Part shown: one piece after another, positions 1 to 64,000 of the stretch
Numbering within the stretch: the stretch's first letter is position 1
How the letters are laid out: each line of letters begins with the position of its first letter
NCBI GenBank assembly: GCA_938075305.1
Contig: CALJGV010000014.1
Span: 124,001-188,000, forward strand
Reading direction: 5' to 3'
Length of the DNA stretch: 64,000 nucleotides
Source: an uncultured bacterium
Lineage (GTDB): Bacteria; Planctomycetota; UBA1135; GCA-002686595
The notes under the pieces: model-generated
What the model saw: only the letters and a program-made list of their open reading frames with translations
Database searches by the model: none
What the model was told of the DNA's origin: nothing
Translations under genes and position numbers: made by a program

Positions 1-95
1 CGGACGCTCGCCGGTCACGGAAGCAGAAGGCCGCCGGCCCGGCCTCCATGGACCTGGATACCTGCGGCTGATCCCATCCCCCCCGCGAACCGCCG

Positions 96-1007
96 ATGAT
101 CACCCGTCGCCGCCTCGACCCCCTGCAGGTTCTCAGGGCCACCGCCGGCCCCCTCGCCGTCGCCTCCGTCTACATGGTGGCCGTGGTCGTCTACGAGCGC
201 GCGGCCGAGGTCCCGCTCGATCTGCCCCTCGCCATCCCGGCGATGCTCGGCACGGCCATCTCGATCCTGCTGGGCTTCAAGACCAGCGCTGCGTACGACC
301 GCTGGTGGGAGGCGCGCAAGGTGTGGGGCGGAATCGTCAACGACTCCCGGAGCTTCGGCCGCCAGGCCATCTCCTTTGTGCGGCCCCCGCGGCCTGAGGA
401 CGCGGGCGCCGTCCGTGCCATGGTGGAGGTCCTCGTCCACCGGCAGATCTTCTGGACCTACGCCCTCTCACGCTCTCTGCGGAGGGAGGAGGTCCTCGTG
501 GGGACGGACGGGCTCCTCCTGTCGGAGGACGTCGCGTCGCTGGCGTCCACCGAGAACGTGCCCAACGAGATCCTGGACCTCCAGGCCCGGGACCTCCGGC
601 AGGCCCTCGACGCCGGGTGGGTGGACAGCTACCAGCACGTGACCCTCGAGGGCAGCCTGACCCGCCTCACCGACCACATGGGGCGCTGCGAGCGAATCAA
701 GAACACGGGCTTCCCGGCCCACTACGGGTACCTCGCTTCGCGCATCCTCTGGCTCTTCGCCTTGCTGGTCCCCTGGTCCCTGGGGCGCGATCTCGTGTGG
801 TGGACCATCCCCGTCGGCGTCGCGGTCATTCTGACCTTCTGGATGATCTGGGTGATCGGAGAGGCGCTGGCCGACCCGTTCGAGAACCGGCCCACGGACA
901 CGCCGATGACCAGCCTCTCCGAGCGAATCGAGGGGGACCTGCGCCGTCAACTCGGGGAGTCTGCCCTCGCGCCGGAGCCCATGAAGGACGACGGCGTCCT
1001 GATGTGA
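96..1007 (+). CDS. Bestrophin-family anion channel-like membrane protein
   Basis: This 303-residue membrane protein belongs to the bacterial bestrophin/UPF0187 family, whose members form pentameric ion channels in the inner membrane. Hydrophobic segments lie near residues 20-40, 45-65, 210-230 and 235-258. The stretch FKTSAAYDRWWEARKVWG directly after the second hydrophobic segment is the typical bestrophin signature. The C-terminal DPFENRPTDTPMTSL resembles the conserved Asp/Glu-rich loop near the channel neck. The ATG at 96 gives the usual family length of about 300 residues. The gene is convergent with the next gene, only 4 bases away. Bases 1-95 hold nothing I can support. Ion selectivity cannot be read from the sequence. 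Confidence 0.85.
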   Translation: MITRRRLDPLQVLRATAGPLAVASVYMVAVVVYERAAEVPLDLPLAIPAMLGTAISILLGFKTSAAYDRWWEARKVWGGIVNDSRSFGRQAISFVRPPRPEDAGAVRAMVEVLVHRQIFWTYALSRSLRREEVLVGTDGLLLSEDVASLASTENVPNEILDLQARDLRQALDAGWVDSYQHVTLEGSLTRLTDHMGRCERIKNTGFPAHYGYLASRILWLFALLVPWSLGRDLVWWTIPVGVAVILTFWMIWVIGEALADPFENRPTDTPMTSLSERIEGDLRRQLGESALAPEPMKDDGVLM

Positions 1008-1011
1008 CCTC

Positions 1012-1845
1012 TCAGGCGCGGTCCGGCCGGCGGGCCACGACCGCGTAGCCCTGGCAAACGGCCTCGTCGTTGGTGACGAGCGAGGCCAGGTGGAAGCCCA
1101 CCTGCAGGATCGCGGTCAGGGGCATGATCAGGAGGCTCCGCAGCGGAGAGGGGATCACGCTGCCGTCGCTCTGCCGCTTCTTCGCGCCGATGGAGCGGAT
1201 CAGCCACTGGGACAGCATGGCGCCGTTGGCGGTGGCGAAGTTCCCGCGGGGCCGGATGGACACCACCTCGAGGCCGGCGTCCACCACGAAGCGCTCCAGG
1301 CTCGAGGGCGTGAAGCGGAAGTAGTCGCTCGGCAGCTCGTGGAGCGGCTGGATGAAGGGGACCGTGAGCAGGAGCTTGCCTCCCGGCTCCAGGACCCTGG
1401 CCATCTCCTGCACCAGGGCGCGGGGGTCGGGGACGTGCTCGAGGACCTCGGTGGAGAGGACCGTCCGGACGCTGCCGGACCGCACGGGCAGGTGGGCCCC
1501 GTCACCGAAGACCTGCACCAGGGCCTTCACCCTGGGGAGCATCTCCCACATCTCAGGCTGCTTGTCGAGGATCGACGGGGGGTACTCCAGGCCGACGTAC
1601 TGGTCCACGTGGGGCTCGAAGAGCTCCCGGTACGGTCCCTCGGAGACGCCGACATCCAGCAGGGTCCCCGACGCGTGGGCGACGAGGCCCTCCACCGAGC
1701 GGCGGAGGTGGCGCCAGTCCAGCCAGTACGGGTTGAGCGGGGTGCGCTTGCGCCAGGCGTTGAGGCGCTGGCCGACGTGGCCGCGGTAGTGCACGACGCC
1801 GACCCGCTTGCCGCGCGGTGAGAAGCTGTCGGAGTCGGAGGTCAC
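1012..1845 (-). CDS. Class I SAM-dependent methyltransferase (Methyltransf_11 type)
   Basis: This is a predicted 277-residue cytoplasmic methyltransferase. Motif I is LLDVGVSEGPY (about residues 62-72, with a Ser-Glu-Gly variant of the usual GxGxG). STEVLEHVPDP followed by the MARVLEPGGKLLLTVPF strand forms motifs II-III, typical of the UbiE/Methyltransf_11 group. The substrate is unknown; relatives often act on sugars, lipids or small metabolites. Its ATG lies inside the end of the upstream dCTP-deaminase-family gene (4-base ATGA overlap), so the two are probably translationally coupled. No functional link between them is obvious. Confidence 0.8.
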   Translation of the reverse strand: MTSDSDSFSPRGKRVGVVHYRGHVGQRLNAWRKRTPLNPYWLDWRHLRRSVEGLVAHASGTLLDVGVSEGPYRELFEPHVDQYVGLEYPPSILDKQPEMWEMLPRVKALVQVFGDGAHLPVRSGSVRTVLSTEVLEHVPDPRALVQEMARVLEPGGKLLLTVPFIQPLHELPSDYFRFTPSSLERFVVDAGLEVVSIRPRGNFATANGAMLSQWLIRSIGAKKRQSDGSVIPSPLRSLLIMPLTAILQVGFHLASLVTNDEAVCQGYAVVARRPDRA

Positions 1846-3038
1846 TCTGCCGGAGGTTTGCGGAAGGCCCGTGCGAGGGTCAGGTCCTGGCGCTGATAGC
1901 TAGCGCCCTTGCGGTCCTGGCCGTACAGGTGTTCGGGTCGGGCGGAGGCCCGGAAGAACTTGAGGCGGAAGAAGACCTGTCCGTCTTCGACGAGGAATGG
2001 GACGTCGTGGGCCCGCACTTCCAGCACGGCGGGGGTGCCGTTGCCCTCTGGCCGGCCCTGGGCGTCCTCTCGCCACCCGAAGCCGTTGTCGAAGAACCCG
2101 GCGTAGTTGTTCCGCAGCTCACCGATCCCGATATCCACGGGGAGCATCTCGGCGGCGAGATGGGGGGGCACGCGGAGCCGCTCGCGGCTGGCGAAGATGT
2201 AGAAGCTCTCGGGGGCGAGGATGCAGCGGCCCCCAGGTGCGTGGACCGGCTCCCAGAAGTGGTCCGGGTCGTGGGCGCCTTCCTCGCTGAACTCCACGAC
2301 CTCGGTGTGCAGGGAGGCGCGCCAGCCGGCCGGGTCTCGGGAGAGCAGCCCGAGGTTCAGCTCGAGGCCGCCGTCATTGTCAAAGCGTGTCTCCTCGACG
2401 CCGAGCGGACGGTCGCCGTCGAAGACGAGCGGCGTCTCGGCCACGATCGCGCGCAGCTCGTCCGTGGTGAGGCCGGGGCTTCCGCGGTGAACACGGAGCT
2501 GGCAAAGGCGGTCACCGCGCCGGAGACGCACGGGGAAGGAGAGGGGGCTGATCTCAAGCCAGATGGGCCCGCTGTACCCGGGGGGCGCCTCGTCGAAGCG
2601 AGGGTGACCGGGGCAGAGCACGCGGGTGAAGATGTCGCAGCGCCCGGCCGAGCTGCGCGGGTTGAATCGGACCCCGAGGTCCGGCGGCAGCTGGAGGGAC
2701 TCCTCGAGCTGGACGAGGTAGACGAGGCCGCGCTCGAGCACCGCCCCGTCCGCGGCGGACAGGTCCAGGGCCGAGGTGCTCAGGGAGGCGAGGCGTTCCT
2801 CCATGGGCATGACCCCCGGAAGGAAGCCGGCCCTCACCCGATGCGCCTTGGGGCCCAGGCGCAGGTCGAGGCTGGCGGGCTGAACCTGGGCAGGGGCGAT
2901 GTCCACGGCGCCCTGGATGGCGCCATCGGCGATCAGGGCCCGTAGCTCGACGTCCACCAGGATCGCCCCGGGGGTGTTCGCCGGGGTGTCCGGGGTGGGC
3001 TCTCCTGCCTGGTGGGCGGGTGCGGTGGAGCTGGTCAT
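1842..3038 (-). CDS. dCTP deaminase/dUTPase-superfamily protein, tandem-domain (DCD) form
   Basis: This 398-residue protein resembles the long 2'-deoxycytidine 5'-triphosphate deaminase family, which supplies dUTP for dTMP synthesis. The first half contains QPASLDLRLG and the nucleotide-binding stretch NPRSSAGRCDIFTRVL. The second half repeats the trimeric beta-fold pattern (APESFYIFASRERLRVP and a later IGIGELRNNYAGFFDNGFGW). It therefore looks like two fused dUTPase-like domains, about twice the length of ordinary Dcd. I chose the ATG at 3038 because the 36 codons upstream are Arg-rich and lack family similarity. It diverges from sucC and overlaps the downstream methyltransferase gene by 4 bases. 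Deamination activity is inferred from family only. Confidence 0.75.
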   Translation of the reverse strand: MTSSTAPAHQAGEPTPDTPANTPGAILVDVELRALIADGAIQGAVDIAPAQVQPASLDLRLGPKAHRVRAGFLPGVMPMEERLASLSTSALDLSAADGAVLERGLVYLVQLEESLQLPPDLGVRFNPRSSAGRCDIFTRVLCPGHPRFDEAPPGYSGPIWLEISPLSFPVRLRRGDRLCQLRVHRGSPGLTTDELRAIVAETPLVFDGDRPLGVEETRFDNDGGLELNLGLLSRDPAGWRASLHTEVVEFSEEGAHDPDHFWEPVHAPGGRCILAPESFYIFASRERLRVPPHLAAEMLPVDIGIGELRNNYAGFFDNGFGWREDAQGRPEGNGTPAVLEVRAHDVPFLVEDGQVFFRLKFFRASARPEHLYGQDRKGASYQRQDLTLARAFRKPPAE

Positions 3039-3126
3039 GGGCCAGAGCCTAGCGGAGCGCCGATCCCGGTGGATGCTGGCGAGGCTCGTCTCTACACTGC
3101 TCGGCCAAATCGTCCTCCTGCGGCGG

Positions 3127-3141
3127 CCCGGTCCGACCGGG
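3127..3141. repeat. Perfect inverted repeat in the divergent dcd/sucC spacer
   Basis: CCCGGT, a CCG spacer and ACCGGG form a perfect 6-bp dyad about 60 bases upstream of sucC and 90 bases upstream of the divergent dCTP-deaminase gene. It may be an operator or chance GC-rich symmetry. No regulator is assigned. Confidence 0.3.
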
Positions 3142-3202
3142 TCCACGCCGCCTGCCCCGCCCCTAGAGGCTCCGCCGCCACAGGCCAGGAGCCAACCCCG
3201 GC

Positions 3203-4372
<1,170 letters not shown>

Positions 4373-4377
4373 GGGCC

Positions 4378-4383
4378 AAGGAG
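4378..4383 (+). promoter_or_regulatory. Shine-Dalgarno of sucD
   Basis: AAGGAG lies six bases before the ATG at 4390. It decides this start over the longer open frame that runs back into sucC. Confidence 0.7.
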
Positions 4384-4389
4384 CAACCC

Positions 4390-5277
4390 ATGAGCATCTT
4401 CGTCAACAGCGACACCAAGGTCATCTGCCAGGGCTTCACCGGCAAGACCGGCACGTTCCACAGCCAGCAGGCCGTCGAGTACGGCACCAAGATGGTGGGC
4501 GGCGTGAACCCCCGGAAGGCGGGGACCACGCACCTCGACCTGCCCGTCTTCGGGTCGGTGGCCGAGGCCAAGCAGGAGACCGGGGCGAACGCCACGGTGC
4601 TGTACGTCCCGCCGCCGTTCTGTGGCGATGCCATCATCGAGGCCATCGAGGCCGAGATGGAGCTGATCGTCACCATCACCGAGGGCGTCCCCGTCCTCGA
4701 CATGGTGCGCGTCCGCGAGGCCCTGAAGGGCTCGAAGTCCCGCCTCGTGGGCCCCAACTGCCCGGGCGTCATCACGCCTGGTGAGTGCAAGATCGGCATC
4801 ATGCCCGGCTACATCCACAAGCCGGGCCGGGTGGGCGTCATCTCGCGCTCCGGCACGCTCACCTACGAGGCCGTCTGGCAGCTCACCTCCCGCGGGATCG
4901 GGCAGTCCAGCTGCATCGGCATCGGCGGTGACCCCGTGAACGGAACCAACTTCATCGACGTCATCGACGCCTTCAACAAGGACGAGGGGACCGACGCCAT
5001 CATCATGATCGGCGAGATCGGTGGCTCGGCCGAGGAAGAGGCGGCCGAGTTCATCAAGGCCAACGTCAAGAAGCCCATGGTCGGGTTCATCGCCGGCAAC
5101 ACCGCGCCTCCGGGCAAGCGGATGGGCCACGCCGGCGCCATCATCGCTGGCGGCAAGGGCACCGCGAAGGAGAAGGTCGAGGCCCTCGAGGCCGCGGGCG
5201 TGATGATGAGCCCGAGCCCCGCGCGCCTCGGCGAGATGATGGAGGGCCGCCTCCGCGAGGCGGGCCTGCTGGGCTGA
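4390..5277 (+). CDS. sucD: Succinate-CoA ligase (ADP-forming) alpha subunit
   Basis: SucD is the CoA-binding alpha subunit that pairs with SucC. The N-terminal Rossmann segment has [20 protein letters not shown] (residues 13-32). The swivelling domain carries the phosphohistidine H247 in [26 protein letters not shown] and GDPVNGTNF are further family motifs. Length is 295 residues, as expected (about 290). The start is fixed by the Shine-Dalgarno AAGGAG and by alignment of [15 protein letters not shown] with other SucD proteins. A small membrane-protein gene begins one base after its stop. Confidence 0.97.
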
Positions 5278-5278
5278 G

Positions 5279-5629
5279 ATGTCCGAAGGGGGCAGCACAG
5301 AGGGCTCCCCTGAAGGGGAGCCCCAGAGCTACCGCGAGCGCTACGCCGAGGTCGACGTCGACCGCGGCGTGGCGGTCGGGGCGATCATCGGGGTCGCCAT
5401 GTTCGTGGCTATCCAGGGCATGCTGGTGCTGTCGGTCCAGACCGGGATCATCGGCCGGGACGTCCCGCCGCTGGCGCCCCTCGCGCTCGCGGGCGTGACC
5501 CAGCTCGTCTATGTCTTCCCGACGGTGCTGTTCTTCATCAACCGCCGCTGCCCGTTGATGACCAAGGGCTACCTCGCCGTGGCGGGCGGGGTCGTCCTGT
5601 TCTCGCTGCTCATGCTCCTGGTCGGCTGA
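5279..5629 (+). CDS. Small three-helix membrane protein of unknown function
   Basis: This is a 116-residue protein. Residues 1-28 are acidic and polar, followed by three hydrophobic segments at about 32-53, 65-84 and 95-115, the last reaching the C-terminus. I recognise no family. It begins one base after the sucD stop codon, so it is probably co-transcribed and coupled with sucCD, but nothing in its sequence suggests a catalytic role in the TCA cycle. Confidence 0.6.
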   Translation: MSEGGSTEGSPEGEPQSYRERYAEVDVDRGVAVGAIIGVAMFVAIQGMLVLSVQTGIIGRDVPPLAPLALAGVTQLVYVFPTVLFFINRRCPLMTKGYLAVAGGVVLFSLLMLLVG

Positions 5630-5634
5630 CCGCT

Positions 5635-5659
5635 CGGCGGGGGGGGCTGACCTCCGCCG
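5635..5659. terminator. Possible bidirectional hairpin between convergent genes
   Basis: CGGCGG (5635-5640) pairs with CCGCCG (5654-5659) across a 13-base loop, between the 3' ends of the sucCD group and the uracil-DNA glycosylase gene. There is no U-tract, so the call is weak. Confidence 0.3.
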
Positions 5660-5674
5660 CGCCGGTGGGGTCCA

Positions 5675-6400
5675 TCAGTCCAGCACCCCGAGGGCCTCGA
5701 GCTGCGCCTCGGCCTGGGGGGCCCAGCCCCGGTTCGCGATGGGGCTCGCGGGGGAGGGGTGTAGGACCGTCCCGATGGGGAGCTCGCAATCGGGCAGGGC
5801 GAGGCCGGCCCGCCCCTGGGCGAACTTGCCGATGCCGATGATCTGCTCGGGCTGGAGGGCGTCGACGACGGCCGCGAGGGACGCGTCGCAGATCCGGTAG
5901 AGTTCCTCCCGCTCATGGGCCAGCAGCTTGTCGGGGGTCCGGTTGCGACCGCCCTCCTCCATGAAGACCAGCGGGCAGTAGTTCCACACGAACAGGCGGT
6001 CGAAGAAGGCGTCGGGGTCCCCGAACCGCTCGGCGGCCCAGCCCCAGAAGCGCCGGCCGGAGACCTCGCTGCGGGGGCAGTCGAAGCCCTGGATCGGCCG
6101 CTTGGGGTGCTCCTCGGGCGGCCGCCCCACCGGTGCGTCGATGCCCAGCCAGTCCCGCACCGCGGCGACCTCGCCGAACGGCACCCCGGTCTGGGCCATG
6201 CCGTAGGGGCCGGGGTTCATGCCCAGCATGATGGCCCTGGGCCCGGGCCGGGCGAACCGCTCCAGGTACTGCTCCACGGGGCCGCGGGCGTACTCCAGGG
6301 GGTTGTAGACGTGGGTCGTGGGGGGCTCGAAGCGGAGACGCCCCACGGAGCGGGACAGGTCCCGGGTGATCTTGACGAGCTTCTTGGGGACGGCGGCCAT
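5675..6400 (-). CDS. SMUG1-type uracil-DNA glycosylase
   Basis: This 241-residue protein matches single-strand-selective monofunctional uracil-DNA glycosylases, which excise uracil and some oxidised pyrimidines to start base excision repair. The first active-site motif is GMNPGPYGMAQTGVPFGE (residues 60-77), with Asn62 at the catalytic-water position. The second is LHPSPASPIANRGW (213-226), the intercalating loop with catalytic His. RNRTPDKL between them is also conserved. SMUG enzymes are known in vertebrates and in scattered bacteria. The gene is convergent with sucCD and is preceded, 17 bases upstream on the same strand, by a small Cys-rich protein gene. Confidence 0.88.
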   Translation of the reverse strand: MAAVPKKLVKITRDLSRSVGRLRFEPPTTHVYNPLEYARGPVEQYLERFARPGPRAIMLGMNPGPYGMAQTGVPFGEVAAVRDWLGIDAPVGRPPEEHPKRPIQGFDCPRSEVSGRRFWGWAAERFGDPDAFFDRLFVWNYCPLVFMEEGGRNRTPDKLLAHEREELYRICDASLAAVVDALQPEQIIGIGKFAQGRAGLALPDCELPIGTVLHPSPASPIANRGWAPQAEAQLEALGVLD

Positions 6401-6417
6401 GGCAGGTCCACGATGCT

Positions 6418-6630
6418 CTATCCGACCTGACTGTTCCAGCAGCGAACGTGGCCGTCCTCGGGGTCGAGTTCCACGTGGATCTCGTTGGGCCGGCAGCAGA
6501 CGGGGCAGTCCTCCACGTAGTCCTGGCGATGCCCCATGGTGGGGTCGATGGGGATCACCACCTCCTCACCGCAGGCCCAGCACGCGTAGCTCGCCTCGCC
6601 CTCACTGTCGAAGGCCCCCTCCAGTTCCAT
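6418..6630 (-). CDS. CPXCG-motif small cysteine-rich protein
   Basis: This is a 70-residue acidic protein with two CxxC pairs, C17-W-A-C20 and C42-P-V-C45 (plus C46 and C64), the pattern of the small CPXCG/zinc-ribbon family of unknown function. It probably binds one zinc ion. The ATG at 6630 gives the compact family length; a far longer open frame on this strand, running back through tatA and mobA, is an antisense artefact. It sits immediately upstream of the glycosylase gene and diverges from the 293-residue protein gene. Confidence 0.7.
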   Translation of the reverse strand: MELEGAFDSEGEASYACWACGEEVVIPIDPTMGHRQDYVEDCPVCCRPNEIHVELDPEDGHVRCWNSQVG

Positions 6631-6682
6631 CAGATCGTCCACGGCGTGACATTCGCCTGGGGGCAGGCGAGGGATACAGGCG

Positions 6683-6700
6683 GAATCCCTTTCCGGATTC
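6683..6700. repeat. Inverted repeat in divergent spacer
   Basis: GAATCC and GGATTC form a perfect 6-bp dyad around CTTTCC, between the divergent Cys-rich protein gene and the helical protein gene at 6817. A possible operator; no regulator is known. Confidence 0.25.
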
Positions 6701-6816
6701 TCGCCGGGGGACGGCCCCAGGGCCGCCCCAGGGGCCACGCGGGCGAATCTGGCCGGAAAATTGCGCTGTCCGTTTCTTCCGGTGGATTTCGCGACAGGGC
6801 TACCGATAACCCAGTC

Positions 6817-7698
6817 ATGCAGATTCCCAGTCAGCGCCAACAGCAGCCGGTCGCTCCGGCTCAGGTTCGGCCCGCCGCGACGCCCGCGGCGACCAAGCAA
6901 GAGGCCGTTCCGGACAGCGCCGCAGGCGCGGAGCGCCCCTCCAGCGCCGAGGGCGAGAAGCTCGCCTCCAACCTGGCCCGCCTCGACGGGCTCACAGAGG
7001 GGCTCATGCAGCGCCTTCGGTCCGCCTTCGGCGACACGGACCGCAGCGAGTTCCCGGCCTTCCGTGAGGCCGCCGGACAGCTGGAGTCGGGCCTCGCGCG
7101 CCTCCGTGCGGGCCTGGCGGACGGCACGATCGAGCCTGCCGACGTCCAGCGGGGCGTCGGGAACCTCTTCCAGAGCGTGAGCGCTGTGCTCCAGGAGGGC
7201 AGGACGCCCTCCTCGGAGGCGCCCGCCGTGGACGCCGCGGAAGCCACGCCCGCCCGCCCCGCGGGGGACAACGCGGTGGCCGCCCAGGTGCGCCCCGAGG
7301 CAGCACCCGCAGCGCCCGACGGCGCCGCCGCGGTGGATGTGGGGGAGGTGGTGAGAGACCGCTTCTCCAGCTTCGCCGACAGCATTCAGGCCCGGCTGGC
7401 GTCCGCGGAGTTCCCGGACCAAAAGCGGGACGCCATGGCCGCAGGCGTGGCGGAGGCCTTCGCCAGCGCCACCGCGCGTCTCGACGCGGCCCTCTTCGAC
7501 CCGGAGACGGGCGACCCGATCGACCGTGGGACGTTCCAGCAGCTGTTCGCGGCGTCGTTCTCGGCCCTTCAGGACCAGCTCTCCTTCCTCTTCGAACCCG
7601 CCGACGGTGACGCGGGCTCCAGGGGGGTGGTCTACGGCGCAGACCGCATGGCCGAGGGCCTCGCCCCGCGGGGCAAGGGCCTCGACGTGGCCGGCTGA
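6817..7698 (+). CDS. Helical protein of unknown function with two similar halves
   Basis: This 293-residue soluble protein is not recognised. Residues 1-50 are Gln/Ala/Pro-rich and probably disordered. Two predicted helical segments follow, at about 50-130 (LARLDGLTEGLMQRLRSAF onwards) and 180-265 (VVRDRFSSFADSIQARL onwards). They are separated by an Ala/Pro-rich linker and look loosely alike: a helix, then an Ala/Leu-rich helix, then a Phe-x-x-x-F-x-A/S-L-Q helix. There is no signal peptide or membrane segment. I chose the ATG at 6817 because the upstream frame overlaps the divergent spacer. A strong hairpin follows 26 bases after the stop. Confidence 0.6.
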   Translation: MQIPSQRQQQPVAPAQVRPAATPAATKQEAVPDSAAGAERPSSAEGEKLASNLARLDGLTEGLMQRLRSAFGDTDRSEFPAFREAAGQLESGLARLRAGLADGTIEPADVQRGVGNLFQSVSAVLQEGRTPSSEAPAVDAAEATPARPAGDNAVAAQVRPEAAPAAPDGAAAVDVGEVVRDRFSSFADSIQARLASAEFPDQKRDAMAAGVAEAFASATARLDAALFDPETGDPIDRGTFQQLFAASFSALQDQLSFLFEPADGDAGSRGVVYGADRMAEGLAPRGKGLDVAG

Positions 7699-7724
7699 GC
7701 CGGCTCCCGGAATCAACCTCACGG

Positions 7725-7754
7725 GGCGGGGGGCGCACTTTGGCGCCCCCCGCC
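7725..7754 (+). terminator. Strong GC-rich hairpin terminator
   Basis: A 12-bp perfect stem (GGCGGGGGGCGC with its complement) closes a 6-base loop ACTTTG, followed by a short pyrimidine-rich stretch CTCTTCATT. It separates the 293-residue protein gene from tatA. Confidence 0.75.
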
Positions 7755-7816
7755 TCTTCATTGGGGGCCCGATTCTCCTACACTTGGACCGAACCGTCCT
7801 CCACGGAACCGGACTC

Positions 7817-8050
7817 ATGCAGATCGACGACACCCGAACCGAGCCCCTCCTCGCCTTTCTCGGACCCACCGAGCTGTGGATCGTGCTCGGTGCCCTGGTC
7901 TTCCTCTTCGGCGCCAAGAAGCTCCCCGAGATGGCCCGCGCCATGGGTTCGAGCGTGACGCAGTTCAAGAAGGGGCTCGACTCCCCTGAGGAGGAGCCGG
8001 CGAAGAAGATCGAGAGTGCCCCCGGCTCCGAGGGGGACCCGCAGTCCTGA
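7817..8050 (+). CDS. tatA: Sec-independent (Tat) translocase TatA/E subunit
   Basis: This is a 77-residue TatA-family protein that forms the pore component for export of folded, twin-arginine proteins. One transmembrane helix spans residues 18-32 (TELWIVLGALVFLFG). It is followed by the conserved hinge FGAKKLPEMARAMG and an amphipathic helix with FKKGL, then a charged tail. No tatB or tatC lies beside it. Likely clients in this window are the Tat-signal Gfo/Idh/MocA proteins at 56-61 kb. The start at 7817 gives the usual short N-terminus. Confidence 0.9.
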   Translation: MQIDDTRTEPLLAFLGPTELWIVLGALVFLFGAKKLPEMARAMGSSVTQFKKGLDSPEEEPAKKIESAPGSEGDPQS

Positions 8051-8107
8051 GGCGGCGCGTCGGCTCCGGCCGGCCCCGTCGCTCGACCAGCAGGGCGAGC
8101 ACCGTCG

Positions 8108-8761
8108 TTGGCTGAAGCCAGTGACTTCCTGGGGGTGGTCTTCGCGGGCGGCGAGAGCCGGCGCATGGGCCAGGACAAGGCGCTGCTTCCCTGGCCGACG
8201 GAGGCGGGGGGAAGCCAGTCGCTCATGGAGCGGGCCGCGGTCCTGCTCGAGGGCATGTGTGGCAGGGTGGAGATCGCGCGCGGGCCGCGTGGGGCTGCGG
8301 CGGTCCATGGGCGCCCGGTGATCCACGATGTCGCCGAGGGGGCCGGGCCGCTGGCGGGGCTCGTCGCCGCGCTCGAGCGAGCGAAGGAGCTTGAGTCCGC
8401 AGGTGTGGTCGCCCTGGCCTGTGACATGCCCCTCGTGCGAATCGGTGAGATGACGCCCCTGGTGGAGGCTGTGGCGGCGACGGGGGACGGCGCGTGCGAT
8501 GCGGCCATGTGGGTGGTGGATGGACGCGAGCAGCCCCTGTGTGCCGTCTATCACGTGTCCTGCCTCCCCGCGGCCCGGGCGGCCTTCGACGCGGGTAAGC
8601 GGCGACTGGTCGCGATCTTCGACCCCGCTGCGACAGGGGGCCGCGCTGCGGTCCTGAAACGGCTCCACCCCGACGAAAAGACATCGGTCCGACTGGTGAA
8701 CCTCAACACCGTGACCGACTACGATCGTGTGATGCGAGACCTCCCTCCGGGCGTCCTCTGA
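8108..8761 (+). CDS. mobA: Molybdenum cofactor guanylyltransferase
   Basis: MobA attaches GMP to molybdopterin to make the guanine-dinucleotide form of molybdenum cofactor. The N-terminal GTP-binding signature AGGESRRMGQDKALLPW spans residues 13-29. LACDMPLVR supplies the metal-binding Asp, and EGAGPLAGLVAAL matches the ribose-site loop. The length of 217 residues is normal. The start is a TTG at 8108, since no ATG precedes the signature. moeA of the same pathway is at the far end of the window. Confidence 0.88.
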   Translation: MAEASDFLGVVFAGGESRRMGQDKALLPWPTEAGGSQSLMERAAVLLEGMCGRVEIARGPRGAAAVHGRPVIHDVAEGAGPLAGLVAALERAKELESAGVVALACDMPLVRIGEMTPLVEAVAATGDGACDAAMWVVDGREQPLCAVYHVSCLPAARAAFDAGKRRLVAIFDPAATGGRAAVLKRLHPDEKTSVRLVNLNTVTDYDRVMRDLPPGVL

Positions 8762-8822
8762 GGCGCGCCGGGTGGCCGCTTCGGCTCCAAATGGGCCCTC
8801 GGCGCCGGTCTCCCGACCTCCC

Positions 8823-9830
8823 ATGAGTCCCAAGGACGCCCAGCTCCAGGCCCTGGTGGCCCCGATCGCCAACGACCTCGCGGCCATGCGAGAGGTGATC
8901 TCCGCCGCGCTGTCCTCGGACGTTCCGGCGGTCTCGGACATGACGGCGCACATCGGCCGCTTTCGTGGCAAGCAGCTGCGAGGCGCGCTGGTCCTCCTCT
9001 GCGCCCACGGCCGCGCCTCGGGGACGCCGGAGCGCGGGGATCTCGCGGTGGTCTCCGCCATCGTCGAGCTGATCCACCTGGCGACCCTCGTGCACGACGA
9101 CGTGCTCGACGGTGCGGACAAGCGCCGCCGGGTGGCGAGCGTCAACCGGCGCTGGGACAACCAGGTAGCGGTGCTGCTTGGGGACTTCCTCTACTCGAGG
9201 GCGTTCCACCTCTCCACCACGCTGCCTACCTCGCTGGTGAGCCAGCTGCTGTCACAGATCACCCAGGAGATCTGCGCCGGGGAGATCGAGCAGGCCGCTG
9301 GGCGCTACGACTTCGAGATGCCGGTGGAGAACTACGAGCGGATCGCCACGGCGAAGACCGGGGCGCTCTACGGAGCGGCCTGTGAGCTGGGCATGCGCTA
9401 TCCGGGCGGGTCGGAGTTCGACGGCGCCGAGATGCGCGCGTTCGGCCGGGAGCTTGGCCTCGCGTTCCAGATCGTCGACGATCTGATCGACCTGGAGGGG
9501 GACGAGACGGTCGCCGGGAAGAGCACCGGGACCGACGTGGAGGACGGCAAGGTGACCCTCGCCGTGCTGCACACCTATCGGGACGCTCAGCCTTCAGCTC
9601 GGGCCGCGATCCGCGATGCCTACACCCTGCCCGGGCTCGAGGATGAGCCGGGTGGACGCCTCGGGCGCCTGCTCGAGGTGTGTGACCTCGGTCCAGGGAT
9701 CAAGGAGGCGCGCGGCCGAGCGCGGACCCTGGTGGAGCGCGCGCGTGCGCGGCTCAATCGGCTCCCCGAGGGTCCCTCGCGTGACGCGCTGCATGCTCTC
9801 ACCGAGTTTGTTCTCGACCGTCGCTGGTGA
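8823..9830 (+). CDS. Long-chain trans-polyprenyl diphosphate synthase
   Basis: This is a class I isoprenyl diphosphate synthase that condenses IPP onto an allylic diphosphate to make the quinone side chain. The first Asp-rich motif is HDDVLDGAD, with nearby GKQLRGALVLL (the FRGGKxLRP equivalent). The second is QIVDDLIDLEGDE, followed by KSTGTDVEDGKVTLAVL, where most relatives have KPxGxDLREGKxTLP. I chose the ATG at 8823 (335 residues, family-typical); a GTG at 8772 would add 17 residues. Chain length cannot be decided from the sequence. It lies downstream of mobA in the same direction. Confidence 0.9.
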   Translation: MSPKDAQLQALVAPIANDLAAMREVISAALSSDVPAVSDMTAHIGRFRGKQLRGALVLLCAHGRASGTPERGDLAVVSAIVELIHLATLVHDDVLDGADKRRRVASVNRRWDNQVAVLLGDFLYSRAFHLSTTLPTSLVSQLLSQITQEICAGEIEQAAGRYDFEMPVENYERIATAKTGALYGAACELGMRYPGGSEFDGAEMRAFGRELGLAFQIVDDLIDLEGDETVAGKSTGTDVEDGKVTLAVLHTYRDAQPSARAAIRDAYTLPGLEDEPGGRLGRLLEVCDLGPGIKEARGRARTLVERARARLNRLPEGPSRDALHALTEFVLDRRW

Positions 9831-9858
9831 GCGGCCCGGGATCGACCAGAATAGGGGC

Positions 9859-11031
9859 ATGACCACCGCTCCCCATCGCCCTGGACCCGGTCGCCACGCG
9901 CCCGCGGCCACCGTCATACTCGGGGCCATCACTCTCTTGGGCTGCGGGCCCGGCGAGGTGGTCGATATCGACGGCCGTCGGACCTCCGAGCGTCCAACCC
10001 TTCCCGTGCGGCCGGGCGCCACGGTGGCGGAGCGGCTGCCCTTGCGGCAGCGACCAGAGGCCGCGGGAGCCACGCAGCCGGTTGATCCCGCCAGAGGCAG
10101 CGCGCCCAGCGGCGCTGAGCTGGCGGCGATGTTCGAGTACGACCTCCCCGATGGGTGGGAGGAGCTTCCGCCCACTCAGTTCAGGATCATCAACCTGCTC
10201 ATCCCCGGTGAGCAGCCCGCGGAGGTCACGCTCACCATGCTGATGGGGAACGGCGGGGGCGTGCGCGCAAACCTCGACCGCTGGCGCAGGCAAGTTGGGC
10301 TCGCGCCCATGAGCGACGAGGAGTTCCTTGCCCTCGGTGAGCGCACCGTGTTCGACCAGGCCGCGACCTACGTGGAGCTGCGCGGCAGCTACGAGGGGAT
10401 GGACGGGACGAAGATTCCCGACGCCGGCCTCTTTGGCGCGGTGTTCGCCCGGGATCAGTCCGCGCTCTTCGTCAAGATGACCGGGCCTGCGGACCTGCTT
10501 GTTGACCAGCGAGGGGCCTTCCATGGGTTCCTCGACAGCCTTGACCTGGCCGCGCGTCCGGCGAGCCAGTCGGGGGCGGGGTCGACCGCGGGGCCGCCGC
10601 CGGGCGCGTCCGCGTCCTGGCTCCGCTGGGACGCCCCCGTGGGCTGGGCGGAGGAGGCGGCCAGCAGCTCCTTCCGAGAGGTGACCTTCCGCAAGGGAGA
10701 CGTGGAGATGTACATCTCCACGGCCCGGGGCGGGGTGCTGGCCAACGTGAATCGGTGGGCGGCGCAGCTGGGCCTCGACCCCCTCGACGAGGCCGGGCTC
10801 GCATCCCTGGAGACCACCCCGATGCTGGGTCGGTCGGCCACGGTGTTCGAGGGCGCCGGGGCGCTCCAGGGAATGCGCGATCCAGAGCCAAAGCCCGACC
10901 AACGCATGCTCGCCGCCATCGTCGAGAACGCGGGGGTCATCGTGACCCTCAAGGCAACGGGGCCCAGCGCGGAAGTGGCTTCGGTCCGCGCCGACTTCAT
11001 CAGCCTCGCGAACTCCATCGGGGTTCGCTGA
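9859..11031 (+). CDS. Lipoprotein with two copies of one domain, unknown function
   Basis: This is a 390-residue predicted lipoprotein. After an N-terminal hydrophobic segment, LLGCG at about residues 29-33 forms a lipobox. Two copies of a roughly 130-residue domain follow. Each begins at a DLPDGWEELPPTQFR- or APVGWAEEAASSSFR-type segment, continues into V(R/L)ANLDRWRRQVGLAPM or VLANVNRWAAQLGLDPL, and ends in strands with FVKMTGP or VTLKATGP. The unit probably has one structural role in the periplasm or at the outer surface. The ATG at 9859 places the signal peptide at the N-terminus. resB follows after 13 bases, so it may be in the cytochrome maturation operon. Confidence 0.75.
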   Translation: MTTAPHRPGPGRHAPAATVILGAITLLGCGPGEVVDIDGRRTSERPTLPVRPGATVAERLPLRQRPEAAGATQPVDPARGSAPSGAELAAMFEYDLPDGWEELPPTQFRIINLLIPGEQPAEVTLTMLMGNGGGVRANLDRWRRQVGLAPMSDEEFLALGERTVFDQAATYVELRGSYEGMDGTKIPDAGLFGAVFARDQSALFVKMTGPADLLVDQRGAFHGFLDSLDLAARPASQSGAGSTAGPPPGASASWLRWDAPVGWAEEAASSSFREVTFRKGDVEMYISTARGGVLANVNRWAAQLGLDPLDEAGLASLETTPMLGRSATVFEGAGALQGMRDPEPKPDQRMLAAIVENAGVIVTLKATGPSAEVASVRADFISLANSIGVR

Positions 11032-11044
11032 CCTGGAACGCTCC

Positions 11045-12262
11045 ATGGCGAAAAAGCCCACGACCTTGATGGCCAGGATCCTCGCTCCGCTGGGGTCCTT
11101 CTGGCTGGCGGTGGCCCTCCTCGTGAACCTCTTCCTCCTCACCTGGCTCGGGACGCTGGAGCAGGTGGAGAAGGGGATCCACCAGGTCCAGGAGGAGTAC
11201 TTCGAGTCGTGGATCGTGTTCGCCAAGGCGGGGAGGCTGCGCCTGCTGCTGCCCGGCGGCTACATCACGATGGGCCTTTTCACGCTCAACCTCCTGGTCG
11301 GCGGGATGGTCCGGATCCGGAAGTCTCGGCGGACCGTGGGCGTCATCATCGCCCACGTGGGCATCGCGCTCATGATGCTCGGCGGGCTCGTGGAGCACGC
11401 CACCAGCATCTATGGACGCATCGCCCTCACGGAGGGGGAGCAGGGCGCCAACTTCGAGGAGTACTCCGGCTGGGAGCTCGTCCTCTGGGATGCCTCACAG
11501 ACGCGGGACGTCCAGGAGTACACCCTCCCGGAGGACCGGTTGGAGGGACTCGATGGGGGGAGCCAGCGCGTCCTTGAGGCAGCGGACCTGCCCTTCCGAC
11601 TCGTCGCGACGCGCTACATGCGGAACTCGATCCCCACCCCGGTCGCGCGCATCGCGCCGGGTGAGGAGATGGACGCGCCGGACTACGACGGCTTCTTCCT
11701 CGCCGAGCAGCGGCGCAGCAAGGAGGCCGAGGCAGACGTGCCGGGCCTCTACTTGCGCGCCGAGACGCTGAACGGTCGGACGGTGGCCGAGTCCTTCCTC
11801 TTTGGCCGAGACAAGCACCCGCTGACCTTCGAGGCGGGGGGCAAGAGCTGGGCGGCGGCGCTCCGGCACCGGCGCCATTCCATGCCGTTCAGCCTGCGCC
11901 TCGAGAAGTTCACCAAGGACGACCACCCCGGGATCGCCATGGCGCGCGCGTACTCGAGCTCCGTGGTTCAGATCGACGAGGACGGCTCGGAGGTCCCGGT
12001 CCTGATCGAGATGAACAAGCCGCTCCGCTCCGACGGTCTGATCATCTACCAGGCGAGCTACGGCCCGCCGGAGGGCGTCCCAGGTGAGCCCTACACGGTC
12101 CTGGCCGTCTCCCGGAACCCGAGCGATCGGATCCCGTGGATCTCGGTGGCGGTGATCGCCCTCGGCCTGATCTGGACCTTCCTCGACCGTCTCTTCCTCT
12201 TCCTGGGCAAGGAGCGCCGTCGCGCCGCCCAGGGGGCTCCCGCCCACGGTGACCAGCGATGA
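11045..12262 (+). CDS. resB: ResB-like System II cytochrome c biogenesis protein
   Basis: This 405-residue protein belongs to the ResB/Ccs1 family, which with CcsA/ResC delivers and attaches heme to apocytochromes on the outer face of the membrane. Three N-terminal hydrophobic segments (about residues 14-35, 68-88 and 98-117) precede a large extracytoplasmic domain, and one more segment lies near 368-390. FWLAVALLVNLFLLTWLGTLEQ is the typical ResB start. Its stop overlaps the start of the ccsA-type gene (ATGA), as expected for a two-subunit System II. A likely client is the PVC-type cytochrome at 40.5 kb. Confidence 0.85.
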   Translation: MAKKPTTLMARILAPLGSFWLAVALLVNLFLLTWLGTLEQVEKGIHQVQEEYFESWIVFAKAGRLRLLLPGGYITMGLFTLNLLVGGMVRIRKSRRTVGVIIAHVGIALMMLGGLVEHATSIYGRIALTEGEQGANFEEYSGWELVLWDASQTRDVQEYTLPEDRLEGLDGGSQRVLEAADLPFRLVATRYMRNSIPTPVARIAPGEEMDAPDYDGFFLAEQRRSKEAEADVPGLYLRAETLNGRTVAESFLFGRDKHPLTFEAGGKSWAAALRHRRHSMPFSLRLEKFTKDDHPGIAMARAYSSSVVQIDEDGSEVPVLIEMNKPLRSDGLIIYQASYGPPEGVPGEPYTVLAVSRNPSDRIPWISVAVIALGLIWTFLDRLFLFLGKERRRAAQGAPAHGDQR

Positions 12263-14349
12263 TCCTCCAACCAACCAAGTCCAATGGCTCCAGCGCCGTT
12301 CGCGGCGCCGCCCGGCGGTCAAGTCTTGTGGCGGCTCTGGTGCTCCTGGTGCTCGGGCTGGCCGGCGCCTCCCCGGCCTCGGCGCAGCGCAAGGTCGAGC
12401 GCGCCGACGTGGAGGTGGCGCGGACCCAGCCGTGGCCCGCGGACGTGGTGGAGGCCTTCGGGCAGATCCCGGTGCAGGACCGCGGGCGGGTGAAGCCACT
12501 CTCGACCGTCGCAGGGTTCCGGATGCTGAACACGAACGGCAAGCGGAGCTTCGAGATCCCTGTCGACTCCGGTCTCCCCACGGCGCCGGAGAAGCTCAGC
12601 CCGACCACCTGGTACCTGGACGCCATGTTCTTCCCCGAGCAGGCGCGGACCTATGAGCTGTTCCTCGTGGACGACAACGCTGTGCTCGAGGCGATGGGGC
12701 TGCGCTTCGAGGGCCGGAAGCGTCGGGACCGCTACTCCTACAACCAGCTGTCCGCCGGGCGCGGCGAGATGGAGGAGCTCGCGAAGGCCGCGTTCGCCAA
12801 GGAGTCCTCCGAGCGGACCCGGGTCGACACCCAGCTGATCGCGCTCCGGGAGAACATCATCCAATACGAGGTGCTCGAGCTCACCTTCAGCGGACTCGCC
12901 GCGCGGCTGGGTCCCGAGGCGCCGGCTGAGCTGCTCGAGATCTACCCGGAGGCTGTGGGCGGCGGGAGCGTCGGTGCCAATGTGGTGCTCGAGCGCTGGT
13001 CGGAGGCCCTGACCTGGCGGCAGGCCGCCGAGGGTGTCGCGGAGGGTGACGATCGAGACCGTGCCATCGCGCCGCTCTACAACGGCATCATCCTCCTGAT
13101 CGAGACGGCCGATTACAGCCTGGCCATGTTCCCCGCCGAGGATGGTGGAGTGGAGAAGTGGCGGACCGCGGGGGAGGTGCTCCAGCGCAAGCTCGACCCC
13201 GCCCAGCCCGAGCCCACCGCCGGGGAGCTCGAGCTCTTCTCAGCCTACGCAGCTCTCGCAGGGGTCGAGGGTCGGGTCGATGCGATCGGCCCCGCGGTCC
13301 TCGCCGCGTTCGAGGCGGGGAAGACCGCGGCCATGGGGCGTGGGGAGTTCGAGAAGATCCCGATGGAGGTGGGGTACTACAAGCGGGACTACTTCACGAA
13401 GGCCCTGGTCCTCTTCCTGCTCGGGTTCCTCACCGTCGCCATCTCCTGGCTCAAGCCGAAGGGGGTGCTGCTCCCGCGGCTCACCTGGTTCCTCGTCGCT
13501 GGCGGCCTCGCCTCCGCGTCGATCGGCGTGACCGTCCGCTGCTTGCTCCTCGAGCGGCCGCCGGTGGCCACGCTGTACGAGACCATCCTCTTCATCACCT
13601 CCATCGCGGTCCTGGTCTGCCTCGCCGCCGAGCGGCTCACCAGGGAGCGGGTCGCCCTCGCGCTGGGGGCCACGCTCGGCGCAGCCGGGATGTTCCTTGC
13701 CATGCGATACGAGGCGGTGGAGGCCGCCAGCCAGGGCGACACCATGGGGGGGCTGATCGCCGTCCTCAACACGAACTTCTGGCTCGCGACCCACGTCACC
13801 ACGGTGACCATGGGCTACTCCGCGGGCCTGCTCGCCGCGGCGCTCGGGCACGTGTGGTTGATCCTCCGGCTGGGTCGCGCGCTCAAGAACCGGGGGGCCG
13901 AGCTCTCCCGGGAGCAGGCCGAGTGGTTCCGCCGCTTTGGCCGGATGACCTACGGCGTCCTCTGCTTCGGGCTCCTGTTCTCTGTCGTGGGGACCATCCT
14001 CGGGGGCGTCTGGGCCAACGACTCCTGGGGGCGCTTCTGGGGCTGGGACCCCAAGGAGAACGGCGCCCTGATGATCGTGCTCTACGAGCTGATCATTCTC
14101 CACGCGCGCATGGGCGGCTACATCAAGGACTTCGGCGTCGCGGTGCTCGCCGTGATTGGCGGCTCGATCGTGGCCTTCTCCTGGTTCCATGTGAACCAGC
14201 TCGGCGTGGGCTTGCACTCCTATGGGTTCACCGAGGGCGTCCTCGGGACCCTGTGGACCTACTACTACCTGGTGGCGGGCTTCGTCGCGGTCTCCGTGGG
14301 TGGGTGGTACCTCCTGGTTCGTCCCCGGCGTAACCTCGGGGCAGCATGA
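12259..14349 (+). CDS. ccsA: CcsA/ResC cytochrome c assembly protein with long N-terminal domain
   Basis: This 696-residue protein is the heme-handling partner of ResB. The C-terminal part (from about residue 375) has eight or so hydrophobic segments and the tryptophan-rich WWD-type signature, seen here as WGRFWGWDPKENGALM. Conserved histidines lie in ATHVTTVTMGY and SWFHVNQLGVGLHSYGF. The first 370 residues contain a signal-like segment and an extracytoplasmic domain starting FGQIPVQDRGRVKPLSTVAG, a feature I know from fused or extended CcsBA proteins. It overlaps resB and folD by 4 bases each. Confidence 0.9.
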   Translation: MILQPTKSNGSSAVRGAARRSSLVAALVLLVLGLAGASPASAQRKVERADVEVARTQPWPADVVEAFGQIPVQDRGRVKPLSTVAGFRMLNTNGKRSFEIPVDSGLPTAPEKLSPTTWYLDAMFFPEQARTYELFLVDDNAVLEAMGLRFEGRKRRDRYSYNQLSAGRGEMEELAKAAFAKESSERTRVDTQLIALRENIIQYEVLELTFSGLAARLGPEAPAELLEIYPEAVGGGSVGANVVLERWSEALTWRQAAEGVAEGDDRDRAIAPLYNGIILLIETADYSLAMFPAEDGGVEKWRTAGEVLQRKLDPAQPEPTAGELELFSAYAALAGVEGRVDAIGPAVLAAFEAGKTAAMGRGEFEKIPMEVGYYKRDYFTKALVLFLLGFLTVAISWLKPKGVLLPRLTWFLVAGGLASASIGVTVRCLLLERPPVATLYETILFITSIAVLVCLAAERLTRERVALALGATLGAAGMFLAMRYEAVEAASQGDTMGGLIAVLNTNFWLATHVTTVTMGYSAGLLAAALGHVWLILRLGRALKNRGAELSREQAEWFRRFGRMTYGVLCFGLLFSVVGTILGGVWANDSWGRFWGWDPKENGALMIVLYELIILHARMGGYIKDFGVAVLAVIGGSIVAFSWFHVNQLGVGLHSYGFTEGVLGTLWTYYYLVAGFVAVSVGGWYLLVRPRRNLGAA

Positions 14350-15239
14350 GTCTGGAATCCAACCCCTCGGCCGCCACGGGTGGCGCCAAGATCCTCGACG
14401 GCAAGGCCACCGCCGCTGCGGTCCGATCCGATGTGGCGGCGGGGGTCGAGGCCCTCGTCTCCGGCGGCGGCCGACAGCCCGGGCTGACCGTGGTGCTGGT
14501 GGGGGACGACCCCGCGAGCCAGGTCTACGTCCGGTCCAAGGACCGCGCAGCCACTGAGGCTGGGTTCCGGGTCGAGACCGTGCGGATGCCCGTGGATAGC
14601 GCGCAGGCCGACGTGGAGGCGACCGTCCGGCGACTCAACGGAGAGGACGCCGTGGACGGAATCCTGGTGCAGTTGCCGCTGCCCAAGGGCCTGGACTCGG
14701 ACGCGGTCACGGAGCTCATCGATCCCGCCAAGGACGTGGACGGCCTGACCAAGGACAACATCGCGCGTCTCGTGCTCGGCCAGGACGGACTGGTCCCCTG
14801 TACCCCTGCGGGCTGCATCGAGATATGCGACCGGCACGGCATCTCCCTCGCCGGCAAGGACGTCGTGGTCATCGGCCGGTCCCACCTCGTGGGCAAGCCG
14901 TTCGCTCAGTTGGCCCTGGCGAGGCACGCGACCGTCACCGTCTGCCACAGTCGCACGCGGGACCTCGAGGCCCACTGCAGGGCCGCCGACGTCGTGGTCG
15001 CGGCTGTCGGGGTGACGGAGCTTGTGAAGGGGTCCTGGATCAAGGAGGGCGCCGTGGTCCTCGACGTGGGGATCAACCGCGGCGAGGACGGCAAGCTCCG
15101 CGGTGACGTGGACTTCGAGCGGGCCCGGGAGCGGGCCTCGGCTATCACGCCAGTCCCCGGCGGGGTGGGGCCCATGACGATCGCCATGCTGCTGGCCAAC
15201 ACGCTCGAGACCTCCCGACGCCGTCAGGGGCGCGGTTGA
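14346..15239 (+). CDS. folD: Bifunctional methylenetetrahydrofolate dehydrogenase/cyclohydrolase
   Basis: FolD oxidises 5,10-methylene-THF to methenyl-THF and hydrolyses it to 10-formyl-THF in the cytoplasm. Motifs visible are VGDDPASQVYVRSKDRA (active-site Tyr and Lys), DGILVQLPLPKGLD, PCTPAGCIEI, the dinucleotide-binding VVIGRSHLVGKPFAQL, and the C-terminal TPVPGGVGPMTIAMLLANT. Length (297 residues) is typical. The first 15 residues are a short Ser/Ala-rich extension. The ATG overlaps the ccsA stop, so it is coupled to the cytochrome maturation genes without an obvious metabolic reason. Confidence 0.96.
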   Translation: MSLESNPSAATGGAKILDGKATAAAVRSDVAAGVEALVSGGGRQPGLTVVLVGDDPASQVYVRSKDRAATEAGFRVETVRMPVDSAQADVEATVRRLNGEDAVDGILVQLPLPKGLDSDAVTELIDPAKDVDGLTKDNIARLVLGQDGLVPCTPAGCIEICDRHGISLAGKDVVVIGRSHLVGKPFAQLALARHATVTVCHSRTRDLEAHCRAADVVVAAVGVTELVKGSWIKEGAVVLDVGINRGEDGKLRGDVDFERARERASAITPVPGGVGPMTIAMLLANTLETSRRRQGRG

Positions 15240-15266
15240 GCCTGGAGCGGAGCTCCTGATCCAGGG

Positions 15267-16115
15267 ATGACGAACTACGACGACGGGTACGGCCAGCCGC
15301 GGCCGCAGGTCTCCTTCCCGCCGCTCACCCATTGGGTCCGGCGGCTGATGATCGCCAACGTGACGGTCTTCGTCTTCCTGGCGGTGGTGGGGCTCGGGTC
15401 ACTGCGGCTGCAGGACTTCTTCCTCGACACCTTCGGGTTGGACCCGGACATGTGGCGCTCGTTCGTGCCGGCGGTGTGGCAGCTGGGTACCTACGCCTTC
15501 CTGCACGACATGGGGGGGCTCGGCCACCTGCTCTTCAACATGCTGGTGCTGTACTTCTTTGGCACCATGCTCGAGGGGATCATCGGGTCTCGCCGTTTCA
15601 TCACCCATTACATGGGGGCGGCGGTGGCCGGGGCGCTCTTGCACCTGGTCGTGGAGCTCTCCAAGGGCCAGGAGGCGTACCTCCCGGCGATCGGTGCCTC
15701 CGGGGCGGTCATGGGCGTGGTGGTGGCCACCGCGACCCTCCGGCCGCACACGCAGGTGCTGTTCATCTTCATCCCCGTGAAGCTGTGGGTGATGGCGGCC
15801 CTCTACGTGGCCTCGGACCTCTACCCGCTCGTCCTCCAGCTCTCCGGGGCTCCGACCTCGGGCAACGTCGCTCACCTGATCCACCTGGGCGGCGCGCTCT
15901 ACGGCTTCCTCGGGGCGCGCTACGGCCTGCTCATGAAGGACCCCATCGCGGGCCTGGAGCGCAAGCGCGCGGTGGCTGCGGCGGAGCGGAGTGTCGGAGA
16001 CCGTCAGCGGCTCGACGCGCTGCTCGAGAAGATCAACCGCGAGGGGATCGGCTCCCTGAGCCGCTCGGAGCGGGCCTTCCTGAAGAAGGCCTCCGAGCGC
16101 AGCCGCTCGAACTAG
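15267..16115 (+). CDS. Rhomboid-family intramembrane serine protease
   Basis: This 282-residue protein has about six hydrophobic segments and the rhomboid catalytic pair: Ser145 in AIGASGAVMG and His206 in VAHLIHLGGALYGF. The helix with GHLLFNMLVLYFFG carries the conserved His and Asn that form the oxyanion site. The N-terminus is short and cytoplasmic, and the C-terminal 50 residues are charged and polar. It cleaves transmembrane substrates within the bilayer; the substrate is unknown. It follows folD by 27 bases and may be the last gene of that operon. Confidence 0.9.
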   Translation: MTNYDDGYGQPRPQVSFPPLTHWVRRLMIANVTVFVFLAVVGLGSLRLQDFFLDTFGLDPDMWRSFVPAVWQLGTYAFLHDMGGLGHLLFNMLVLYFFGTMLEGIIGSRRFITHYMGAAVAGALLHLVVELSKGQEAYLPAIGASGAVMGVVVATATLRPHTQVLFIFIPVKLWVMAALYVASDLYPLVLQLSGAPTSGNVAHLIHLGGALYGFLGARYGLLMKDPIAGLERKRAVAAAERSVGDRQRLDALLEKINREGIGSLSRSERAFLKKASERSRSN

Positions 16116-16176
16116 GGATTAAGCCGTAGCTCGGCGTCCGTGCCGGGCACGGGCCGGATCACGCGTGGTGGGCGGC

Positions 16177-16200
16177 GCCCCGGCCCCATGGGCCCGGGGC
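16177..16200 (+). terminator. Possible hairpin terminator after the rhomboid gene
   Basis: GCCCCGG (16177-16183) pairs with CCGGGGC (16194-16200), and the interior contains CCCATGGG. No U-run follows. It lies in the 199-base gap before the next gene, which otherwise shows no recognisable element. Confidence 0.35.
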
Positions 16201-16314
16201 GGTGGGACGGCCAGGGATCTTCAGGGGGGGGCGCCCCAGGGGTGCAACGGTGGCGCCCTCCCTCGCTACCATAGGCCCGGCCCACGGCCACCTCCTGAGC
16301 CCACCCATCACGCC

Positions 16315-18327
16315 ATGGCACGCCTCCCGATCCTCGCGCTCCTCTCACTCGTCTCCGCCTTCCTGCTCGCGATCCCCGCGGCCGCGCAGGACCCGAACAC
16401 CACGTTCCGGCTCGCCTTCGATAAGGCTGCGAAGATTGGCTCGAAGTCGAAGATGGACAGCCTGATGCGGGACAACATGGACGCGGGCGTGTTCTGCATC
16501 CTCAACACCTCCGAGCTCATCGCGAACTCACCCAACGATGTGCTCTACGAGCGCTTCGAGGCGTTGAGCGGGTCCTGGAAGCGGTGCTTCGAGTCCAACT
16601 TCCCGTCGGAGATGGAGCGCTTCTTCGCGCGGCTGGACGCGAACCAGAAGCGCAACCGCTTCACCCAGAAGCAGAAGTTCGACAAGGTCAACCGAGAGCA
16701 GGTCGAGGCCATCGCCGCGAAGGACAAGAAGGCGCTCCTGCGGGTTGCCGACGAGTACGCGTCCCTGGCCAAGGGCTTCGAGGAGATCGGGGACCAGTGG
16801 ATGCTGGGGCAGTGCTACATCGGAGTGGCGACCTCATTGGAGGAGACCTACCACGGCAAGAAGGCGGACTTCCGCCGTGTGGCCGACGGCTACTCGCGCT
16901 TCGTCGCGATCCGTGAGGACCTCGGCGTCAAGGACCGCACCTACAAGCAGAGCGTCCCGCGCCTGAAGTCGCTGGAGGCCCTCGGCTTCGGGAACGGCGG
17001 CGGCGAGGCCGGCGGTTCTGGCGGGGGCGGCGCGGCGGCGGCGCCGGCGGGCCCGAAGTCCACCGGTGAGGCGGTGACCGCGAAGCTGAGCTTCGGAGCG
17101 TTCAAGGACGTCAAGGACACCCAGCGCCCGAACTACTACCTCGACGAGCACCGCCAGATCTGGCCCACGGTCGTGCTGCAGGGGAAGGGCTCCACGGGGA
17201 AGTTCCCGAGGATCACAGACAGCCCGACCATGACCCGCGCGGCCTCCAGCAAGGTCACCATCGAAGGGGGCGGGGTCGACGCCACCTGGCCCCTGCGAGG
17301 GAAGCTGGAGCCGGTCACCTTCGAGCTGGGCAGCGGCGCCTCGAAGCGGCGCTGGGCGGTCCTGTGCGACATGGGCCGTGAGGTCGACTACTACCAGGGC
17401 ATCACCATGAACCTCGGGATGACCGACACGTCCCTGAGCCTCTACTTCGTGCCCGGCGGCGCGATGGAGGGGGAGGTGGCCGGTGAGAAGGTCGAGGTGG
17501 TCGACGATAACTTCGATGGGGTCTACGGCTCGCTCCCGCAGCGCTGGCCGCACTTCGGCATGGTCAAGGACGCCTTCCAGCCGGAGTTCGACTCCATTCG
17601 AATCGGCGGCGCCAAGAAGGCGCAGCCCTTCTCCGAGTACGTCAACCTCGGCGGCGCCGGGTGGCACAAGCTCGAGGCGGTCAACGGCGGCGTCGAGTTG
17701 AAGGCGCAGCCGTTCGAGTTCAAGACCGGCACCGTTCAGCTCAAGTCCAAGGGCCTGAAGCCTGACTACTACGTGCTCAAGGGGATCGGGGCGGACCTCG
17801 AGAACACCTACATCGACGTCGCGGGCGGCAAGAAGGTCGAGGTCCCCATCGGGCGCTGGGAGCTCTGCTTCGGGCTGATCCGCAAGGGCAAGAAGATGCA
17901 GATGATGAAGGCCGTGATCCTTCCGACCGAGACCATGGGCGTGGTCGACGTGCTGGAAGGGAAGAGCGTCGTGATCGAGAGCGGCTCGCCCTTCACCTTC
18001 GATTACGAGTATGAGACCTCCGGCAGCGGGGTCACGGTGGACGGGACCTCGGTACGCGTGGTGGGGGTCGGTGGCGAGTCCTACGAGCGGATCTACGGTG
18101 CCGTGCCGATCCCCGAGGCCTCGGTCCGAAAGGTCGGCGGCAAGCGGGCCGTCATGACGGAGAAGCTCAAGCCGGCGCTCGACCAGGACGGGGTCCAGAA
18201 GCACGGGTGGGCGGCCCTCTGGAAGCCCCTCGACAAGGAGATCCCGGCCAAGGTCGGCGACGCGGAAGTTCAGCTGATGGAGAAGAAGAACCGGCTCTTC
18301 GGCAAGATCACCTCCGACTGGAAGTGA
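16315..18327 (+). CDS. Large exported protein of unknown function
   Basis: This is a 670-residue protein with a clear Sec signal peptide (MARLPILALLSLVSAFLLA, cleavage after AAAQ). Residues about 25-220 are Lys-rich and helical with a TPR-like pattern (VADEYASLAKGFEEIGDQWMLGQCYIGVA). A Gly-rich linker (about 222-245) separates this from a long, probably beta-rich C-terminal region that contains several Tyr-Tyr and FKTG-type strands. I recognise no family. The ATG at 16315 was chosen because the signal peptide begins there; the frame upstream contains a putative hairpin. serS follows after 95 bases. Confidence 0.7.
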   Translation: MARLPILALLSLVSAFLLAIPAAAQDPNTTFRLAFDKAAKIGSKSKMDSLMRDNMDAGVFCILNTSELIANSPNDVLYERFEALSGSWKRCFESNFPSEMERFFARLDANQKRNRFTQKQKFDKVNREQVEAIAAKDKKALLRVADEYASLAKGFEEIGDQWMLGQCYIGVATSLEETYHGKKADFRRVADGYSRFVAIREDLGVKDRTYKQSVPRLKSLEALGFGNGGGEAGGSGGGGAAAAPAGPKSTGEAVTAKLSFGAFKDVKDTQRPNYYLDEHRQIWPTVVLQGKGSTGKFPRITDSPTMTRAASSKVTIEGGGVDATWPLRGKLEPVTFELGSGASKRRWAVLCDMGREVDYYQGITMNLGMTDTSLSLYFVPGGAMEGEVAGEKVEVVDDNFDGVYGSLPQRWPHFGMVKDAFQPEFDSIRIGGAKKAQPFSEYVNLGGAGWHKLEAVNGGVELKAQPFEFKTGTVQLKSKGLKPDYYVLKGIGADLENTYIDVAGGKKVEVPIGRWELCFGLIRKGKKMQMMKAVILPTETMGVVDVLEGKSVVIESGSPFTFDYEYETSGSGVTVDGTSVRVVGVGGESYERIYGAVPIPEASVRKVGGKRAVMTEKLKPALDQDGVQKHGWAALWKPLDKEIPAKVGDAEVQLMEKKNRLFGKITSDWK

Positions 18328-18422
18328 TGATGTCCTCTCGCGTCCCAGCAGGGGCGCGGTTCGATCTCCTGACCCACTCTCCCTGACCCCAAGCGTCCCA
18401 CCCCAGTCGGTGGGCCTCCGAC

Positions 18423-19703
18423 GTGCTGGACCTGAAATTCATCGTCAACAACCCCGACGCCGTGAGGGCGGGGGCCGCCAAGAAGCACATCCCGTGTGAC
18501 GTGGACGAGATCCTGCGGCTCGATGCCGAGCGGCGGGAGCTCGTGGGCAAGGTGGATGAGGCCCGCTCCAGGTCAAAGGCTGCGGGCAAGACGATCGCGC
18601 AGGCCACCCCGGAAGAGCGCCCCGGGCTCGTGGAGGCCCAGGCGCAGGAGAAGGCCGCCCTCAAGGCCATGGAGACGCGGCAGAAGGAGGTCGTCGAGGC
18701 GCTCGACGCCCAGCTGCTCCTGGTGCCCAACGTCCCCGCCGAGGCCGTCCCGGAGGGCGCCACGGACGAGGACAACGTCGAGATCAAGCGCTGGGGGGAG
18801 CCCCGTGACTTCGGATTCACGCCCCGCTCCCACAGTGAGCTGGGCGAGGCGCACAACTGGATCGACGCCGTTCGCGGCGCGCGGCTATCGGGGAGCCGGA
18901 ACTACGTGCTGCTGGGCGACATGTCGCTGCTGGAACACGCGGTCATGCGCTTCGCCTTCGACTCCATGTTGGCCCGCGGCTTCACCCCGCTCTCGGTCCC
19001 CACGCTCGTGCGCAGCGAGACCATGGTCGGCACCGGCTACTTCCCGGGCGGCGAGGACCAGGCCTACCGTTGCGATGACCGGGACGACCTCTGCCTAGTC
19101 GGCACGGCCGAGGTGCCGGTCACTGCGCTCTACCAGGACGAGATCCTGGATGGCGCGGACCTGCCCCTGAAGTTCGTGGCCCAGTCCAGCTGCTACCGGC
19201 GCGAGGCGGGGACGTACGGCAAGGACACCAAGGGGCTCTACCGCGTTCACCAGTTCCAGAAGGTGGAGCAGGTGGTCGTCGATAGGGCGGACGAGGCCCA
19301 GAGCCTCGAGCACCACCAGGCCATCCTCGGGAACTCGGAGGCGGTGCTTCAGGCGCTGGAGCTGCCCTACCGAGTCGTCAACGTGTGCGGCGGGGACCTC
19401 GGTCAGCCGCAGGTTCAGAAGTTCGACATCGAGACCTGGATGCCCTCCCGTGATAGCTACGGCGAGACCCACAGCGCGTCCCGCTTCCATGACTTCCAGG
19501 CCCGTCGCCTGGGCCTGCGCTACCGGGACGCGGAGGGCAAGGTGCACCACTGCCACACCCTGAACAACACGGTGGCGGCGTCGACCAGGATGCTCATCGC
19601 CCTGGTGGAGAACCACCAGAACGAGGACGGCACGGTTTCGGTGCCTGCTCCGCTCCGCCCCTACCTCGGCGGCCGGGAGCTGCTCGGGGAGCCGCTCAGC
19701 TGA
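18423..19703 (+). CDS. serS: Seryl-tRNA synthetase
   Basis: SerS charges tRNA-Ser and tRNA-Sec with serine. The N-terminal long coiled-coil arm that binds the tRNA variable arm spans about residues 25-100. The class II core has motif 1 near HAVMRFAFDSMLARGFTPL, motif 2 in QSSCYRREAGTYGKDTKGLYRVHQF, and motif 3 in TLNNTVAASTRMLIALVENHQ. GTAEVP marks the serine-binding loop. The length of 426 residues is normal. The start codon is GTG at 18423 (MLDLKFIVNNPDAVR, the standard N-terminus). It is convergent with gspJ. Confidence 0.97.
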   Translation: MLDLKFIVNNPDAVRAGAAKKHIPCDVDEILRLDAERRELVGKVDEARSRSKAAGKTIAQATPEERPGLVEAQAQEKAALKAMETRQKEVVEALDAQLLLVPNVPAEAVPEGATDEDNVEIKRWGEPRDFGFTPRSHSELGEAHNWIDAVRGARLSGSRNYVLLGDMSLLEHAVMRFAFDSMLARGFTPLSVPTLVRSETMVGTGYFPGGEDQAYRCDDRDDLCLVGTAEVPVTALYQDEILDGADLPLKFVAQSSCYRREAGTYGKDTKGLYRVHQFQKVEQVVVDRADEAQSLEHHQAILGNSEAVLQALELPYRVVNVCGGDLGQPQVQKFDIETWMPSRDSYGETHSASRFHDFQARRLGLRYRDAEGKVHHCHTLNNTVAASTRMLIALVENHQNEDGTVSVPAPLRPYLGGRELLGEPLS

Positions 19704-19711
19704 GCTCGATG

Positions 19712-19732
19712 GGGGCGGGCGCCCAGCGCCCC
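19712..19732. terminator. Possible bidirectional hairpin between serS and gspJ
   Basis: GGGGCG (19712-19717) pairs with CGCCCC (19727-19732) in the 37-base convergent gap. An internal GGGCGCCC palindrome competes with it. There is no U-tract. Confidence 0.35.
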
Positions 19733-19740
19733 GGACCGGG

Positions 19741-20700
19741 CTAGCGGTCGCCGATTGAGTCCACGGAGGGGCGCGCGCCACCCGTTCCCCGTCCGTCCCC
19801 GCTCCCTCTACCGCCGCCCTTGGTGTTGTTCTGGCCGCGGCCGCCGGTGGCCGTGATTCCGCTGCCGGGAACGACCTCCTCTTCGCCGCCCGCCTCGGGG
19901 TCCGAGGCGGTGGCGCCCGGTGCCTGAGGGAGCGCGAGGCGCGGGATCTCACCCTCGGCGACCCGCAGGGCCTCGGGGAACCGGACGACCCGGGTGTAGG
20001 TCATCGTGCGTCGGTCCCGGCCGCTGAAGTCCATGGACTCGCGGTCGATCCGCGGCTTGAGCTCGACGGTGAGGGAGAGTCGGATCCAGGCGGGGAGCCC
20101 GATCAGTTCCTCGTCACCCGAGACCTCGCCCCAGCCGTCGTAGGGCTCCGCGTCCGGTCCATCCTCGGTGAAGACCTCGATGTTGAAGCCCTTCACCTGG
20201 TCCGAGAGGAAGATGTACGAGCCGCCCTCGAAGGGCTCTTCATCCACGCCGAAGTCTTCCCTGCGATAGACCTCCAGGAATTCGTCGTTGTCCCGGTTGG
20301 GCCGCATCACGTAGCCGACCTCGTTGATGTCTGCTCGGACACTCTCGGTGCCGTCGCTCAGGTGGACCACGAGGCTGTCGGTGGTGGTCACGAAGTCGAT
20401 TCGGTCCGCGTCCTGGCCGTTGACCGTCCGGTCCGTGATCTGGAGCCAGGTGTTGCGCGGTCGGCTGGTGGTGAAGACCCCGCGGAGATCCTGGATCATC
20501 AGCTCAAGGACGGCGGGGCCGGCGAGCTGCATCTCCTGGAAGTTGTGGATGGTGTCGCGCGTTCGACGCGCGGCCTGCATGAGCTTCGAGATGCTGACGA
20601 ACATCATGCTCATGATGACGATGACCAGTAGCACCTCCACGAGGGTGAAGCCGCGGTCGCCCGCGCTGGTCTTCGGTGTGTGTCGCGTGCTCTGCATCAT
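19741..20700 (-). CDS. gspJ: Type II secretion minor pseudopilin, GspJ-like
   Basis: This is a 319-residue protein with a prepilin N-terminus: a short basic leader, then the cleavage site RG/FTLVEVLLVIVIM with Glu at +5. The leader peptidase would cut after Gly. The position (last of the pseudopilin genes) and the larger size fit the tip subunit GspJ. The C-terminal 80 residues are Gly/Asn/Arg-rich and low-complexity, including a GGRGQNNTKGGGR segment that resembles the GspI tail. The ATG at 20700 overlaps the gspI stop by 4 bases. Confidence 0.75.
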   Translation of the reverse strand: MMQSTRHTPKTSAGDRGFTLVEVLLVIVIMSMMFVSISKLMQAARRTRDTIHNFQEMQLAGPAVLELMIQDLRGVFTTSRPRNTWLQITDRTVNGQDADRIDFVTTTDSLVVHLSDGTESVRADINEVGYVMRPNRDNDEFLEVYRREDFGVDEEPFEGGSYIFLSDQVKGFNIEVFTEDGPDAEPYDGWGEVSGDEELIGLPAWIRLSLTVELKPRIDRESMDFSGRDRRTMTYTRVVRFPEALRVAEGEIPRLALPQAPGATASDPEAGGEEEVVPGSGITATGGRGQNNTKGGGRGSGDGRGTGGARPSVDSIGDR

Positions 20701-21320
20701 CGGCCTCCGCCGTCGAGGTTGTTCTGGCCGCCGGCGCCCCCACCGATGCCGGCGCCTGCCTGGCCCGCCTGCTCCTCGGCGAGCAGGTCCTCCTCCGAGG
20801 GGCCGTAGACCTGCTCCCATCGGATCCAGCGCTCGAGGACGAGCTCCTGGGGGTAGTCCGAGAACTTCGGGTAGCTGACGCGCAGCTTGACCTTCTCGAA
20901 GGGCTCGGTGTTCTCCTCGTCGTCCTCTTCGTCCTCGTCCTGGCGGTCCTCCCAGTCTCGCCGGGCCGCGTAGTTGTCGAACGGGCGCTCCGTGCCGTCA
21001 TCGTCCGTCGCCTCGGCGAGCGCGTCCTCGCCCAGCGCCAGCTCCCAGAAGAAGTCGGGCTCGTCCTGCTCCGCGAAGCTACCGGTCAGGCCGGACTCGA
21101 TCTCCTCCTGCCAGAGGCCCGCGGAGATCAACCCCATCATCTCGGAGCCGAGCTCGAAGGCGGTCTTGCGGGCGCGGTTGTGGGCCGCGCTGAACTTGGC
21201 GCCTTCCAGGCCCTGGAGCATGACCGTCAGCACGATGGCGACGATGGCGATGGTCACCGCCGCTTCCGCGAGGGTGAAGCCGGCGCGGGCCGTCGTCGCG
21301 GGTCGCAGGGGGCCCCTCAC
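20697..21320 (-). CDS. gspI: Type II secretion minor pseudopilin, GspI-like
   Basis: This is a 207-residue prepilin with the leader site AG/FTLAEAAVTIAIV. The body is unusually acidic: a run around residues 118-135 is almost entirely Asp and Glu. The C-terminal 20 residues are Gly-rich with GGAGGQNNLDGGGR. Assignment to GspI rests on operon position between gspH- and gspJ-like genes and on the Ala-rich start of the helix. Both ends overlap neighbouring genes by 4 bases. Confidence 0.7.
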   Translation of the reverse strand: MRGPLRPATTARAGFTLAEAAVTIAIVAIVLTVMLQGLEGAKFSAAHNRARKTAFELGSEMMGLISAGLWQEEIESGLTGSFAEQDEPDFFWELALGEDALAEATDDDGTERPFDNYAARRDWEDRQDEDEEDDEENTEPFEKVKLRVSYPKFSDYPQELVLERWIRWEQVYGPSEEDLLAEEQAGQAGAGIGGGAGGQNNLDGGGR

Positions 21321-21901
21321 CGGAAGTCTCCGTCGTCCGGGGCCTCTCGGATGAACACGTCACGGTGGAACTTGAAGGTCCCCGTGAGGGCCATGATCTC
21401 GATGGTGAAGAAGTTCCCGTACGCCGGCTGCTTGAGCACCACCTGGTGGTCGGACGCCGCCCCGCGGGGGTCGAAGCGCGCGAAGACCGGACCTGAGTCG
21501 TAGGTCTCCCCCGCGGTGGCCACGACCTCGAACTCAACGCCGTCGGGGAGCCGCTGCCAGTTTCCGTAGGCCCGCTCGGAGTCATCGTTCACCTCGGCGT
21601 CGAAGCGCCCTCCGCCCAGGACGAAGGGCGTGACCCGGCGGTAGCGCTCTCCGTCGAGGTCGTACTCCACGAAGAACTCGAGGGAGCGGCTGATGGCCTG
21701 GCTCCGGGTCTCGCGCAGGAGGGCCGTCAGGGATCGCACAGCGGTGTTGAGCCGCTCCTTGGGAACGAAGGCGTCGTAGCTGACGGAGATGATGTAGGTG
21801 CCCATCCCGATCACCGCCGCCACGACCATGAGCTCGACGAGAGAGAACCCTCGACGGCGCTGGCCGCTGCTCGGCGCGAAGGAAGAGGCCGGGCGGCGCA
21901 C
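21317..21901 (-). CDS. gspH: Type II secretion minor pseudopilin, GspH-like
   Basis: This is a 194-residue prepilin with the leader site RG/FSLVELMVVAAVI followed by SLTALLRETRSQAISR, the pattern typical of GspH/FimT-like proteins (a helix continuing into Arg/Gln-rich residues). It would be a minor subunit near the pseudopilus tip. It lies two bases after gspG and overlaps gspI by 4 bases. Confidence 0.75.
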   Translation of the reverse strand: MRRPASSFAPSSGQRRRGFSLVELMVVAAVIGMGTYIISVSYDAFVPKERLNTAVRSLTALLRETRSQAISRSLEFFVEYDLDGERYRRVTPFVLGGGRFDAEVNDDSERAYGNWQRLPDGVEFEVVATAGETYDSGPVFARFDPRGAASDHQVVLKQPAYGNFFTIEIMALTGTFKFHRDVFIREAPDDGDFR

Positions 21902-21903
21902 CC

Positions 21904-22344
21904 TCAGACCTCGCCGTTGCGGATCATCTGGTTGTTGAAGTCCATGTTCTTGCCCTCGCCACCCTGGGAGCCATCGGCGCCGTAGGTCCAGATGAGGAAG
22001 CCGGCGTTACCACTCCCATCGGGCTCGAAGATGTACTCGTTGCCCCAGGGGTCGCGGGGAACCACGGTCTGCTTCAGGTAGCTCGCCCCGAACTCGTCCT
22101 TCTCGACGAGGATCTCGAGGCTATCGGGCAGGCGGCTCGCGTTGTCCATCTGGAAGGACTCGACGGCCGCATCCAGGGCGGTGATGTCGGCCTTGGCCTT
22201 GGATACGCTGGCCGTGCCGAGCTTGCTGACCACGTTGGGGACGACCACCGTGGCGAGGAGGCCGATGATGACGATGACGACCATCAGTTCGGCGAGCGAG
22301 AAGCCTGCGCTCCGGGACGCGAGGTGGCGGCGGTTGATCTTCAT
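21904..22344 (-). CDS. gspG: Type II secretion major pseudopilin
   Basis: This is a 146-residue major pseudopilin. The cleavage site is AG/FSLAELMVVIVIIGLLATVVVPNV. The C-terminal part has the GspG signature TALDAAVESFQMDN, then LKQTVVPRDPWGNEYIFEPDG, which carries the Asp/Pro-Trp-Gly calcium-binding loop. YGADGSQGGEGKNMDF at the C-terminus also fits GspG (usually GxDGxxGGxGxxADI). It polymerises into the pseudopilus that drives substrate through GspD. Confidence 0.92.
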   Translation of the reverse strand: MKINRRHLASRSAGFSLAELMVVIVIIGLLATVVVPNVVSKLGTASVSKAKADITALDAAVESFQMDNASRLPDSLEILVEKDEFGASYLKQTVVPRDPWGNEYIFEPDGSGNAGFLIWTYGADGSQGGEGKNMDFNNQMIRNGEV

Positions 22345-22394
22345 GGTGGGTAGTGGGTGGGCACCGTGTCGGTGCGGTGAACATGCCGGTCCGA

Positions 22395-23660
22395 TCAGAC
22401 CTGGCCGATGTCGAGAATGGGCTGGACGATGGCGAAGACGATGTAGCCGACGACGCCCGCCAAGAGGACGATCATGATCGGCTCGAGGAGGCTCGTGAAG
22501 CGCTCGGCGGCGACCTCGATCTCCTCGTCGTAGGCGGTGGCGATGCGATCGAGCATCTGCTCGAGCTCTCCGGACTGCTCGCCGACCACGACCATATAGC
22601 CCACGGTGGAGGGGAATGCGCCGCTGTTACGCAGGGGCGTCGCGATGTCAGTGCCCTCGACCACGCGCTCCTTGATGTGGCCCGTGGCGTCGGCCACGAC
22701 GCGGTTTCCCACGACGCTCTGGGTGATCTCCAGGGACTGGATCACGGGGACGCCGGACTGGAGCAGGGTCGAGAGGGTGCGCGTGAAGCGGGACACCGCA
22801 GCCCGTCGCATCAGGTCGCCCACCACGGGGATCCGGAGCAGGGTGCGGTCGATCACCAGGCGTCCGTTCTCGCCCTTGCTGTAGGTGCGCTCGAACAGGA
22901 ACGAGATCACCCCGATCAGCAGGAACACCGCCCACCACCAGCTCTTCAGGAAGTCGCTCGCGCCCACCAGGATGCGGGTCGAGGGGGGGAGCTCCTTGTT
23001 CTGCTCAATGAGCATCCGGGTGATCTCCGGCACGACCTTGGCCATCAGGATGGTGACCACGATCATCCCGATCCCGATCATCATCAGCGGGTAGGTCAGC
23101 GCGCCAACGATCTTGCGTCGCAGGGCGCGCTGGCTCTGCATGTAGTCGGCGAGGCGCGTGAGGACCGTGTCGAGGTTGCCCGCCGCCTGCCCGGCGCGGA
23201 CCATGTTGACGTAGAGCGGCGTGAACCAGCCGGGGTGCTTCGCCAGCGCGTCGGCCAGGTTGGCGCCCTGTTGGATGTCCTCGCGGAGCTCCCGGCAGAG
23301 GGTCTCAACCCGCTTCTGCTCGGCCTGGTCCACGAGGGCGGAGAGGGACTCGTTGAGCGCGATACCGGAGCCCAGGAGGGTCGCCAGCTGGCGGGTCATC
23401 CCCGCCACGATGTCAATCTCACGGGCCCCCGGCCCCTGGCTCGAGGTCCGCGACTCCAGCAGCCTGGAGAGGCGGCTCGGCTCGCTGCCACCCTTGGTCT
23501 TCTTCCTGACCTTCTTGCCGCCTCGGGTCGCCGAGATGCTCGAGACGATCAGGCTGTCCTTCCGCAGCTTCGCCCGCGCGTCACGCTCCGTGTCGGCGTC
23601 AATGACGCCCGACTTGGTCGCGCCGCCACTGGTGTAGGCCTTGTACTCGTAGATCGGCAT
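22395..23660 (-). CDS. gspF: Type II secretion inner-membrane platform protein
   Basis: GspF is a 421-residue polytopic platform protein that couples the GspE ATPase to pseudopilus assembly. It starts MPIYEYKAYTSGG, the usual GspF/PilC N-terminus. Two homologous cytoplasmic domains contain the T2SF signatures FTRQLATLLGSGI-type (here MTRQLATLLGSGIALNESL) and FTRTLSTLLQSGVPVIQSLE. Three hydrophobic segments lie near 185-210, 235-255 and 390-412. The start at 23660 excludes an upstream frame that runs into gspE. It lies 23 bases after gspE. Confidence 0.93.
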   Translation of the reverse strand: MPIYEYKAYTSGGATKSGVIDADTERDARAKLRKDSLIVSSISATRGGKKVRKKTKGGSEPSRLSRLLESRTSSQGPGAREIDIVAGMTRQLATLLGSGIALNESLSALVDQAEQKRVETLCRELREDIQQGANLADALAKHPGWFTPLYVNMVRAGQAAGNLDTVLTRLADYMQSQRALRRKIVGALTYPLMMIGIGMIVVTILMAKVVPEITRMLIEQNKELPPSTRILVGASDFLKSWWWAVFLLIGVISFLFERTYSKGENGRLVIDRTLLRIPVVGDLMRRAAVSRFTRTLSTLLQSGVPVIQSLEITQSVVGNRVVADATGHIKERVVEGTDIATPLRNSGAFPSTVGYMVVVGEQSGELEQMLDRIATAYDEEIEVAAERFTSLLEPIMIVLLAGVVGYIVFAIVQPILDIGQV

Positions 23661-23683
23661 GGGAGGTGGTCCGCGAGCTCGGC

Positions 23684-25384
23684 TCAGACGTCGAGCTGGG
23701 TGACGCGCAGGACCTCGTCCGGCGTGGTGACGCCCTGGATGATCTTCTTGCGCCCGTCGGCACGCAGGGTCTGGAAGCCCTCGTTGATCTGCTGTCGCTT
23801 GATATCCGAGGCGCTGGCGCCCTCCATGACCATCGTCCGAATACGCTCGGTCACGGGGAGGAACTCGTAGATCGCGGTCCGCCCCGCATAGCCAGAGTGG
23901 AAGCACTCGTCGCAGCCGGGACCGTGGGCGATCTCGCCGCCCAACTCGTCCGGCGTCATGTCCACCTTGCGCAGCTTGGCGGCCCACTCGTCGTCGATGG
24001 GTTCCACCACCTTGCAGTGGGGACAGATCGTCCGCACCAGGCGCTGGGCGATGATGAGCACGATGGACGAGGCCACCAGGTAGCTCTCGACGCCCTGGTC
24101 CACCATTCGCGTGATGGTGCTGGCTGAGTCGTTGGTGTGGACCGTGGAGAAGACCAGGTGTCCGGTCAGGGCCGCGCGGATGGCGACCTCCGCCGTCTCC
24201 AGGTCTCGGATCTCACCGACCATCATGACGTCGGGGTCCTGGCGCAGGAACGAGCGCAGCCCCGAGGCGAAGGTGAGGCCCTTCTTCTGGTTGACCTGCA
24301 CCTGGCTGATACCGCCGATGGCGTACTCGACCGGGTCCTCGATGGTGAGGATGTTCTTCTTGGTCGTGTCGATCTCCGCCATGGAGGCGTAGAGCGTGGT
24401 GGTCTTGCCCGAGCCGGTGGGCCCGGTGACCAGCACGATGCCGTGGTTGTAGTCCAGGTACTCCCGGATCATCTCGAGGTTCTTGTCCTCGAGCCCGATC
24501 TCGTTGAGCCGGTACAGCTTGGCGGTCTTGTCGAGCAGTCGCATGACGATCCGCTCACCGGTGCTGGTGGGAACCGAGCTGATACGGACGTCGACCTCTC
24601 CGTCGCCGATGCGTAGCGAGGCGCGGCCATCCTGGGGGAGCCGGCGCTCCGCGATGTCCATCTTGCCCATGACCTTGACGCGACTGATGATCGCGTCCTG
24701 GACGCGCTTGGGGATCGCGTCCATGTCATAGAGGATGCCGTCGATCCGGAATCGCACCTGCATCCGGTCGGGGTACGGCTGGAAGTGGACGTCCGAGGCG
24801 CGGAGCTTGAGCGCCTGGAACAGGATCGTGTTCACCAGCTTGATGATCGGCGCCTTGTTGGAGACGTCGAGCACGTCCTCCGAGTCGTCGATCTCCGCCG
24901 CGAGGGAGCCGATGTCCCCGTCCTCGGAGACGGCGTCCAGGGCCTCGTCCACGCCGTCCGCCTTGTGGCGGTAAGCGCGCGCGATGAGCGTCGTGATCTC
25001 CTGGCGAGGGGCCAGGACCGCGTCCACCTCGCTGCCGATCATGGCCGCGAGGTCGTCCATCGGGTGGGGGTCCAGGGGCGAGCAGGTCGCAACCTTCAGG
25101 ACGCCGTCGCCCGACTCGAGGGCGACGAGGTTGTAGTTTCGAGCGAAGGTGACCGGAACGGAGTCCACGAAGGTCCCGGGGACCTTCGTCCCGTCGAGGC
25201 TCTTGCGGAACTCGTAGCCGAGGTGCTTGGCGTAGATCTGGAGGAGGGTTCCCTCCTCCATGAAGTCCTTGGCGAGGATGACCCGATCGATGGAGTCGCC
25301 CGAGACCGCGGAGATTCCGCGGCATTCCTCGAGCTGGTCCCGGGTGAGTCCCGCGTCCAGGAGCAATTCTCCGATGCTGACCAT
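23684..25384 (-). CDS. gspE: Type II secretion ATPase
   Basis: This is the 566-residue hexameric ATPase of the secretion system. An N-terminal T2SSE_N domain (about 1-150) is followed by the catalytic core. The core contains Walker A GPTGSGKT (321-328), an Asp box ILTIEDPVEYA, Walker B VMMVGEIRDLETAE, and a His box TGHLVFSTVHTNDS. A zinc-binding four-cysteine motif, C454-P-H-C457 and C491-D-E-C494, is characteristic of GspE/PilB. The ATG at 25384 gives family length and lies 23 bases after gspD. It energises GspF and pseudopilus growth. Confidence 0.94.
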   Translation of the reverse strand: MVSIGELLLDAGLTRDQLEECRGISAVSGDSIDRVILAKDFMEEGTLLQIYAKHLGYEFRKSLDGTKVPGTFVDSVPVTFARNYNLVALESGDGVLKVATCSPLDPHPMDDLAAMIGSEVDAVLAPRQEITTLIARAYRHKADGVDEALDAVSEDGDIGSLAAEIDDSEDVLDVSNKAPIIKLVNTILFQALKLRASDVHFQPYPDRMQVRFRIDGILYDMDAIPKRVQDAIISRVKVMGKMDIAERRLPQDGRASLRIGDGEVDVRISSVPTSTGERIVMRLLDKTAKLYRLNEIGLEDKNLEMIREYLDYNHGIVLVTGPTGSGKTTTLYASMAEIDTTKKNILTIEDPVEYAIGGISQVQVNQKKGLTFASGLRSFLRQDPDVMMVGEIRDLETAEVAIRAALTGHLVFSTVHTNDSASTITRMVDQGVESYLVASSIVLIIAQRLVRTICPHCKVVEPIDDEWAAKLRKVDMTPDELGGEIAHGPGCDECFHSGYAGRTAIYEFLPVTERIRTMVMEGASASDIKRQQINEGFQTLRADGRKKIIQGVTTPDEVLRVTQLDV

Positions 25385-25407
25385 GGGGTGGTGGTGCGCG
25401 AGCGCGC

Positions 25408-27678
25408 TCAGTCCTCCGGGGTCTCTTCGTCGAGCATGCGGGCGGCCTCCAGGGGGGACAGTCCCACCTGGTCGCCGGCGGTCTCTCCGCGCTGGGGCGG
25501 CGTGTAGAGCGGCAGGTCGAAGCCCTCCAGCCCGACGGAGGAGCCAGCGGCCTCGCTGGACATACCGAAGGTGGGGTCGATCTTCCGCAAGCGCTCGATG
25601 CCAATCTCGCGGGCCGCCTCGAGCTTCTTCCCGTAGGAGAGCTCGGCCAGGTCGGCGAACTCGGTGTCCTTCAGGATGTGGGGCGTGACGAAGAAGTAGA
25701 GGACGGTGCGGTCCCGGGTGCCGGTCTCGCGCGAGAACAGGCGGCCGAGAATCGGGATGTCCCCGAGCCACGGGACCTGGGTCCGGGTCTTGCTCTCGTT
25801 GTCCACCACGATGCCGCCGATGACCATCGTGCTGCCATCGGGGACGTTGATCTGAGTCTCGATGGTCCGGGTCACCCGCGGCGGCGGGATGGCGCCCTGG
25901 ACGGCCCCGATGAAGGTGGAGACCTCGAGGTAGACGTCGAGGCGCAGGTAGCGCGAGGCGCTGATGGAGGGGGAGATCTCCATGGTGATGCCCGCCTCCT
26001 CGTAGCCGTTGAAGTTCTCCTGGGTCTGACCGGCGCCGACGCCGCCGCCTGTTGCGGTGATCTGCGTCGTGGGCTGCTCGTCCAGGGTGGAGACCCTGGC
26101 GACCGAGTTGTTGTTCACCAGGACGCTCGGGACGTTGAGCACGTCCGAGTTCCGCTTCTCCTCGACCAGCGCGACCAGCATGGGGATGGAGAACTCGTCC
26201 CCGTCGATGATGCCCGCCGTGACACCCTGTCCGACGTTGGGGACCCGCAGGTCGGGGACGCCGTCCCCGTCGGAGTCCTGAATCGTCGAGAGACCGAAGC
26301 CCGTGACGCCGAAGCCGCCGCTCTCGCCGACGCCGGGGATGTCCGCGAAGCCGAGCTCCACGCCGATGTCGAGGAAGTCGCGGCCGGTGAGCTCGATCAG
26401 CGCGGTCTCGATCAAGACCTGGTCCTGCCGTCGGTCGAGGCGCTCGATGAGCGACTTGAGCTCCTCGTATCGCGTCCGGTTGGCCGCGATGAGCAGGGAG
26501 TTGGTCTCGGCGTCCGCAACCACGACGTACTCGCGGGCGTTGTTGGACGCCCGAGGTGCACCAGCCCGCTGGTTGCCCGCGGCCGCGCCCTGCTCGAGCT
26601 GGACGGCGTCCTGCAGGAACTCGTCGAGGGTCTCGGCGAGGTCCTCGGCGCTGACGTTGTCGAGGGCGTAGATGTGGTAGTTGCGCTCCCGCTCGACGAC
26701 GTCCACGTCGAGGCGTGCGACGAGCTCCTTGATGCGCGGCATCTCCTCCGGCATGGCCATGACGAGGAGCGAGTTGGTTCGGCTCTCGGTGAGGATCTTG
26801 GCCTCACCCTGGTTGCGGTTCAGCGCGCCCTGGGGGCCCTGGGCCTGCGGACCCGACGGGCGGTTCTGGTTCGCCGCCTCGAGCAGCTCTTCGACGGTCG
26901 CGGCGATGTCCTCCGCCGACGCGTACTCGAGCTTGATCACGTCGAACTCCGGCGGGATCACCTCCGTCTGGGAGGCGTCGTCGATGATCTTGAGCATGTT
27001 CGCCAGCGCCACCACGTTGCTGCCGAACCCGACCAGGACCATGGACTGGGAGTTACCCGCCGGCAGCATTTGCTGCGTGTTGGGGTCGGTGATCATCGAC
27101 CGCATCGAGTTGGAGACCTGCCGCACGTCCGTGTTGGGCAGGCTCACCACGGTGGTGATCAGGGTCGCGGGCTGGTCCTCGTACTCCTCGAGGCGCTCCG
27201 GCTCCACGTAGAGCGCGCCCGCGCGGAGGTTGTTGCGGGCCGCGGTGGCCAGGGAGTCGATCTTGATGACCGAGATGTCGTCCTCGCCGATCTCCGTGCA
27301 GACGAAGTCGGAGATGATCATCATCACCTGGAAGAAGGAGTAGAACCGGTCCTTCTTGATGGTCTTGGCGCCCAGCAGGTTGACCTGCTGGTTCTTGAGC
27401 AGCGCCTCGGTCTCGGCACCCCAGGTGAAGTTCAGCCCGGTGACCTGCTCGCAGGCCTGGACGAACTGGTAGAGCGTCATGCTCTCGTCCTCGTCGCTCT
27501 GGGCGAAGTTCAGGACGTAGGTGCCGTCCTGCTCCTGGATGACGTAGAGCTCCTCATCCTCACCCTGTGCCATCGCGGCGCCGCTCGCGCCGAGCAGCAG
27601 GGTCAGGAGGCAGGCCCCACGGGCCATGGCGCCGGCGAGACGGAGGGGGCCGCCGAGACCGGGGAGCCTTTGGGCCAT
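25408..27678 (-). CDS. gspD: Type II secretion outer-membrane secretin
   Basis: GspD is the secretin that forms the outer-membrane gate. From the ATG at 27678 the protein is 756 residues, with a signal peptide ending ASGAAMAQ. The periplasmic N0-N3 domains follow (repeated IKLEYASAEDIAATVEELL- and IYALDNVSAEDLAETLDEFL-type units). The secretin core then begins near LIETALIELTGRDFLDIG and contains the signature VPWLGDIPILGRLFSRE. A C-terminal 80-residue tail follows. An ATG at 27735 would add 19 residues before the signal. It is the first gene of the gspDEFGHIJ run. No gspC is adjacent. Confidence 0.93.
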   Translation of the reverse strand: MAQRLPGLGGPLRLAGAMARGACLLTLLLGASGAAMAQGEDEELYVIQEQDGTYVLNFAQSDEDESMTLYQFVQACEQVTGLNFTWGAETEALLKNQQVNLLGAKTIKKDRFYSFFQVMMIISDFVCTEIGEDDISVIKIDSLATAARNNLRAGALYVEPERLEEYEDQPATLITTVVSLPNTDVRQVSNSMRSMITDPNTQQMLPAGNSQSMVLVGFGSNVVALANMLKIIDDASQTEVIPPEFDVIKLEYASAEDIAATVEELLEAANQNRPSGPQAQGPQGALNRNQGEAKILTESRTNSLLVMAMPEEMPRIKELVARLDVDVVERERNYHIYALDNVSAEDLAETLDEFLQDAVQLEQGAAAGNQRAGAPRASNNAREYVVVADAETNSLLIAANRTRYEELKSLIERLDRRQDQVLIETALIELTGRDFLDIGVELGFADIPGVGESGGFGVTGFGLSTIQDSDGDGVPDLRVPNVGQGVTAGIIDGDEFSIPMLVALVEEKRNSDVLNVPSVLVNNNSVARVSTLDEQPTTQITATGGGVGAGQTQENFNGYEEAGITMEISPSISASRYLRLDVYLEVSTFIGAVQGAIPPPRVTRTIETQINVPDGSTMVIGGIVVDNESKTRTQVPWLGDIPILGRLFSRETGTRDRTVLYFFVTPHILKDTEFADLAELSYGKKLEAAREIGIERLRKIDPTFGMSSEAAGSSVGLEGFDLPLYTPPQRGETAGDQVGLSPLEAARMLDEETPED

Positions 27679-28113
27679 ATCTGCCGAAATCCGAGGATCC
27701 TGGGCGTGGGCGTCGCGTCGGGGAGCGTGGTTCATCTGGCGGAACTCGACCCGGGAGTCGAGGTTCGGACGGTTGGGTGTGGGGCGCATCGGTCGCGGGC
27801 CACGTGCTCATGTGGTCCGCAACTATCTGCCGCGTGGTGTCTTATGTCAGTCTTCGGGTGCTGGCGGCGGGCGCCCAGGGGCGACCGACCAGCGGTGGTG
27901 CGGCCGAAGCCGTGGCACGCGTCAAGGGAGACGAAGCGCCGGCCGCTATCTTCCCGTCTACACCCCGCTGTTTCGACCCGCAGGCGGGTTCGATTCACGA
28001 TTCTTGCATGACTGGAGCCTGGGCCCGCGACCCGTATTGAGGGGCGAAACAGGCTCGCGCCTTGTTTGGCGGGGGTCGTTGCTCGGGGGGCGTCCCGCTG
28101 TCAGTCTCTGTTC
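27679..28113. other. Divergent intergenic region, gspD / membrane protein pair
   Basis: These 435 bases between divergent genes hold no gene I can support. They should carry the promoter of the secretion operon and of the genes to the right. The only structure I see is an imperfect dyad at 27800-27815 (CCACGTG, CT, CATGTGG; 6 of 7 pairs) and a short hairpin ACCCGC/GCGGGT near 27975-27990. No confident -35/-10 pair is visible. Confidence 0.5.
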
Positions 28114-28425
28114 ATGGCAGAGTCAGATCCCGCCCCGGCCGACCCCGATGAGCCCGCCGTTGGCGCTCGAGGGTTGGACCAGGGGGAGGCGGCCCGGGGT
28201 CCCGATGGCGGGCCTGCTGGGCGCAGCGCCTCGGGCTCGCTGGCGCTGCTGGCCGTCGCCCTCCTGGGCGCCGTGACCGCCGACGCGGCGGGGATCGGTG
28301 GTGAGCCCGGCCCCCGGGGGTGGGCTTGGCCAGGGTCGTTCGCGCTGCTGGGGGCCGTCGGCGCGGCCGCGGTGCTGGCGCTCTCCCTCGGTCTGGATCG
28401 CCTCAGGGAGCGTCGTCGTGGTTGA
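28114..28425 (+). CDS. Small membrane protein with two hydrophobic segments
   Basis: This is a 103-residue protein with an Asp/Glu/Gly-rich N-terminal 40 residues and hydrophobic segments at about 46-62 and 76-95, ending in a basic tail RLRERRRG. I recognise no family. The ATG at 28114 is preferred over an upstream TTG. Its stop overlaps the next gene's GTG start by 8 bases, so the two products are likely made together and may form a complex. Confidence 0.5.
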   Translation: MAESDPAPADPDEPAVGARGLDQGEAARGPDGGPAGRSASGSLALLAVALLGAVTADAAGIGGEPGPRGWAWPGSFALLGAVGAAAVLALSLGLDRLRERRRG

Positions 28426-29887
28426 CCTGCTCCCCTTCCTCGCCAAGTGGCCGCCCGGTACCGCGCTCATGGCGCTCGGGGTGGTCTGCGCGCTCCTCCG
28501 TGGTCAGCGGATCGCGGTGCTCGGGCTGATCGGGGTCGTGCTCGAGTTCGCTCGCCTTGAAGTTGGGGGCCTCGCCCTCACCGGGTCCATCGCCGTCCTC
28601 GTGGTGGTGGGGCTCGCCGCGCTCGCGTCCTCCCGCGACTACGCCGAATCGGAGAGCGCCCTGAGCCCAGGACTCTCGCTGGTCCTGTCAGGCCTGCTGC
28701 TCCTTGTGGTCCAACTCGATCACCTCGGGTGGGTCGCCGCCCTGCTGTTCCTCGCAGGGATTCTCGAGCGAGCGCTCGTTCCGGGAGGGGACGCCGCGGG
28801 GCGCGACCCGGCCTCCGGTCAGCCCACGGCCCGGGCCCATGCCTGGCGGGGCGCGACCTTGATCTCCCTGGCGAGTGCCAGCTTGCTGGGGCTTGGGGCC
28901 CAGGGCCGCATGCAGGACGGGGGAGACCTCTCGGTGGCGTGGATCGGAACGCCGTTCGCCGGCGATACCCCGACCACGCTCATCTTCCTCGGGCTGGTCC
29001 TCCCGGTGGCGCTGCCGCCCAACTGGGGAGGGGCGGGGCAGGCCCTCGCGGCCGGCCCGGCTCGACGGGACGCGGGGAGCTTCCTGAACGCGGGGCTCCT
29101 TCGGGGCATCGTGCTGCTCGTCCTCCTCGGGCGCACCTTCTCCGGATCCGACGCCCTGCTGGACGTGGGGCTCGTGGTCGCGACCCTCGCGCCGCTCCTC
29201 GCCCTTCTCGGCCGGCAGCTGGCGGCCCGATTCCTGGCGCTCTCGGTGTACGGGGTGCTGGGCCTGCTGCTCGGGATCGCGTCCATCGCATCCGAGCAGG
29301 CCCAGGGGGCCCTCGGGTTCTCCGTGATCGGCCTCGCCCTCGCGGGCGCAGGAGCCGCCCTTGCGCTGTTGCTGACCACCCACGCCCGGGCGCGGCAGCC
29401 GGGCCTCGGCGTCCGGGGGCTCGGGCACGTCTTCCCGAGCGCCTTCGCCTTCGCCCTCCTCTGCATGCTCGCGCTGATGGCGCTCCCGGGCACCCTGCTG
29501 TTCGAGGGGCGCTCAAGCGGCCTGGAGGCCATGTCGTCCGACGGGGCGGCAGCGGAGGCTCTGGCCTTCGCGGTGCTCGCGGGGCCGCTGGCGGTGTTCA
29601 CCTCGCTTCCGTTCCTGCGCCTCGCCTTCTTCAGCCCCGGCGTCGCGGGTGGCCACGTGGAGGGGCGGCGCGCGAGCGCGCCGCCCGCCATGATCGTCGC
29701 CCTCGCCCTGGCCGCCGGCGGGTTGATCGCCCTCGGCCTGGTCCCCTCGGCGCTCGCGCCGCTCCTGCCCACGGGGGCGGCTCCGCCCGATCGCCTCCTG
29801 ACCGCACCCCAGCAGCTCCAGATCCTCCTCGGGGCGGCGCTCTTGGCGCGGATCGTCCGGCGCGAAAGGTCCACCTCACCGGCCTAG
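28418..29887 (+). CDS. Polytopic membrane protein, possibly a degenerate NuoM/N-MrpD-like subunit
   Basis: This 489-residue, very hydrophobic protein has about 13-14 predicted membrane segments and few charged residues. The spacing of long helices and two fragments, ARFLALSVYGVLGLLLGI and LMALPGTLLFEG, recall the proton-conducting subunits of complex I and Mrp antiporters (compare the AYSS-H-GY-LLG and LPGTSGF-GE regions of that family). The key membrane lysines and histidine of those pumps are not evident, so the link is tentative. The GTG start at 28418 overlaps the preceding gene by 8 bases. The PTS IIA-like gene follows after 19 bases. Confidence 0.5.
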   Translation: MVDLLPFLAKWPPGTALMALGVVCALLRGQRIAVLGLIGVVLEFARLEVGGLALTGSIAVLVVVGLAALASSRDYAESESALSPGLSLVLSGLLLLVVQLDHLGWVAALLFLAGILERALVPGGDAAGRDPASGQPTARAHAWRGATLISLASASLLGLGAQGRMQDGGDLSVAWIGTPFAGDTPTTLIFLGLVLPVALPPNWGGAGQALAAGPARRDAGSFLNAGLLRGIVLLVLLGRTFSGSDALLDVGLVVATLAPLLALLGRQLAARFLALSVYGVLGLLLGIASIASEQAQGALGFSVIGLALAGAGAALALLLTTHARARQPGLGVRGLGHVFPSAFAFALLCMLALMALPGTLLFEGRSSGLEAMSSDGAAAEALAFAVLAGPLAVFTSLPFLRLAFFSPGVAGGHVEGRRASAPPAMIVALALAAGGLIALGLVPSALAPLLPTGAAPPDRLLTAPQQLQILLGAALLARIVRRERSTSPA

Positions 29888-29906
29888 GGCCGTTATCCTC
29901 CGGCCC

Positions 29907-30374
29907 ATGGGACCGAGCGAACTCTTCCAACCCGAGGATCTCCTCCTGGGGTTCGAACCCGCGGACAAGTGGGAGGCGATCCACTCGCTCGTGGATCACC
30001 TGGTGGAGCGCGGGCGGCTGAGCCCGGACGCCTCGGAGACGGTTCGCGAGGCGGTCCTCGGCCGGGAGCGCTCGATGTCCACCGGAATGGAGCTGGGCGT
30101 CGCCATCCCGCACGCCGCGGTGGACGATCTTCCCGAGATCGTCGGGGCCATGGGGGTGGTGCAGCGAGACGGCGGCCTCGACTTCGAGTCCATCGACGGC
30201 CAGCCGACGCGTGTCGTCGTGCTCCTCGTGATCCCCAAGGCCCAGAAGCTGCTCCACATTCGCACCCTCGCGGACATCGCCAGGGTGCTGGCCAAGGACT
30301 CCGTGCGCGAGCGGCTGCTGGCCACCGCCGACGCCGAGGAAGCGCTAGCCGCGCTCATCGCGGGAACGTCCTGA
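29907..30374 (+). CDS. PTS EIIA-2 (PtsN-like) domain protein
   Basis: This 155-residue protein matches the fructose/mannitol-type EIIA domain. The phosphorylated histidine lies in GVAIPHAAVD at about residue 67. The first strand-helix (LLLGFEPADKWEAIHSLVDHLV) and the late LLHIRTLADIARVL helix are typical. Without a PTS permease nearby it is likely regulatory, like nitrogen-PTS PtsN, perhaps affecting sigma-54-linked or potassium functions. The window does have an NtrBC-type pair 1.2 kb away, but no direct link is shown. Confidence 0.85.
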   Translation: MGPSELFQPEDLLLGFEPADKWEAIHSLVDHLVERGRLSPDASETVREAVLGRERSMSTGMELGVAIPHAAVDDLPEIVGAMGVVQRDGGLDFESIDGQPTRVVVLLVIPKAQKLLHIRTLADIARVLAKDSVRERLLATADAEEALAALIAGTS

Positions 30375-30379
30375 TCCCC

Positions 30380-30421
30380 CGGGGGTGGGCCGCCCTCCAC
30401 GGGCCCTCCGGATGACCCCCG
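30380..30421. terminator. Possible branched hairpin between convergent genes
   Basis: CGGGGGT (30380-30386) pairs with ACCCCCG (30415-30421), and an inner GGGCC/GGCCC stem lies between. It is in the 51-base convergent gap after the PTS IIA-like gene. Weak, no U-tract. Confidence 0.3.
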
Positions 30422-30425
30422 CGGC

Positions 30426-31532
30426 TCAGCTCGGCGACGGGCCGACCCAGTCCGCCATGCGCGCGTCCACCATGCGGGAGATGGCGTCGGCTGTCTGGCG
30501 GTAGAGCTCGAGCGAACCGCCGAAGGGATCGGGGACGTCTTCCCCGGCGGGGTCGAGGAGCTCGACGTTGGCTGCGGCGCCCGCGGGCAGCATCGAGAGG
30601 AGCGCGTCGCGATGCGACGCGGTCATGCAGTAGACGCGGTCCTGGTCAGCGACGAGCGCCTCGAGGGCCGGGGTGGAGCGGTGATCCCCGAGGGGGATGT
30701 CGCGCTCCGCGAGGGCCTCGATCGCCTGAGGTGACGCCGGAGAACCGGGCCCGGCGTAGACCCCGGCGGATCCGATCCTGAAGCCGAAGTCGGCCTCGTC
30801 TTTGGCCTCCAGCGCGCTGCGGAGCGCCGTGCGAGCCAGGGCCTCGGCCATGGGGCTGCGGCAGGTGTTGCCCGTGCAGACGAAAAGCAGCCGCTGGCCG
30901 GCCGTGCGCTTGATCTCTTCCATGGTGACGATTCCCTCTCGCAAGAGTTCTATCCCACCGGGGCCGAGCCGCGCCACCGTGGAGGCCTCGCCAAGGGCGC
31001 ACGGGCCTCCGTCGAGCACGGCGGCCAGTTCACCACCGGCGAAGATTTGACGAACCGTCTCGGCGTCGGTGGCGGGGGCCTCGCCCGCTCGGTTGGCGCT
31101 GGTCATGACCACCGGGAAGGGGGCGGCGCTGAGGACCGCGCCGGTGGCCTCATGGGCCGGGGCCCGGACCCCGGTCCATCCGTCGGCCGTGATGAGCTCG
31201 AGGCCTGGGGCCGTGGAGCGGACCACGAGCGTGAGAGGGCCGGGCCAGTACCGCTCCGTCGCCCGCTCGACCAGCGCCGGCAGCGCGGCGCGCCCGGCGA
31301 GGGCCTCCGTGCCGCCCACGTGCCAGGTGTACGGCCGGGGGGCACTCGTCCCCTTGACGGTGGCCAGGCGCTCGAGGGCCTCGGGCTGGTCGGCCCGCAC
31401 GGCGAGGCCATAGACGGTCTCCGTGGGCATGGAGACGACCGCGCCGGCCTCCAGGGCCCGTACGAGGCGCTGGATGACATCCTCGGTCGGGCGGTGGCCG
31501 GCCTGGACGGTGAGGTGGTCTGACTCGCTCAA
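30426..31532 (-). CDS. Fusion: Sua5/YrdC threonylcarbamoyl-AMP synthase plus low-molecular-weight protein phosphatase
   Basis: This is a 368-residue two-domain protein. Residues 15-205 match Sua5/YrdC, which makes threonylcarbamoyl-AMP for tRNA t6A37: SMPTETVYGLAVRAD, YWPGPLTLVV and VMTSANRAGEAP. Residues 213-365 match low-molecular-weight tyrosine/arginine phosphatases, with the P-loop VCTGNTCRS (Cys219, Arg225) and the general-acid segment VPDPFGGS (Asp335). The KxR motif of Sua5 is altered to KGTSAPRP. The two genes are neighbours in some bacteria (for example ywlC and ywlE of Bacillus), so a fusion is plausible. It is divergent from the histidine kinase gene. Confidence 0.88.
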   Translation of the reverse strand: MSESDHLTVQAGHRPTEDVIQRLVRALEAGAVVSMPTETVYGLAVRADQPEALERLATVKGTSAPRPYTWHVGGTEALAGRAALPALVERATERYWPGPLTLVVRSTAPGLELITADGWTGVRAPAHEATGAVLSAAPFPVVMTSANRAGEAPATDAETVRQIFAGGELAAVLDGGPCALGEASTVARLGPGGIELLREGIVTMEEIKRTAGQRLLFVCTGNTCRSPMAEALARTALRSALEAKDEADFGFRIGSAGVYAGPGSPASPQAIEALAERDIPLGDHRSTPALEALVADQDRVYCMTASHRDALLSMLPAGAAANVELLDPAGEDVPDPFGGSLELYRQTADAISRMVDARMADWVGPSPS

Positions 31533-31591
31533 AGGGAGGTCACGGGGAGGCCGTGTGCGGTTAGTCTGCCGCCGGGCCCCCGTGCTTCGCG

Positions 31592-32455
31592 ATGATTTTG
31601 GTCGATCCGCGGGCCCCTGTCATGGAAGAGGAGATCGATTGGGACAGCCGGCCTCCCGTGGGCCCGGTGGAGGAGGTCAGCGGGCGGCGACGGATGCTCG
31701 CGCGTCTGGCCGGTGGCCTCGCGCACGAGATCAAGAACCCGCTCTCGACCATGGCCATCAACCTGACCCTGCTCGAGGAGGAGTTCCAGCCGGCACCCGG
31801 TGGGGACGGCGGTCAATCGCCCGCGGAGAAGCGCTCGCTCAAGCGGGTGAAGACGCTCCAGCGGGAGGTGACGCGGCTGGAGGGGATCCTCGAGGACTTC
31901 CTGCGCTTCGCGCGGGGGGGCGACATCAACCGAGCGCCGGCGGACCTGGTGGGGCTGGTCCGGGACGCCCTGGAGTTCGCCGAGCCCGAGCTGGAGACCG
32001 AAGGGGTGAGGCTGCACGCCCTTCTGCCCGGGTCGCTCCCGCTCGTGATGCTCGACGGAGGGACGTTCCGTCAGGCGCTCCTGAACCTGATCGTCAACGC
32101 CCGGCAGGCGATGCCAGGCGGCGGGGAGCTCATCGTCGAGCTGCGCCGTGACGGGCCGAGAGCGGAGCTGACGATCACCGACTCGGGAGTCGGGATGTCG
32201 CCGGCCCAGCTCGAGCAGTGCTTCGACCTCTACTACTCGACCAAGCGCAACGGGACGGGACTGGGGCTCGCCACGGTCAAGCGCATCATCGAGATGCACG
32301 ATGGGGAGATCGGCGTCATGAGTGAGGAGGGGCGTGGGACCCGCTTCGTGATGTGGCTGCCGCTCCTGCAGGAGATCCGGCCTTCTCGCTCCGGGGCAGA
32401 CGAACAGGACGAGGCCGGCCGGACGCCGGGCGATCCAGGAGATACCGATGAGTGA
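31592..32455 (+). CDS. NtrB-type sensor histidine kinase without a membrane segment
   Basis: This is a 287-residue cytoplasmic kinase. The H-box is LAHEIKNPLSTM, preceded by only about 45 residues, so there is no PAS, HAMP or transmembrane sensor. The N-box is LLNLIVNARQAMPGG, the G1 box DSGVGMSP and the G2 box GTGLGLATVKRI. The small size suggests that it senses a cytoplasmic partner protein. The ATG at 31592 or at 31622 is possible. It overlaps the response-regulator gene by 8 bases, its evident partner. Confidence 0.88.
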   Translation: MILVDPRAPVMEEEIDWDSRPPVGPVEEVSGRRRMLARLAGGLAHEIKNPLSTMAINLTLLEEEFQPAPGGDGGQSPAEKRSLKRVKTLQREVTRLEGILEDFLRFARGGDINRAPADLVGLVRDALEFAEPELETEGVRLHALLPGSLPLVMLDGGTFRQALLNLIVNARQAMPGGGELIVELRRDGPRAELTITDSGVGMSPAQLEQCFDLYYSTKRNGTGLGLATVKRIIEMHDGEIGVMSEEGRGTRFVMWLPLLQEIRPSRSGADEQDEAGRTPGDPGDTDE

Positions 32456-33857
32456 CGCGAGCGCGGGGAAGATCCTGATCATCGACGACGACGAGGGCCA
32501 TGGTGAGGCCCTCGGCGACGGGCTGGAGATCGACGGGTACGACTGCACGGTGGTCGGGTCCGGAGGTGAGGGTGTGAAGGCCCTGGAGGAAGTCGTGTTC
32601 GACGCGGTGCTCACGGACCTGGTCATGCATGACCGCTCCGGCCTCGAGGTCCTGCAGGAGGCCAAGCGACTGACGCCGGAGACGCCCGTGCTCCTGATCA
32701 CGGGGCACGCCACGGTCGAGACCGCCGTGGACGCCATGCGGGAGGGGGCTGAGGACTACCTGAGTAAGCCGGTCAAGCTCGCCGAGCTTCGGGCCAAGCT
32801 CTCGCGTGCGATCGAGAAGGGTCGGCTGCGCCGGGACAACGAGACCCTGCGGTCCGAGAACGTCGAGCTCCGCCGCCAGTTCGACAAGAGCTTCGGCTTC
32901 GACGGGCTGCGAGGACACTCCAAGGAGATGACTCGGGTCTTCGAGATCCTCGCGCGGGTGGCGCCCACCAGCGCGACCGTGCTGATCCTCGGGGAGAGCG
33001 GGACCGGCAAGGAGCTCATCGCCCGGGCCATCCACACCAACAGCGACCGCCGGGACCAGAACTTCGTCGCGGTCAACTGCGCCGCGCTCACGGACGGGCT
33101 CATCGAGTCCGAGCTGTTCGGTCACGTGAAGGGGGCCTTCACCGGAGCGCTGAGCGACAAGGAGGGGCGGGTGGCGTATGCCGACGGTGGAACCCTCTTC
33201 CTGGACGAGATCGGGGATATGCCCCTGGCGACCCAGGCCAAGCTGCTGCGGGTCCTGGAGGCCCGAGAGGTGGTGCAGGTCGGAGGTAACGACCCGCGTG
33301 CGGTGGACATTCGCCTGGTGGCGGCGACCAACCGCAACCTGCGGGAGATGGTCCAGGACGGCGAGTTCCGCGAGGACCTGTTCCACCGTCTCCAGGTCGT
33401 GGAGCTCATGCTTCCCCCGCTCCGGGAGCGGACGGGGGACGTGCCCCTCCTCATCGATCACTTCATCGACGAGTTCCGGGGGCTACATGGCCGAGAGGTG
33501 GAGGGCATCTCTCCCGAGGCGCGCGCGCTTCTCGCCCGCTATCGCTGGCCTGGGAACGTGCGGGAGCTCCGCAACGCCGTGGAGAACATGGTCCTCCTCG
33601 CTGGAGGGGCGACGCTCTCGGTGGACGATGTCCCCGAGTCGATCAGGGCCGCGACCGGCGCGGGTGCGGGAGACAGCGGCGCGGCCACGGGGGGCGGCGG
33701 CTACGACCTCGCGGGCCGCTCCCTGGATGAGGTGGAGCGCGCGTTGATCCGTGCGAACCTCGAGCTCATGGACGGCAACCGGAAGAAGGCGGCCGAGGTG
33801 ATGGGGATCGGAGAGCGGACGCTCTACCGCAAGATCAAGGAGTACGGCCTCTCCTAG
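32448..33857 (+). CDS. NtrC-family sigma-54-dependent response regulator
   Basis: This is a 469-residue regulator with three domains. The receiver domain (about 8-125) has the acidic pocket DDD, phosphoacceptor Asp57 and Lys108 in LSKPVK. The sigma-54 AAA+ domain (about 155-390) has Walker A GESGTGKE (182-189), the sigma-54 contact loop GAFTGA (229-234) and Walker B TLFLDE. The C-terminal Fis-type helix-turn-helix includes KKAAEVMGIGERTLYRKIKEYG. Phosphorylated by the upstream kinase, it would activate sigma-54 promoters. I found no clear -24/-12 promoter in this window. Its stop shares CTAG with the convergent gene. Confidence 0.94.
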   Translation: MSDASAGKILIIDDDEGHGEALGDGLEIDGYDCTVVGSGGEGVKALEEVVFDAVLTDLVMHDRSGLEVLQEAKRLTPETPVLLITGHATVETAVDAMREGAEDYLSKPVKLAELRAKLSRAIEKGRLRRDNETLRSENVELRRQFDKSFGFDGLRGHSKEMTRVFEILARVAPTSATVLILGESGTGKELIARAIHTNSDRRDQNFVAVNCAALTDGLIESELFGHVKGAFTGALSDKEGRVAYADGGTLFLDEIGDMPLATQAKLLRVLEAREVVQVGGNDPRAVDIRLVAATNRNLREMVQDGEFREDLFHRLQVVELMLPPLRERTGDVPLLIDHFIDEFRGLHGREVEGISPEARALLARYRWPGNVRELRNAVENMVLLAGGATLSVDDVPESIRAATGAGAGDSGAATGGGGYDLAGRSLDEVERALIRANLELMDGNRKKAAEVMGIGERTLYRKIKEYGLS

Positions 33858-34336
33858 GCTCGCCCGCGGGCGGAGTGGTTGACCTCGCGGGAGCGGATCA
33901 CCTTCCAGGTCCCGCGCAGCAGGCGCAGGTCCAGCACGGCCTCGAGGTCCCAGTAGGGCTGGGGCGCCTGCCCGGGGACGCGCTTCTTCAGGAGGCAGCA
34001 GAGGCGGATGGTGCAGATCGCATCGTCGCCCTCGCTGTCGGTGGACAGGAACTCAATTCCGGTCGACGGATCGAACTCGAGAACGAGGTCCTCCGTGCCC
34101 TCCCGGAGCGCTGAGCGCAGGTCGCGGTAATCCAGCCCGGTGTCCTCGTCCATGTACTTGCGAGACACATAGCGGCCGAGATCGCCCCCGCCGGTGTCCA
34201 TGACGGACTCGGCCATGGCGGCCATCTGGCGCTGAACCTGCTTTTCTCGGTCCCCGACGCCAGCCATGATCCGGCTGCCCCCGATCACGATGAGGATCAG
34301 ACCGAGCACGGACCAGATCACGGTCGAGAGTCTCAT
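33854..34336 (-). CDS. Membrane-anchored protein of unknown function
   Basis: This 160-residue protein has one N-terminal hydrophobic segment (about 5-24, VIWSVLGLILIVIGG) and a periplasmic or cytoplasmic domain with the pattern of a small NTF2-like fold: helices, then strands IEFLSTDSEGDDAICTIRL and a final VLDLRLLRGTWKVIRSREV. I do not recognise a family. I chose the ATG at 34336 because a longer upstream frame is Arg-rich noise. The end overlaps the convergent regulator gene by 4 bases, so the two stop codons share a CTAG. Confidence 0.6.
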   Translation of the reverse strand: MRLSTVIWSVLGLILIVIGGSRIMAGVGDREKQVQRQMAAMAESVMDTGGGDLGRYVSRKYMDEDTGLDYRDLRSALREGTEDLVLEFDPSTGIEFLSTDSEGDDAICTIRLCCLLKKRVPGQAPQPYWDLEAVLDLRLLRGTWKVIRSREVNHSARGRA

Positions 34337-34589
34337 GGGAGGAAGGGGGCGGTGGGGCGGCGCGTCCGCGAGGTTCGGCGCGCTGAGAGCGGAGGCGAAT
34401 CGCGCCTTCGAGCAGGGTAGACTTCCGTCGAGCCATGAGCGCCCCATGGGCGTCCCAAAATGGCGAACTCGCCCCGGATGGGGCGTCCGCAACGGATGAT
34501 CCGCAAGCACCGACAACGAGGCCACAGGGGACCGGTCACGGGGACAGGCATCCGCGTGGCCGCCCGGGCGGCTCAAGTGGATCCGGAGG

Positions 34590-35396
34590 GTGCCTGAGGC
34601 CATGTTCAAGAAGGCTCTCTGGCTCGCCGAGAAGGTGCGACGCCGCTTCGCCCCGGACGTGCCCACCCGTTCCCTCGGAGAGTGGGAGGCCCGCCACGAG
34701 GAGACGGTCCGTGAGGCTGTGGACTCGGTCCTGCCGTACCTCCCCGAGGACGGGGTGTTCCTGGACATCGGGGCGAACATCGGGATCTTCACCCGGCTCC
34801 TCAGGGAGCAGCGTCCGGGCGCCACCGGACTGCTCTTCGAGCCCGTGGCCCGCTACGCCGAGATGTGCCGGGAGCGCTTCGCCGGGGACGGGGGGCTCGA
34901 GGTCGTGCACGCGGCCATGGGGGACGAGGACGCCGTCCGAACCATCTACAAGGCCGCGCATAACTACGGGGCTAACTCGCTCATCACCGAGATCATGTTC
35001 GATCGCCGTCCCAACTCCGCCGTGCGGCCGGACACGGTCATCGAGGAGGAGGAGATCCGGCTCCTCGACGGTTCGCGATGGCTCCTCGAGCGGGGTATCG
35101 AGCACGTGGACGTCATCAAGACGGACACGGAGGGGTACGACTACGCGGTCCTGGACGGGCTGCGTGACTGGCTGGTGCGTACGGGCTGCCGCCCGGTCCT
35201 TCACGTGGAGCTCCTGGCTGAGGACTACCACCCCTTGGCGGAGCGCCAGCGTGCCGCCCTCGACGCCTACGTGCCCCTGGGCTATCAGGCGGTGGACCTC
35301 GAGCGGGACCTCTCGGGGACCGTGGGCGATGTGCTGCTGATCCCCGAGGGCCGGCAGCCGCTGGGCGGGCCGCAGCGAGGCGCGCCGAGGTCGTGA
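34590..35396 (+). CDS. FkbM-family SAM methyltransferase
   Basis: This is a 268-residue predicted sugar or glycan O-methyltransferase. Motif I is FLDIGANIGIFTRLL, followed by LLFEPVARYAEMCRERF, LEVVHAAMGDE and the FkbM hallmark HVDVIKTDTEGYDYAVLDG. These are diagnostic for the family, which methylates hydroxyls of polysaccharides and polyketides. The start may be the GTG at 34590 or the ATG at 34602. Its stop overlaps the flippase gene's GTG start, so it belongs to a three-gene surface-glycan group with the flippase and HAD genes. Confidence 0.85.
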   Translation: MPEAMFKKALWLAEKVRRRFAPDVPTRSLGEWEARHEETVREAVDSVLPYLPEDGVFLDIGANIGIFTRLLREQRPGATGLLFEPVARYAEMCRERFAGDGGLEVVHAAMGDEDAVRTIYKAAHNYGANSLITEIMFDRRPNSAVRPDTVIEEEEIRLLDGSRWLLERGIEHVDVIKTDTEGYDYAVLDGLRDWLVRTGCRPVLHVELLAEDYHPLAERQRAALDAYVPLGYQAVDLERDLSGTVGDVLLIPEGRQPLGGPQRGAPRS

Positions 35397-36751
35397 GCGG
35401 CGAGTCCCCCTCCAGGGTGCGGCGCGCGCTCGGCAGCCGCTTCCTGCGCGAGTCGAGCACGCTCCAGCTGGGGGCCCTCTTGGTGGCGGTGAGCAACCTG
35501 TTGGGGGCCGTGGTCATGACCCACGTCCTCGGCGCCTACGAGCTGTCGATCTTCTACCTGGGGGTGAGCACCTACTCGCTCCTCTGGGCGCTCCTGAACC
35601 TGGGCCTGGCCAACGTGGTCACCAAGCGCATCGCGGCCGCGATCCGGAGCGGGTCGGAGGAGCTGATCCGCGGCTGGATGGGGGTCTTCGTGCGGCTGTC
35701 CGTGGCCCTCGCCACCGTCGCGTTCCTCGCGGGCCTGCTCCTCTTCCCGCTCGGCGCTGGCCTCGCCTTCAAGGGCGACGGGCCACGGATCGCCCAGCTC
35801 GCGAGCACCCTCGTGCTGGTACCCCTGCTGGATGTGCCCCGGATCGTGTGCTCCGCGGCGCTCCAGGGCGAGCGGCGCATGTCCGCCCTGGCGAGGGTGG
35901 ACCTCGGGCACGAGCTCTGCCGACTGGTCCTCGTGGTCTCGGGCGCGCTGATCGTCGGTGACGCCTGGGGGGCTGTCCTGGGGCTCCTGGTCTCGTCGTT
36001 CTGCGGCAGCCTGATCGCCTTCGATGCCTACGGCAGGGAGCGGCGGCGCGAGGGCTCGCTCCTTCCGTCGCTGACCGGCGCAGCGCGGTCCACCTCGGTT
36101 CCGGCTCGCGCGGCTCTCCAGGAGGGGATCCAGGTGGGGCTGGTGCGCAACGTCGACTCGCTCGGAGTGCAGACCCTCCCCACGTTGATCCTGGGGAGCC
36201 TCGGCGACCCAGGGTGGGTGGCCTACCTGCGGATCGCCCAGCGCCTGGTGTCCGTGGCCCGGGTGATCATGCAGGGCATCAACCGCACCGCCCTGCCCGC
36301 GCTCTCGCAGCTCGCTGGCGTGAAGGACGTGGCCGGGCTCCGTGGGACCTACTGGAAGGCGAGCCTGCTCTCCGGGGCGACCATCACTGCGGGGCTGCTG
36401 CTCTCGCTCCCCGTCCTCCCGCTCGTCCTCCCCAGGCTCTTCCCGCCCGACTTCGTCGAGCCCCTGTGGACGATGATCCTGATCCTCACCCCCGGCCTCT
36501 GCGTGGTGAGCTTCTCGGTGGCGAACGACGTCTTCTATCTCGTCACGGACCAGATGGGCGTCGCCATCCGGCTGTCCCTGCTGGGCCTCTGCGTGAACAC
36601 CGCCCAGGTCGCCTTCTTCGCCTGGTGGCTGCCGACGATCGGTGTGGCGATCGGACTGACGGTCACCTGTCTTTGGAGCCTGGTCCACGTGGGATACGCG
36701 TGGTTCTGGTTCCGCAGGCACCCCGAGCTGCAACCCCTGGAGGCCAGTTGA
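35393..36751 (+). CDS. Polysaccharide flippase (Wzx/MATE-like)
   Basis: This 452-residue protein has about 12-14 hydrophobic segments, arranged like oligosaccharide flippases of the MATE/MVF superfamily. An N-terminal helix contains STLQLGALLVAVSNLLGAVV. A later NRTALPALSQLAGVKD segment resembles the conserved loop of the second half. It would flip a lipid-linked glycan across the inner membrane. Start GTG at 35393 (4-base overlap with FkbM). Its stop overlaps the TTG start of the HAD gene. No polymerase or glycosyltransferases are adjacent. Confidence 0.85.
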   Translation: MSGESPSRVRRALGSRFLRESSTLQLGALLVAVSNLLGAVVMTHVLGAYELSIFYLGVSTYSLLWALLNLGLANVVTKRIAAAIRSGSEELIRGWMGVFVRLSVALATVAFLAGLLLFPLGAGLAFKGDGPRIAQLASTLVLVPLLDVPRIVCSAALQGERRMSALARVDLGHELCRLVLVVSGALIVGDAWGAVLGLLVSSFCGSLIAFDAYGRERRREGSLLPSLTGAARSTSVPARAALQEGIQVGLVRNVDSLGVQTLPTLILGSLGDPGWVAYLRIAQRLVSVARVIMQGINRTALPALSQLAGVKDVAGLRGTYWKASLLSGATITAGLLLSLPVLPLVLPRLFPPDFVEPLWTMILILTPGLCVVSFSVANDVFYLVTDQMGVAIRLSLLGLCVNTAQVAFFAWWLPTIGVAIGLTVTCLWSLVHVGYAWFWFRRHPELQPLEAS

Positions 36752-37452
36752 CCGACGCGCTCCGATCCACCAAGGCCGTCCTGTTCGACCTTGACGGGAC
36801 CCTCTACCGGCTGGCGCCCATGCGCCGCCGGATGCTCCTCGAGCTCCTGCGGTGGGGCGCGGTCCACCCCTTCGCGTTCCCCCGATTGATGGCGCGACTG
36901 CGGGAGTTCCGTACGGCACGGGAGGAGCTCCGGGACTTCGCAGGGGACGACCAGCCCCTCGACAAGGTGCAGTACGAGGTCCCGGCCAGCCGGCTCGGTG
37001 TCTCCCCGGAGGAGCTGCGGGGGCTGGTTCAGGAGTGGATGTTCGAGCGACCGCTTCCCTTCCTGGCGACGGCAGCCTGGCCGGGACTCAGGGAGATCCT
37101 GGTCGAGCTGAGGTCCACCGGGAGGCCGCTGGGGGTGTTCTCCGACTACGATCCGGATCGCAAGCTCGAGGCGCTCGGGGTGCGGGACCTGTTCGACGTG
37201 ACCCTGGCGGCGACCGACGCGGAGGTGAACCGCTTCAAGCCCCACCCCCGTGGATTCCTCGTGGGGGCCGAGCGCCTCGGGGTGGACCCCTGCGACGTGC
37301 TGTACGTGGGGGACCGAGCGGAGGTGGACGGGGCCGGGGCGACCGCCGCCGGAATGGCGAGCGTGATCATCACGGGAGGCGTCGGGGAAGACCCTCGATC
37401 GCGCCGAATTGATGGCTTCGAGGGCCTGTCTGGATTATTTTCTCCTCCCTAA
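36748..37452 (+). CDS. HAD-superfamily hydrolase
   Basis: This is a 234-residue HAD-type phosphatase. Motif I is VLFDLDGTLY (nucleophile Asp), motif II VFSDYD, the motif III lysine lies in NRFKPHPRGF, and motif IV is DVLYVGDRAEVDGAGA. The C1 cap is helical (about 20-110). The start is a TTG at 36748 that overlaps the flippase stop (TTGA). The substrate is likely a sugar or nucleotide phosphate, inferred from context only. A hairpin follows the stop. Confidence 0.82.
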   Translation: MTDALRSTKAVLFDLDGTLYRLAPMRRRMLLELLRWGAVHPFAFPRLMARLREFRTAREELRDFAGDDQPLDKVQYEVPASRLGVSPEELRGLVQEWMFERPLPFLATAAWPGLREILVELRSTGRPLGVFSDYDPDRKLEALGVRDLFDVTLAATDAEVNRFKPHPRGFLVGAERLGVDPCDVLYVGDRAEVDGAGATAAGMASVIITGGVGEDPRSRRIDGFEGLSGLFSPP

Positions 37453-37454
37453 CC

Positions 37455-37480
37455 CGGGCCCTGCTTTGTGGGCTGGCCCG
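37455..37480 (+). terminator. Possible terminator hairpin after the glycan group
   Basis: CGGGCC (37455-37460) pairs with GGCCCG (37475-37480) over a 14-base loop, followed by AAAGAGCCCC. It lies between the HAD gene and the coiled-coil gene. No U-tract. The rest of the gap to 37634 shows only a small TTCG-loop hairpin near 37505. Confidence 0.35.
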
Positions 37481-37634
37481 AAAGAGCCCCCCTGCTGACC
37501 CCCGCTTCGGCGGTCCCCAACGGAATCAAATCGAGCGCGGTGTCACCCGCGGCTGTCCCTGATGTAGAAGGGTTGCCGTGCTGCCAGTGGCCGACCGCCT
37601 ATCGCACGCTGCCATGGTAGAAATGAGGGATCGT

Positions 37635-38135
37635 ATGGCTGGCTTCAAGAAGCTGGGCGCGAAGGGCAACGTGGTTCACCACGTCGTCCTCCCTGGCCCG
37701 ACTCGCCGAGCGGGTGCCCGTCGCACGGGCGCCTCGGGAGGCGGTCTGCGCGGATTGAACTTGGAGCGGGCCCGCCAGGGTTCCCCCGTGATTCAGCCGC
37801 CGTCCGACCCTGCGGAGCCCGCAGCGGCACGACGGGCGACGCCCACGGGCGCGCCCGAGGCGCAGAGCCCGGCGGAGACCCGGCAGAGCAAGCGCGAAAC
37901 CGAACTCCTGCAGCGCCGCATCGACAAGCTCTCCCGGCTCCTCACGGAGCAGGAGGAGCAGATCCGCAGCCTTGCCGACCGCGATCAGGCCTCGGAGACC
38001 GAAGCGCGCTTCTACGACGCTGTGAAGCCCCAGCTGCCTGCGACCCCTCCGGACGAGAAGCGGCGCGCCTTCATGTCCCAGTTGTTCCAGGCCAACCTGG
38101 AACTCCGGGAAAGCGTCAACAAGTCCGGCTCCTGA
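37635..38135 (+). CDS. Coiled-coil protein sharing a C-terminal module with the degenerate-GGDEF protein
   Basis: This 166-residue basic protein has an Arg/Gly/Pro-rich, probably disordered N-terminus (about 1-80) and a helical C-terminus. The last 80 residues contain RRIDKLSRLLTEQEEQIRSL, a Tyr-x-x-V segment and MSQLFQANLELRES. This closely matches the C-terminus of the protein encoded at 45215-46249 (RRIEKLTRSL, YREV, MGEIFKANLDLQS). GAGGGA lies four bases before the ATG at 37635; an upstream GTG at 37578 is an alternative. The MamK-like actin gene follows after 142 bases on the same strand. I recognise no named family. A filament adaptor or localisation factor is an inference. Confidence 0.6.
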   Translation: MAGFKKLGAKGNVVHHVVLPGPTRRAGARRTGASGGGLRGLNLERARQGSPVIQPPSDPAEPAAARRATPTGAPEAQSPAETRQSKRETELLQRRIDKLSRLLTEQEEQIRSLADRDQASETEARFYDAVKPQLPATPPDEKRRAFMSQLFQANLELRESVNKSGS

Positions 38136-38277
38136 GCCGATCAGACCGGAGAAGGGGCTCCCTTCCTCGACGTTCTCGCGGCGGCTCTTTTCCGCACGGC
38201 CCGGACTCGCCATGCTTGTGGCGGCTCGCTCCTGGGCCGACCCATGGCTCGATGATCAGGGGCTCTATCCAAACACC

Positions 38278-39345
38278 ATGACGAACATCCAGACTGACGA
38301 CACCGAAGGGACCGGCAAGGACCGCGGCGTCCTCTATGTGGGCATCGACCTCGGCACCTCGCGCACCTCGGTGACCGCGAGTAACGGCGTCCGCGAGACC
38401 ATCGAGTCGTTCGTGGGCTACCCCAAGGACCCGGTGGCGATGAAGCTTCTCAAGAAGGAGGTGCTCTTCGGCGCCGAGGCCCGCGAGAAGCGCCTCTCGC
38501 TCAACCTCCACCGGCCCCTCGAGCACGGCGTGCTCAAGTTCAACGCGGACGGCTCTGAGAACCAGGACTCGCGCCGCGCGGCGATGGACCTCGTGAAGGA
38601 GATCGTGCGGCTCTCGAAGCCGCGCAAGGACGAGCTCGTATACGCCGTCATCGGGGTCCCCGCCCAGGCGCAGATCAACAACAAGGACGCCATCCTTCAG
38701 GCCGCGCGGGAGTCCGTGGACTCCGTGATGCTCTGCTCGGAGCCCTTCTCCGTCGCCTACGGGCTGGACATGCTCGAGGACGTGCTGGTGATCGACATCG
38801 GCGCGGGCACAGTCGACCTCTGCCGGATGCACGGCACCATGCCGGAGGAGTCCGACCAGATCACCATGAACACCGCGGGCGACTACGTGGACGACGAGCT
38901 CGGCAAGGAGATCGCCGCCGCCTTCCCCCAGGCGCAGTTCACCAAGCAGATGATCAAGGCGATCAAGGAGCGCCACAGCACGGTCGACGTGAACACCGAG
39001 AAGATCACGACCGAGCTCCCCGTGGAGGGTAAGCCCACCGAGTTCGAGATCACCGAGCAGGTGCGCACCGCGTGCCAGCGCATCGTCCCGCCCATCGTCG
39101 AGGGCCTCGGCAAGCTGATCAGCACCTTCGACCCCGAGTTCCAGGACAAGCTCAAGGGGCGCGTCCTGCTGGCCGGTGGCGGCAGCCAGATCCGCGGGCT
39201 GGACCGCGCCATCTCCGAGGAGATGCAGCGCACCCTCGGCGGCGGCAACGTGATCCGCATCGAGGAGCCCATGTACGGCGGCGCCAACGGCGCGCTGAAG
39301 ATCGCGCACGACATGCCCGAGGAGTACTGGGAGCAGCTCAAGTGA
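38278..39345 (+). CDS. MamK-like bacterial actin
   Basis: This 355-residue actin-fold ATPase is closest in my recollection to MamK, the filament that aligns magnetosomes, rather than MreB. It has phosphate-1 VGIDLGTSRT (21-30), a VGYPKD segment, VIGVPAQA, Glu155 in CSEPFSVAYGLDML, phosphate-2 VIDIGAGTVDL (171-181), then GTMPEESDQITMNTAGDYVDDEL, and the adenosine motif LLAGGGSQIRG (297-307). The C-terminus MPEEYWEQLK is also MamK-like. Length fits (about 350). It should form cytoplasmic filaments. No mam genes are seen. Its stop overlaps the start of the metalloprotease gene (GTGA). The ATG at 38278 gives family length. Confidence 0.82.
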   Translation: MTNIQTDDTEGTGKDRGVLYVGIDLGTSRTSVTASNGVRETIESFVGYPKDPVAMKLLKKEVLFGAEAREKRLSLNLHRPLEHGVLKFNADGSENQDSRRAAMDLVKEIVRLSKPRKDELVYAVIGVPAQAQINNKDAILQAARESVDSVMLCSEPFSVAYGLDMLEDVLVIDIGAGTVDLCRMHGTMPEESDQITMNTAGDYVDDELGKEIAAAFPQAQFTKQMIKAIKERHSTVDVNTEKITTELPVEGKPTEFEITEQVRTACQRIVPPIVEGLGKLISTFDPEFQDKLKGRVLLAGGGSQIRGLDRAISEEMQRTLGGGNVIRIEEPMYGGANGALKIAHDMPEEYWEQLK

Positions 39346-40523
39346 GCGACCCCGGACCTCCGGAGCAGCAGGCGGCCGGCGATCCCGAAGGGGGGCGCCG
39401 GCCGCCGCTCCATTCACGGCTCCTGGTGCGGTGGGCCGTGGCCCTCACGCCCTGGGCCGCGGCGCTCCTGTGCGTGGCCGTCGCCCGGGCGGGCCCCGGG
39501 TTGGTCGAGGCGTACTTTGCGCGCGGCGTCTACCCGAGGGTCGCGGGCCTCATCGGGGAGGCCGCCCGGGGGTGGTCAGCTCTGACAGGCGCCCCACGGC
39601 GCGCCGGTCGCTTCCTGTCCCTGTCGGAGGTGGGGATCCTCGTGGTGGCCGTGGCCCTCTGCTGGCTCGTGCGCCGGGGCTGGCGCCGTGGTGGTGCCGG
39701 CGCGGCGCTCCGGCGCGGGCTCGCGGCGAGCGGCGGTGGGGCGCTCCTGTTCCTGCTCCTCTGGGGCCTCAACTACTCGAGGCTCCCGCTGGCGGCCACC
39801 CTGGACATGGAGCCCGCTGGCGCCTCGGCCTCGGAGCTCGACCGGCTCGCCGGAGCCTTGGAGGGCCAGCTCCAGCCCTACCTCGCCGCGCCAGGCTCCC
39901 TCGGGGCGCTCGACCCAGGGGCCGCGCTGGAGCTGGCCGCGGCGTCCTGGCGGGAGGCCCTCGGACGCGAGCCCGCGCTCGGAGCCGGCTCCGGGGTCCT
40001 CGTTCGGCCAGCCCTCTCGGGCGCCATCGTGGGGGCCGGCATCAGCGGCATCTTCAGCCCCTTCACCCAGGAGGCTCACGTGGCCGCGCATCTGCCCGTA
40101 CCGGACCTCCTGTTCACCGCGTGCCACGAGCTGGCCCACGCGCAGGGCTGGGCGCGGGAGGACGAGGCCAACTACCTGGCGTGGCGTGTGGGAAGCCGGT
40201 CCTCCAGCGCCGAGGTGCGGTCCGCGGCGCGGCTCCTCGCGCTCGGACACGTGCTCGGCGCGCTGGGGCGCGCGGACCGGGAGCGTCTCGCGGCTCGGAT
40301 CGACCAGCTGGACCCTCGGATTCGGTCCGCCATGGAGGAGCGTGCGCGATTCTGGGACCGAGAGCGGTCTCCCGCGGCGAGCCGCGCGGCCTCGGCGGTG
40401 AACGACGTCTACCTGCGGGCCCAGGGCCAGGAGGGGGTGGCCTCCTACGGGCGGATGGTGGACTTGCTCGCCGCTGAGTGGCGAGCGGCCGGCGAGCGGC
40501 TTCCCGGCGGAGATCCACGCTGA
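39342..40523 (+). CDS. DUF3810-type membrane protein with HExxH metalloprotease motif
   Basis: This is a 393-residue protein with three N-terminal hydrophobic segments (about 30-52, 95-112 and 130-145), then WGLNYSRLPL, which is characteristic of DUF3810, and a soluble domain. The domain carries a zinc-protease motif H262-E-L-A-H266 followed by Glu275 in REDEANYLAW, consistent with a gluzincin-like active site. Activity is not established for this family as far as I know. Start GTG at 39342 overlaps the stop of the MamK-like gene, suggesting coupled synthesis. Substrate unknown. Confidence 0.78.
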   Translation: MSDPGPPEQQAAGDPEGGRRPPLHSRLLVRWAVALTPWAAALLCVAVARAGPGLVEAYFARGVYPRVAGLIGEAARGWSALTGAPRRAGRFLSLSEVGILVVAVALCWLVRRGWRRGGAGAALRRGLAASGGGALLFLLLWGLNYSRLPLAATLDMEPAGASASELDRLAGALEGQLQPYLAAPGSLGALDPGAALELAAASWREALGREPALGAGSGVLVRPALSGAIVGAGISGIFSPFTQEAHVAAHLPVPDLLFTACHELAHAQGWAREDEANYLAWRVGSRSSSAEVRSAARLLALGHVLGALGRADRERLAARIDQLDPRIRSAMEERARFWDRERSPAASRAASAVNDVYLRAQGQEGVASYGRMVDLLAAEWRAAGERLPGGDPR

Positions 40524-40553
40524 GGTCCAGCGGGGAGCGGATATCCTGACCCC

Positions 40554-43500
40554 ATGCCGAGCCCCATCCTCGCCGCCCTGGTCGTGGCGCCCCTCTCCGC
40601 CGCCCCCCTTCCCACCTCGACGGCGCCGGCCCTCCCGCAGGAGGTGTCCGACGAGGCGCGCCAGGTGCTGGCTCGCATGCAGCTCCCCGAGGGCTTCCGC
40701 GCCGACATCTTCGCGTCCGAGCCGATGCTGGCCAATCCGGTCGCCTTCTGCTTCGACGTGTTCGGGCGCGTCTACGTGGCCGAGACCTTCAGGCACCACA
40801 AGGGCGTCACGGATATCCGCAGCCACATGGGGTGGCTCGAGGATGACCTCGCCATCAAGACCGTGGCGGACCGCGTCGCGATGTTCCGCAAGCACGAGGG
40901 CGAGGACGGGCTCCGGGACGGATACACCGTGGAGACCGAGCGCATCACGCGGCTGGTGGACACGGACGGGGACGGCGTCGCGGACGAGGCGACGGCGTTC
41001 GCCGACGACTTCGCCGACCCCGCCGCTGGGATCGGTGCGGGGCTGCTCGCCCGCCGCCGTACTGATGGAGCGACCGAGCTGTGGTTCACCTGCATCCCTG
41101 ACCTCTGGCGCCTCCTCGACGAGGACGGCGACGGCGTTGCCGAGGACCTCACCCGGCACAGCACGGGCTATGGACTGCGCGTGGCGCTCCTCGGGCATGA
41201 CCTCCACGGTCTCGTGATCGGGCCGGACGGGCGGCTGTACTTCTCCATCGGCGATCGCGGCTTCAACGTCACCACGGACGAGGGGGAGCAGCTCGTGCGG
41301 TACGGCACCGGCGCCGTGTTTCGCTGCGAGCTCGACGGCTCGGACCTCGAGATCTTCTGCGACGGGCTGCGCAACCCCCAGGAACTCGCCTTCGACGGCA
41401 GCGGGAACCTCTTCACACTCGACAACAACTCGGACGGCGGGGATCAGGCGCGGTGGACCTATCTGCTGCGGGGCAGTGACACGGGCTGGCGTCAGGCGTA
41501 TCAGTGGGTACGGCAACCGAACGCACGGGGCCCGTGGAACCAGGAGCGCCTGTGGTACCCGTACTTCGAGGGTCAACCGCTCTACCTCCTCCCGCCCATC
41601 GCCAACTTCACCAGCGGCCCCTCGGGCCTGACCACCTACCCGGGCACCGGCTGGGGGGACCGCTGGCACGACACGTTCTTCGTGTGCGACTTCCGGGGCA
41701 ACCCGGGCTATAGCGGCATCTATTCCTTCCGTAACGCGCCCGATGGCGCGGGCTTCCGGGCCGAGGAGATCGAGAAGTTCGTCTGGGACGCGCTGCCCAC
41801 GGACGTGGACTTCGGTGTGGACGGCAACCTGTACTTCTCCGACTGGGTGAGCGGGTGGAATCAGACGGGCAAGGGGCGCATGTTCCGCGTCTCACCCGAG
41901 GCCCGGGATCAGGCCGAGGTCCGCCTCGTGGCCGAGGTCGCCGCCCTCCTCCAGGGTGGCCTCGATGGCCTGGACGACGGGGCGCTCCTCGCCCTCTTCG
42001 AGCATCGGGATCGGCGAGTGCGCCAGGAGGCCCAGCTGCTCATGGCGCGCCGGATCCTGGACGATGGGAGCGAGGCCTCTGCCGAGGCCCGCCTCGCGCG
42101 GCTGCTGGATGTTGTGACGGCCCGCGAGGCCCAGGCCCTCCAGCGAGTCCACGCTCTCTGGTGCGCGGGGCATGTGGGACGGCTCATGGGGAGCGAGGGC
42201 GTCTCCGCCCTGCTTAGCTCCGACTCGCTCGATGAGGCGTTGCTGGCGGCCCTTCGGGATCCGGACCCCGAGGTGATCGTTCAAGCCCTGCGAGTGTCCG
42301 CTGAGCGGGACGCCACGGACCTCGCTCAGGAGGCCCTGGGCCTCCTGAGGAGCCACCCGGAGGCCCGCGTCCGGCTGCTGGCGGCGGAGGCCCTTGGCCG
42401 CCCCGCGCTCCCGGCAGAGCTCGGGGCCGCCGCCTTCGACGAGCTGGTCGAGCTGTTGGCCGCGGAGGGTGCGGGTGACCCCTGGCTGCGGACGGCGGCC
42501 ATCTGCGCCCTGGATCGGATGGGCGCTGCGGCTCCCGTGGCGGGGCTCCAGGACCACCCTGACGACTTCGTGCGCCAGTGCGCCGTCGTGGTGCTCCGGC
42601 GTCGAGGCGACCGTCGCATCGCGAAGTTCCTGGCCGACCCCGCGCCGGCGGTCCGGGCGGAGGCCGCTCGGGGCATCCACGACGCGCCGGTCTCAGCGGC
42701 CATGGGGGCGCTGTCCGCCGCGATCCCTGTTCTCGCCGAGGGGGGGGACCCGACCACCATCCGGCGCGCCCTCCACGCTTCCCGGGAGGTCGCGACCCTC
42801 GGTAGCGCCTCGCGCCTCGTCGAGTTCGCGCTCGACGAGGGCGCTGACCCGGCCCTGCGGGCCGAGGCGCTCCGCGTTCTTGCGTCCTGGACCCGCCCGC
42901 TCACCCGGGACGGCGTGGTCATGGATCACCGCCCCATCCCCGCTGCCCAGGTCGGGGACCTGAGGGATGCGGCCATGAACGTGGCCGCCGGAGAGGCGCT
43001 CGGGAGGCTGACCGGGAGTCCGGCTCTCGCGGACCGTGCGGTGGGAATGGGGCTGCTCGAGCTCATCGCCACCCTTGACCTCCCTGAGCCGGAGGCCGTC
43101 GGCCATCTGGCGGCCGTGGCCGATCAGGCCGGGGCCGACGCGGAGGTCCGTCGCCGTGCCTACCGGAGGCTGCTCAGGTCGGCCCCCGGAGCCGCCGAGA
43201 CGGCGGCCCTGACGGCCCGCGCCGCGGTCCAGGCGGGTAACCCGCTGCGCTCGGCCGCGCTGCTCAAGCTGCACGGCGCGGGCGCCATCTCGATCGTGGT
43301 GGAGGAAGCTCGTGAGGGAGCCATCGAGCGTCGGTCCGACGCCCTCCGGGTGCTCGCTAGCTTCGAGGACGCCGCCGCGATCGACGCGTTCCTCGAGGAG
43401 GGTTCGCGGCTGAAGGCCGAGGACCACTCCCTCCTCGTGGAGTGGCTCCTGTACGCGAGCGAGAACAGGGACGACGCCATCAAGGCCTCGGCGGCGGCCA

Positions 43501-43988
43501 TGGAGTCGGAGTGGGAGGCGTCTGATGACCCGCTCGCCCGCTGGCGCATGTGCCTCGAGGGGGGTGACGCCGAGCGCGGTCAGCGGATCTTTGCCTCCAA
43601 GGCCGAGACCAGCTGCATGAAGTGCCACGTGGTGGGCGAAGAGGGAGGCTCGGAGGCGGGCCCCGCCCTGGACGATGTGGGGAAGCGCCTCACCGCGGAG
43701 CAACTGCTCCATGCCATCGTCGAGCCCAACGCCGAGATCGCGGAGGGGTTCGAGAGCTGGCTGATCATGACCGACGAGGACGAGACCTTCTCGGGCCGGA
43801 TCCTCGAGGAGGACGCAGAGGTCCTGCTGCTGGAGACCTCGAAGAAGGAGCAGCTGGAGTTCGAGATCGCGGAGATCAAGGCGCGCCGCCGCGACGTGTC
43901 GGCCATGCCCTCCAACGTCTCATCCCACCTCTCGCGGGCCGAGATGCGGGACGTCATCGCGTTCCTCTCCTCGCTCCGAGGCGAGTGA
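40554..43988 (+). CDS. PVC-type membrane-bound dehydrogenase/cytochrome c with HEAT-like repeats
   Basis: This is a large 1144-residue exported protein typical of planctomycetes and verrucomicrobia. After a signal-like N-terminus, residues about 45-450 form a PVC-type beta-propeller (ASEPMLANPVAFCFD, YVAETFRHHKG, then DGLRNPQELAFD and VDFGVDGNLYFSDW). Residues about 460-1000 are Ala/Arg/Leu/Glu helical repeats of HEAT type. The C-terminal cytochrome c domain has the heme site C1021-M-K-C-H1025 and a GPALDDVGKRLTAEQLLHAIV segment. It probably acts in the periplasm with electrons passing through the heme. The substrate is unknown. Heme attachment would use the ResB/CcsA system at 11-14 kb. Confidence 0.9.
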   Translation: MPSPILAALVVAPLSAAPLPTSTAPALPQEVSDEARQVLARMQLPEGFRADIFASEPMLANPVAFCFDVFGRVYVAETFRHHKGVTDIRSHMGWLEDDLAIKTVADRVAMFRKHEGEDGLRDGYTVETERITRLVDTDGDGVADEATAFADDFADPAAGIGAGLLARRRTDGATELWFTCIPDLWRLLDEDGDGVAEDLTRHSTGYGLRVALLGHDLHGLVIGPDGRLYFSIGDRGFNVTTDEGEQLVRYGTGAVFRCELDGSDLEIFCDGLRNPQELAFDGSGNLFTLDNNSDGGDQARWTYLLRGSDTGWRQAYQWVRQPNARGPWNQERLWYPYFEGQPLYLLPPIANFTSGPSGLTTYPGTGWGDRWHDTFFVCDFRGNPGYSGIYSFRNAPDGAGFRAEEIEKFVWDALPTDVDFGVDGNLYFSDWVSGWNQTGKGRMFRVSPEARDQAEVRLVAEVAALLQGGLDGLDDGALLALFEHRDRRVRQEAQLLMARRILDDGSEASAEARLARLLDVVTAREAQALQRVHALWCAGHVGRLMGSEGVSALLSSDSLDEALLAALRDPDPEVIVQALRVSAERDATDLAQEALGLLRSHPEARVRLLAAEALGRPALPAELGAAAFDELVELLAAEGAGDPWLRTAAICALDRMGAAAPVAGLQDHPDDFVRQCAVVVLRRRGDRRIAKFLADPAPAVRAEAARGIHDAPVSAAMGALSAAIPVLAEGGDPTTIRRALHASREVATLGSASRLVEFALDEGADPALRAEALRVLASWTRPLTRDGVVMDHRPIPAAQVGDLRDAAMNVAAGEALGRLTGSPALADRAVGMGLLELIATLDLPEPEAVGHLAAVADQAGADAEVRRRAYRRLLRSAPGAAETAALTARAAVQAGNPLRSAALLKLHGAGAISIVVEEAREGAIERRSDALRVLASFEDAAAIDAFLEEGSRLKAEDHSLLVEWLLYASENRDDAIKASAAAMESEWEASDDPLARWRMCLEGGDAERGQRIFASKAETSCMKCHVVGEEGGSEAGPALDDVGKRLTAEQLLHAIVEPNAEIAEGFESWLIMTDEDETFSGRILEEDAEVLLLETSKKEQLEFEIAEIKARRRDVSAMPSNVSSHLSRAEMRDVIAFLSSLRGE

Positions 43989-44028
43989 GGTTGGGGCGCC
44001 AGCCGGACCTCCCGACCCCTGCCTGCCT

Positions 44029-45060
44029 ATGAAAGCCATCGTTCTCCGCGCCGACGCCAGCGCCTCCCAGGGCACGGGCCATGTCATGCGGTGCCTCGCC
44101 CTCGCGCTCGCGCTGCGCGAGCGTGGGGTCGCACCGGTCATGGCCTCGGCGGAGTGCCCGGGGGCGCTGGTGGAGCGGGTCGGCTCGGCCGGCGTGAGGT
44201 TCGTGCGGCTCGAAGAAGAGGTGGGGTCCTCCGAGGATGCGGCGGCGACGCTTCGGATCGCGGGCGAGGAGGGGGCCGAATGGGTGCTGACCGATGGTTA
44301 CCGCTTCGGCCTCGATTATCAGCGGGCCCTGCGCGAGGGCGGCGTGAGGCTCGGGCTCATCGACGACTTCGCGCACCTGGACCGCTACGAGGCGGACCTC
44401 CTCTTGAACCAGAACAGCCATGCCCGCGAGCAGGACTACCCGGGCGTGGAGCGGCTGCTCCTCGGGCCGAGGTACGCCTTGCTCCGGCCAGAGTTCGTCC
44501 GTGCGCTCGGTGAGCGGACCGTCGAGGCCCGGGGAGGTCGGGCGGACCATCTCCTTGTGACCATGGGGGGCAGCGATCCTGGCAACGCCACCACCCGGAT
44601 CATCGAGGCGCTGTGCGAGCTCCGCGACGGACCGTCGGAGACGAGGGTGATCGTGGGCGCAGCGAATCCCCACCGGTCGGCGGTGGACGCGGCGGCGTCG
44701 AGGCTCTCGGGCTGCTGCGTGCTGGACCCGGTCTCCGACATGGTCCCCATGCTGGAGTGGGCTGACCTCGCGGTCTGCGCGGGAGGGAGCACCCTCTGGG
44801 AGATGGGCGCCTTCGGGGTTCCTGTGGCCTGCGTGATCCTGGCGCCGAACCAGGCCCCGATCGTCGCGGACCTCGAGCGCCGCGGGATGGTCTGCAATCT
44901 GGGGTGGGACCGGGACCTGGAGGCGGGGAGCTGCTCCGCGTCCCTCGAGGCCCTGCTGGAGGATGGCGACCTCCGGGGGCGGATGAGCGCAGTGGGGAGC
45001 GGGCTGGTGGACGGCGACGGCGCCGCACGGGTGGCTGCCGCGCTCGCCGGGGGCAGCTAG
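44029..45060 (+). CDS. pseG: PseG-like UDP-sugar hydrolase of pseudaminic acid synthesis
   Basis: This is a 343-residue GT-B fold protein matching PseG, which removes UDP from UDP-2,4-diacetamido-2,4,6-trideoxy-L-altrose on the way to pseudaminic acid. The N-terminal active-site motif GTGHVMRCLAL is at residues 15-25 (His18 at the catalytic position). LIDDFAHLDRYEADLLLNQN, LLGPRYALLRPEF and LLVTMGGSDPGNAT are all characteristic. The other pse genes (pseB, C, H, I, F) are not in the window. Pseudaminic acid often decorates flagellins or surface polysaccharides. The next gene is the degenerate-GGDEF protein. Confidence 0.87.
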   Translation: MKAIVLRADASASQGTGHVMRCLALALALRERGVAPVMASAECPGALVERVGSAGVRFVRLEEEVGSSEDAAATLRIAGEEGAEWVLTDGYRFGLDYQRALREGGVRLGLIDDFAHLDRYEADLLLNQNSHAREQDYPGVERLLLGPRYALLRPEFVRALGERTVEARGGRADHLLVTMGGSDPGNATTRIIEALCELRDGPSETRVIVGAANPHRSAVDAAASRLSGCCVLDPVSDMVPMLEWADLAVCAGGSTLWEMGAFGVPVACVILAPNQAPIVADLERRGMVCNLGWDRDLEAGSCSASLEALLEDGDLRGRMSAVGSGLVDGDGAARVAAALAGGS

Positions 45061-45064
45061 GCCA

Positions 45065-45080
45065 GCCCAGGGCCCTGGGC
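45065..45080. repeat. Perfect 16-bp palindrome
   Basis: GCCCAGGGCCCTGGGC lies just after the pseG stop codon, in the 154-base gap before the next gene. It has no loop, so it is more like a protein-binding dyad or a weak terminator. The rest of the gap shows nothing recognisable. Confidence 0.4.
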
Positions 45081-45214
45081 CGCCCTTGGGGCCCCACGGA
45101 CGGCGGATCCTCTCGCTTGGAGACGGGCCAGGGCGGGATCCTGGGGGGTCCTCAAGGGCCCAGGAGGGTGTAGTCGACGATCCCCCTGTCACCTCACCCG
45201 GGTGACTGCTCCCC

Positions 45215-46249
45215 ATGCCGAACCCTGGAACGCTGAGCTTCAATCCGAGCGGCAAGCCGCTCTTCACGGACGACGAGGTCCGGTCGCTGATGCAGATCGA
45301 GTTCGATCGGGCGCGGCGCTACGACTACCCCGTAGCGTGCCTCCTGATCGAGGTGGATCGGCTCGTGGACATCCAGACCATGCACGGCTACGAGGCCAGG
45401 GGCACGATCCTCCAGGCCTTCGTCGAGCTGCTGCAGGGCGAGACCCGCGCCGGGGACCTGTTGGGGACGGTCGTGGATGACCGGCTCATGGTCCTCATCC
45501 CGCACACCATGCCTGCCGCCGCTCGCGCCATCAGCGAGCGGGTGCTCAGGGGTGCCCGGGAAATGCAGTTCAGGGTCGGCGGCAAGTCGATCCGCGTCAG
45601 CGCCTCGATCGGGGTCGCCCACAACCAGGACGAGGCCGCGACCTCCGTGGCGACCCTCGAGCGCGTGGCGGAGGAGGGACTCTCGGTCGCCATCGCGAGC
45701 GGTGGAGGCCAGGTCGTGCAGACCGAGCTCTACCAGCTCTACGAGAAGGAGCCCGTGCCCCCGGCCCCGCCGGCCGGCGATGTGGCAGAGCTCCTGGCCC
45801 GGGCCGAGCGCATGGGCTATCGCGAGCGCCTGGAGGGTCTGGTGGCCGAGGGCGCTCCGCTGGAGAAGGCGGCGGATGAGATCGCTGGGGAGGTCATCCA
45901 GCGGGCCGTGCAGCAGGAGCGCGAACGGTGGTCCCGTGACCTCGAGATGGCCAACGCTCGCATCGAGGCCATGTCGACCTCCCTCGAGCAGGGGGGAGAT
46001 CGGGCCGGTCTCGAGCGCAGCCTGCTCCAGCTCAATCGTCGGATCGAGAAGCTCACCCGATCCCTGGAAACCACCGAGGCAGAGGTCGCGCGGCTGCGCT
46101 CTGCGGGCGTCGAGGACGCCGGTGTGGCCTCCGTCTACCGCGAGGTCCAGGGCCTCGACAGCGGCGAGAACCGCGCGGACCTGAAGCGTGAGCTCATGGG
46201 CGAGATCTTCAAGGCGAACCTCGACCTGCAGTCCAGGCGCAGCGCCTGA
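45215..46249 (+). CDS. Degenerate GGDEF-domain protein with coiled coil and shared C-terminal module
   Basis: This is a 344-residue cytoplasmic protein. Residues 15-175 resemble a GGDEF domain (DEVRSLMQIEFDRARRYDYPVACLLIEVD, VSASIGVAHNQDEA), but the signature is VDDRL at about 87-91 in place of GGDEF, so cyclic-di-GMP synthesis is unlikely. Residues about 190-300 form a coiled coil. The last 80 residues (RRIEKLTRSL to MGEIFKANLDLQS) match the C-terminus of the protein encoded at 37635-38135. It probably senses or scaffolds rather than signals by catalysis. A very strong hairpin follows its stop. Confidence 0.75.
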   Translation: MPNPGTLSFNPSGKPLFTDDEVRSLMQIEFDRARRYDYPVACLLIEVDRLVDIQTMHGYEARGTILQAFVELLQGETRAGDLLGTVVDDRLMVLIPHTMPAAARAISERVLRGAREMQFRVGGKSIRVSASIGVAHNQDEAATSVATLERVAEEGLSVAIASGGGQVVQTELYQLYEKEPVPPAPPAGDVAELLARAERMGYRERLEGLVAEGAPLEKAADEIAGEVIQRAVQQERERWSRDLEMANARIEAMSTSLEQGGDRAGLERSLLQLNRRIEKLTRSLETTEAEVARLRSAGVEDAGVASVYREVQGLDSGENRADLKRELMGEIFKANLDLQSRRSA

Positions 46250-46273
46250 TCCTCCGCTCCGAGCCCCCTTCAA

Positions 46274-46317
46274 CGAGCGCGCCCGCGCCGCCTGGTCAGG
46301 CGGCGCGGGCGCGCTCG
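46274..46317. terminator. Very strong bidirectional terminator
   Basis: A perfect 19-bp stem (46274-46292 with 46299-46317) closes the 6-base loop TGGTCA, between the convergent degenerate-GGDEF and dehydrogenase genes. It should stop transcripts from both sides. Confidence 0.85.
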
Positions 46318-46336
46318 GTCTGGCGTCGACGCCGGA

Positions 46337-47923
46337 TCAGGGGCAGAAGAGCACGGACATCGCGTTGCTGAAGTTGAACGTCGGCACGCCCGAGACGTTG
46401 TCGCGGAAGTAGCACTGGAAGTTCAGGGTCATGCCCGGGAGGATGGCGCCGGGGCCCGTCGACTGGTTCGGATCGTTGAAGTCAACGGCCCGCGCGACGC
46501 TGCCAAGGATGCCAGCCTGGACGGCCGGGTAGAGCCGCACGGCGGGCATCTGCGAGTTCCCGACCACGCAGAGGTTGCCCAGCCCGCTGGAGATCTGGGT
46601 CTGCTCGGGGCCGTAGAAGAACAGGCCCACCGTGAAGGGCGGGAGGCCAGAGGCAGCGATCACGAAGTTGTTGGTCGCGATGCTGGCGGAGCCGGTGGCA
46701 GCGATCTGCGCGGCGGCGCCGGAGCTGCCCGGGTTCGAGGAGCAGTAGCTCGTGAAGCCGCAGGCGGGCGGCTCCTCGATGATCTTCCAGATGCGGCCGC
46801 CGCTCTGGGTGACGATGTAGACCTCGCCGTCGTGGTCCTCGCCGAACGAGGAGATCGAGCTGATGAAGCCCGAGGTCGGGCGCAGCTCGATGGTGCGGTC
46901 CGTGAAGTTCTGCACGGAGCTGCCGTCGTACTCGATGCTCCAGATCTTGTTGGAGCAGTAGTCGGCGTAGAAGTAAGTGCCCTGGAGGCTCGGGATCGCG
47001 TTCCCGCGGTAGATCATCCCGCCGGTGATGCTGCAGCCCTGGCCGTGGTTGTACTCCTGGATCGGGTCGAGGAGCGTGGTGCTGGTGCAGCTGCAGCCGG
47101 AAAGACCCGTGCAGCGAGTGCCCTCCTTGCAGCGCCACCCGAGGTTCAGGCCAGCCTGGCCGGCAGGGATGAAGTCGACCTCCTCGCGCTGGTTCTGGCC
47201 TACGTCGGCGATCCACATGTCGCCGGTGGTCCGGTCGAAGGTGAAGCGCCAGGGGTTGCGGAGGCCGAGGTGGTAGATCTCGTTGCGGACGGACCCGTTG
47301 CTGAGGAAGGGGTTGTCCGCCGGGATGAACGGGGCGGCGATGTCCACGTCGTAGCGGAGCATCTTGCCCAGGAGGCTCTGGCCGTTCTGCGCCCGGCCGT
47401 TGGGGTCGTTACCCGAGCCGCCGTCACCGAGGCCGAAGTAGAGCTTGCCGTCCGGACCGAACTTGATGCAGCCACCGTTGTGGTTGGAGAAGTCCTGGTT
47501 CACCTGGGAGATGAACTGGACCCGCGTGGGGTTGGCGATGTTCGGGTTCGAGGACACGGTGTACTCGGCCACCCGGGAGTTGCCGGAGTTGTTCGTGTAG
47601 CTGACGAAGAACCGGCCGTTGTTCGCGTAGTCGGGGTGGAACGCGAGCCCGAGGAGCCCGCGTTCACCGCCCGAGGCGACCTCGGGGTTGATGTTCAGGA
47701 ACGGGGTGGCGAGCAGCGTTCCGTTCTCGACGACGCGCACTCGGCCCGCCTGCTCGATCACGAAGATCCGCGAGGGGTCGCCCGGGGCGAACGTCAGATC
47801 GGTCGGGTTCTGGAGCCCTGAGACGAAGAGCTCGGTGGTTAGCGGGGCCTGAGCGGCGGCCGACCCGGCGGTGAGGAGTCCGAGGCCTGCGACGGCGGTG
47901 GCGAGGAGAGTGCGAAGCATCAT
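46337..47923 (-). CDS. Secreted PQQ-dependent glucose/sorbosone dehydrogenase with C-terminal sorting-like domain
   Basis: This is a 528-residue exported protein. A signal peptide ends TAGSAAAQA. Residues about 30-375 form the six-bladed soluble aldose dehydrogenase propeller: SGLQNPTDLTFAPGD, GGERGLLGLAFHPDY, NHNGGCIKFGPDGKLYFGLGDGG (split: NHNGG, then FGPDGKLYFGLGDGG), GLRNPWRFTFD and GWRCKEG. Residues 388-528 are a separate domain starting FTSYCSSNPGSSGAAA and ending with LNFQCYFRD and MSVLFCP. The same domain ends the protein encoded at 52224-53264. It probably oxidises a sugar or polysaccharide end at the cell surface. A terminator hairpin lies downstream. Confidence 0.85.
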   Translation of the reverse strand: MMLRTLLATAVAGLGLLTAGSAAAQAPLTTELFVSGLQNPTDLTFAPGDPSRIFVIEQAGRVRVVENGTLLATPFLNINPEVASGGERGLLGLAFHPDYANNGRFFVSYTNNSGNSRVAEYTVSSNPNIANPTRVQFISQVNQDFSNHNGGCIKFGPDGKLYFGLGDGGSGNDPNGRAQNGQSLLGKMLRYDVDIAAPFIPADNPFLSNGSVRNEIYHLGLRNPWRFTFDRTTGDMWIADVGQNQREEVDFIPAGQAGLNLGWRCKEGTRCTGLSGCSCTSTTLLDPIQEYNHGQGCSITGGMIYRGNAIPSLQGTYFYADYCSNKIWSIEYDGSSVQNFTDRTIELRPTSGFISSISSFGEDHDGEVYIVTQSGGRIWKIIEEPPACGFTSYCSSNPGSSGAAAQIAATGSASIATNNFVIAASGLPPFTVGLFFYGPEQTQISSGLGNLCVVGNSQMPAVRLYPAVQAGILGSVARAVDFNDPNQSTGPGAILPGMTLNFQCYFRDNVSGVPTFNFSNAMSVLFCP

Positions 47924-48197
47924 GAGCGTCCGGGAGACGTGAGGCGGGAAGCGCGGGCCGGCGGGCCTGCGGGTGGATGGGACCGTGGGGAGCGAGGTCC
48001 GCGGACCTTTCTCCCCAGGAGGAGCTTCGAGGGATGGGTGACGAGTGTCAAGCGCGACCGGAGGCCGTCCTCAGGGAACTCCCACGTTGGGTGGAGGGGT
48101 CCGTACCCCTTCAGGTTCCACCTCTTGAGTCTATCCCGACGTGCTCAGGCGGCTACATTCCCTGAACCTCGCGCCCCCGTGAGGCTCCATCTGCGAC

Positions 48198-49694
48198 ATG
48201 ACGTTCCGCTCGCCCTCCTGGCTGCCCCCCCTTGCGCTCCTCGGCCTCGCCACCGCCTGTGGTGGGGACCGGGCTCCTGAGCCACGCCACGTGCTGCTGA
48301 TCACCCTGGACACCACCCGGGCCGATCACCTGGGGGCCTACGGCGAGACACGTTTCGAGACACCCGCCCTGGACGCCCTCGCCTCGGAGGGGGTCGTCTT
48401 CGAGCGCTGCAGCTCCGCCGCTGCGACCACCCTGAGCTCGCACACCTCGCTCATGACGGGGGCTTATCCGCTGCGACACGGTGTCGTGCGCAACGGGTTC
48501 TCGGTGGACCGCTCGAACCGGATGCTCGCCGAGACCCTCTCCGAGGCGGGCTTCCAATGCTCGGCCTTCGTGGCCTCCTCGGCCCTCACCTCCGCGACCG
48601 GGATGGACCAGGGGTTCGAGTCCTACGACGAGCGCCTCGACCTCCCAGCGTCGCCGGGCGGCAATGACCAGGCCCAGCGCGTGGCCGGATCCGTGACCAG
48701 CGCGATCCTGGACCACCTCGATGGAGCGGTCACCCCGGGCGTAGGTGGGCGGCGGTTCATCTTTGCCCACTACTTCGACCCCCACGCGCCCTATGGCGCA
48801 CCGGGCGCCGAGCCCGCCGCGGGCTTCGGCGAGATCGAGGCGGCGGTCTCCGCCCAGCAGCAGCGGCTCCTGGGTCGAGCGCCGGGCCAGCAGGGGGTGA
48901 TCGCGGCGGGCCTCCCCGTGGAGCTCGCGGGCCCGGTCGACGCCTCCCCGAGCCCGCGGGATCAAAGGCTCGCCGACCTCTATGGGCGGGAGGTGCAGTA
49001 TCTCGACGCGGAGATCGGCCGGCTCCTCGCGGGCCTCGCGGCCAGGGGGCTCCTCCAGGAGACCCTGGTGGTGGTCACCGCCGACCACGGCGAGACCTTC
49101 TGGGAGCAAGGCAACTTCTGGAACCACGGCCTCTGGGTCGGGGAGCCCGACGTGCGCGTCCCCTTGATCGTCCGCGGTCCCGGGGCCGACAGGGGCCTGC
49201 GGGTCGCGACGCCGGTGTCGGGTGTGGATGTGGCACCCACGATCCTGGACGCCATCGGTCTGGCCCCGGGTCCTGGCGACGACCCGGGCCGAGGGCGCAG
49301 CCTGGCGGGAGCCCTACGGGGCGAGCCGCTCCCCTTGCGCGCCGTCTTCTCGGAGGCGACCCAGCCGGGCCCGCTCCTCGAGCAGGCCCCCGACCTCGCG
49401 TGGGCGGGGGATGCCAAGCCCCAGGCCGTGAGGCTCGGGGACTGGAAGCTCGTCAAGGCCCCGTACCTGGGGGTGCGCCAGCTCTTTGACCTCGGGAGCG
49501 ACCCCGGGGAGCGCCGGGACCTCCTGGCGGAGCCGTCCCTGGATCCAGCGGCCCGTGCGGCCCTCGAGGACCTCGAGCGCGCCCACGCGGTGTGGCGCGG
49601 GGCGGCGGACCCCCGGCCGTCGAGGTTCGACCCTGCCCAGGCCGAGGCCCTGCGGGGGCTGGGCTACGGCGGCTTCGAGGACGAGGATGACTGA
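48198..49694 (+). CDS. Sulfatase/alkaline-phosphatase-superfamily lipoprotein
   Basis: This is a 498-residue predicted lipoprotein with lipobox LATAC near residues 16-20. The core has LLITLDTTRADHLGAYG, then the active-site segment TTLSSHTSLMTGAYPLRHG, and HYFDPHAPYG and VTADHGETFWEQG for the metal ligands. In formylglycine sulfatases the nucleophile is Cys/Ser in C/S-x-P-x-R; here the corresponding residues read TLSSH, so a Thr probably acts as nucleophile, as in phosphoester-type relatives. The C-terminus LGYGGFEDEDD is typical of this subgroup. Substrate (sulfate ester or phosphate ester) is unclear. The 274-base gap upstream shows no gene or clear promoter. Confidence 0.85.
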   Translation: MTFRSPSWLPPLALLGLATACGGDRAPEPRHVLLITLDTTRADHLGAYGETRFETPALDALASEGVVFERCSSAAATTLSSHTSLMTGAYPLRHGVVRNGFSVDRSNRMLAETLSEAGFQCSAFVASSALTSATGMDQGFESYDERLDLPASPGGNDQAQRVAGSVTSAILDHLDGAVTPGVGGRRFIFAHYFDPHAPYGAPGAEPAAGFGEIEAAVSAQQQRLLGRAPGQQGVIAAGLPVELAGPVDASPSPRDQRLADLYGREVQYLDAEIGRLLAGLAARGLLQETLVVVTADHGETFWEQGNFWNHGLWVGEPDVRVPLIVRGPGADRGLRVATPVSGVDVAPTILDAIGLAPGPGDDPGRGRSLAGALRGEPLPLRAVFSEATQPGPLLEQAPDLAWAGDAKPQAVRLGDWKLVKAPYLGVRQLFDLGSDPGERRDLLAEPSLDPAARAALEDLERAHAVWRGAADPRPSRFDPAQAEALRGLGYGGFEDEDD

Positions 49695-49732
49695 CAGGAC
49701 CCGCCGCTGACTCGGACAGGCCCCCGCCGGGC

Positions 49733-50722
49733 TCACTCGAAGCTGCCGTGGTGCCGGTAGAAGAAGCGGTGGAGCACCCTGCCGTCGCGCACCAGCTCCC
49801 CGTCGACGAAGTACAGGGGCAGGCGCTGGTCGCCGGCCTCGGTGCGCTCGGCGTTCATGGCCAAGCGGATCCGATCGTTCTCCTCGACCGCGAAGGGGCG
49901 GACGGGGAAGAACGACTGTCGCCAGTGGGTGGGCGGCACCATGGGCGAGCACGAGAGTTCGACCTCGGGGGTGAGGTCCACCTCGAACCAGCCGCCGAAG
50001 CCGTGGACCGTCCCTGCGCGTTCCACGAGCAGCGTCGCCGCCGTGGTGAAGAAAAAGTCGTCGGCGCACGCGTGGTCGAGGTCCAGGTCGAGCACGTCGA
50101 CGGGCGTCCCCAGGAGCGAGGCCGGCTTGAGGTCGCAGGCGGCGGTGATGAAGCTCTGCACCTCGGCCTCGATCAGCCTGGAGTAGTCGAGCCCGTACAC
50201 CGGGCGCTCCCACAGGCCGAGGCCCAGGTCCTGGTGCACGTGGCTGTCGTCCACCGGGGCCACGCACAGCCGAAGCGTGCGCGGGAGCATGTGCCCGCCT
50301 GGCTTCATGTAGCGGTCCCGCGCGTCGATGACCGACTCGAACATCAGCTCCGCGAGGCCGAAGAAGCCCATCCACTCGGAGATGATGAGGTCGTAGTTCC
50401 CCTCCAGGTCGAGGTCCTCCATCCGCCCGCGGTGGAACGTGATCCGGTCGCCGAGGCCATTGTCGGCGGCCACGTCCCGGGCCACGTCGATGATGGCGGA
50501 GGAGTCGACCGCGTCCACGTGGGCGGCCCCTGCACGGGCGGCGAACATCGAGAGGATCCCCGTGCCGGTCCCCACGTCGAGGACCCGTTTGCCCCTCGCC
50601 ACGGACTCGATCGCCCGGCGATAACCATCGGTCCGGGCGTGGTCCTGGATCATGAGCCGGTGGACTCCGGGATCCGCGTAGCTCGCGAAATAGTCGTGAT
50701 CGCTCGAGTAGCCGTCAGCCAT
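49733..50722 (-). CDS. Protein arginine methyltransferase (PRMT)-like protein
   Basis: This 329-residue protein has the complete PRMT layout familiar from eukaryotes. DYFASYADPGVHRLMIQD (residues 10-27) matches the N-terminal YFxxY segment. Motif I is RVLDVGTGTGILSMFAARAG (46-65). The double-E loop is SEWMGFFGLAELMFE, with Glu116 and Glu125 nine apart as in PRMT1. The THW loop is PPTHWRQSFF (264-273). A C-terminal beta-barrel follows the Rossmann domain. It should methylate arginine side chains using SAM, though the substrates are unknown. It is convergent with the sulfatase-family gene and diverges from an HTH-coiled-coil gene. Other SAM methyltransferases lack the THW and double-E features. 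Confidence 0.85.
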   Translation of the reverse strand: MADGYSSDHDYFASYADPGVHRLMIQDHARTDGYRRAIESVARGKRVLDVGTGTGILSMFAARAGAAHVDAVDSSAIIDVARDVAADNGLGDRITFHRGRMEDLDLEGNYDLIISEWMGFFGLAELMFESVIDARDRYMKPGGHMLPRTLRLCVAPVDDSHVHQDLGLGLWERPVYGLDYSRLIEAEVQSFITAACDLKPASLLGTPVDVLDLDLDHACADDFFFTTAATLLVERAGTVHGFGGWFEVDLTPEVELSCSPMVPPTHWRQSFFPVRPFAVEENDRIRLAMNAERTEAGDQRLPLYFVDGELVRDGRVLHRFFYRHHGSFE

Positions 50723-50875
50723 GGGCGGGAGGTTGCCAGAGGGTTCGGTCCGCGGGGTTCAGAAATCGGCCATTGGCAAGAAAAGAGCATTGGCCGGGTG
50801 GACGGCGTGAATGGGGCCCGCGGGTTGGGCGAGTGAGGGTTGAGATCGCCCCTCGCGGGTTCCTATCGTCGGGTC

Positions 50876-52219
50876 ATGGCGAGGGACACCACCCATGCTG
50901 CTCCGGCGGCGGGCGCGGCTGCGGCCGACGCCCTCGACCCCGGCGCCCTCTTCACGCTGGAGGAGGCCGCCGGCCGGGTGCGTGTTCCGGTGGAGGACCT
51001 CGAGGCCCGGTGTGACCGTGGGGAGCTGCTCTACGAGACCCGGCGCCGTGGAAGGAAAGAGGTCCGCTGCGTCCGAGGCCTGGACCTCGCAGAGGCCTTT
51101 CCCGGCGCCCCTGGCGTCGCGCCGCGGACCCCGCGACCGAATCCGCCACAGCCGACCGCGGAGGCCCCCGCCTCCGAGGGCGCCGACGCTCCTTCGAGCG
51201 CCGACCAGGTCTCCGTCTCGGCTTCGCGCGGGCACCAGGGGGACGGCATCGCCGAGGCCGTCCGCAGCTCAGGTACGAGCCGGGACGCCCTCATCGGCCT
51301 CTGCCAGGACTTGGAGACCCGCCTCGACCTCGCAGAGCGCGAGCGTCAGGCGAGCACCGCGTCGTTGCTCATGGCCCAGCGGAGGGTGCTCGAGCTCGAG
51401 CTGCAGGAGCGCTCGAGGCCCTGGCGTCGGGCCTCGGCGGCGGCGCTCGGGCTGATGTCGGTGTCGGCGCTGACGGTCACGGCCATGCTCCCGGGCCGGC
51501 TTGAGGAGCGTGCAGCGGACCGTGAGGTGGCCCTGCGGGCCCAACTCGACGGGGATCTGGGGCGCCTGCAAGCCTCCATGGGCGCGATGGTCACTGCCTC
51601 CGGGGAGGAGCGGGCGGCGCTCGCGGCGCGCCTCGAGGCCAGCTCGGCTGCCCTGGACGACGAGCGGCGACGGGTGGAGCGGCTGATGGCCGAGGCCGCG
51701 GATGAACGCTCGAGGGCCGAGGCCGCGCGGCTCGCGGGACTCGAGCAGCTCGGCGCGCTCGAGGAGCGGCTCGTGGAGTCGGATCGACAGGCGGTTCGCC
51801 GTAGCGCGGAGCTCGGAGTCATCGTGGAGGCCAGCGCCCGGGACCGGGTTCGCTTCGACGAGCGAATCGCGGCGGCGGAGCGCTCCGCCGCGGCGGCGCG
51901 CGCCGCGCTCAGCGAAGCCCAGGAGAGCGCAGCCCAGGAACGGGCGGGGTTCCAGGGGGAGCTCGCGGCGGTGGAGAACCAACGCGCAGCGGAGCTCGCT
52001 GCGCGCACAGCCGAGATCGAGAGCCTGCGCGGTGAGGTTCGTTCACTGATGAGCGAGCTGCAGATCGGGCAGGCCGAGGCCGTCGCCGTCCTCGAGGCCG
52101 CGGGCGAGGAGCTGAAGGCGCAGCTCGAGGCCCGCCAGCCCGTCGAGGTATGGACCCTCAAGAGAGAAACGCGCGAGTCCTGGTGGACCCGCGCGCTCCG
52201 CTCGATGACCGCTCGCTGA
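50876..52219 (+). CDS. N-terminal helix-turn-helix, membrane segment and long coiled coil protein
   Basis: This is a 447-residue protein. Residues about 20-75 (LFTLEEAAGRVRVPVEDLEARCDRG, cut here for length: FTLEEAAGRVRVPVEDLEA then RGELLYETRR) look like a MerR/excisionase-type helix-turn-helix. After a Pro/Ala-rich stretch and a first coiled coil, a hydrophobic segment lies near 198-220 (SAAALGLMSVSALTVTAML). The remaining 220 residues are an Ala/Arg/Glu coiled coil, presumably outside the membrane if the N-terminus is inside. A paralogue with the same N-terminus starts at 53393. I know no named family. The ATG at 50876 is used since the frame upstream has no domain. Confidence 0.65.
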   Translation: MARDTTHAAPAAGAAAADALDPGALFTLEEAAGRVRVPVEDLEARCDRGELLYETRRRGRKEVRCVRGLDLAEAFPGAPGVAPRTPRPNPPQPTAEAPASEGADAPSSADQVSVSASRGHQGDGIAEAVRSSGTSRDALIGLCQDLETRLDLAERERQASTASLLMAQRRVLELELQERSRPWRRASAAALGLMSVSALTVTAMLPGRLEERAADREVALRAQLDGDLGRLQASMGAMVTASGEERAALAARLEASSAALDDERRRVERLMAEAADERSRAEAARLAGLEQLGALEERLVESDRQAVRRSAELGVIVEASARDRVRFDERIAAAERSAAAARAALSEAQESAAQERAGFQGELAAVENQRAAELAARTAEIESLRGEVRSLMSELQIGQAEAVAVLEAAGEELKAQLEARQPVEVWTLKRETRESWWTRALRSMTAR

Positions 52220-52223
52220 CCCC

Positions 52224-53264
52224 TCAGGGGAGGAACGTCACCGAGACCCCATCGGTGGTGTTGGAGGTCGCGGTCCCGCCGCTGGCGTCACGGAACCAGT
52301 ACTGGAAGTTCCATGTCTCGCCCGCGTTGATGGTCGCGGCGGGGGGCAGGCCGTTGAAGGGCACGGGGAAGTTGACCTGGCCCGTGAAGCCCGAGCTCTG
52401 GATGAAGTTGGAGAGGCGGAAGATGCCACCGCTCAGGCAGAGGTTGCCCTGCCCGCCCCCCAGGCCCGTGGCGAAGCCCTGGGACTCGGAGAAGATGAAG
52501 TATCCGAGGGACAGGGTTGGGAGGTTCGCGGCGTCGAGGGTGAGCGAGCTGGCGAACAGGCTCTGGGACCCGGAGGCCTGGATGACGCCGGCGGCGCCGC
52601 TCGAGTTCGGGACCGAGGAGCAGTAACTGGTCGGGGCCGGGGCGGTGTAATCTGCCGCCAGGGTGCCCTGTACGTTCAGGTTGGCCGTGGTCCCGCTGCT
52701 GGGGTCGGAGAGCTGGAAGGCCAGCTGCAGCGGGGCATCGAGGGAGAGGGTTGAGCCGTTCAGGGCGATCAGCCCACCCATGGGCTGGGGGGTGCTCGTC
52801 GTCCCCGTGAGGTCGACCACGGACGGCGAGCCGCCGAGGGCGGTGATGGTCGACGTGCCACTGATGGTGGTCGAGAAGATGTTCACGTTGAACGAGCCGC
52901 TGCTCACGTTGCCCACGTCGGACTGCAGCTCCAGCTGCAGGTTGCTGATGACGATCGTCGCCAGGGGCGGGAGGAACGGCACGGGGTTGGGGATCTCCGC
53001 CGTCAGGTCTGGCGTCACGAGCACGGTGGCGCCGGGAACGAACTGGATCGATTGGATCGGGAGCCCGCCGGTGGTGGTCACGATGTTGGTCGACCCGACG
53101 AGGGCGAAGTTCGGCGGCGTCCCGACGATGGCCCCGAGGGACGTGGAGCCCGAGAAGGTGAACTGGGACGCGCTCTGGTCCACGGCGTAGTTGAGCGGCG
53201 CCTGGGCCGCTGCGGTGGAGGCGAGGAGCACCGGGAGGGCGCCGAGGAGGGGATGGAATCGCAT
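52224..53264 (-). CDS. Secreted protein with the shared C-terminal domain, unknown function
   Basis: This is a 346-residue exported protein, signal peptide MRFHPLLGALPVLLASTAAAQ. Residues about 25-205 are a beta-rich, Gly/Ser/Thr-rich domain of unknown function (starting LNYAVDQSASQFTFSG). Residues 212-346 (TSYCSSVPNSSGAAGV to TWNFQYWFRD and VSVTFLP) match the C-terminal domain of the sorbosone-type dehydrogenase at 46.3 kb. The role is probably surface display or sorting. It converges on the HTH-coiled-coil gene, 4 bases away, and diverges from the second HTH-membrane gene. The start at 53264 is fixed by the signal peptide. Confidence 0.75.
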   Translation of the reverse strand: MRFHPLLGALPVLLASTAAAQAPLNYAVDQSASQFTFSGSTSLGAIVGTPPNFALVGSTNIVTTTGGLPIQSIQFVPGATVLVTPDLTAEIPNPVPFLPPLATIVISNLQLELQSDVGNVSSGSFNVNIFSTTISGTSTITALGGSPSVVDLTGTTSTPQPMGGLIALNGSTLSLDAPLQLAFQLSDPSSGTTANLNVQGTLAADYTAPAPTSYCSSVPNSSGAAGVIQASGSQSLFASSLTLDAANLPTLSLGYFIFSESQGFATGLGGGQGNLCLSGGIFRLSNFIQSSGFTGQVNFPVPFNGLPPAATINAGETWNFQYWFRDASGGTATSNTTDGVSVTFLP

Positions 53265-53392
53265 GGGAGCTCTGGATGGGGGATGCGCGTGCCCTTGAAT
53301 CCTGCCTTGCCCGGGCGTGATGCGCCACGTCACCTGCTGGCGGGATGTCCCAGGGCTGGCGGTGGGAAGCCCGAGCGTGTACACAACGTGCC

Positions 53393-54883
53393 ATGGCTCA
53401 GGAAGAGACAAGCGCCGCGGGAGGGGAGGCTGGGGGTGCCCCCCGGCAGCCGGCGGGCACGCCCGCCCCGTGGGACCCTGAGCAGTGGTGGTCCTTCGGC
53501 GAGGCGGCGGATCGAGCGGGCGTGACCCATCGGACCCTGCAGGGCTGGGCCGAGCGGGGCGAGCTCATGGTCCGCATGGCCTGGCGAGAGGGGACCGAGT
53601 TCCGGTTGGTGCGCGCGGGGGACGTGGCGCGGCTCGCGCCAGGGGCGTTGAGCCCTGGGGACCCTTCGGCGCCGCTCGAGGAGCGGGCCCTGTACACCGG
53701 ACCGAGGCGATCCGCCCTTGGAGCCGGGGCGCCTGTGGCCCCCCGCGAGCCCCGGGGGGAGGCGCCGGACCGGTACGAGGACGACCGCGATGCATTCCGA
53801 CGGGCGGCGGAGATGGAGATCGAACGACTGCGTGGCGAGCTCGACCTGCTCCGGAGTCGCGGGGTGACGCCGGTGACGGCGGCGTCGCCAGCCGCCATGG
53901 ACCTGTGGTCCATCGAGGAGACCCGCCGGCCGGCGTTACTCGGCGCGGGTCGTCGGTGGCGCCTGGGCGGCGTCGCGGTCTTCATCTGCGGGCTGGCCCT
54001 CGGCGTCCTCGCCGGGGGGCTGCTCAAGTCCTCGGGAGGGGAGCCTCCCGGAGCGGAGGCCTCCGTCATGCAGGCGCCCGTCGGCGTAGGAGTGACGAAG
54101 GAATCGTCGGAGGTGGCCTCGCTCGGTGTGCTGGGCGGAGGCATGGATCGTGCCCCGAGCTTCGAGGGCATGGCGCCGGAGCCTGCGACCGAAGATCTGG
54201 GGCCAGGCTCGGGACAGCCAGGGGCCCGGACGGCCTCGGGCCCAGAGGAGGAGGGTGGGCCCGTTGCGGCCCCGGCGGGACCCGTGGCGTCGGCTCGCGT
54301 TCCCCTGGGGCTCGCTGCGATCGGCGGCGTGCCCAGCAAGTCGCTCGATGGCCGCTCGACCTGCGAGTACGGGAACGGCGAGCTGGCGACGCCTTCGGCG
54401 CGGTTGAGCCTCGGCGGCTGCTGGGGAGAGCTCGCCGCGGACGGCGCGGCGGTCCTGGCCACCGACCGAGTTCAGGGCGTTAGCTGCTGCAAGCACCACG
54501 CCGCCGTCCAGCGCCTCAAGGGCGTCGCGTCCTCCCCGCGAGCCCTCGCCGTGGCGCGGGAGGAGGCGACGCAGGCGACTCACGACGGCCTCGTTCCTCC
54601 CATGCTGGAGCTTCGGGCGGAGCGTACGGCCGCCCTGCTGGCCCGTGCGCTGACGGAGGGCTGGAGGGCCTCGGGTTTCGATGGGCCCATCGAGGGCCGC
54701 GCCCACCGCTGGTCGTTCGGCGAGGCGGAGGACGCCCCCTCGGACGGGGTCGGCGCCCGCCTGGAGCTCGAGAGCTGGGTGGAGCGCGGCGAGGACGGCG
54801 CCTACGCCAGCTACCGGATGGTGCTCGAGCTGGGTGAGAGCGCAGCGGGGGACCGCGCCATTGCGTTCCAGTGGCTTGAGTGA
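53393..54883 (+). CDS. N-terminal helix-turn-helix, membrane-anchored protein (paralogue of the 50876 gene)
   Basis: This is a 496-residue protein whose N-terminus (WSFGEAADRAGVTHRTLQGW, then AERGELMVRMAWREG) resembles that of the protein encoded at 50876, again like a MerR/excisionase helix-turn-helix. A hydrophobic segment lies near 188-212 (GGVAVFICGLALGVLAGGLL). Between them is a Glu/Arg-rich helix. The exported C-terminal half is Gly/Pro-rich and then forms a domain with Cys344 in STCEYGNGELATPSARLSLGG-type sequence (split: STCEYGNGEL) and SCCKHHAAV. I recognise no family. ATG at 53393 chosen for the HTH. The next gene's TTG start overlaps its stop by 8 bases. Confidence 0.65.
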   Translation: MAQEETSAAGGEAGGAPRQPAGTPAPWDPEQWWSFGEAADRAGVTHRTLQGWAERGELMVRMAWREGTEFRLVRAGDVARLAPGALSPGDPSAPLEERALYTGPRRSALGAGAPVAPREPRGEAPDRYEDDRDAFRRAAEMEIERLRGELDLLRSRGVTPVTAASPAAMDLWSIEETRRPALLGAGRRWRLGGVAVFICGLALGVLAGGLLKSSGGEPPGAEASVMQAPVGVGVTKESSEVASLGVLGGGMDRAPSFEGMAPEPATEDLGPGSGQPGARTASGPEEEGGPVAAPAGPVASARVPLGLAAIGGVPSKSLDGRSTCEYGNGELATPSARLSLGGCWGELAADGAAVLATDRVQGVSCCKHHAAVQRLKGVASSPRALAVAREEATQATHDGLVPPMLELRAERTAALLARALTEGWRASGFDGPIEGRAHRWSFGEAEDAPSDGVGARLELESWVERGEDGAYASYRMVLELGESAAGDRAIAFQWLE

Positions 54884-55337
54884 ACCCTCGCTCGAGCGGG
54901 GCGCCGCCATCCGCCGGATGATGGTGGCCGGGCTCCTCGTCGCCCTGGGCCTGCTCGCGGCGACCCTCGCCGGGCGCCGAGGGGCCGACGCGGCCGAGGG
55001 GCTCTCCCCGGGGCCGGGGTTGATCGTCGGGGTCGAGGTGAGCTCGGAGCTGGAGCACAGGGGGGCGCCCCTGTCGCTCCCCGTGGCCCGCGGTCGGGGC
55101 GCTCCTCTGCGTGCGTGCGCCGTGGCCCTCTGCACTCTGGGTCTGCTCCTCGCGGTCTGGCCCAGGCGAGGGAGGCCGGTAGGTGCACGGGCGTTGGCTC
55201 GCTGGCTCTGGGCAGCCCCCGGGGCTGCCGGGATCCACCGGCTCGCCCAAGGCGGCGAGGTCCCCGAGGGCGGTCTGGGGCTCGCCGCGCTGCTCCTGCT
55301 CCTGAGCCTCTCCTTGCTCACCGCCTGGCGGGAGTGA
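54876..55337 (+). CDS. Small membrane protein, unknown function
   Basis: This is a 153-residue protein with an N-terminal hydrophobic segment (about 14-34), another near 85-100, and a third at the C-terminus (about 132-150, GLAALLLLLSLSLLTAW). The TTG at 54876 (8-base overlap with the preceding gene) is preferred because such overlaps are common here; the ATG at 54918 is possible. No family is recognised. It probably works with the HTH-membrane protein. Confidence 0.5.
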   Translation: MSEPSLERGAAIRRMMVAGLLVALGLLAATLAGRRGADAAEGLSPGPGLIVGVEVSSELEHRGAPLSLPVARGRGAPLRACAVALCTLGLLLAVWPRRGRPVGARALARWLWAAPGAAGIHRLAQGGEVPEGGLGLAALLLLLSLSLLTAWRE

Positions 55338-55386
55338 GGCCGCGGAGCGAACGGTCAGACCTGGTCGGTGGTGGCGCTGGGCCGCC

Positions 55387-56265
55387 TCAGTCCAAGCCGA
55401 CGCGGGCGTCGGGGCCCCGCGTCCCGAGGATCAGCGCGGCGCCGAGGAGGGCGAAGGAGGTCGCCAGCGGCCAGGGATCGGCCGGCACGGAGAAGGGCGG
55501 CAGGAGCGCGACGGCCACCGCGAGGGGGACCTTGAGGTTGTTCATCACCGCGACGGTGCCCACGCTCACCTGGGTCGCCCCGCGGTTCCAGAGGAAGAAC
55601 GCGAGTCCAGACGGTATCAGGCCCAGGTAGGTGATCTTGCCGACGTCAGCGGCGGAGAGCTGAAGGTCGGAGGGTTCCGCGGTCGCGAGCGCGAAGGGCA
55701 GCGAGAGGAGGAATCCCCCCATCAGCATCCAACCGAAGCGGCCGGGGGTAGCCGTGGCGGGTGACTCCAGCCGGCGGTACAGCACGATGCCCGCCGCCCA
55801 GGCCAGGTTCGCTGCCTGCACGAGGCCCACTCCAACCCAGTAGTCGTCGCCGTCGAGCAATCCACGGGCGGCCTCCATGCGCAGTGCGAAGGCGGCGGCC
55901 ACGGCCAGGGCCGCGGCGCCCCATGCTCTGGCGGGCGGGTGCCGGTGGACGTACCCCTCCATGAAGATGACGTAGAGGGGTGTCGTGATGGTCAGCAGCG
56001 CGACCTCGTAGCTGGCGAGGTAGCCGTACGCCCGGTGGATCAGGAGGTACATGACCCCGTACTGCAGCGCCCCGATCAGGAGGAGCTGGATCGCCCGGGC
56101 CGGCGCCGGCTTCCCCTTCGCGCGGGGCGAGAAGGTGAAGGGGGCGATCGCAAGCGACGCCAGCCCCAGCCGCGTCGCGGTCAGGAACGTGGGGTCCACC
56201 TCCAGCGTGCCGATGAGCGCGAAGGACGCCGACCACAGCAGCGATGCGAGGAAGAGGAGGGCCAA
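55387..56265 (-). CDS. EamA/DMT-family transporter
   Basis: This is a 292-residue inner-membrane transporter with ten hydrophobic segments in two EamA repeats. The N-terminal LLFLASLLWSASFALIGTL and the second-half LGLIPSGLAFFLWNRGATQVSVG are characteristic of the drug/metabolite transporter superfamily. AVMNNLKVPLAVAVALL is the usual last-but-one helix region. Substrates of this family range from amino acids to nucleotide sugars; none can be assigned. It is transcribed toward the small membrane-protein gene and lies 51 bases downstream of an oxidoreductase gene on the same strand. Confidence 0.88.
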   Translation of the reverse strand: MALLFLASLLWSASFALIGTLEVDPTFLTATRLGLASLAIAPFTFSPRAKGKPAPARAIQLLLIGALQYGVMYLLIHRAYGYLASYEVALLTITTPLYVIFMEGYVHRHPPARAWGAAALAVAAAFALRMEAARGLLDGDDYWVGVGLVQAANLAWAAGIVLYRRLESPATATPGRFGWMLMGGFLLSLPFALATAEPSDLQLSAADVGKITYLGLIPSGLAFFLWNRGATQVSVGTVAVMNNLKVPLAVAVALLPPFSVPADPWPLATSFALLGAALILGTRGPDARVGLD

Positions 56266-56316
56266 GGCGGCAGACGCCCGGGGCCGCCCGCTTCGATGCG
56301 GGCGGGCGGGCGCCGG

Positions 56317-57627
56317 TCAGTCGATCTTGTAGACCCCGGGGGTCGGGATGGGGTAGAGCCCGTCGTCCCCCGGGAGAGAGCGGGGGACGGTGTCCCAGGT
56401 GAGCTCGCCCTCCGGGCGCAGCATCCGCGGTGAGTTGAGGGCCTCCTCCCAGGTCACGGCGCGGCCGGTGTAGGTGGCCATGCGGCCGAGGATCGCCGTG
56501 AGGGTCGCCTCGGCGCCACGTATCGCCTCGTTGTGCTCGCGTCCGGTGCGGATCGCCTCGAAGAGGACGTCGTGCTCTCGCTGGTAGGCGTTGCTGTCCT
56601 TGCCTTCGAAGCGCCACTTGTCGCCGCCGTAGGTCTCGATGCGTCCGGCGCCGACGTTGCACGTGCCGCCCGAGCCGTGGACGTGCTCGCTGACGCTGTT
56701 CCAGACCTGCTTTTGGTGTCGGCACTGGCTGTGCATCCGCGTGCCGTCGTCGTAGATGTACTCCACCGCGTGGTGGTCGTAGATCTCCCCGTGCTCGGCG
56801 CCCTTGCGCACCTGGCGGCCACCCATGCCGACGGCCTTGACGGGGGTCTTGCCCATGACCCAGTTGCCGACGTCGAGGTTGTGGATGTGCTGCTCGACGA
56901 TGTGGTCGCCGCAGAGCCAGTTGAAGTAGTACCAGTTGCGCATCTGGTACTGCATCTCGTTCCACTGTGGCTTGCGGGGCTTCACCCACACGCCGCCGCT
57001 GTTCCAGTAGACGCGCAGGGCCACGGGCTTGCCGATGGCGCCATCCTCGATGGCGCGGACCGTGTCCTGGTACTTGAAGCTGTGGTGCCGCTGCAGCCCG
57101 ACGCCCACGCAGAGCTTCTTCTCCTTGGCCACCGCGGCGGCCTCCATCACCTTGCGGATGCCGGGGCCGTCGACGGCCACGGGCTTCTCCATGAAGATGT
57201 GCTTGCCCTTGGAGACCGCGTAGTCGAAGTGCTCGGGGCGGAAGCCGGGGGGCGTGGTGAGGATGACGACGTCCACGTCCTCATCGATGGCCTTCTTGAA
57301 GGCGTCGAAGCCCACGAACTTGCGCTCCTCCGGGACATCCACGGCCTCGGGGTGGGCGGCAGAGATGTTGGAGAGGGACTCCTCGAGGCGGTCGGGGAAG
57401 GCGTCCGCCATGGCCACCAGGCGATTGTTCCCCGTGTTGAGGGCCTGCCGACAGGCTGAGGTGCCGCGGCCTCCGCAGCCGATCAGGGCCACCCGCAGCT
57501 CTGCGTCACCGGCGGCAGACTCCTGCGCGGCGGCGAGGGAGGGCGCCGCGGAGAGGGAGGCCGCCGCGAGGGTGCCAGCGCCCTGGATGAAGGTGCGGCG
57601 GTCGAGGGGGGAGGTGGGGGTGCTCAT
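56317..57627 (-). CDS. Tat-exported Gfo/Idh/MocA-family oxidoreductase
   Basis: This is a 436-residue NAD(P)-dependent oxidoreductase. The N-terminus LDRRTFIQGAGTLAAASLSA is a twin-arginine signal, consistent with the tatA gene in the window. The Rossmann domain has VALIGCGGRGTSA. The catalytic-site motif is MEKPVAVDGPG (Lys of EKP). Later segments GVGLQRHHSFKY and CGDHIVEQHIHNLDVGNWVMG are typical of planctomycete sugar oxidoreductases. The ATG at 57627 is chosen because the signal starts there. It lies 53 bases after the FGE-like gene, same strand. A paralogue is at 60.1 kb. Confidence 0.9.
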   Translation of the reverse strand: MSTPTSPLDRRTFIQGAGTLAAASLSAAPSLAAAQESAAGDAELRVALIGCGGRGTSACRQALNTGNNRLVAMADAFPDRLEESLSNISAAHPEAVDVPEERKFVGFDAFKKAIDEDVDVVILTTPPGFRPEHFDYAVSKGKHIFMEKPVAVDGPGIRKVMEAAAVAKEKKLCVGVGLQRHHSFKYQDTVRAIEDGAIGKPVALRVYWNSGGVWVKPRKPQWNEMQYQMRNWYYFNWLCGDHIVEQHIHNLDVGNWVMGKTPVKAVGMGGRQVRKGAEHGEIYDHHAVEYIYDDGTRMHSQCRHQKQVWNSVSEHVHGSGGTCNVGAGRIETYGGDKWRFEGKDSNAYQREHDVLFEAIRTGREHNEAIRGAEATLTAILGRMATYTGRAVTWEEALNSPRMLRPEGELTWDTVPRSLPGDDGLYPIPTPGVYKID

Positions 57628-57680
57628 GGAAAGTGGGCGAGGTGAAGTGGGCGTGGGGTCGTCTGCGGATCCAGGTGGCG

Positions 57681-58853
57681 TCAGCGCTCGGCGCGGCGCT
57701 GGCGCTCGTAGATCTTGGTGATCGAGTCGAGGTCGGAGTCGTGGTAGCGCGCCCACTCGGAGGGGGGCGGCGGGTTCAGCGGGCGCACGACCCGGAAACC
57801 GAGCCAGGGCGCGTCCGTGTGATACCAGATGCTCTTGGGGAGCTGGGGGTCCTGGACCTTCCAGTCGTCGTTCGAGCCGCGACGGGCGGCGCTCCGCAGG
57901 CGCTCCGGGTCGTCATCCCAGTGGCCGCCTCGCGCGACGCGGGGGTAGAGGGCCGTGGGCCAGCGGATCGGGTCCACCACGGGGCCGCTCTTGGCCTGCT
58001 CGGCGAGGTCCGCGTAGCCATCCTTGGAGAAGGCGTCGAGGCACCACTCGGCGACGTTGCCGTGCATGTCGTAGAGGCCCCAGGGGTTCGGCTTGAGGGT
58101 CCCGAGCTTCATGTACTGGCCGTCGCAGTTGTCAAACCACCAGCCGTGGTCGTCGAGCTCGCCCTCCGGGAAGGAGAAGGCGCCAGTGGTCCCCGCCCTG
58201 CAGGCGTACTCCCACTCGGCCTCGGTGGGGAGGCGATAGAAGCGACCGGTCTTCATGGTCAGCCACTTCGTGTACTGCTTGGCCGCGAACTGGGTCATGG
58301 AGATCGCGGGGTACCCCTCGACCCCCATGTCGAAGTCCATGGGGACGTAGGGCGGCGTCGGGCGGCTGACGGCGTCGGACCAGGGGTCCTGCTCGGCGCG
58401 GTTGCTGCCCTCGGCGGCGTTGCGGGCGCGCAGGTCCAGGGAGTCCATGTACTGGCTGTACTCCCGCCACGCGACCTCGTGGGTCCCCATCCAGAAGGGC
58501 GAGACGCGGACCTTGACCTGGGGGCCCTCGAAGGCGCTGCGGCCCTCCTCGTCGGCGGGGCTGCCCATGAGGAACTCACCCCCGGGGATCGGGGTGAGCT
58601 TGAAGGTGACGTCCGTCCCCGTGATGGCCTCGGCGTAGGCCTTCATGCTGGCCTCGTCCGTCGCCTCCGAGCCCTCGACCTTGCTCAAGGGGGGCGGGCC
58701 CGGGGGAGGAGCCGGGTACACCTCCTGTCCCTTGTCCTGGGCCTCTGCGGGCCCGCAGAGCAGCACGCCGAGGACGGCGACGCTGAGCGGCAGGGCGTTG
58801 GCGAGGGGTCGAGGTCGGGAGGGCGCGCGTCGAATCGTCATGGGGAGCGTCAT
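57681..58853 (-). CDS. FGE-sulfatase/SUMF1-domain exported protein without the catalytic cysteines
   Basis: This 390-residue exported protein has an N-terminal hydrophobic segment near 20-38 and a SUMF1 domain (about 85-370): LTPIPGGEFLMGSPADEEG, RLPTEAEWEYACRAG, LYDMHGNVAEWCLDAF and a final WLGFRVVRP. In true formylglycine-generating enzymes two cysteines lie before AARS; here that place reads RLRSAARRGSNDD with no Cys. Sulfatase activation is therefore unlikely, and a binding or other enzymatic role is more probable. Its ATG is only 32 bases from the divergent apbE start. Confidence 0.85.
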   Translation of the reverse strand: MTLPMTIRRAPSRPRPLANALPLSVAVLGVLLCGPAEAQDKGQEVYPAPPPGPPPLSKVEGSEATDEASMKAYAEAITGTDVTFKLTPIPGGEFLMGSPADEEGRSAFEGPQVKVRVSPFWMGTHEVAWREYSQYMDSLDLRARNAAEGSNRAEQDPWSDAVSRPTPPYVPMDFDMGVEGYPAISMTQFAAKQYTKWLTMKTGRFYRLPTEAEWEYACRAGTTGAFSFPEGELDDHGWWFDNCDGQYMKLGTLKPNPWGLYDMHGNVAEWCLDAFSKDGYADLAEQAKSGPVVDPIRWPTALYPRVARGGHWDDDPERLRSAARRGSNDDWKVQDPQLPKSIWYHTDAPWLGFRVVRPLNPPPPSEWARYHDSDLDSITKIYERQRRAER

Positions 58854-58885
58854 GGAGTGGATGGGGCCGACGTAGTCTGGGGGAG

Positions 58886-60079
58886 ATGGTCCATCGACGC
58901 CACGGGTCTTCTTCGAGCGCTTACCTGCGACCGGCTGTGATCGTCGTTCTCGCAGCGCTCCTGCCGGGGTGTCTCTCCGGCCCAGGGGGAGTCATGCGCG
59001 AGGCAGGGAGCACTCCACATGTGGAGTCCGACCTGAGCAGGAGGACGTACGAGCACTTCGCCATGGGGACGCTTTTCAGGCTCACCCTGTGCGAGGCGGA
59101 CCCCGACCTCGCAGACCGGGCAGCGGCCGCGGCGTTCGCGACGGTGGACCGGATCGAGGAGGTCGCGACGGACTACTCGGCCGCCAGCGAGGCCCGTCGG
59201 CTCCCGGCGGCAAGCGACGGCGATTGGGTCGAGGTCTCCCCTGAGCTCGGGCTGGTGCTGCGGGCCTCGAATCGCCTCGTGCCCCTGTCGGAGGGGGCTT
59301 TTGACCCGACCGTGGGGGAGCTCACACGGCACTGGCGCCGGGCGCTGCGGCGGCGTCGGTGGCCCGAGTCGTCGACGTGGGAGCAGGCTTCCCGGGCCGT
59401 CGGATGGGCGGAGCACGTCCGGTACGAGGAGGTCGGAGGGGCGCCGAGATGCCGGGTCGAGGACCCCCAGCTGCGCCTGGACTTCGGCGGCGTCGCGAAG
59501 GGCGTCGCCGTGGACCAGGCCCTGTCCGCCGTCGAGGCCCACGGGATCCACAGCGCACTGATGGAGGGCGGCGGGGACCTGAGAGCCCTGGATCCGCCAC
59601 CCGGAGCGGACGGCTGGCGCGTGGAAGTGTTGCCCTTCGGTGAAAAGTCGCCGAGGCGGCTGCGCTTCCTCCTGGCCCGGGCGGCCATCGCCACCTCGGG
59701 GGACGTCTACCGATCAGGGGCGCTCGGGGGTGAGCCCCTCGTGGGACTCGAAGGGGCCGGCTCCGGGGTCGGTGCGATGCAGTACGGGCACGTCATCGAC
59801 CCGCGCTCGGCCTTGCCGCTCCCCTCGCCCCGCGCCTCGGTGATGACCGCCTCCACCGCGGCCGACGCCGATGCGTTGGCCACGGCGAGGCTGGTGCTCG
59901 GCCCGGCTAGGACCGGTGTCGCGGCCCTCGAACGGGGGCTCTTCTTCGGAGGCGAGGACGAGGAGCCTTGCGTCGGCGAGGCCTTCCCGCAGGATGGGGC
60001 GGTGCCCATTCCATCGGCCCACCCTTCGCCGGGCCAGCCCAGGCCTGACGAGTCCCTTCAACGACATCGCGACGAATGA
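58886..60079 (+). CDS. apbE: FAD:protein FMN transferase (ApbE family) lipoprotein
   Basis: ApbE covalently attaches FMN to Ser/Thr of periplasmic flavoproteins (such as Rnf and Nqr subunits). The 397-residue protein has a lipobox LLPGC near 26-30. The family motifs are MGTLFRLTL, EGAFDPTVGELTRHW, RLDFGGVAKGVAVDQAL, EGGGDLRAL, IATSGDVYR, YGHVIDPRSALPL and TASTAADADALATARLVLG (the last with the Mg-binding Asp). No Rnf or Nqr gene is in the window. Its stop overlaps the ATG of the second oxidoreductase (ATGA). Confidence 0.92.
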   Translation: MVHRRHGSSSSAYLRPAVIVVLAALLPGCLSGPGGVMREAGSTPHVESDLSRRTYEHFAMGTLFRLTLCEADPDLADRAAAAAFATVDRIEEVATDYSAASEARRLPAASDGDWVEVSPELGLVLRASNRLVPLSEGAFDPTVGELTRHWRRALRRRRWPESSTWEQASRAVGWAEHVRYEEVGGAPRCRVEDPQLRLDFGGVAKGVAVDQALSAVEAHGIHSALMEGGGDLRALDPPPGADGWRVEVLPFGEKSPRRLRFLLARAAIATSGDVYRSGALGGEPLVGLEGAGSGVGAMQYGHVIDPRSALPLPSPRASVMTASTAADADALATARLVLGPARTGVAALERGLFFGGEDEEPCVGEAFPQDGAVPIPSAHPSPGQPRPDESLQRHRDE

Positions 60080-61392
60080 CCCAATCTCCCATCGACTCCT
60101 CCTCTGACGAACTCCGGGCCGGCGCGAGCCGTCGCCAGGTCCTGCGAGCCGCCGGCGTGGCCACTGCCCTCGGCGCGACCTCGGCCATCGCCGGCGCGAG
60201 CGCCCGTCAGGACGAAGACCCGCCGACGCTCCGGCTCGGCCTGGTGGGCTGCGGAGGCCGCGGCGGCGGCGCGGTGAGGGACGCTCTGCGAGCGGACCCG
60301 AACACCAAGCTCGTGGCCATGGGAGACGCCTTCGACGACCGCATCTCCTCCAAGCTGGCCGAGCTCAACGCGGAGGAGGAGTTCAAGGGGCGCATCGACG
60401 TGCCCAGCGAGCGGGCCTTCGCGGGGTTCGATTGCCACGAGAAGGTGACCGACAACTGCGACGTGGTGCTGATGGCCTCCACGCCCCACTTCCGCCCGGC
60501 CCAGGTGGAGTACGCGGTCAAGGCGGGCAAGCACATGTTCGTGGAGAAGCCGGTGGCCACGGACGCTCCGGGCCTGCGGCGGATCTGGGCCGCCTGCGAC
60601 GAGGCCAAGGAGAAGAACCTCGCTGTGGTCAGCGGCCTCTGCTATCGCTACCAGAACGCCAAGCGGGCCACGATCGAGAAGATCCGCGAGGGCGCGATCG
60701 GTGACATCAAGGCCATCGAGTGCTCCTACGACACCGGCGGCCTCTGGCACCGCGGCCAGAAGCCCGAGTGGAGCGAGATGGAGACCCAGCTCCGGAACTG
60801 GCTCTACTACACCTGGGCGTCGGGGGACCACATCGCCGAGCAGGCGATCCACAACCTCGACAAGATGATCTGGACCATGGACGACAAGCCGCCCCTGTCG
60901 GTGAAGGCCAACGGTGGCCGGATCGTCCGGACCGACCCGAAGTACGGGAACATCTACGATCACTTCAGCGCGGTCTACGACTTCGGTGACGGGGTGAAGG
61001 GCTTCTTCTCCTGCCGTCAGATCCCCGGGGCCTTCCGGGACGTCTCGGACCACGCTTACGGAACGAAGGGCATCGCGCACCTGCAGTCCCACCGGATCGA
61101 GGGCGAGACGAACTGGCGCTACCGGAACCCGGGGGTGCCGGACAACATGTACCAGAACGAACACAACGAGCTGTTCGCGTCGATCCGCGCCGGAGAGCCG
61201 ATCCACAACGGCGACTACATGTGCCGGGCCACGCTGCTCGCGCTCATGGGGCGGATGTCCGCTTACACGGGCCAGGAGATCTCCTGGAACCAGGCGCTGG
61301 AGTCCAAGGAGGACCTCGCCCCCAAGAGCTATGACTTCGGTGACAACCCCGTGAAGGCGGTGGCCCAGCCGGGCATCACGCCCTTCGTCTGA
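60076..61392 (+). CDS. Second Tat-exported Gfo/Idh/MocA-family oxidoreductase
   Basis: This is a 438-residue paralogue of the protein at 56.3 kb. A twin-arginine signal (SRRQVLRAAGVATALGA) leads into the Rossmann domain LGLVGCGGRGGGAVRD. The catalytic-site motif is VEKPVATDAPG, and later SGDHIAEQAIHNLDKMIWTM mirrors the paralogue. It overlaps apbE by 4 bases, so it is expressed with it; a flavin link to the oxidoreductase is not known for this family. A strong hairpin terminator follows. Confidence 0.9.
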   Translation: MTQSPIDSSSDELRAGASRRQVLRAAGVATALGATSAIAGASARQDEDPPTLRLGLVGCGGRGGGAVRDALRADPNTKLVAMGDAFDDRISSKLAELNAEEEFKGRIDVPSERAFAGFDCHEKVTDNCDVVLMASTPHFRPAQVEYAVKAGKHMFVEKPVATDAPGLRRIWAACDEAKEKNLAVVSGLCYRYQNAKRATIEKIREGAIGDIKAIECSYDTGGLWHRGQKPEWSEMETQLRNWLYYTWASGDHIAEQAIHNLDKMIWTMDDKPPLSVKANGGRIVRTDPKYGNIYDHFSAVYDFGDGVKGFFSCRQIPGAFRDVSDHAYGTKGIAHLQSHRIEGETNWRYRNPGVPDNMYQNEHNELFASIRAGEPIHNGDYMCRATLLALMGRMSAYTGQEISWNQALESKEDLAPKSYDFGDNPVKAVAQPGITPFV

Positions 61393-61426
61393 GGCGGCCC
61401 AAGGACCTCCCAGGAGGATCCTCAGC

Positions 61427-61465
61427 ACCGGAGCCCGCGGGATCGTCGATCCGGCGGGCTCCGGT
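61427..61465 (+). terminator. Strong hairpin terminator after the second oxidoreductase
   Basis: ACCGGAGCCCGC (61427-61438) pairs perfectly with GCGGGCTCCGGT (61454-61465). An inner GGATC/GATCC 5-bp stem with loop GTC continues the hairpin after one G-G mismatch. It closes the apbE-oxidoreductase transcript. Confidence 0.8.
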
Positions 61466-61484
61466 CCGTAGAACTAGGGGGGTC

Positions 61485-62573
61485 ATGACTGACCCCCCTC
61501 CCCCTGCGCCGCGCTCCGCTTCGACCGAGGCCCCCTCCACGGAGCGTCGGATCCAGACCGTGTGTCTCCTGATCCTGGCCGCGATCGCGGTGGGCGCCAC
61601 CCTCCAGGCCCTGCGGGACGTGATGATCCCCTTCGCCCTGGCCCTCTTCCTGGCCCTGGCGCTGTCGCCGGTGGTGGATCAACTCGCGGCCCGCACCCGG
61701 CTCTCGAGGGCCGTCTCGGTGGCCCTGACCATGCTGCTCGGGGCGCTGCTCCTGGTCATCGTCGGGGGGGTCGTGGCGTCGTCGCTGAAGGAGTTTGAGG
61801 CCATCGGCAAGCTCAGCACCGCCGACCAGCCGGACGGTGGCCTCGGGGCGCTGCTCGAGACGCTCGGGCTCGCGGACTACGCGGACCGAATCGAGGAGAC
61901 CCTCAGGGGTCTGCTGCCCAAGCTCGCGAGCGTGCTCGGCACCCTGCTGTCCCAGGGGGTCACGGTCCTGATCTTCATGATGTTCCTCCTCCTGGAGCAG
62001 GGTCGGCCTGGACGAGCTGGCGCGCGCCTCGAGGCTGCCGCCGGGGACGGGGCGGCCGGCGGAGAGTCCATGCAGAGCACGGTCCGCGACGGCGTGCAGC
62101 AGTACATCTCGGTGAAGATGGTCACCTCCGCGGTGACCGGGATCGCCGTGGGCTCGATCCTGATGGCGCTCAAGGTGCCGGCGGCGGTGCTCTTCGGGGT
62201 GCTCACGTTCATGCTCAACTTCATCCCGACCATCGGGTCCGTGGTGGCGGTGGCGCTCCCGGTCCCGGTGCTCCTCGCCGGGGACGCGAGCCTCGTGACC
62301 CTGGGGCTGGTGGTGGCCCTCCCCGGCGCGGTGCAGTTCGCCGTCGGGCAGATCTGGGAGAACAAGCTGTTGGGGGATCGGTTCGACCTGCGTGCCTCGG
62401 TGGTGTTGCTGGGGCTGGTGTTCTGGGGGCACATCTGGGGCATCGTCGGCATGATCCTGGCGACGCCCATCACAGCGGTGCTCAAGACGCTGATGCGCGG
62501 CTCCGAGCTCACGCGCCCGGTGGCGGCGCTCATGGGGCAGTCCTCCGGCCGGGCGGCGGCTCCTGACCAGTGA
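61485..62573 (+). CDS. AI-2E-family transporter (TqsA/PerM-like)
   Basis: This is a 362-residue inner-membrane protein with the AI-2E_transport layout: two closely spaced N-terminal helices (VCLLILAAIAVGATLQALR, DVMIPFALALFLALALSPVVD), one at about 78-100, a cytoplasmic helical stretch, and a C-terminal bundle including SILMALKVPAAVLFGVLTFMLN-type sequence (split: MALKVPAAVLFGVLTFML), FWGHIWGIVGMILATPITAV. Function across the family varies (autoinducer efflux, sodium/proton antiport); none can be assigned. The stop overlaps the Nudix gene's GTG by 4 bases. Confidence 0.87.
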   Translation: MTDPPPPAPRSASTEAPSTERRIQTVCLLILAAIAVGATLQALRDVMIPFALALFLALALSPVVDQLAARTRLSRAVSVALTMLLGALLLVIVGGVVASSLKEFEAIGKLSTADQPDGGLGALLETLGLADYADRIEETLRGLLPKLASVLGTLLSQGVTVLIFMMFLLLEQGRPGRAGARLEAAAGDGAAGGESMQSTVRDGVQQYISVKMVTSAVTGIAVGSILMALKVPAAVLFGVLTFMLNFIPTIGSVVAVALPVPVLLAGDASLVTLGLVVALPGAVQFAVGQIWENKLLGDRFDLRASVVLLGLVFWGHIWGIVGMILATPITAVLKTLMRGSELTRPVAALMGQSSGRAAAPDQ

Positions 62574-62998
62574 TCGAGGTCGCGGCCGCCGTGATCCTGC
62601 GAGGGGACCGGGTGCTGGTGGCGCGGCGGGCCCGCCCAGCGTCGCTCGCTGGGAAGTGGGAGTTCCCCGGAGGGAAGCTCGAGCCCGGCGAGAGCGGCGC
62701 CGAGGCGCTGGAGCGAGAGATCGTCGAGGAGCTGGACCTGCGCGTGGAGGTCGGCCGATCCCTGGGGAGCTCCCATCGAGTTCCTCCGGGCGAAGGGGCG
62801 CCGGACCTGCGCCTGACGGCGTACGCTGCGCGGCCCGTGGAGTCGGACGGCGAGCCCCGGCTCGTGGACGGCACCCACGACGACCTCCGCTGGGTCACGG
62901 CCCCCGAGCTCGTGACCCTCGACCTCGCTCCCCTGGACGTGCCCCTCGTTGAGGGGGCCGCTGCCTTCCTCGAAGCCCCAGATGATCACCTTCGCTGA
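62570..62998 (+). CDS. Nudix hydrolase, MutT/8-oxo-dGTPase-like
   Basis: This is a 142-residue enzyme that hydrolyses nucleoside diphosphate-X compounds. The Nudix box is at residues 35-57: GKLEPGESG, then REIVEELDL, with Gly35, Glu41, Arg49-Glu50 and Glu53-Glu54. The usual Gly near the end of the box is Asp56. The start VAAAVILRGDRVLVARRARP and the C-terminal DDLRWVTAPEL are MutT-like, so cleansing of 8-oxo-dGTP is likely. Start GTG at 62570 overlaps the transporter stop. Its 3' end overlaps moeA by 17 bases. Confidence 0.87.
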   Translation: MIEVAAAVILRGDRVLVARRARPASLAGKWEFPGGKLEPGESGAEALEREIVEELDLRVEVGRSLGSSHRVPPGEGAPDLRLTAYAARPVESDGEPRLVDGTHDDLRWVTAPELVTLDLAPLDVPLVEGAAAFLEAPDDHLR

Positions 62999-64000
62999 GT
63001 CCCAGGCCCTCCTCGCGGGCCTCGATGTGGCGGGCCGTGCGGCCCGCACCGAGCGCTGCGACCTCCGCACCGCCCGCGGGCGGTTCCTTTCGGCGGACGT
63101 CAGGATCGACCGGGATCAGCCGGGCTTTGACCGCGCCACCATGGATGGCTACGCCGTGGTCCCGGACGGCGAGCGGGTCGAGTTCGACGTGGTGGCCACG
63201 GTCACCGCGGGGACCACCCACGAGGGGACCCTGAGCGCCGGTCAAGCGGTCCGAATCATGACGGGCGCGCCCGCGCCGGCGGGGACCACGGTCGTGCCCG
63301 TGGAGCGGACGGCGGCCCTCGATGACGGGGCGCGGGTACAGCTCGACGAGCGCCCGCTGCCGGAAAAGAACATCGCGTGGCGCGGTGAGGACGCCCGCGA
63401 GGGTGACACCCTCGTGGCCCGCGGCACGCGTCTCGCCCCCGCGCATCTCTCAGTGGCCGCCATGGCGGGCGCCGTCGAGGTGGAGGTGTTCCAGCGTCCC
63501 CGGGTGTCCGTGGTGACGACCGGCGATGAGGTCGGCGCCGCCGGTAAGGCGGGGATCCGGGACAGCAACGGCCCGCTCCTCGACGCGCTCATGGCGGCCC
63601 TGGAGGTGGAGGTCACCCGCCGCCACGCCCGGGACCAGGAGGGCGAGCTTCGGGCGGCCCTCGAGGCCGCGGCGGCGGACGCGGACGTGGTGGTCACCAC
63701 CGGCGGCGTCAGCATGGGGGAGCGCGACCTGGTGCCCGCCACCCTGGCCGAGCTCGGGTACGAGACGGTCTTCCACAAGGTCCAGGTCCAGCCCGGCAAG
63801 CCCGTGCTCGTGGCGAGGCGCGCGGACGGCGCGCTGTTCATCGGGCTCCCGGGCAACCCCGTGAGCGTGCTCGCGACGGCGCACCTGTTCCTCATGCCGG
63901 CCCTCGGGCTGTACCTGGGCGGCTGGCGGCCGGCGTCCTTCGAGGCGCCCATGGCGGACGCCTACGAGCACCGCGGGCGCCGCCACCTCTTCCTCCCCGC
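62982..64000 (+). CDS. moeA: Molybdopterin molybdenumtransferase MoeA (partial, runs off the window)
   Basis: MoeA inserts molybdate into adenylated molybdopterin. The 339 codons present include FDRATMDGYAVVPDG, RIMTGAPAPAGTT, the MoCF-domain TTGDEV, DSNGPLLDALM, TTGGVSMGERDLV, and LPGNPVSVLATAHLF. These cover MoeA domains I-III; the C-terminal domain IV is cut by the window edge. ATG at 62982 lies inside the end of the Nudix gene (17-base overlap). mobA of the same pathway is at 8.1 kb, so the pathway genes are dispersed. Confidence 0.92.
   Translation, partial: MITFAESQALLAGLDVAGRAARTERCDLRTARGRFLSADVRIDRDQPGFDRATMDGYAVVPDGERVEFDVVATVTAGTTHEGTLSAGQAVRIMTGAPAPAGTTVVPVERTAALDDGARVQLDERPLPEKNIAWRGEDAREGDTLVARGTRLAPAHLSVAAMAGAVEVEVFQRPRVSVVTTGDEVGAAGKAGIRDSNGPLLDALMAALEVEVTRRHARDQEGELRAALEAAAADADVVVTTGGVSMGERDLVPATLAELGYETVFHKVQVQPGKPVLVARRADGALFIGLPGNPVSVLATAHLFLMPALGLYLGGWRPASFEAPMADAYEHRGRRHLFLP

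Follow-up and report, generated by a model that had tools for sequence, protein, structure and literature searches.

MamK is a bacterial actin whose filaments line up magnetosomes. Planctomycetota include shape-shifting and engulfing cells, and we know of no partners of their actins. Saltatorellin, the actin-like protein of Saltatorellus, is said in a preprint to be most similar to MamK and to form filaments; to our knowledge no adaptor or docking peptide has been reported for it. The Saltatorellus clade is deep-branching and shape-changing, has a G+C content of 70% and possesses this actin-like protein (PMC11032199, PMC11481906), and Planctomycetota are described as being without FtsZ (PMC11032199). 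BeeR is a MamK-related actin of non-magnetotactic Verrucomicrobiota (PMC11929497). The coiled-coil proteins Mad20, Mad23, Mad25 and Mad26 interact with MamK and with Mad28 in two-hybrid assays (PMC12748827).

The locus described here lies in a window of 64,000 nucleotides (the whole stretch of planctomycete DNA that was analysed) and resembles each of these systems in part. With MamK (PDB 5ljv, 5jyg) it shares the protein family, the fold and a partner gene upstream of the actin (MamJ-like in MamK systems, by sequence reading); however, its actin belongs to a separate clade, no magnetosome genes were noticed beside it, and its partner is unlike MamJ and carries a conserved peptide that contains an asparagine. 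Like BeeR, it is a MamK-related actin outside magnetotactic bacteria, but the two proteins are only 28% identical. The Mad proteins also work as coiled-coil partners of a MamK actin, though in the magnetosome chain, and they are set beside the window adaptor by description only. The Amidase_3-linked MamK-like proteins of a sister clade have the same peptide encoded in the gene directly upstream, where the partner is a membrane-anchored cell-wall amidase and not a coiled-coil protein. We propose, with a probability of about two in three, that the window pair consists of a filament-forming MamK-family actin and a dedicated adaptor whose C-terminal peptide docks on the filament. The features concerned are as follows.

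37578..38135, forward strand: adaptor (partner) gene, coiled-coil-like, 185 aa; open reading frame matched by the held-out profile; an ATG at 37636 is a possible alternative start
37878..38117, forward strand: conserved module in the C-terminal part of the adaptor (residues 101-180); from profile match and alignment
38070..38108, forward strand: proposed actin-docking peptide FMSQLFQANLELR, residues 165-177; from motif column counts, position by sequence reading
38278..39345, forward strand: MamK-family actin gene, 355 aa; from NF040964, fold and tree; an in-frame ATG lies upstream at 38212
39342..40523, forward strand: DUF3810 membrane protein with a HELAH motif (PF12725, 177 bits); overlaps the actin stop; a local neighbour and no conserved part
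45215..46249, forward strand: second module protein, with a degenerate GGDEF domain (PF00990), a coiled coil and the C-terminal module
46193..46231, forward strand: second peptide copy LMGEIFKANLDLQ, residues 327-339; from motif rows, position by sequence reading

The actin and its relatives

The gene at 38278-39345 encodes an actin of the MamK family, which is neither the MreB of its genome nor a magnetosome MamK. It matches the NCBI model NF040964, “MamK family actin-like protein”, with 427.5 bits (3e-128) against a curated cut-off of 400, while the BeeR model (200.6 bits, cut-off 530) and the curated MreB model (67 bits, cut-off 293) both remain below threshold. The sequence shares 39-40% identity with Magnetospirillum MamK, and its AlphaFold2 model (pLDDT 89.8, pTM 0.86) finds the MamK filament 5ljv as the best Foldseek match (TMt 0.97, rmsd 1.4), followed by BeeR at 0.84 and then MreB at about 0.8. 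MreB identity was ruled out, as a separate and clear MreB is encoded elsewhere in the same genome (G000:C10), scoring 454 on the Pfam model versus 68 for the window actin. The initial annotation had named a MamK-type actin outside a magnetosome context from a set of MamK-type motifs; all of these are present in the translation, and the model scores agree with it. No magnetosome genes were noticed in the neighbourhood read around the actin. A magnetochrome search of the genome gave no match, with a control that was silent and uninformative.

In a tree of 164 proteins (of a quick type, computed without a mixture model) the planctomycete actins, together with one Phycisphaeraceae record, form one clade (node value 96). 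Magnetotactic MamK forms a distinct clade (100), its rows being labelled from record titles and tree position and not by magnetosome genes verified genome by genome. The window actin is thus MamK-like and not MreB, as had been suggested, although its clade stands apart from that of magnetosome MamK. Beside the planctomycete actins lies a clade of amidase-linked MamK-like proteins from Nitrospirota, Desulfobulbaceae, Acidobacteria and others. A further clade (97), to which the window actin does not belong, joins BeeR with four planctomycete proteins (L053, L068, L070 and L092); the long branches of BeeR, L203 and the Riflebacteria protein L237 are to be placed cautiously. Eight residues of the window actin (R79, A142, H185, F221, M225, P248, V249 and M346) are conserved in both peptide-bearing clades and not in magnetotactic MamK, and are candidates for contact with the peptide.

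Two observations concern the BeeR-like group. At L053, L068 and L092 the open reading frame upstream of the actin ends in a different motif common to the three, IPFDDIQAIIDxL-like, which is perhaps a second docking peptide. At L070 the gene upstream of the actin (9905-10321, reverse strand) consists of a response regulator receiver domain on its own (PF00072).

In a sample of 199 Planctomycetota genomes, 77 have a MamK-like protein, counted at about 240 bits or more, and several copies per genome are frequent. As an NCBI family exists and saltatorellin of the Saltatorellus clade is reportedly MamK-like, the window actin is probably of a known kind, perhaps a saltatorellin orthologue; with this family, its presence in 77 genomes and saltatorellin already reported, the initial description of the system as undescribed does not hold for the actin. 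It is conceivable, if somewhat doubtful, that orthology is the main story: the actin would then serve mainly as the cell-shape or pseudopod cytoskeleton of a Saltatorellus-like lineage, with the adaptor as an accessory, which is compatible with docking. The likeness consists of an actin of MamK-like type and a G+C content of 70% in both the clade and the window, and of these two agreements only. Saltatorellin of Saltatorellus species may indeed drive shape change (PMC11032199). Nevertheless, many planctomycete families outside the Saltatorellus clade also have the actin and the adaptor.

The upstream adaptor and its C-terminal peptide

Among 81 actin neighbourhoods compared, one neighbour is widely conserved, namely the gene that immediately precedes the actin on its strand. 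In the window this is the small gene at 37578-38135, whose C-terminal part is coiled-coil-like, as the initial annotation had stated. Across the loci the C-terminal 80 residues of this neighbour form a module, LERRIxKLxxxLxxTE...GxxSIYxxxQGL...KKxLLxxIFxxNLxLR, and in the terminal K(K/R)xLLxxIFxxNLxLR the asparagine is kept in 63 of 64 copies. A profile trained with the window family excluded gave E=7e-16 for the upstream gene and 1e-21 for the 45215-46249 product, and the next open reading frame of the window reached 0.69, so the adaptor match stands above chance.

At 56 of the 81 loci, from 21 families, the module profile matches the gene next to the actin on its upstream side. Seven more loci (L041, L072, L082, L086, L100, L109 and L114) have a shorter version with the C-terminal peptide only, recognised by eye or by regular expression, and when these are counted the adaptor-actin pairing extends to 23 of 31 families; the gene in this position in families f24 and f51 has no clear motif. 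The motif was first noticed after the fact and tested afterwards: its regular expression is found in 47 of 80 upstream open reading frames versus 6 of 2152 control frames (0.28%). At L109 the adaptor (-824 to -90 relative to mamK) carries three tandem peptide copies, GGGLLAGLVRENQALRG, a repetition which suggests multivalent binding.

Over the whole sample, 62 of the 199 Planctomycetota genomes have the module and 59 of these also have the actin, the three exceptions being weak. The corresponding Fisher value of 2e-30 is to be taken as support and not as a probability, because the profile seeds came from actin neighbours, which makes the test partly circular, and because the genomes are related.

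Downstream, the actin stop overlaps the DUF3810 gene by 4 bp (GTGA, 39342-39345), and by sequence reading its product has hydrophobic segments along with HELAH; both the overlap and the membrane character had been noted before. The initial annotation had proposed one system of adaptor, actin and membrane protease. The first two genes are kept together in relatives, more widely than was then supposed. The three-gene unit is not conserved, as DUF3810 lies near the actin at 4 of 80 other loci, all from the family of the window, and is adjacent within the genus only; it was ruled out as a core part of the system. Two other window genes were noted by eye, both on the reverse strand: a fusion of a Sua5/YciO-like domain with one like low-molecular-weight tyrosine phosphatases (30426-31532) and a large secretin-like protein of the GspD/PilQ type (25408-27789).

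The peptide in other proteins

The second module protein of the window is encoded away from the actin, and its homologues stand directly upstream of actin genes at L097 and L099. Its GGDEF domain is probably catalytically dead, because the signature reads VVDDR; a single-sequence fold of the protein reached pLDDT 50. A third adaptor, of full length, is encoded on a different contig in the genus of the window (G000:C18). In families f26, f78 and f80 the actin has no adjacent partner and unlinked module proteins occur in four genomes; three such copies inspected closely (L154, L151 and L152) have N-terminal hydrophobic segments. Fusion to PilZ was met in one marginal case (L087).

Actins of the sister clade are preceded, at the four loci scanned, by a gene for an Amidase_3 N-acetylmuramoyl-L-alanine amidase, and at the remaining loci the upstream gene has a matching C-terminal sequence. 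The first 40 or so residues contain ILRGVYEDNLRI and are followed by a hydrophobic segment and then by the amidase domain. This operon-like pair of membrane-anchored amidase and MamK-like actin was collected at 31 loci (L206-L244; for example L206:6965-9017 and L215:6890-8999) from Nitrospirota, Desulfobulbaceae, Acidobacteria, Aminicenantes and others. The regular expression derived from Planctomycetota finds 22 of the 31 amidase tails; shuffled tails match at a rate of 0.31%, and 4435 control frame starts gave 2 matches. The tails that it missed are mostly near misses or have truncated starts. In the phylum to which L206 belongs, that of a Nitrospirae record, Amidase_3 is present in 141 of 148 genomes and the tail profile in 11, and in all 11 a MamK-like gene is adjacent to the tailed amidase (Fisher 1e-12). 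Six other genomes of this phylum have a MamK-family protein (447-470 bits) without a tailed amidase, and the one amidase detected in the window genome has no peptide tail.

The peptide was also met singly at the C terminus of a gene adjoining mamK in L237, and at the C-terminal end of a long coiled-coil-like gene downstream of the MamK-like actin in L213, a contig labelled Thermoplasmata which could be mis-binned. Near magnetotactic mamK the regular expression gave two chance-like matches and none that was convincing. A literature search, with preprints and most subscription papers outside its scope, found no account of the partner gene or docking peptide and none of a link between MamK and amidases. 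As far as could be found, the partner with its conserved peptide is the new part of this system, the actin alone being not new.

Proposed mechanism and alternative explanations

Because the peptide recurs in unrelated proteins beside MamK-like actins across phyla, MamK-like filaments probably use it to hold other parts of the cell. Two unrelated upstream families share it with the same spacing and the same asparagine, so a common ligand, the actin, would be the simplest explanation. The actin would polymerise, and the amphipathic C-terminal peptide of the adaptor, of consensus hLxxI[FY]xxN[LV]xL[RQ], would bind directly to the filament, leaving the rest of each adaptor to set the tethered cargo. 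Planctomycete adaptors are soluble coiled-coil, membrane-anchored coiled-coil or degenerate-GGDEF proteins, and in the sister clade the same peptide lies in the N-terminal tail of the membrane-anchored amidase, a tail that we place in the cytoplasm by inference. The filament may thereby arrange the machinery of membrane and wall or exert a pull on it, and it could receive signalling input. The logic is comparable to that of peptide docking on FtsZ and on eukaryotic actin.

On a much less probable reading, the module serves oligomerisation or folding of the adaptor, is no binding site for actin, and tracks the actin through co-inheritance only. In favour of this, most module copies terminate a predicted coiled coil; against it, the peptide recurs free of any coil in the amidase tails and in short C-terminal versions (L072, L086). 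The peptide could also bind a third protein instead of the actin.

At about 14 loci a P-loop gene of the CpsD/BY-kinase-like type adjoins the pair, in the same direction at L101, L102 and L103 and divergently elsewhere (about 11 loci), which hints at a link to envelope polysaccharide. The CpsD-like protein at L108 has a C-terminal tyrosine cluster. A role in placing the machinery of polysaccharide synthesis or secretion, under control of such a tyrosine-kinase-type ATPase, is rather improbable: FkbM-like and flippase-like genes do lie upstream in the window (34590-36751, sequence reading), but most loci are without a CpsD-like gene, and in the window none was recognised next to the pair. Finally, the idea that the actin was left over from a magnetosome island since lost, which its membership in the MamK family might recall, is disfavoured by the tree and hardly credible, as the planctomycete clade is separate from the magnetotactic one, is widespread and has a non-magnetosome partner.

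Significance

Under the docking reading a conserved peptide would mark the partners of a widespread actin, and uncultured lineages could be searched with it for what this actin carries. The function of MamK outside magnetosomes also becomes open to test through peptide binding and single-residue mutants. The cellular role is the least certain part, and is most likely cell shape or envelope remodelling. In its broadest form, which we favour by a little, the peptide would be a short linear motif for docking on actin, general to the non-magnetosome filaments of the MamK family across phyla and borne by carriers as unrelated as coiled-coil adaptors, membrane anchors, degenerate GGDEF proteins and amidases, and these filaments would act as a modular scaffold through which signalling and the membrane are connected with remodelling of the wall. 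It is suggested that the MamK of magnetosomes may be one part of a wider family tied to envelope proteins.

Follow-up and report, generated by a model that had tools for sequence, protein, structure and literature searches.

A C-terminal tail carried by exchangeable heads accompanies a MamK-like actin in Planctomycetota and is a candidate docking module for its filament

The window, the whole 64,000-nucleotide stretch of planctomycete DNA analysed here, encodes a MamK-like actin and two proteins that share a C-terminal module, hereafter called the tail. As the tail was found only in actin-bearing genomes of the phylum and usually adjoins the actin gene, it is probably a docking handle for the filament, and we consider it about 65% likely that it is the docking module of a modular adaptor family for the MamK-like filament of non-model Planctomycetota. 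A functional tie between the tail and the actin is very likely, because the tail is restricted to actin genomes, lies adjacent to the actin gene and is kept while the heads of the proteins are exchanged. No more than such a tie follows from co-occurrence and adjacency; beyond it, we infer that the tail probably binds the filament directly. The first-pass annotation had proposed a tag for binding to, or localisation at, a single partner, perhaps the filament, and the specificity of the tail profile, the actin-only distribution and the adjacency lend support to this proposal.

The actin gene (38278..39345, + strand) encodes a MamK-family actin-like protein of 355 aa. It matched the NCBIfam MamK model NF040964 over residues 19-354 with 427.5 bits (cut-off 400), whereas its score on the BeeR model was 200.6 (cut-off 530), and the protein was filed with MamK on the basis of these values. 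The best solved relatives were chains titled 'Actin-like ATPase' (5ljw, 5jyg and 5ljv), which we take to be MamK entries. BeeR, from Verrucomicrobiota, is a MamK-related actin of non-magnetotactic bacteria (PMC11929497); the window actin is likewise MamK-related but, unlike BeeR, lies under the BeeR cut-off and over the MamK cut-off. The window genes that were scanned around the actin proved unrelated and included no magnetosome gene, and the search for the magnetochrome family PF18509 gave no match anywhere, the controls likewise remaining without a match. A DUF3810 protein (39072-40523) is encoded directly 3′ of the actin, as it is in five relatives from the same genus (loci L004, L005, L006, L008 and L153).

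The short tail protein (37635..38135, + strand, 166 aa) is encoded directly 5′ of the actin gene and consists of a basic N-terminal stretch, a low-complexity linker and a divergent copy of the tail (37896..38132, + strand) with the core motif FMSQLFQANLELR (38070..38108, + strand); its reading frame opens at GTG 37578. The second protein (45215..46249, + strand, 344 aa) combines a degenerate GGDEF domain and a coiled coil with the canonical copy of the tail (46019..46246, + strand), which comprises a helix, a loop with GVASVYREVQGL and a terminal helix containing the core motif LMGEIFKANLDLQ (46193..46231, + strand). A single BLASTP comparison aligned residues 273-339 of the 45215 protein with residues 92-158 of the 37635 protein (20/67 identical, E 2e-05), and the local alignment of the two tails scored 73, whereas none of 5000 shuffles exceeded 58. 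A profile built from 115 tails, all from outside the window's genus, matched only these two among the 814 stop-to-stop frames of the window, with E 2e-28 for the 45215 protein and 6e-16 for the 37635 protein, the next best frame having E 1.4. Judged by their sequences, the two tails are homologous, and the first-pass annotation had correctly placed a shared C-terminal module in both products, one copy 142 bases 5′ of the MamK-like gene (142 bp as measured up to the actin start) and the other about 6 kb 3′ of it (the frame of the GGDEF-tail gene starts 5.9 kb past the actin stop). The 37635 tail is without the conserved middle D-x-G-x-A-S-x-Y-x-x-V-Q-G-L, which is present in the 45215 protein and nearly all relatives. 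A third tail is encoded on another contig of the same genome (C18:3812-4027), at the C-terminus of a protein of about 500 aa (L002:1498-3012, − strand; genome G000); this protein has the helical type of head that occurs phylum-wide, and no actin gene adjoins it.

The tail is about 75 residues long and conserved in planctomycetes. Among the 115 tails, R, K, G, S, Q-G, F and N are conserved at 93-100%, and within the F-x-A-N-L part F reaches 96%, N 100% and the last L 90%. A generic coiled coil has no conserved non-heptad residues, which these tails do have; the profile returned a specific planctomycete-wide module and not the generic coiled coils lacking F-x-A-N-L that the first-pass annotation had named as the outcome speaking against its proposal. 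Searches of Pfam and NCBIfam returned GGDEF families and scattered coiled-coil-type matches, none of them naming the tail, and the comparison of the tail profile with the PDB gave no convincing relative (best E 0.07).

The core of the terminal helix follows the pattern PhiPhixxPhiPhixxNxxLR. In 20 actin loci without a profile match, PhiPhixxPhiPhixxN was found at or near the end of the upstream gene in 11, mostly followed by xxLR. The strict pattern, drawn up after reading these 11 defining loci, was present in 20 of 40 further loci (17 in family f23 and one each in f26, f31 and f86), and by eye six more loci in f23, f26, f64 and f68 deviate from it by about one letter. Its background was 19 matches in 690 ORFs; the true value is lower, since the ORF set includes the tail proteins of 21 loci. 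The core pattern was not observed in genes adjoining the actin in f30, f55, f12, f28, f69 and f88; in f30 (L125, L126 and L127) the MamK-like gene stands without a recognisable adjoining tail gene. In one locus (L140:2159-2893, reverse-complement coordinates) the core motif occurs twice at the C-terminus of the upstream protein, as MLRENVALR and LVNQNLGLRR, and this pair might resemble a multivalent binding tail.

The search for other domains carrying the tail, raised by the first-pass annotation, revealed all-helical, degenerate GGDEF and short basic heads. When the tail was stripped, 141 distinct tail proteins were classified into 66 with a helical head (consensus LADAVRRRARRTTLDELKKRGVRRVRVLSLDRIARLIEKAV...), 53 with a degenerate GGDEF domain, 17 of the short type, in which a basic N-terminal stretch takes the place of a head domain, and five others. 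The profiles of the helical and GGDEF types align over the C-terminal ~148 columns only (probability 100, E 1e-39), which indicates one tail with exchanged heads. On the tree of 89 actins paired with an upstream tail gene, the head type changed 10 times, compared with 38 in shuffles that do not correct for relatedness, none of which was as low. The window actin belongs to a clade of 14 actins, 12 of which have the short form as their upstream partner. For the helical head, a fold search with one such protein stayed above E 0.001 throughout (best 0.29), and the head was left unnamed. PilZ-like heads, suspected in f23 from the N-termini, were not supported by Pfam.

The GGDEF-fold domain of the 45215 protein covers residues 26-161 (45290..45697, + strand; Pfam GGDEF 49 bits). 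The AlphaFold model has a mean pLDDT of 75.5, which is near 90 over this domain and low in the linkers and the tail loop, and the modelled domain superposes on solved isolated GGDEF domains with TM up to 0.90 by target length. The active site reads VDDRL where GG[DE]EF is expected, and the motif was kept in none of the 50 GGDEF-tail proteins, in agreement with the earlier prediction that the domain is inactive. The metal-binding Asp of the first strand is replaced by Glu in the window, and the six commonest residues at this position, which cover 35 of 38 aligned rows, do not include Asp. The residues of the inhibitory site for c-di-GMP (I-site), R78, D81 and R109, are retained in the window protein; R109 is the equivalent of the distal I-site Arg by PleD numbering. 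Across the 38 rows of an alignment limited to the better-aligned heads, R78 and D81 (RxxD) were found in 38/38 and R109 in 35/38, while in all 50 heads the I-site R was kept in 42 and D in 41, 8-9 having lost one. Whether the head senses c-di-GMP we regard, from these residues, as evenly balanced.

The co-occurrence of the tail with the MamK-like gene was analysed in a sample of 294 Planctomycetota genomes with an 18-tail profile and a sequence search for the actin; the collection covers one phylum, and most genomes are draft or metagenome assemblies. The tail was detected in 63 genomes, all 63 with the MamK-like actin; the 178 genomes that lack the actin gave no tail match (Fisher p 3e-32, uncorrected for phylogeny, and the genomes are not independent). 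This bears out the co-occurrence that the first-pass annotation had put forward for checking. In 57 of the 63, the tail ends at most 0.9 kb 5′ of the actin on the same strand. Among 151 genomes of the order, searched with a three-tail profile and an actin sequence query, 127 had the tail and 122 the actin: 121 had both, six the tail only, one the actin only and 23 neither. The single actin-only genome has its actin starting at the first base of a contig. One tail-only genome (G041) rests on a weak tail match (E 0.0017); in another (G137) the contig ends about 300 bases past the tail, so the actin may be unassembled.

The comparison of 20 neighbourhoods of 14-16 kb with a 17-kb stretch of the window showed only two gene families common to all 21, those of the tail protein and of the actin; other shared families are lineage-specific or are frames antisense to genes. 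The window's clustered tail copy in this set is the downstream GGDEF-tail gene, the divergent short copy being 5′ of the actin. A tail gene on either side of the actin is a feature of the window's genus: the five genus relatives named above have the GGDEF-tail gene 3′ and the short tail gene 5′ of the actin, and the same layout occurs in L150, from another genus of the window's family (f1). Directly 5′ of the GGDEF-tail gene, the window encodes PseG, a hydrolase of the pseudaminic-acid pathway (44029-45060; TIGR03590 204 bits, cut-off 153.55); this gene order was also found in L004, L005 and L006.

The neighbourhoods also bear on the possibility that the partner of the tail is a tyrosine autokinase of the exopolysaccharide BY-kinase type (TIGR01007 111 bits, cut-off 108), with the actin as an operon bystander. 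Its gene is present in 14 of the 16 loci outside f1, directly 5′ of the tail gene on the same strand in nine and nearby on the other strand in five, and in most families outside f1 it is as close a neighbour of the actin and the tail as these are of each other. However, it is missing from all five f1 neighbourhoods, the window included, where tail and actin still stand together. In the order-wide search f2-f8 gave close relatives of the kinase, whereas the copies in f1 were all distant and lay elsewhere in the genome; at E 1e-45 the window's genome had no match. We therefore hold this reading to be very unlikely. The tail might instead be an oligomerisation module through which tail proteins bind each other, the actin being linked via one scaffold protein only. 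That the first tail helix extends the coiled coil and that the window genome has three tail proteins would fit such a role, but in families f2-f8 each genome encodes just one tail protein (and, apart from a few exceptions, one actin), so hetero-oligomerisation is not the general role of the tail. In addition, a plain coiled coil would not show a pattern such as the R, K, G, S, Q-G and N, all of them invariant or close to it, and what is left of the tail in the reduced copies is the terminal helix alone; oligomerisation as the main function thus appears unlikely.

The terminal helix is predicted to be amphipathic and is followed by basic residues, resembling membrane-targeting helices, so the tail could bind the membrane or another conserved cell component, with only an indirect association with the filament. 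This is a reading that we consider quite unlikely, because the tail is confined to actin-bearing genomes and, with the nearly invariant asparagine and phenylalanine inside the helix, exceeds what a membrane helix needs.

With docking to the filament as the preferred reading, the closest working analogue is found in magnetotactic Alphaproteobacteria. A MamJ-like gene (Mg-1g50) lies directly 5′ of mamK-II in strain MV-1, as mamJ does in magnetospirilla, and MamK adaptors other than MamJ have reportedly escaped attention in magnetotactic bacteria (PMC10653835). Like the genes of these cargo-to-MamK adaptors, the tail genes lie directly 5′ of a MamK-family gene (57/63 genomes); unlike MamJ, which is acidic and has a repeat region, the tail proteins form coiled coils and end in a conserved helix. 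On the best reading by analogy, they are MamJ-like in role and gene position. The coiled-coil proteins Mad20, Mad23, Mad25 and Mad26 of Desulfovibrio magneticus work with MamK and Mad28, and two-hybrid interactions are reported for them (PMC12748827); the tail proteins resemble this description in being coiled coils encoded beside a MamK-family actin. The 45215 protein resembles degenerate GGDEF receptors of c-di-GMP of the I-site type in its fold, in the loss of the catalytic motif and in the kept RxxD, and differs from them in that its head is joined to a tail that accompanies an actin gene; this combination was not found in the parts of the open-access literature that were available.

In the proposed mechanism, the terminal amphipathic helix, with LMGEIFKANLDLQ as its core in the 45215 protein, would bind the filament or the monomer, while the coiled coil and the variable head would connect the filament to cargo or signals. 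In f1 a GGDEF fold, catalytically dead but with the I-site residues retained, has taken the place of the head, and, as these residues are kept and catalysis is lost, the 45215 protein would most likely couple c-di-GMP to the position or dynamics of the filament; some f1 adaptors are probably c-di-GMP-responsive. The short 37635 protein may be a reduced adaptor or a competitor for the same site.

No role or partner was found in the open-access literature searched for MamK-family actins of non-magnetotactic planctomycetes. The tail proteins provide a candidate partner family in nearly every actin-bearing genome of the order, and the terminal helix a compact candidate binding motif that is testable with two purified proteins; a tail-GFP fusion is a possible probe for the planctomycete cytoskeleton. 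The f1 heads add a predicted link of c-di-GMP to an actin filament. More tentatively, there could be a widespread planctomycete cytoskeleton with a MamK-like filament as its platform and a single short C-terminal helix as a portable filament-binding tag moved in evolution between heads, including that of an enzyme-dead c-di-GMP receptor. If true, this would be a bacterial actin under second-messenger control outside magnetosomes.

Follow-up and report, generated by a model that had tools for sequence, protein, structure and literature searches.

A probable PRMT1-type protein arginine methyltransferase of an old bacterial lineage in a planctomycete

Locus and neighbouring genes

The window discussed here is the whole stretch of DNA that was analysed, 64,000 nucleotides from an uncultured planctomycete. 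It carries a gene of the protein arginine methyltransferase (PRMT) family, of which the genome has one copy, and the features of the locus are collected in Table 1. The open reading frame agrees exactly with that reported in the earlier note, where its strand was left unstated. An open reading frame on the opposite, plus strand that overlaps the gene (49748-50836) was considered and found to be without support.

Table 1. Features of the PRMT gene and of its immediate surroundings, in window coordinates
Feature	Position	Strand	Remarks
Convergent downstream neighbour, sulfatase-family protein	48198..49694	plus	Sulfatase E=4.6e-39; not co-transcribed with the PRMT gene
PRMT gene	49733..50722	minus	329 aa, ATG start, apparently a single-gene unit
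C-terminal beta-barrel/oligomerisation subdomain (Pfam PRMT_C)	49841..50269	minus	residues 152-294, E=3.1e-19
THW loop T265-H266-W267	49922..49930	minus	H266 = PRMT1 H293; invariant in 14/14
Approximate stretch that aligns with the PRMT dimerisation arm	50108..50212	minus	residues 171-205; phmmer alignment to Hmt1/PRMT3 continuous
Double-E loop SEWMGFFGLAELM	50342..50380	minus	residues 115-127; both Glu and Met in 14/14
Motif I VLDVGTGTG, SAM-binding motif	50558..50584	minus	residues 47-55
M24, D27, R30	50633..50653	minus	= PRMT1 M48, D51, R54; invariant in 14/14
YFxxY motif Y11-F-A-S-Y15	50678..50692	minus	= PRMT1 Y35, Y39; both Tyr in 14/14
Intergenic region, PRMT to divergent HTH/coiled-coil gene	50723..50839		between the two genes
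Divergent upstream neighbour, predicted HTH and coiled-coil membrane protein	50840..52219	plus	BLAST cluster c6; without Pfam match

The intergenic region upstream of the gene probably holds its promoter; a sigma-70-like site was not found there on the minus strand. The divergent neighbour is kept beside the PRMT gene in most members of the genus and also in two other genera (L065 and L066). Its product and that of another plus-strand gene at 53345-54883 are alike in build, with an N-terminus resembling MerR and, behind it, a transmembrane or coiled-coil region. Within the genus, no conserved operon partner of the PRMT gene was found. In other genera, a membrane protein of an unrecognised family is encoded directly after the PRMT (L065, L069, L071 and L072), at three of these loci (L065, L071 and L072) in the order PRMT, membrane protein, M18 aminopeptidase, and at L066 the aminopeptidase follows the PRMT directly. 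The neighbouring genes at the loci examined point to no substrate. Two genes on the minus strand of the window, at 46337-47923 and 52224-53411, encode secreted proteins, one a glucose/sorbosone dehydrogenase and the other lacking a Pfam match, which have in common a C-terminal domain of about 130 residues that starts YCSS...SSGAA and belongs to a BLAST cluster present in 13 of 21 loci.

Family membership and active-site residues

By sequence, the window protein belongs to the PRMT family, with matches far stronger than chance would give. Its match to the Pfam PRMT_C model (PF22528) scores 70 bits against a cut-off of 27, and general class I methyltransferase domains are also matched. Among the sequences of solved structures, yeast Hmt1 is the best hit (3.5e-49 and 4.4e-49), followed by human PRMT6 (1e-45) and human PRMT3 (2e-45), with PRMT8, PRMT2, PRMT1 (1e-41), a plant PRMT and CARM1 further down. 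The alignment to Hmt1 and to PRMT1, 3 and 6 is unbroken over residues 10-274 of the window protein, a 271-residue comparison with Hmt1 shows 38.7% identity, and the top BLAST identity between eukaryotic PRMTs and the window's genus is 35-40%. None of the NCBIfam models listed for the protein is above its own cut-off. An identity as PrmA, the ribosomal protein L11 methyltransferase, was rejected on the basis of scores far below threshold (30.8 bits vs 183 for TIGR00406 and 47.6 vs 269 for NF001790); PrmA has the class I SAM-binding domain in common with the window protein but lacks PRMT_C, the THW loop and the double-E loop. The earlier note would have withdrawn its reading had the protein fallen into a non-PRMT methyltransferase family; this was tested and turned out not to be the case.

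For the active site, PRMT1 positions were mapped onto the window protein by alignment, and conservation was counted in the 14-member clade of family f1. The presence of the residues is measured, while their roles are those established for PRMT1, among them product specificity for M48, pairing with the THW histidine for D51 and binding of the SAM carboxylate for R54. Residues Y11, F12, Y15, H21, M24, D27, R30 and T31 correspond to PRMT1 Y35, F36, Y39, H45, M48, D51, R54 and T55; D49, G51, G53, G55, D73 and E102 to D76, G78, G80, G82, E100 and E129; E116, W117, M118, G119, E125 and M127 to E144, W145, M146, G147, E153 and M155; and T265, H266 and W267 to T292, H293 and W294. The stretch around motif I reads V47LDVGTGTGILSMFAARAG65, and the two glutamates of the double-E loop are nine residues apart. 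The hallmarks that the earlier note had listed in order, i.e. Y11FASY15, the V47-G65 stretch, E116 with E125, and T265-H266-W267, are all present where it had placed them. Conserved in the window protein and in the 14 clade members alike are the equivalents of PRMT1 Y35, Y39, H45, M48, D51, R54, E129, E144, M146, E153, M155 and T292-H293-W294.

Of all the PRMT1 active-site residues tested, only two are replaced in the window protein. The first change, E100 to D, is shared with Hmt1, human PRMT3 and Naegleria PRMT1. The second concerns Y152, which is A124 in the window protein and either A or T in 14 of 14 clade members, compared with Y, F, H, N or R in eukaryotes. According to the alignment, this A/T is a signature of the clade beside the substrate cleft, and the pocket and the specificity may therefore differ. 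With Hmt1 and PRMT1 (PDB 1g6q, 9vkf and 8z2z) the window protein has the two-part architecture and the catalytic residues in common; apart from the two substitutions, it differs from them in its bacterial host, in a divergent stretch of 40 residues at the C-terminus, and in its position on the tree, where it branches off outside every type I PRMT sampled from eukaryotes. An AlphaFold model made from 8 near-identical rows had a pLDDT of 46.8, too poor for use; the arm region aligns by sequence.

The features of the PRMT superfamily found in the protein are accordingly motif I of the form VLDxGxGxG, a double-E loop of the form SExMG(x5)E, the THW loop and PRMT_C. Those of type I are M24 and M127 at the positions of PRMT1 M48 and M155, the YFxxY tyrosines Y11 and Y15, and the grouping with eukaryotic type I enzymes. 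PRMT5 (type II) and PRMT7 (type III) belong to the same superfamily and have the double-E loop as well, but are distant on the tree.

Distribution and phylogeny

PRMTs are usually treated as a signature family of eukaryotes, and the earlier note had called them rare in bacteria. This holds in part. In a bacterial sampling that covered two phyla and one plasmid, PRMT_C proteins, most of them divergent, occur in 30 of 392 Planctomycetota genomes taken across the whole phylum (12 of these 30 in the clade of the window protein), in 1 of 249 Bacillota genomes and in none of 14 control genomes. Closer to the window, each of the 9 genomes in the genus has the gene, and in the taxonomic family as a whole it is present in 27 of 81 (E<=1e-20). 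Two family members have a second, divergent copy (G398:C99:24648-25493 and G681:C88:3209-4072). Searches with the PRMT gave zero matches in phages and zero in viral contigs, and the plasmid search gave a single distant match, in Tistrella.

Public genomes hold seven close orthologues, which are 79-98% identical to the window protein over the full length, with dN/dS values of 0.02-0.15, and the gene is under purifying selection. One orthologue, with matching synteny, comes from isolate Poly30, named 'Saltatorellus ferox' (PMC10896814), whose complete chromosome is CP036434. Since the gene is found in every genome of the genus, the complete one of Poly30 included, and has such low dN/dS, it is neither contamination nor a stray transfer; the shared synteny likewise speaks against assembly contamination, which was rejected.

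The tree combines 37 planctomycete sequences and a single sequence each from Bacillota and Tistrella with nine type I PRMTs of eukaryotes, the eukaryotic sampling being restricted to sequences that come from PDB chains or were checked against them. All nine eukaryotic enzymes group in one clade (100/100), and the window protein falls within a 19-member planctomycete clade (98/97) that is sister to the eukaryotic type I clade, with a joint support of 99/96, and the other bacterial PRMT_C proteins lie outside. When PRMT5 and PRMT7 are added, the topology is unchanged, the joint clade has a support of 100/97, and the planctomycetes are again sister to the type I enzymes and not nested among them. 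PRMT7 then groups with the Tistrella protein (95/88) and with L040 (98/95), away from type I. A constraint that keeps every eukaryotic PRMT in one group is disfavoured (AU p=0.017), a weak point in view of the long branches.

The bacterial PRMT_C proteins outside the joint clade, from Planctomycetota and Bacillota (L012, L019, L025, L028, L033, L037, L062 and others), mostly have the double-E and THW loops. Several are without a catalytic glutamate: in the planctomycete proteins L019, L033, L037 and L038 one or both are missing at the aligned positions, and these proteins are possibly pseudoenzymes or have an altered chemistry. The bacterial proteins that group with eukaryotic PRMT7 are L040 and L063 4001-4447, the latter from the Tistrella mobilis plasmid pTM2, where it carries the annotation 50S ribosomal protein L11 methyltransferase.

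Two origins had been put forward in the earlier note, horizontal transfer or an old planctomycete family. In favour of the planctomycete having recently acquired a eukaryotic PRMT is the fact that the closest solved relatives of the window protein are eukaryotic. However, the type I PRMTs of eukaryotes form a group of their own that leaves out the planctomycete clade, and placing this clade beside PRMT1/3, PRMT6 or PRMT10 is rejected by AU tests (p=1e-4, 4e-4 and 1.5e-5, respectively), which together rule out a recent transfer from eukaryotes among the lineages sampled; the gene is moreover spread across many genera. This scenario is already largely refuted, it could be revived only by an unsampled eukaryotic lineage branching beside the clade, and we give it very little credence. 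The second proposal, which agrees with the distribution in the genus and family, fared better, and the tree supports the planctomycete clade as an old bacterial lineage sister to the eukaryotic type I PRMTs. A topology in which the eukaryotic type I enzymes branch inside the bacterial clade is not rejected (AU p=0.18), and on this unrooted and narrowly sampled tree the old connection between bacteria and eukaryotes may have run in either direction.

Proposed function, substrates and significance

Taken together, the data argue with good confidence for a catalytically intact PRMT1-type protein arginine methyltransferase whose clade is anciently bacterial, stands next to the type I enzymes of eukaryotes and was not recently acquired from them. 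Its likely function is the SAM-dependent mono- and asymmetric dimethylation of arginine, the substrate most probably being a single cytosolic protein or a small number of them. In the proposed mechanism, the VLDVGTGTG motif, together with R30 and D73, would bind SAM, E116 and E125 would clamp and activate the guanidinium group of the substrate arginine, and H266 would be paired with D27. The protein would form a ring dimer through the dimerisation arm, and M24 and M127 would lead to a type I product, i.e. first monomethylarginine and then asymmetric dimethylarginine.

Another option considered is that the protein is PRMT-like and has no arginine methyltransferase activity, being either a pseudoenzyme or an enzyme with another acceptor, such as L11. 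The glutamate losses in other bacterial groups and the annotation of the Tistrella relative fit this idea, but in the window clade both glutamates, the THW loop and the cofactor residues are kept under purifying selection, and the PrmA models match the SAM domain alone in the window protein. We regard this option as highly improbable.

Bacterial natural-product pathways contain arginine methyltransferases that act on small molecules, and the same PRMT fold could in principle act on free arginine, a guanidino metabolite or a small peptide instead of on proteins. The change of Y152 to A or T alters the substrate side of the pocket, and no GAR-type substrate covaries with the gene, both of which favour such an activity. 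Against it, no biosynthetic cluster is seen around the gene, and all the protein-type PRMT residues, together with the THW loop and the arm region, are retained. We consider a small-molecule substrate unlikely, though less so than a loss of activity.

Regarding protein substrates, RRM genes are present in 40 of 41 relatives, and RGG-tailed RRM proteins occur in the genus (example ERQPRGGGGGGGRGGGGGGGNW, from L093). The RRM proteins of PRMT-bearing genus members have 0-2 RGG, and relatives free of the PRMT often have more. Since such relatives have equal or more RGG repeats, these proteins were rejected as a covarying substrate. Long RGG/YGG-rich RRM tails (L114, L103, L130 and others) are common in the planctomycete order, with the PRMT present or absent. 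The earlier note had pointed instead to the Gly/Arg-rich tail of a pseudopilin, encoded near 20652 on the minus strand. This tail has 3 RG in the window genome and 0 RG in the PRMT-bearing Poly30 (G396) and in two other genus members (G392 and G395), and the suggestion could not be upheld. No covarying RGG substrate was thus found among the RRM proteins and the pseudopilin in the relatives compared.

Arginine methylation of bacterial proteins, as implied by the earlier note, is a reasonable inference from the sequence. Where such methylation has been reported in bacteria, it is ascribed to enzymes unrelated to PRMTs, such as CheR, reported to act on R112 of PhoP in Salmonella (PMC8546571). A full-text literature search returned no account of a bacterial PRMT; subscription papers are mostly outside its coverage, so novelty is unproven. 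The enzyme family itself is known; what is unusual is its host. The Saltatorellus clade, a group with a cultured member to which the planctomycete of the window belongs, is noted for its shape-shifting and for an actin-like protein (PMC11481906, PMC11032199). One can speculate, tentatively, that the type I PRMTs of eukaryotes trace back to a bacterial enzyme of this family akin to the planctomycete clade and that PRMT7 has separate bacterial kin, so that the diversification of arginine methylation systems would have taken place in bacteria, before eukaryotes, and such systems would still be operating in the shape-shifting Saltatorellus group. With an apparently intact type-I-like PRMT in a genus that has a cultured isolate, Poly30, protein methylation by a true PRMT in a bacterium becomes directly testable, and so does a bacterial origin of the eukaryotic type I enzymes.
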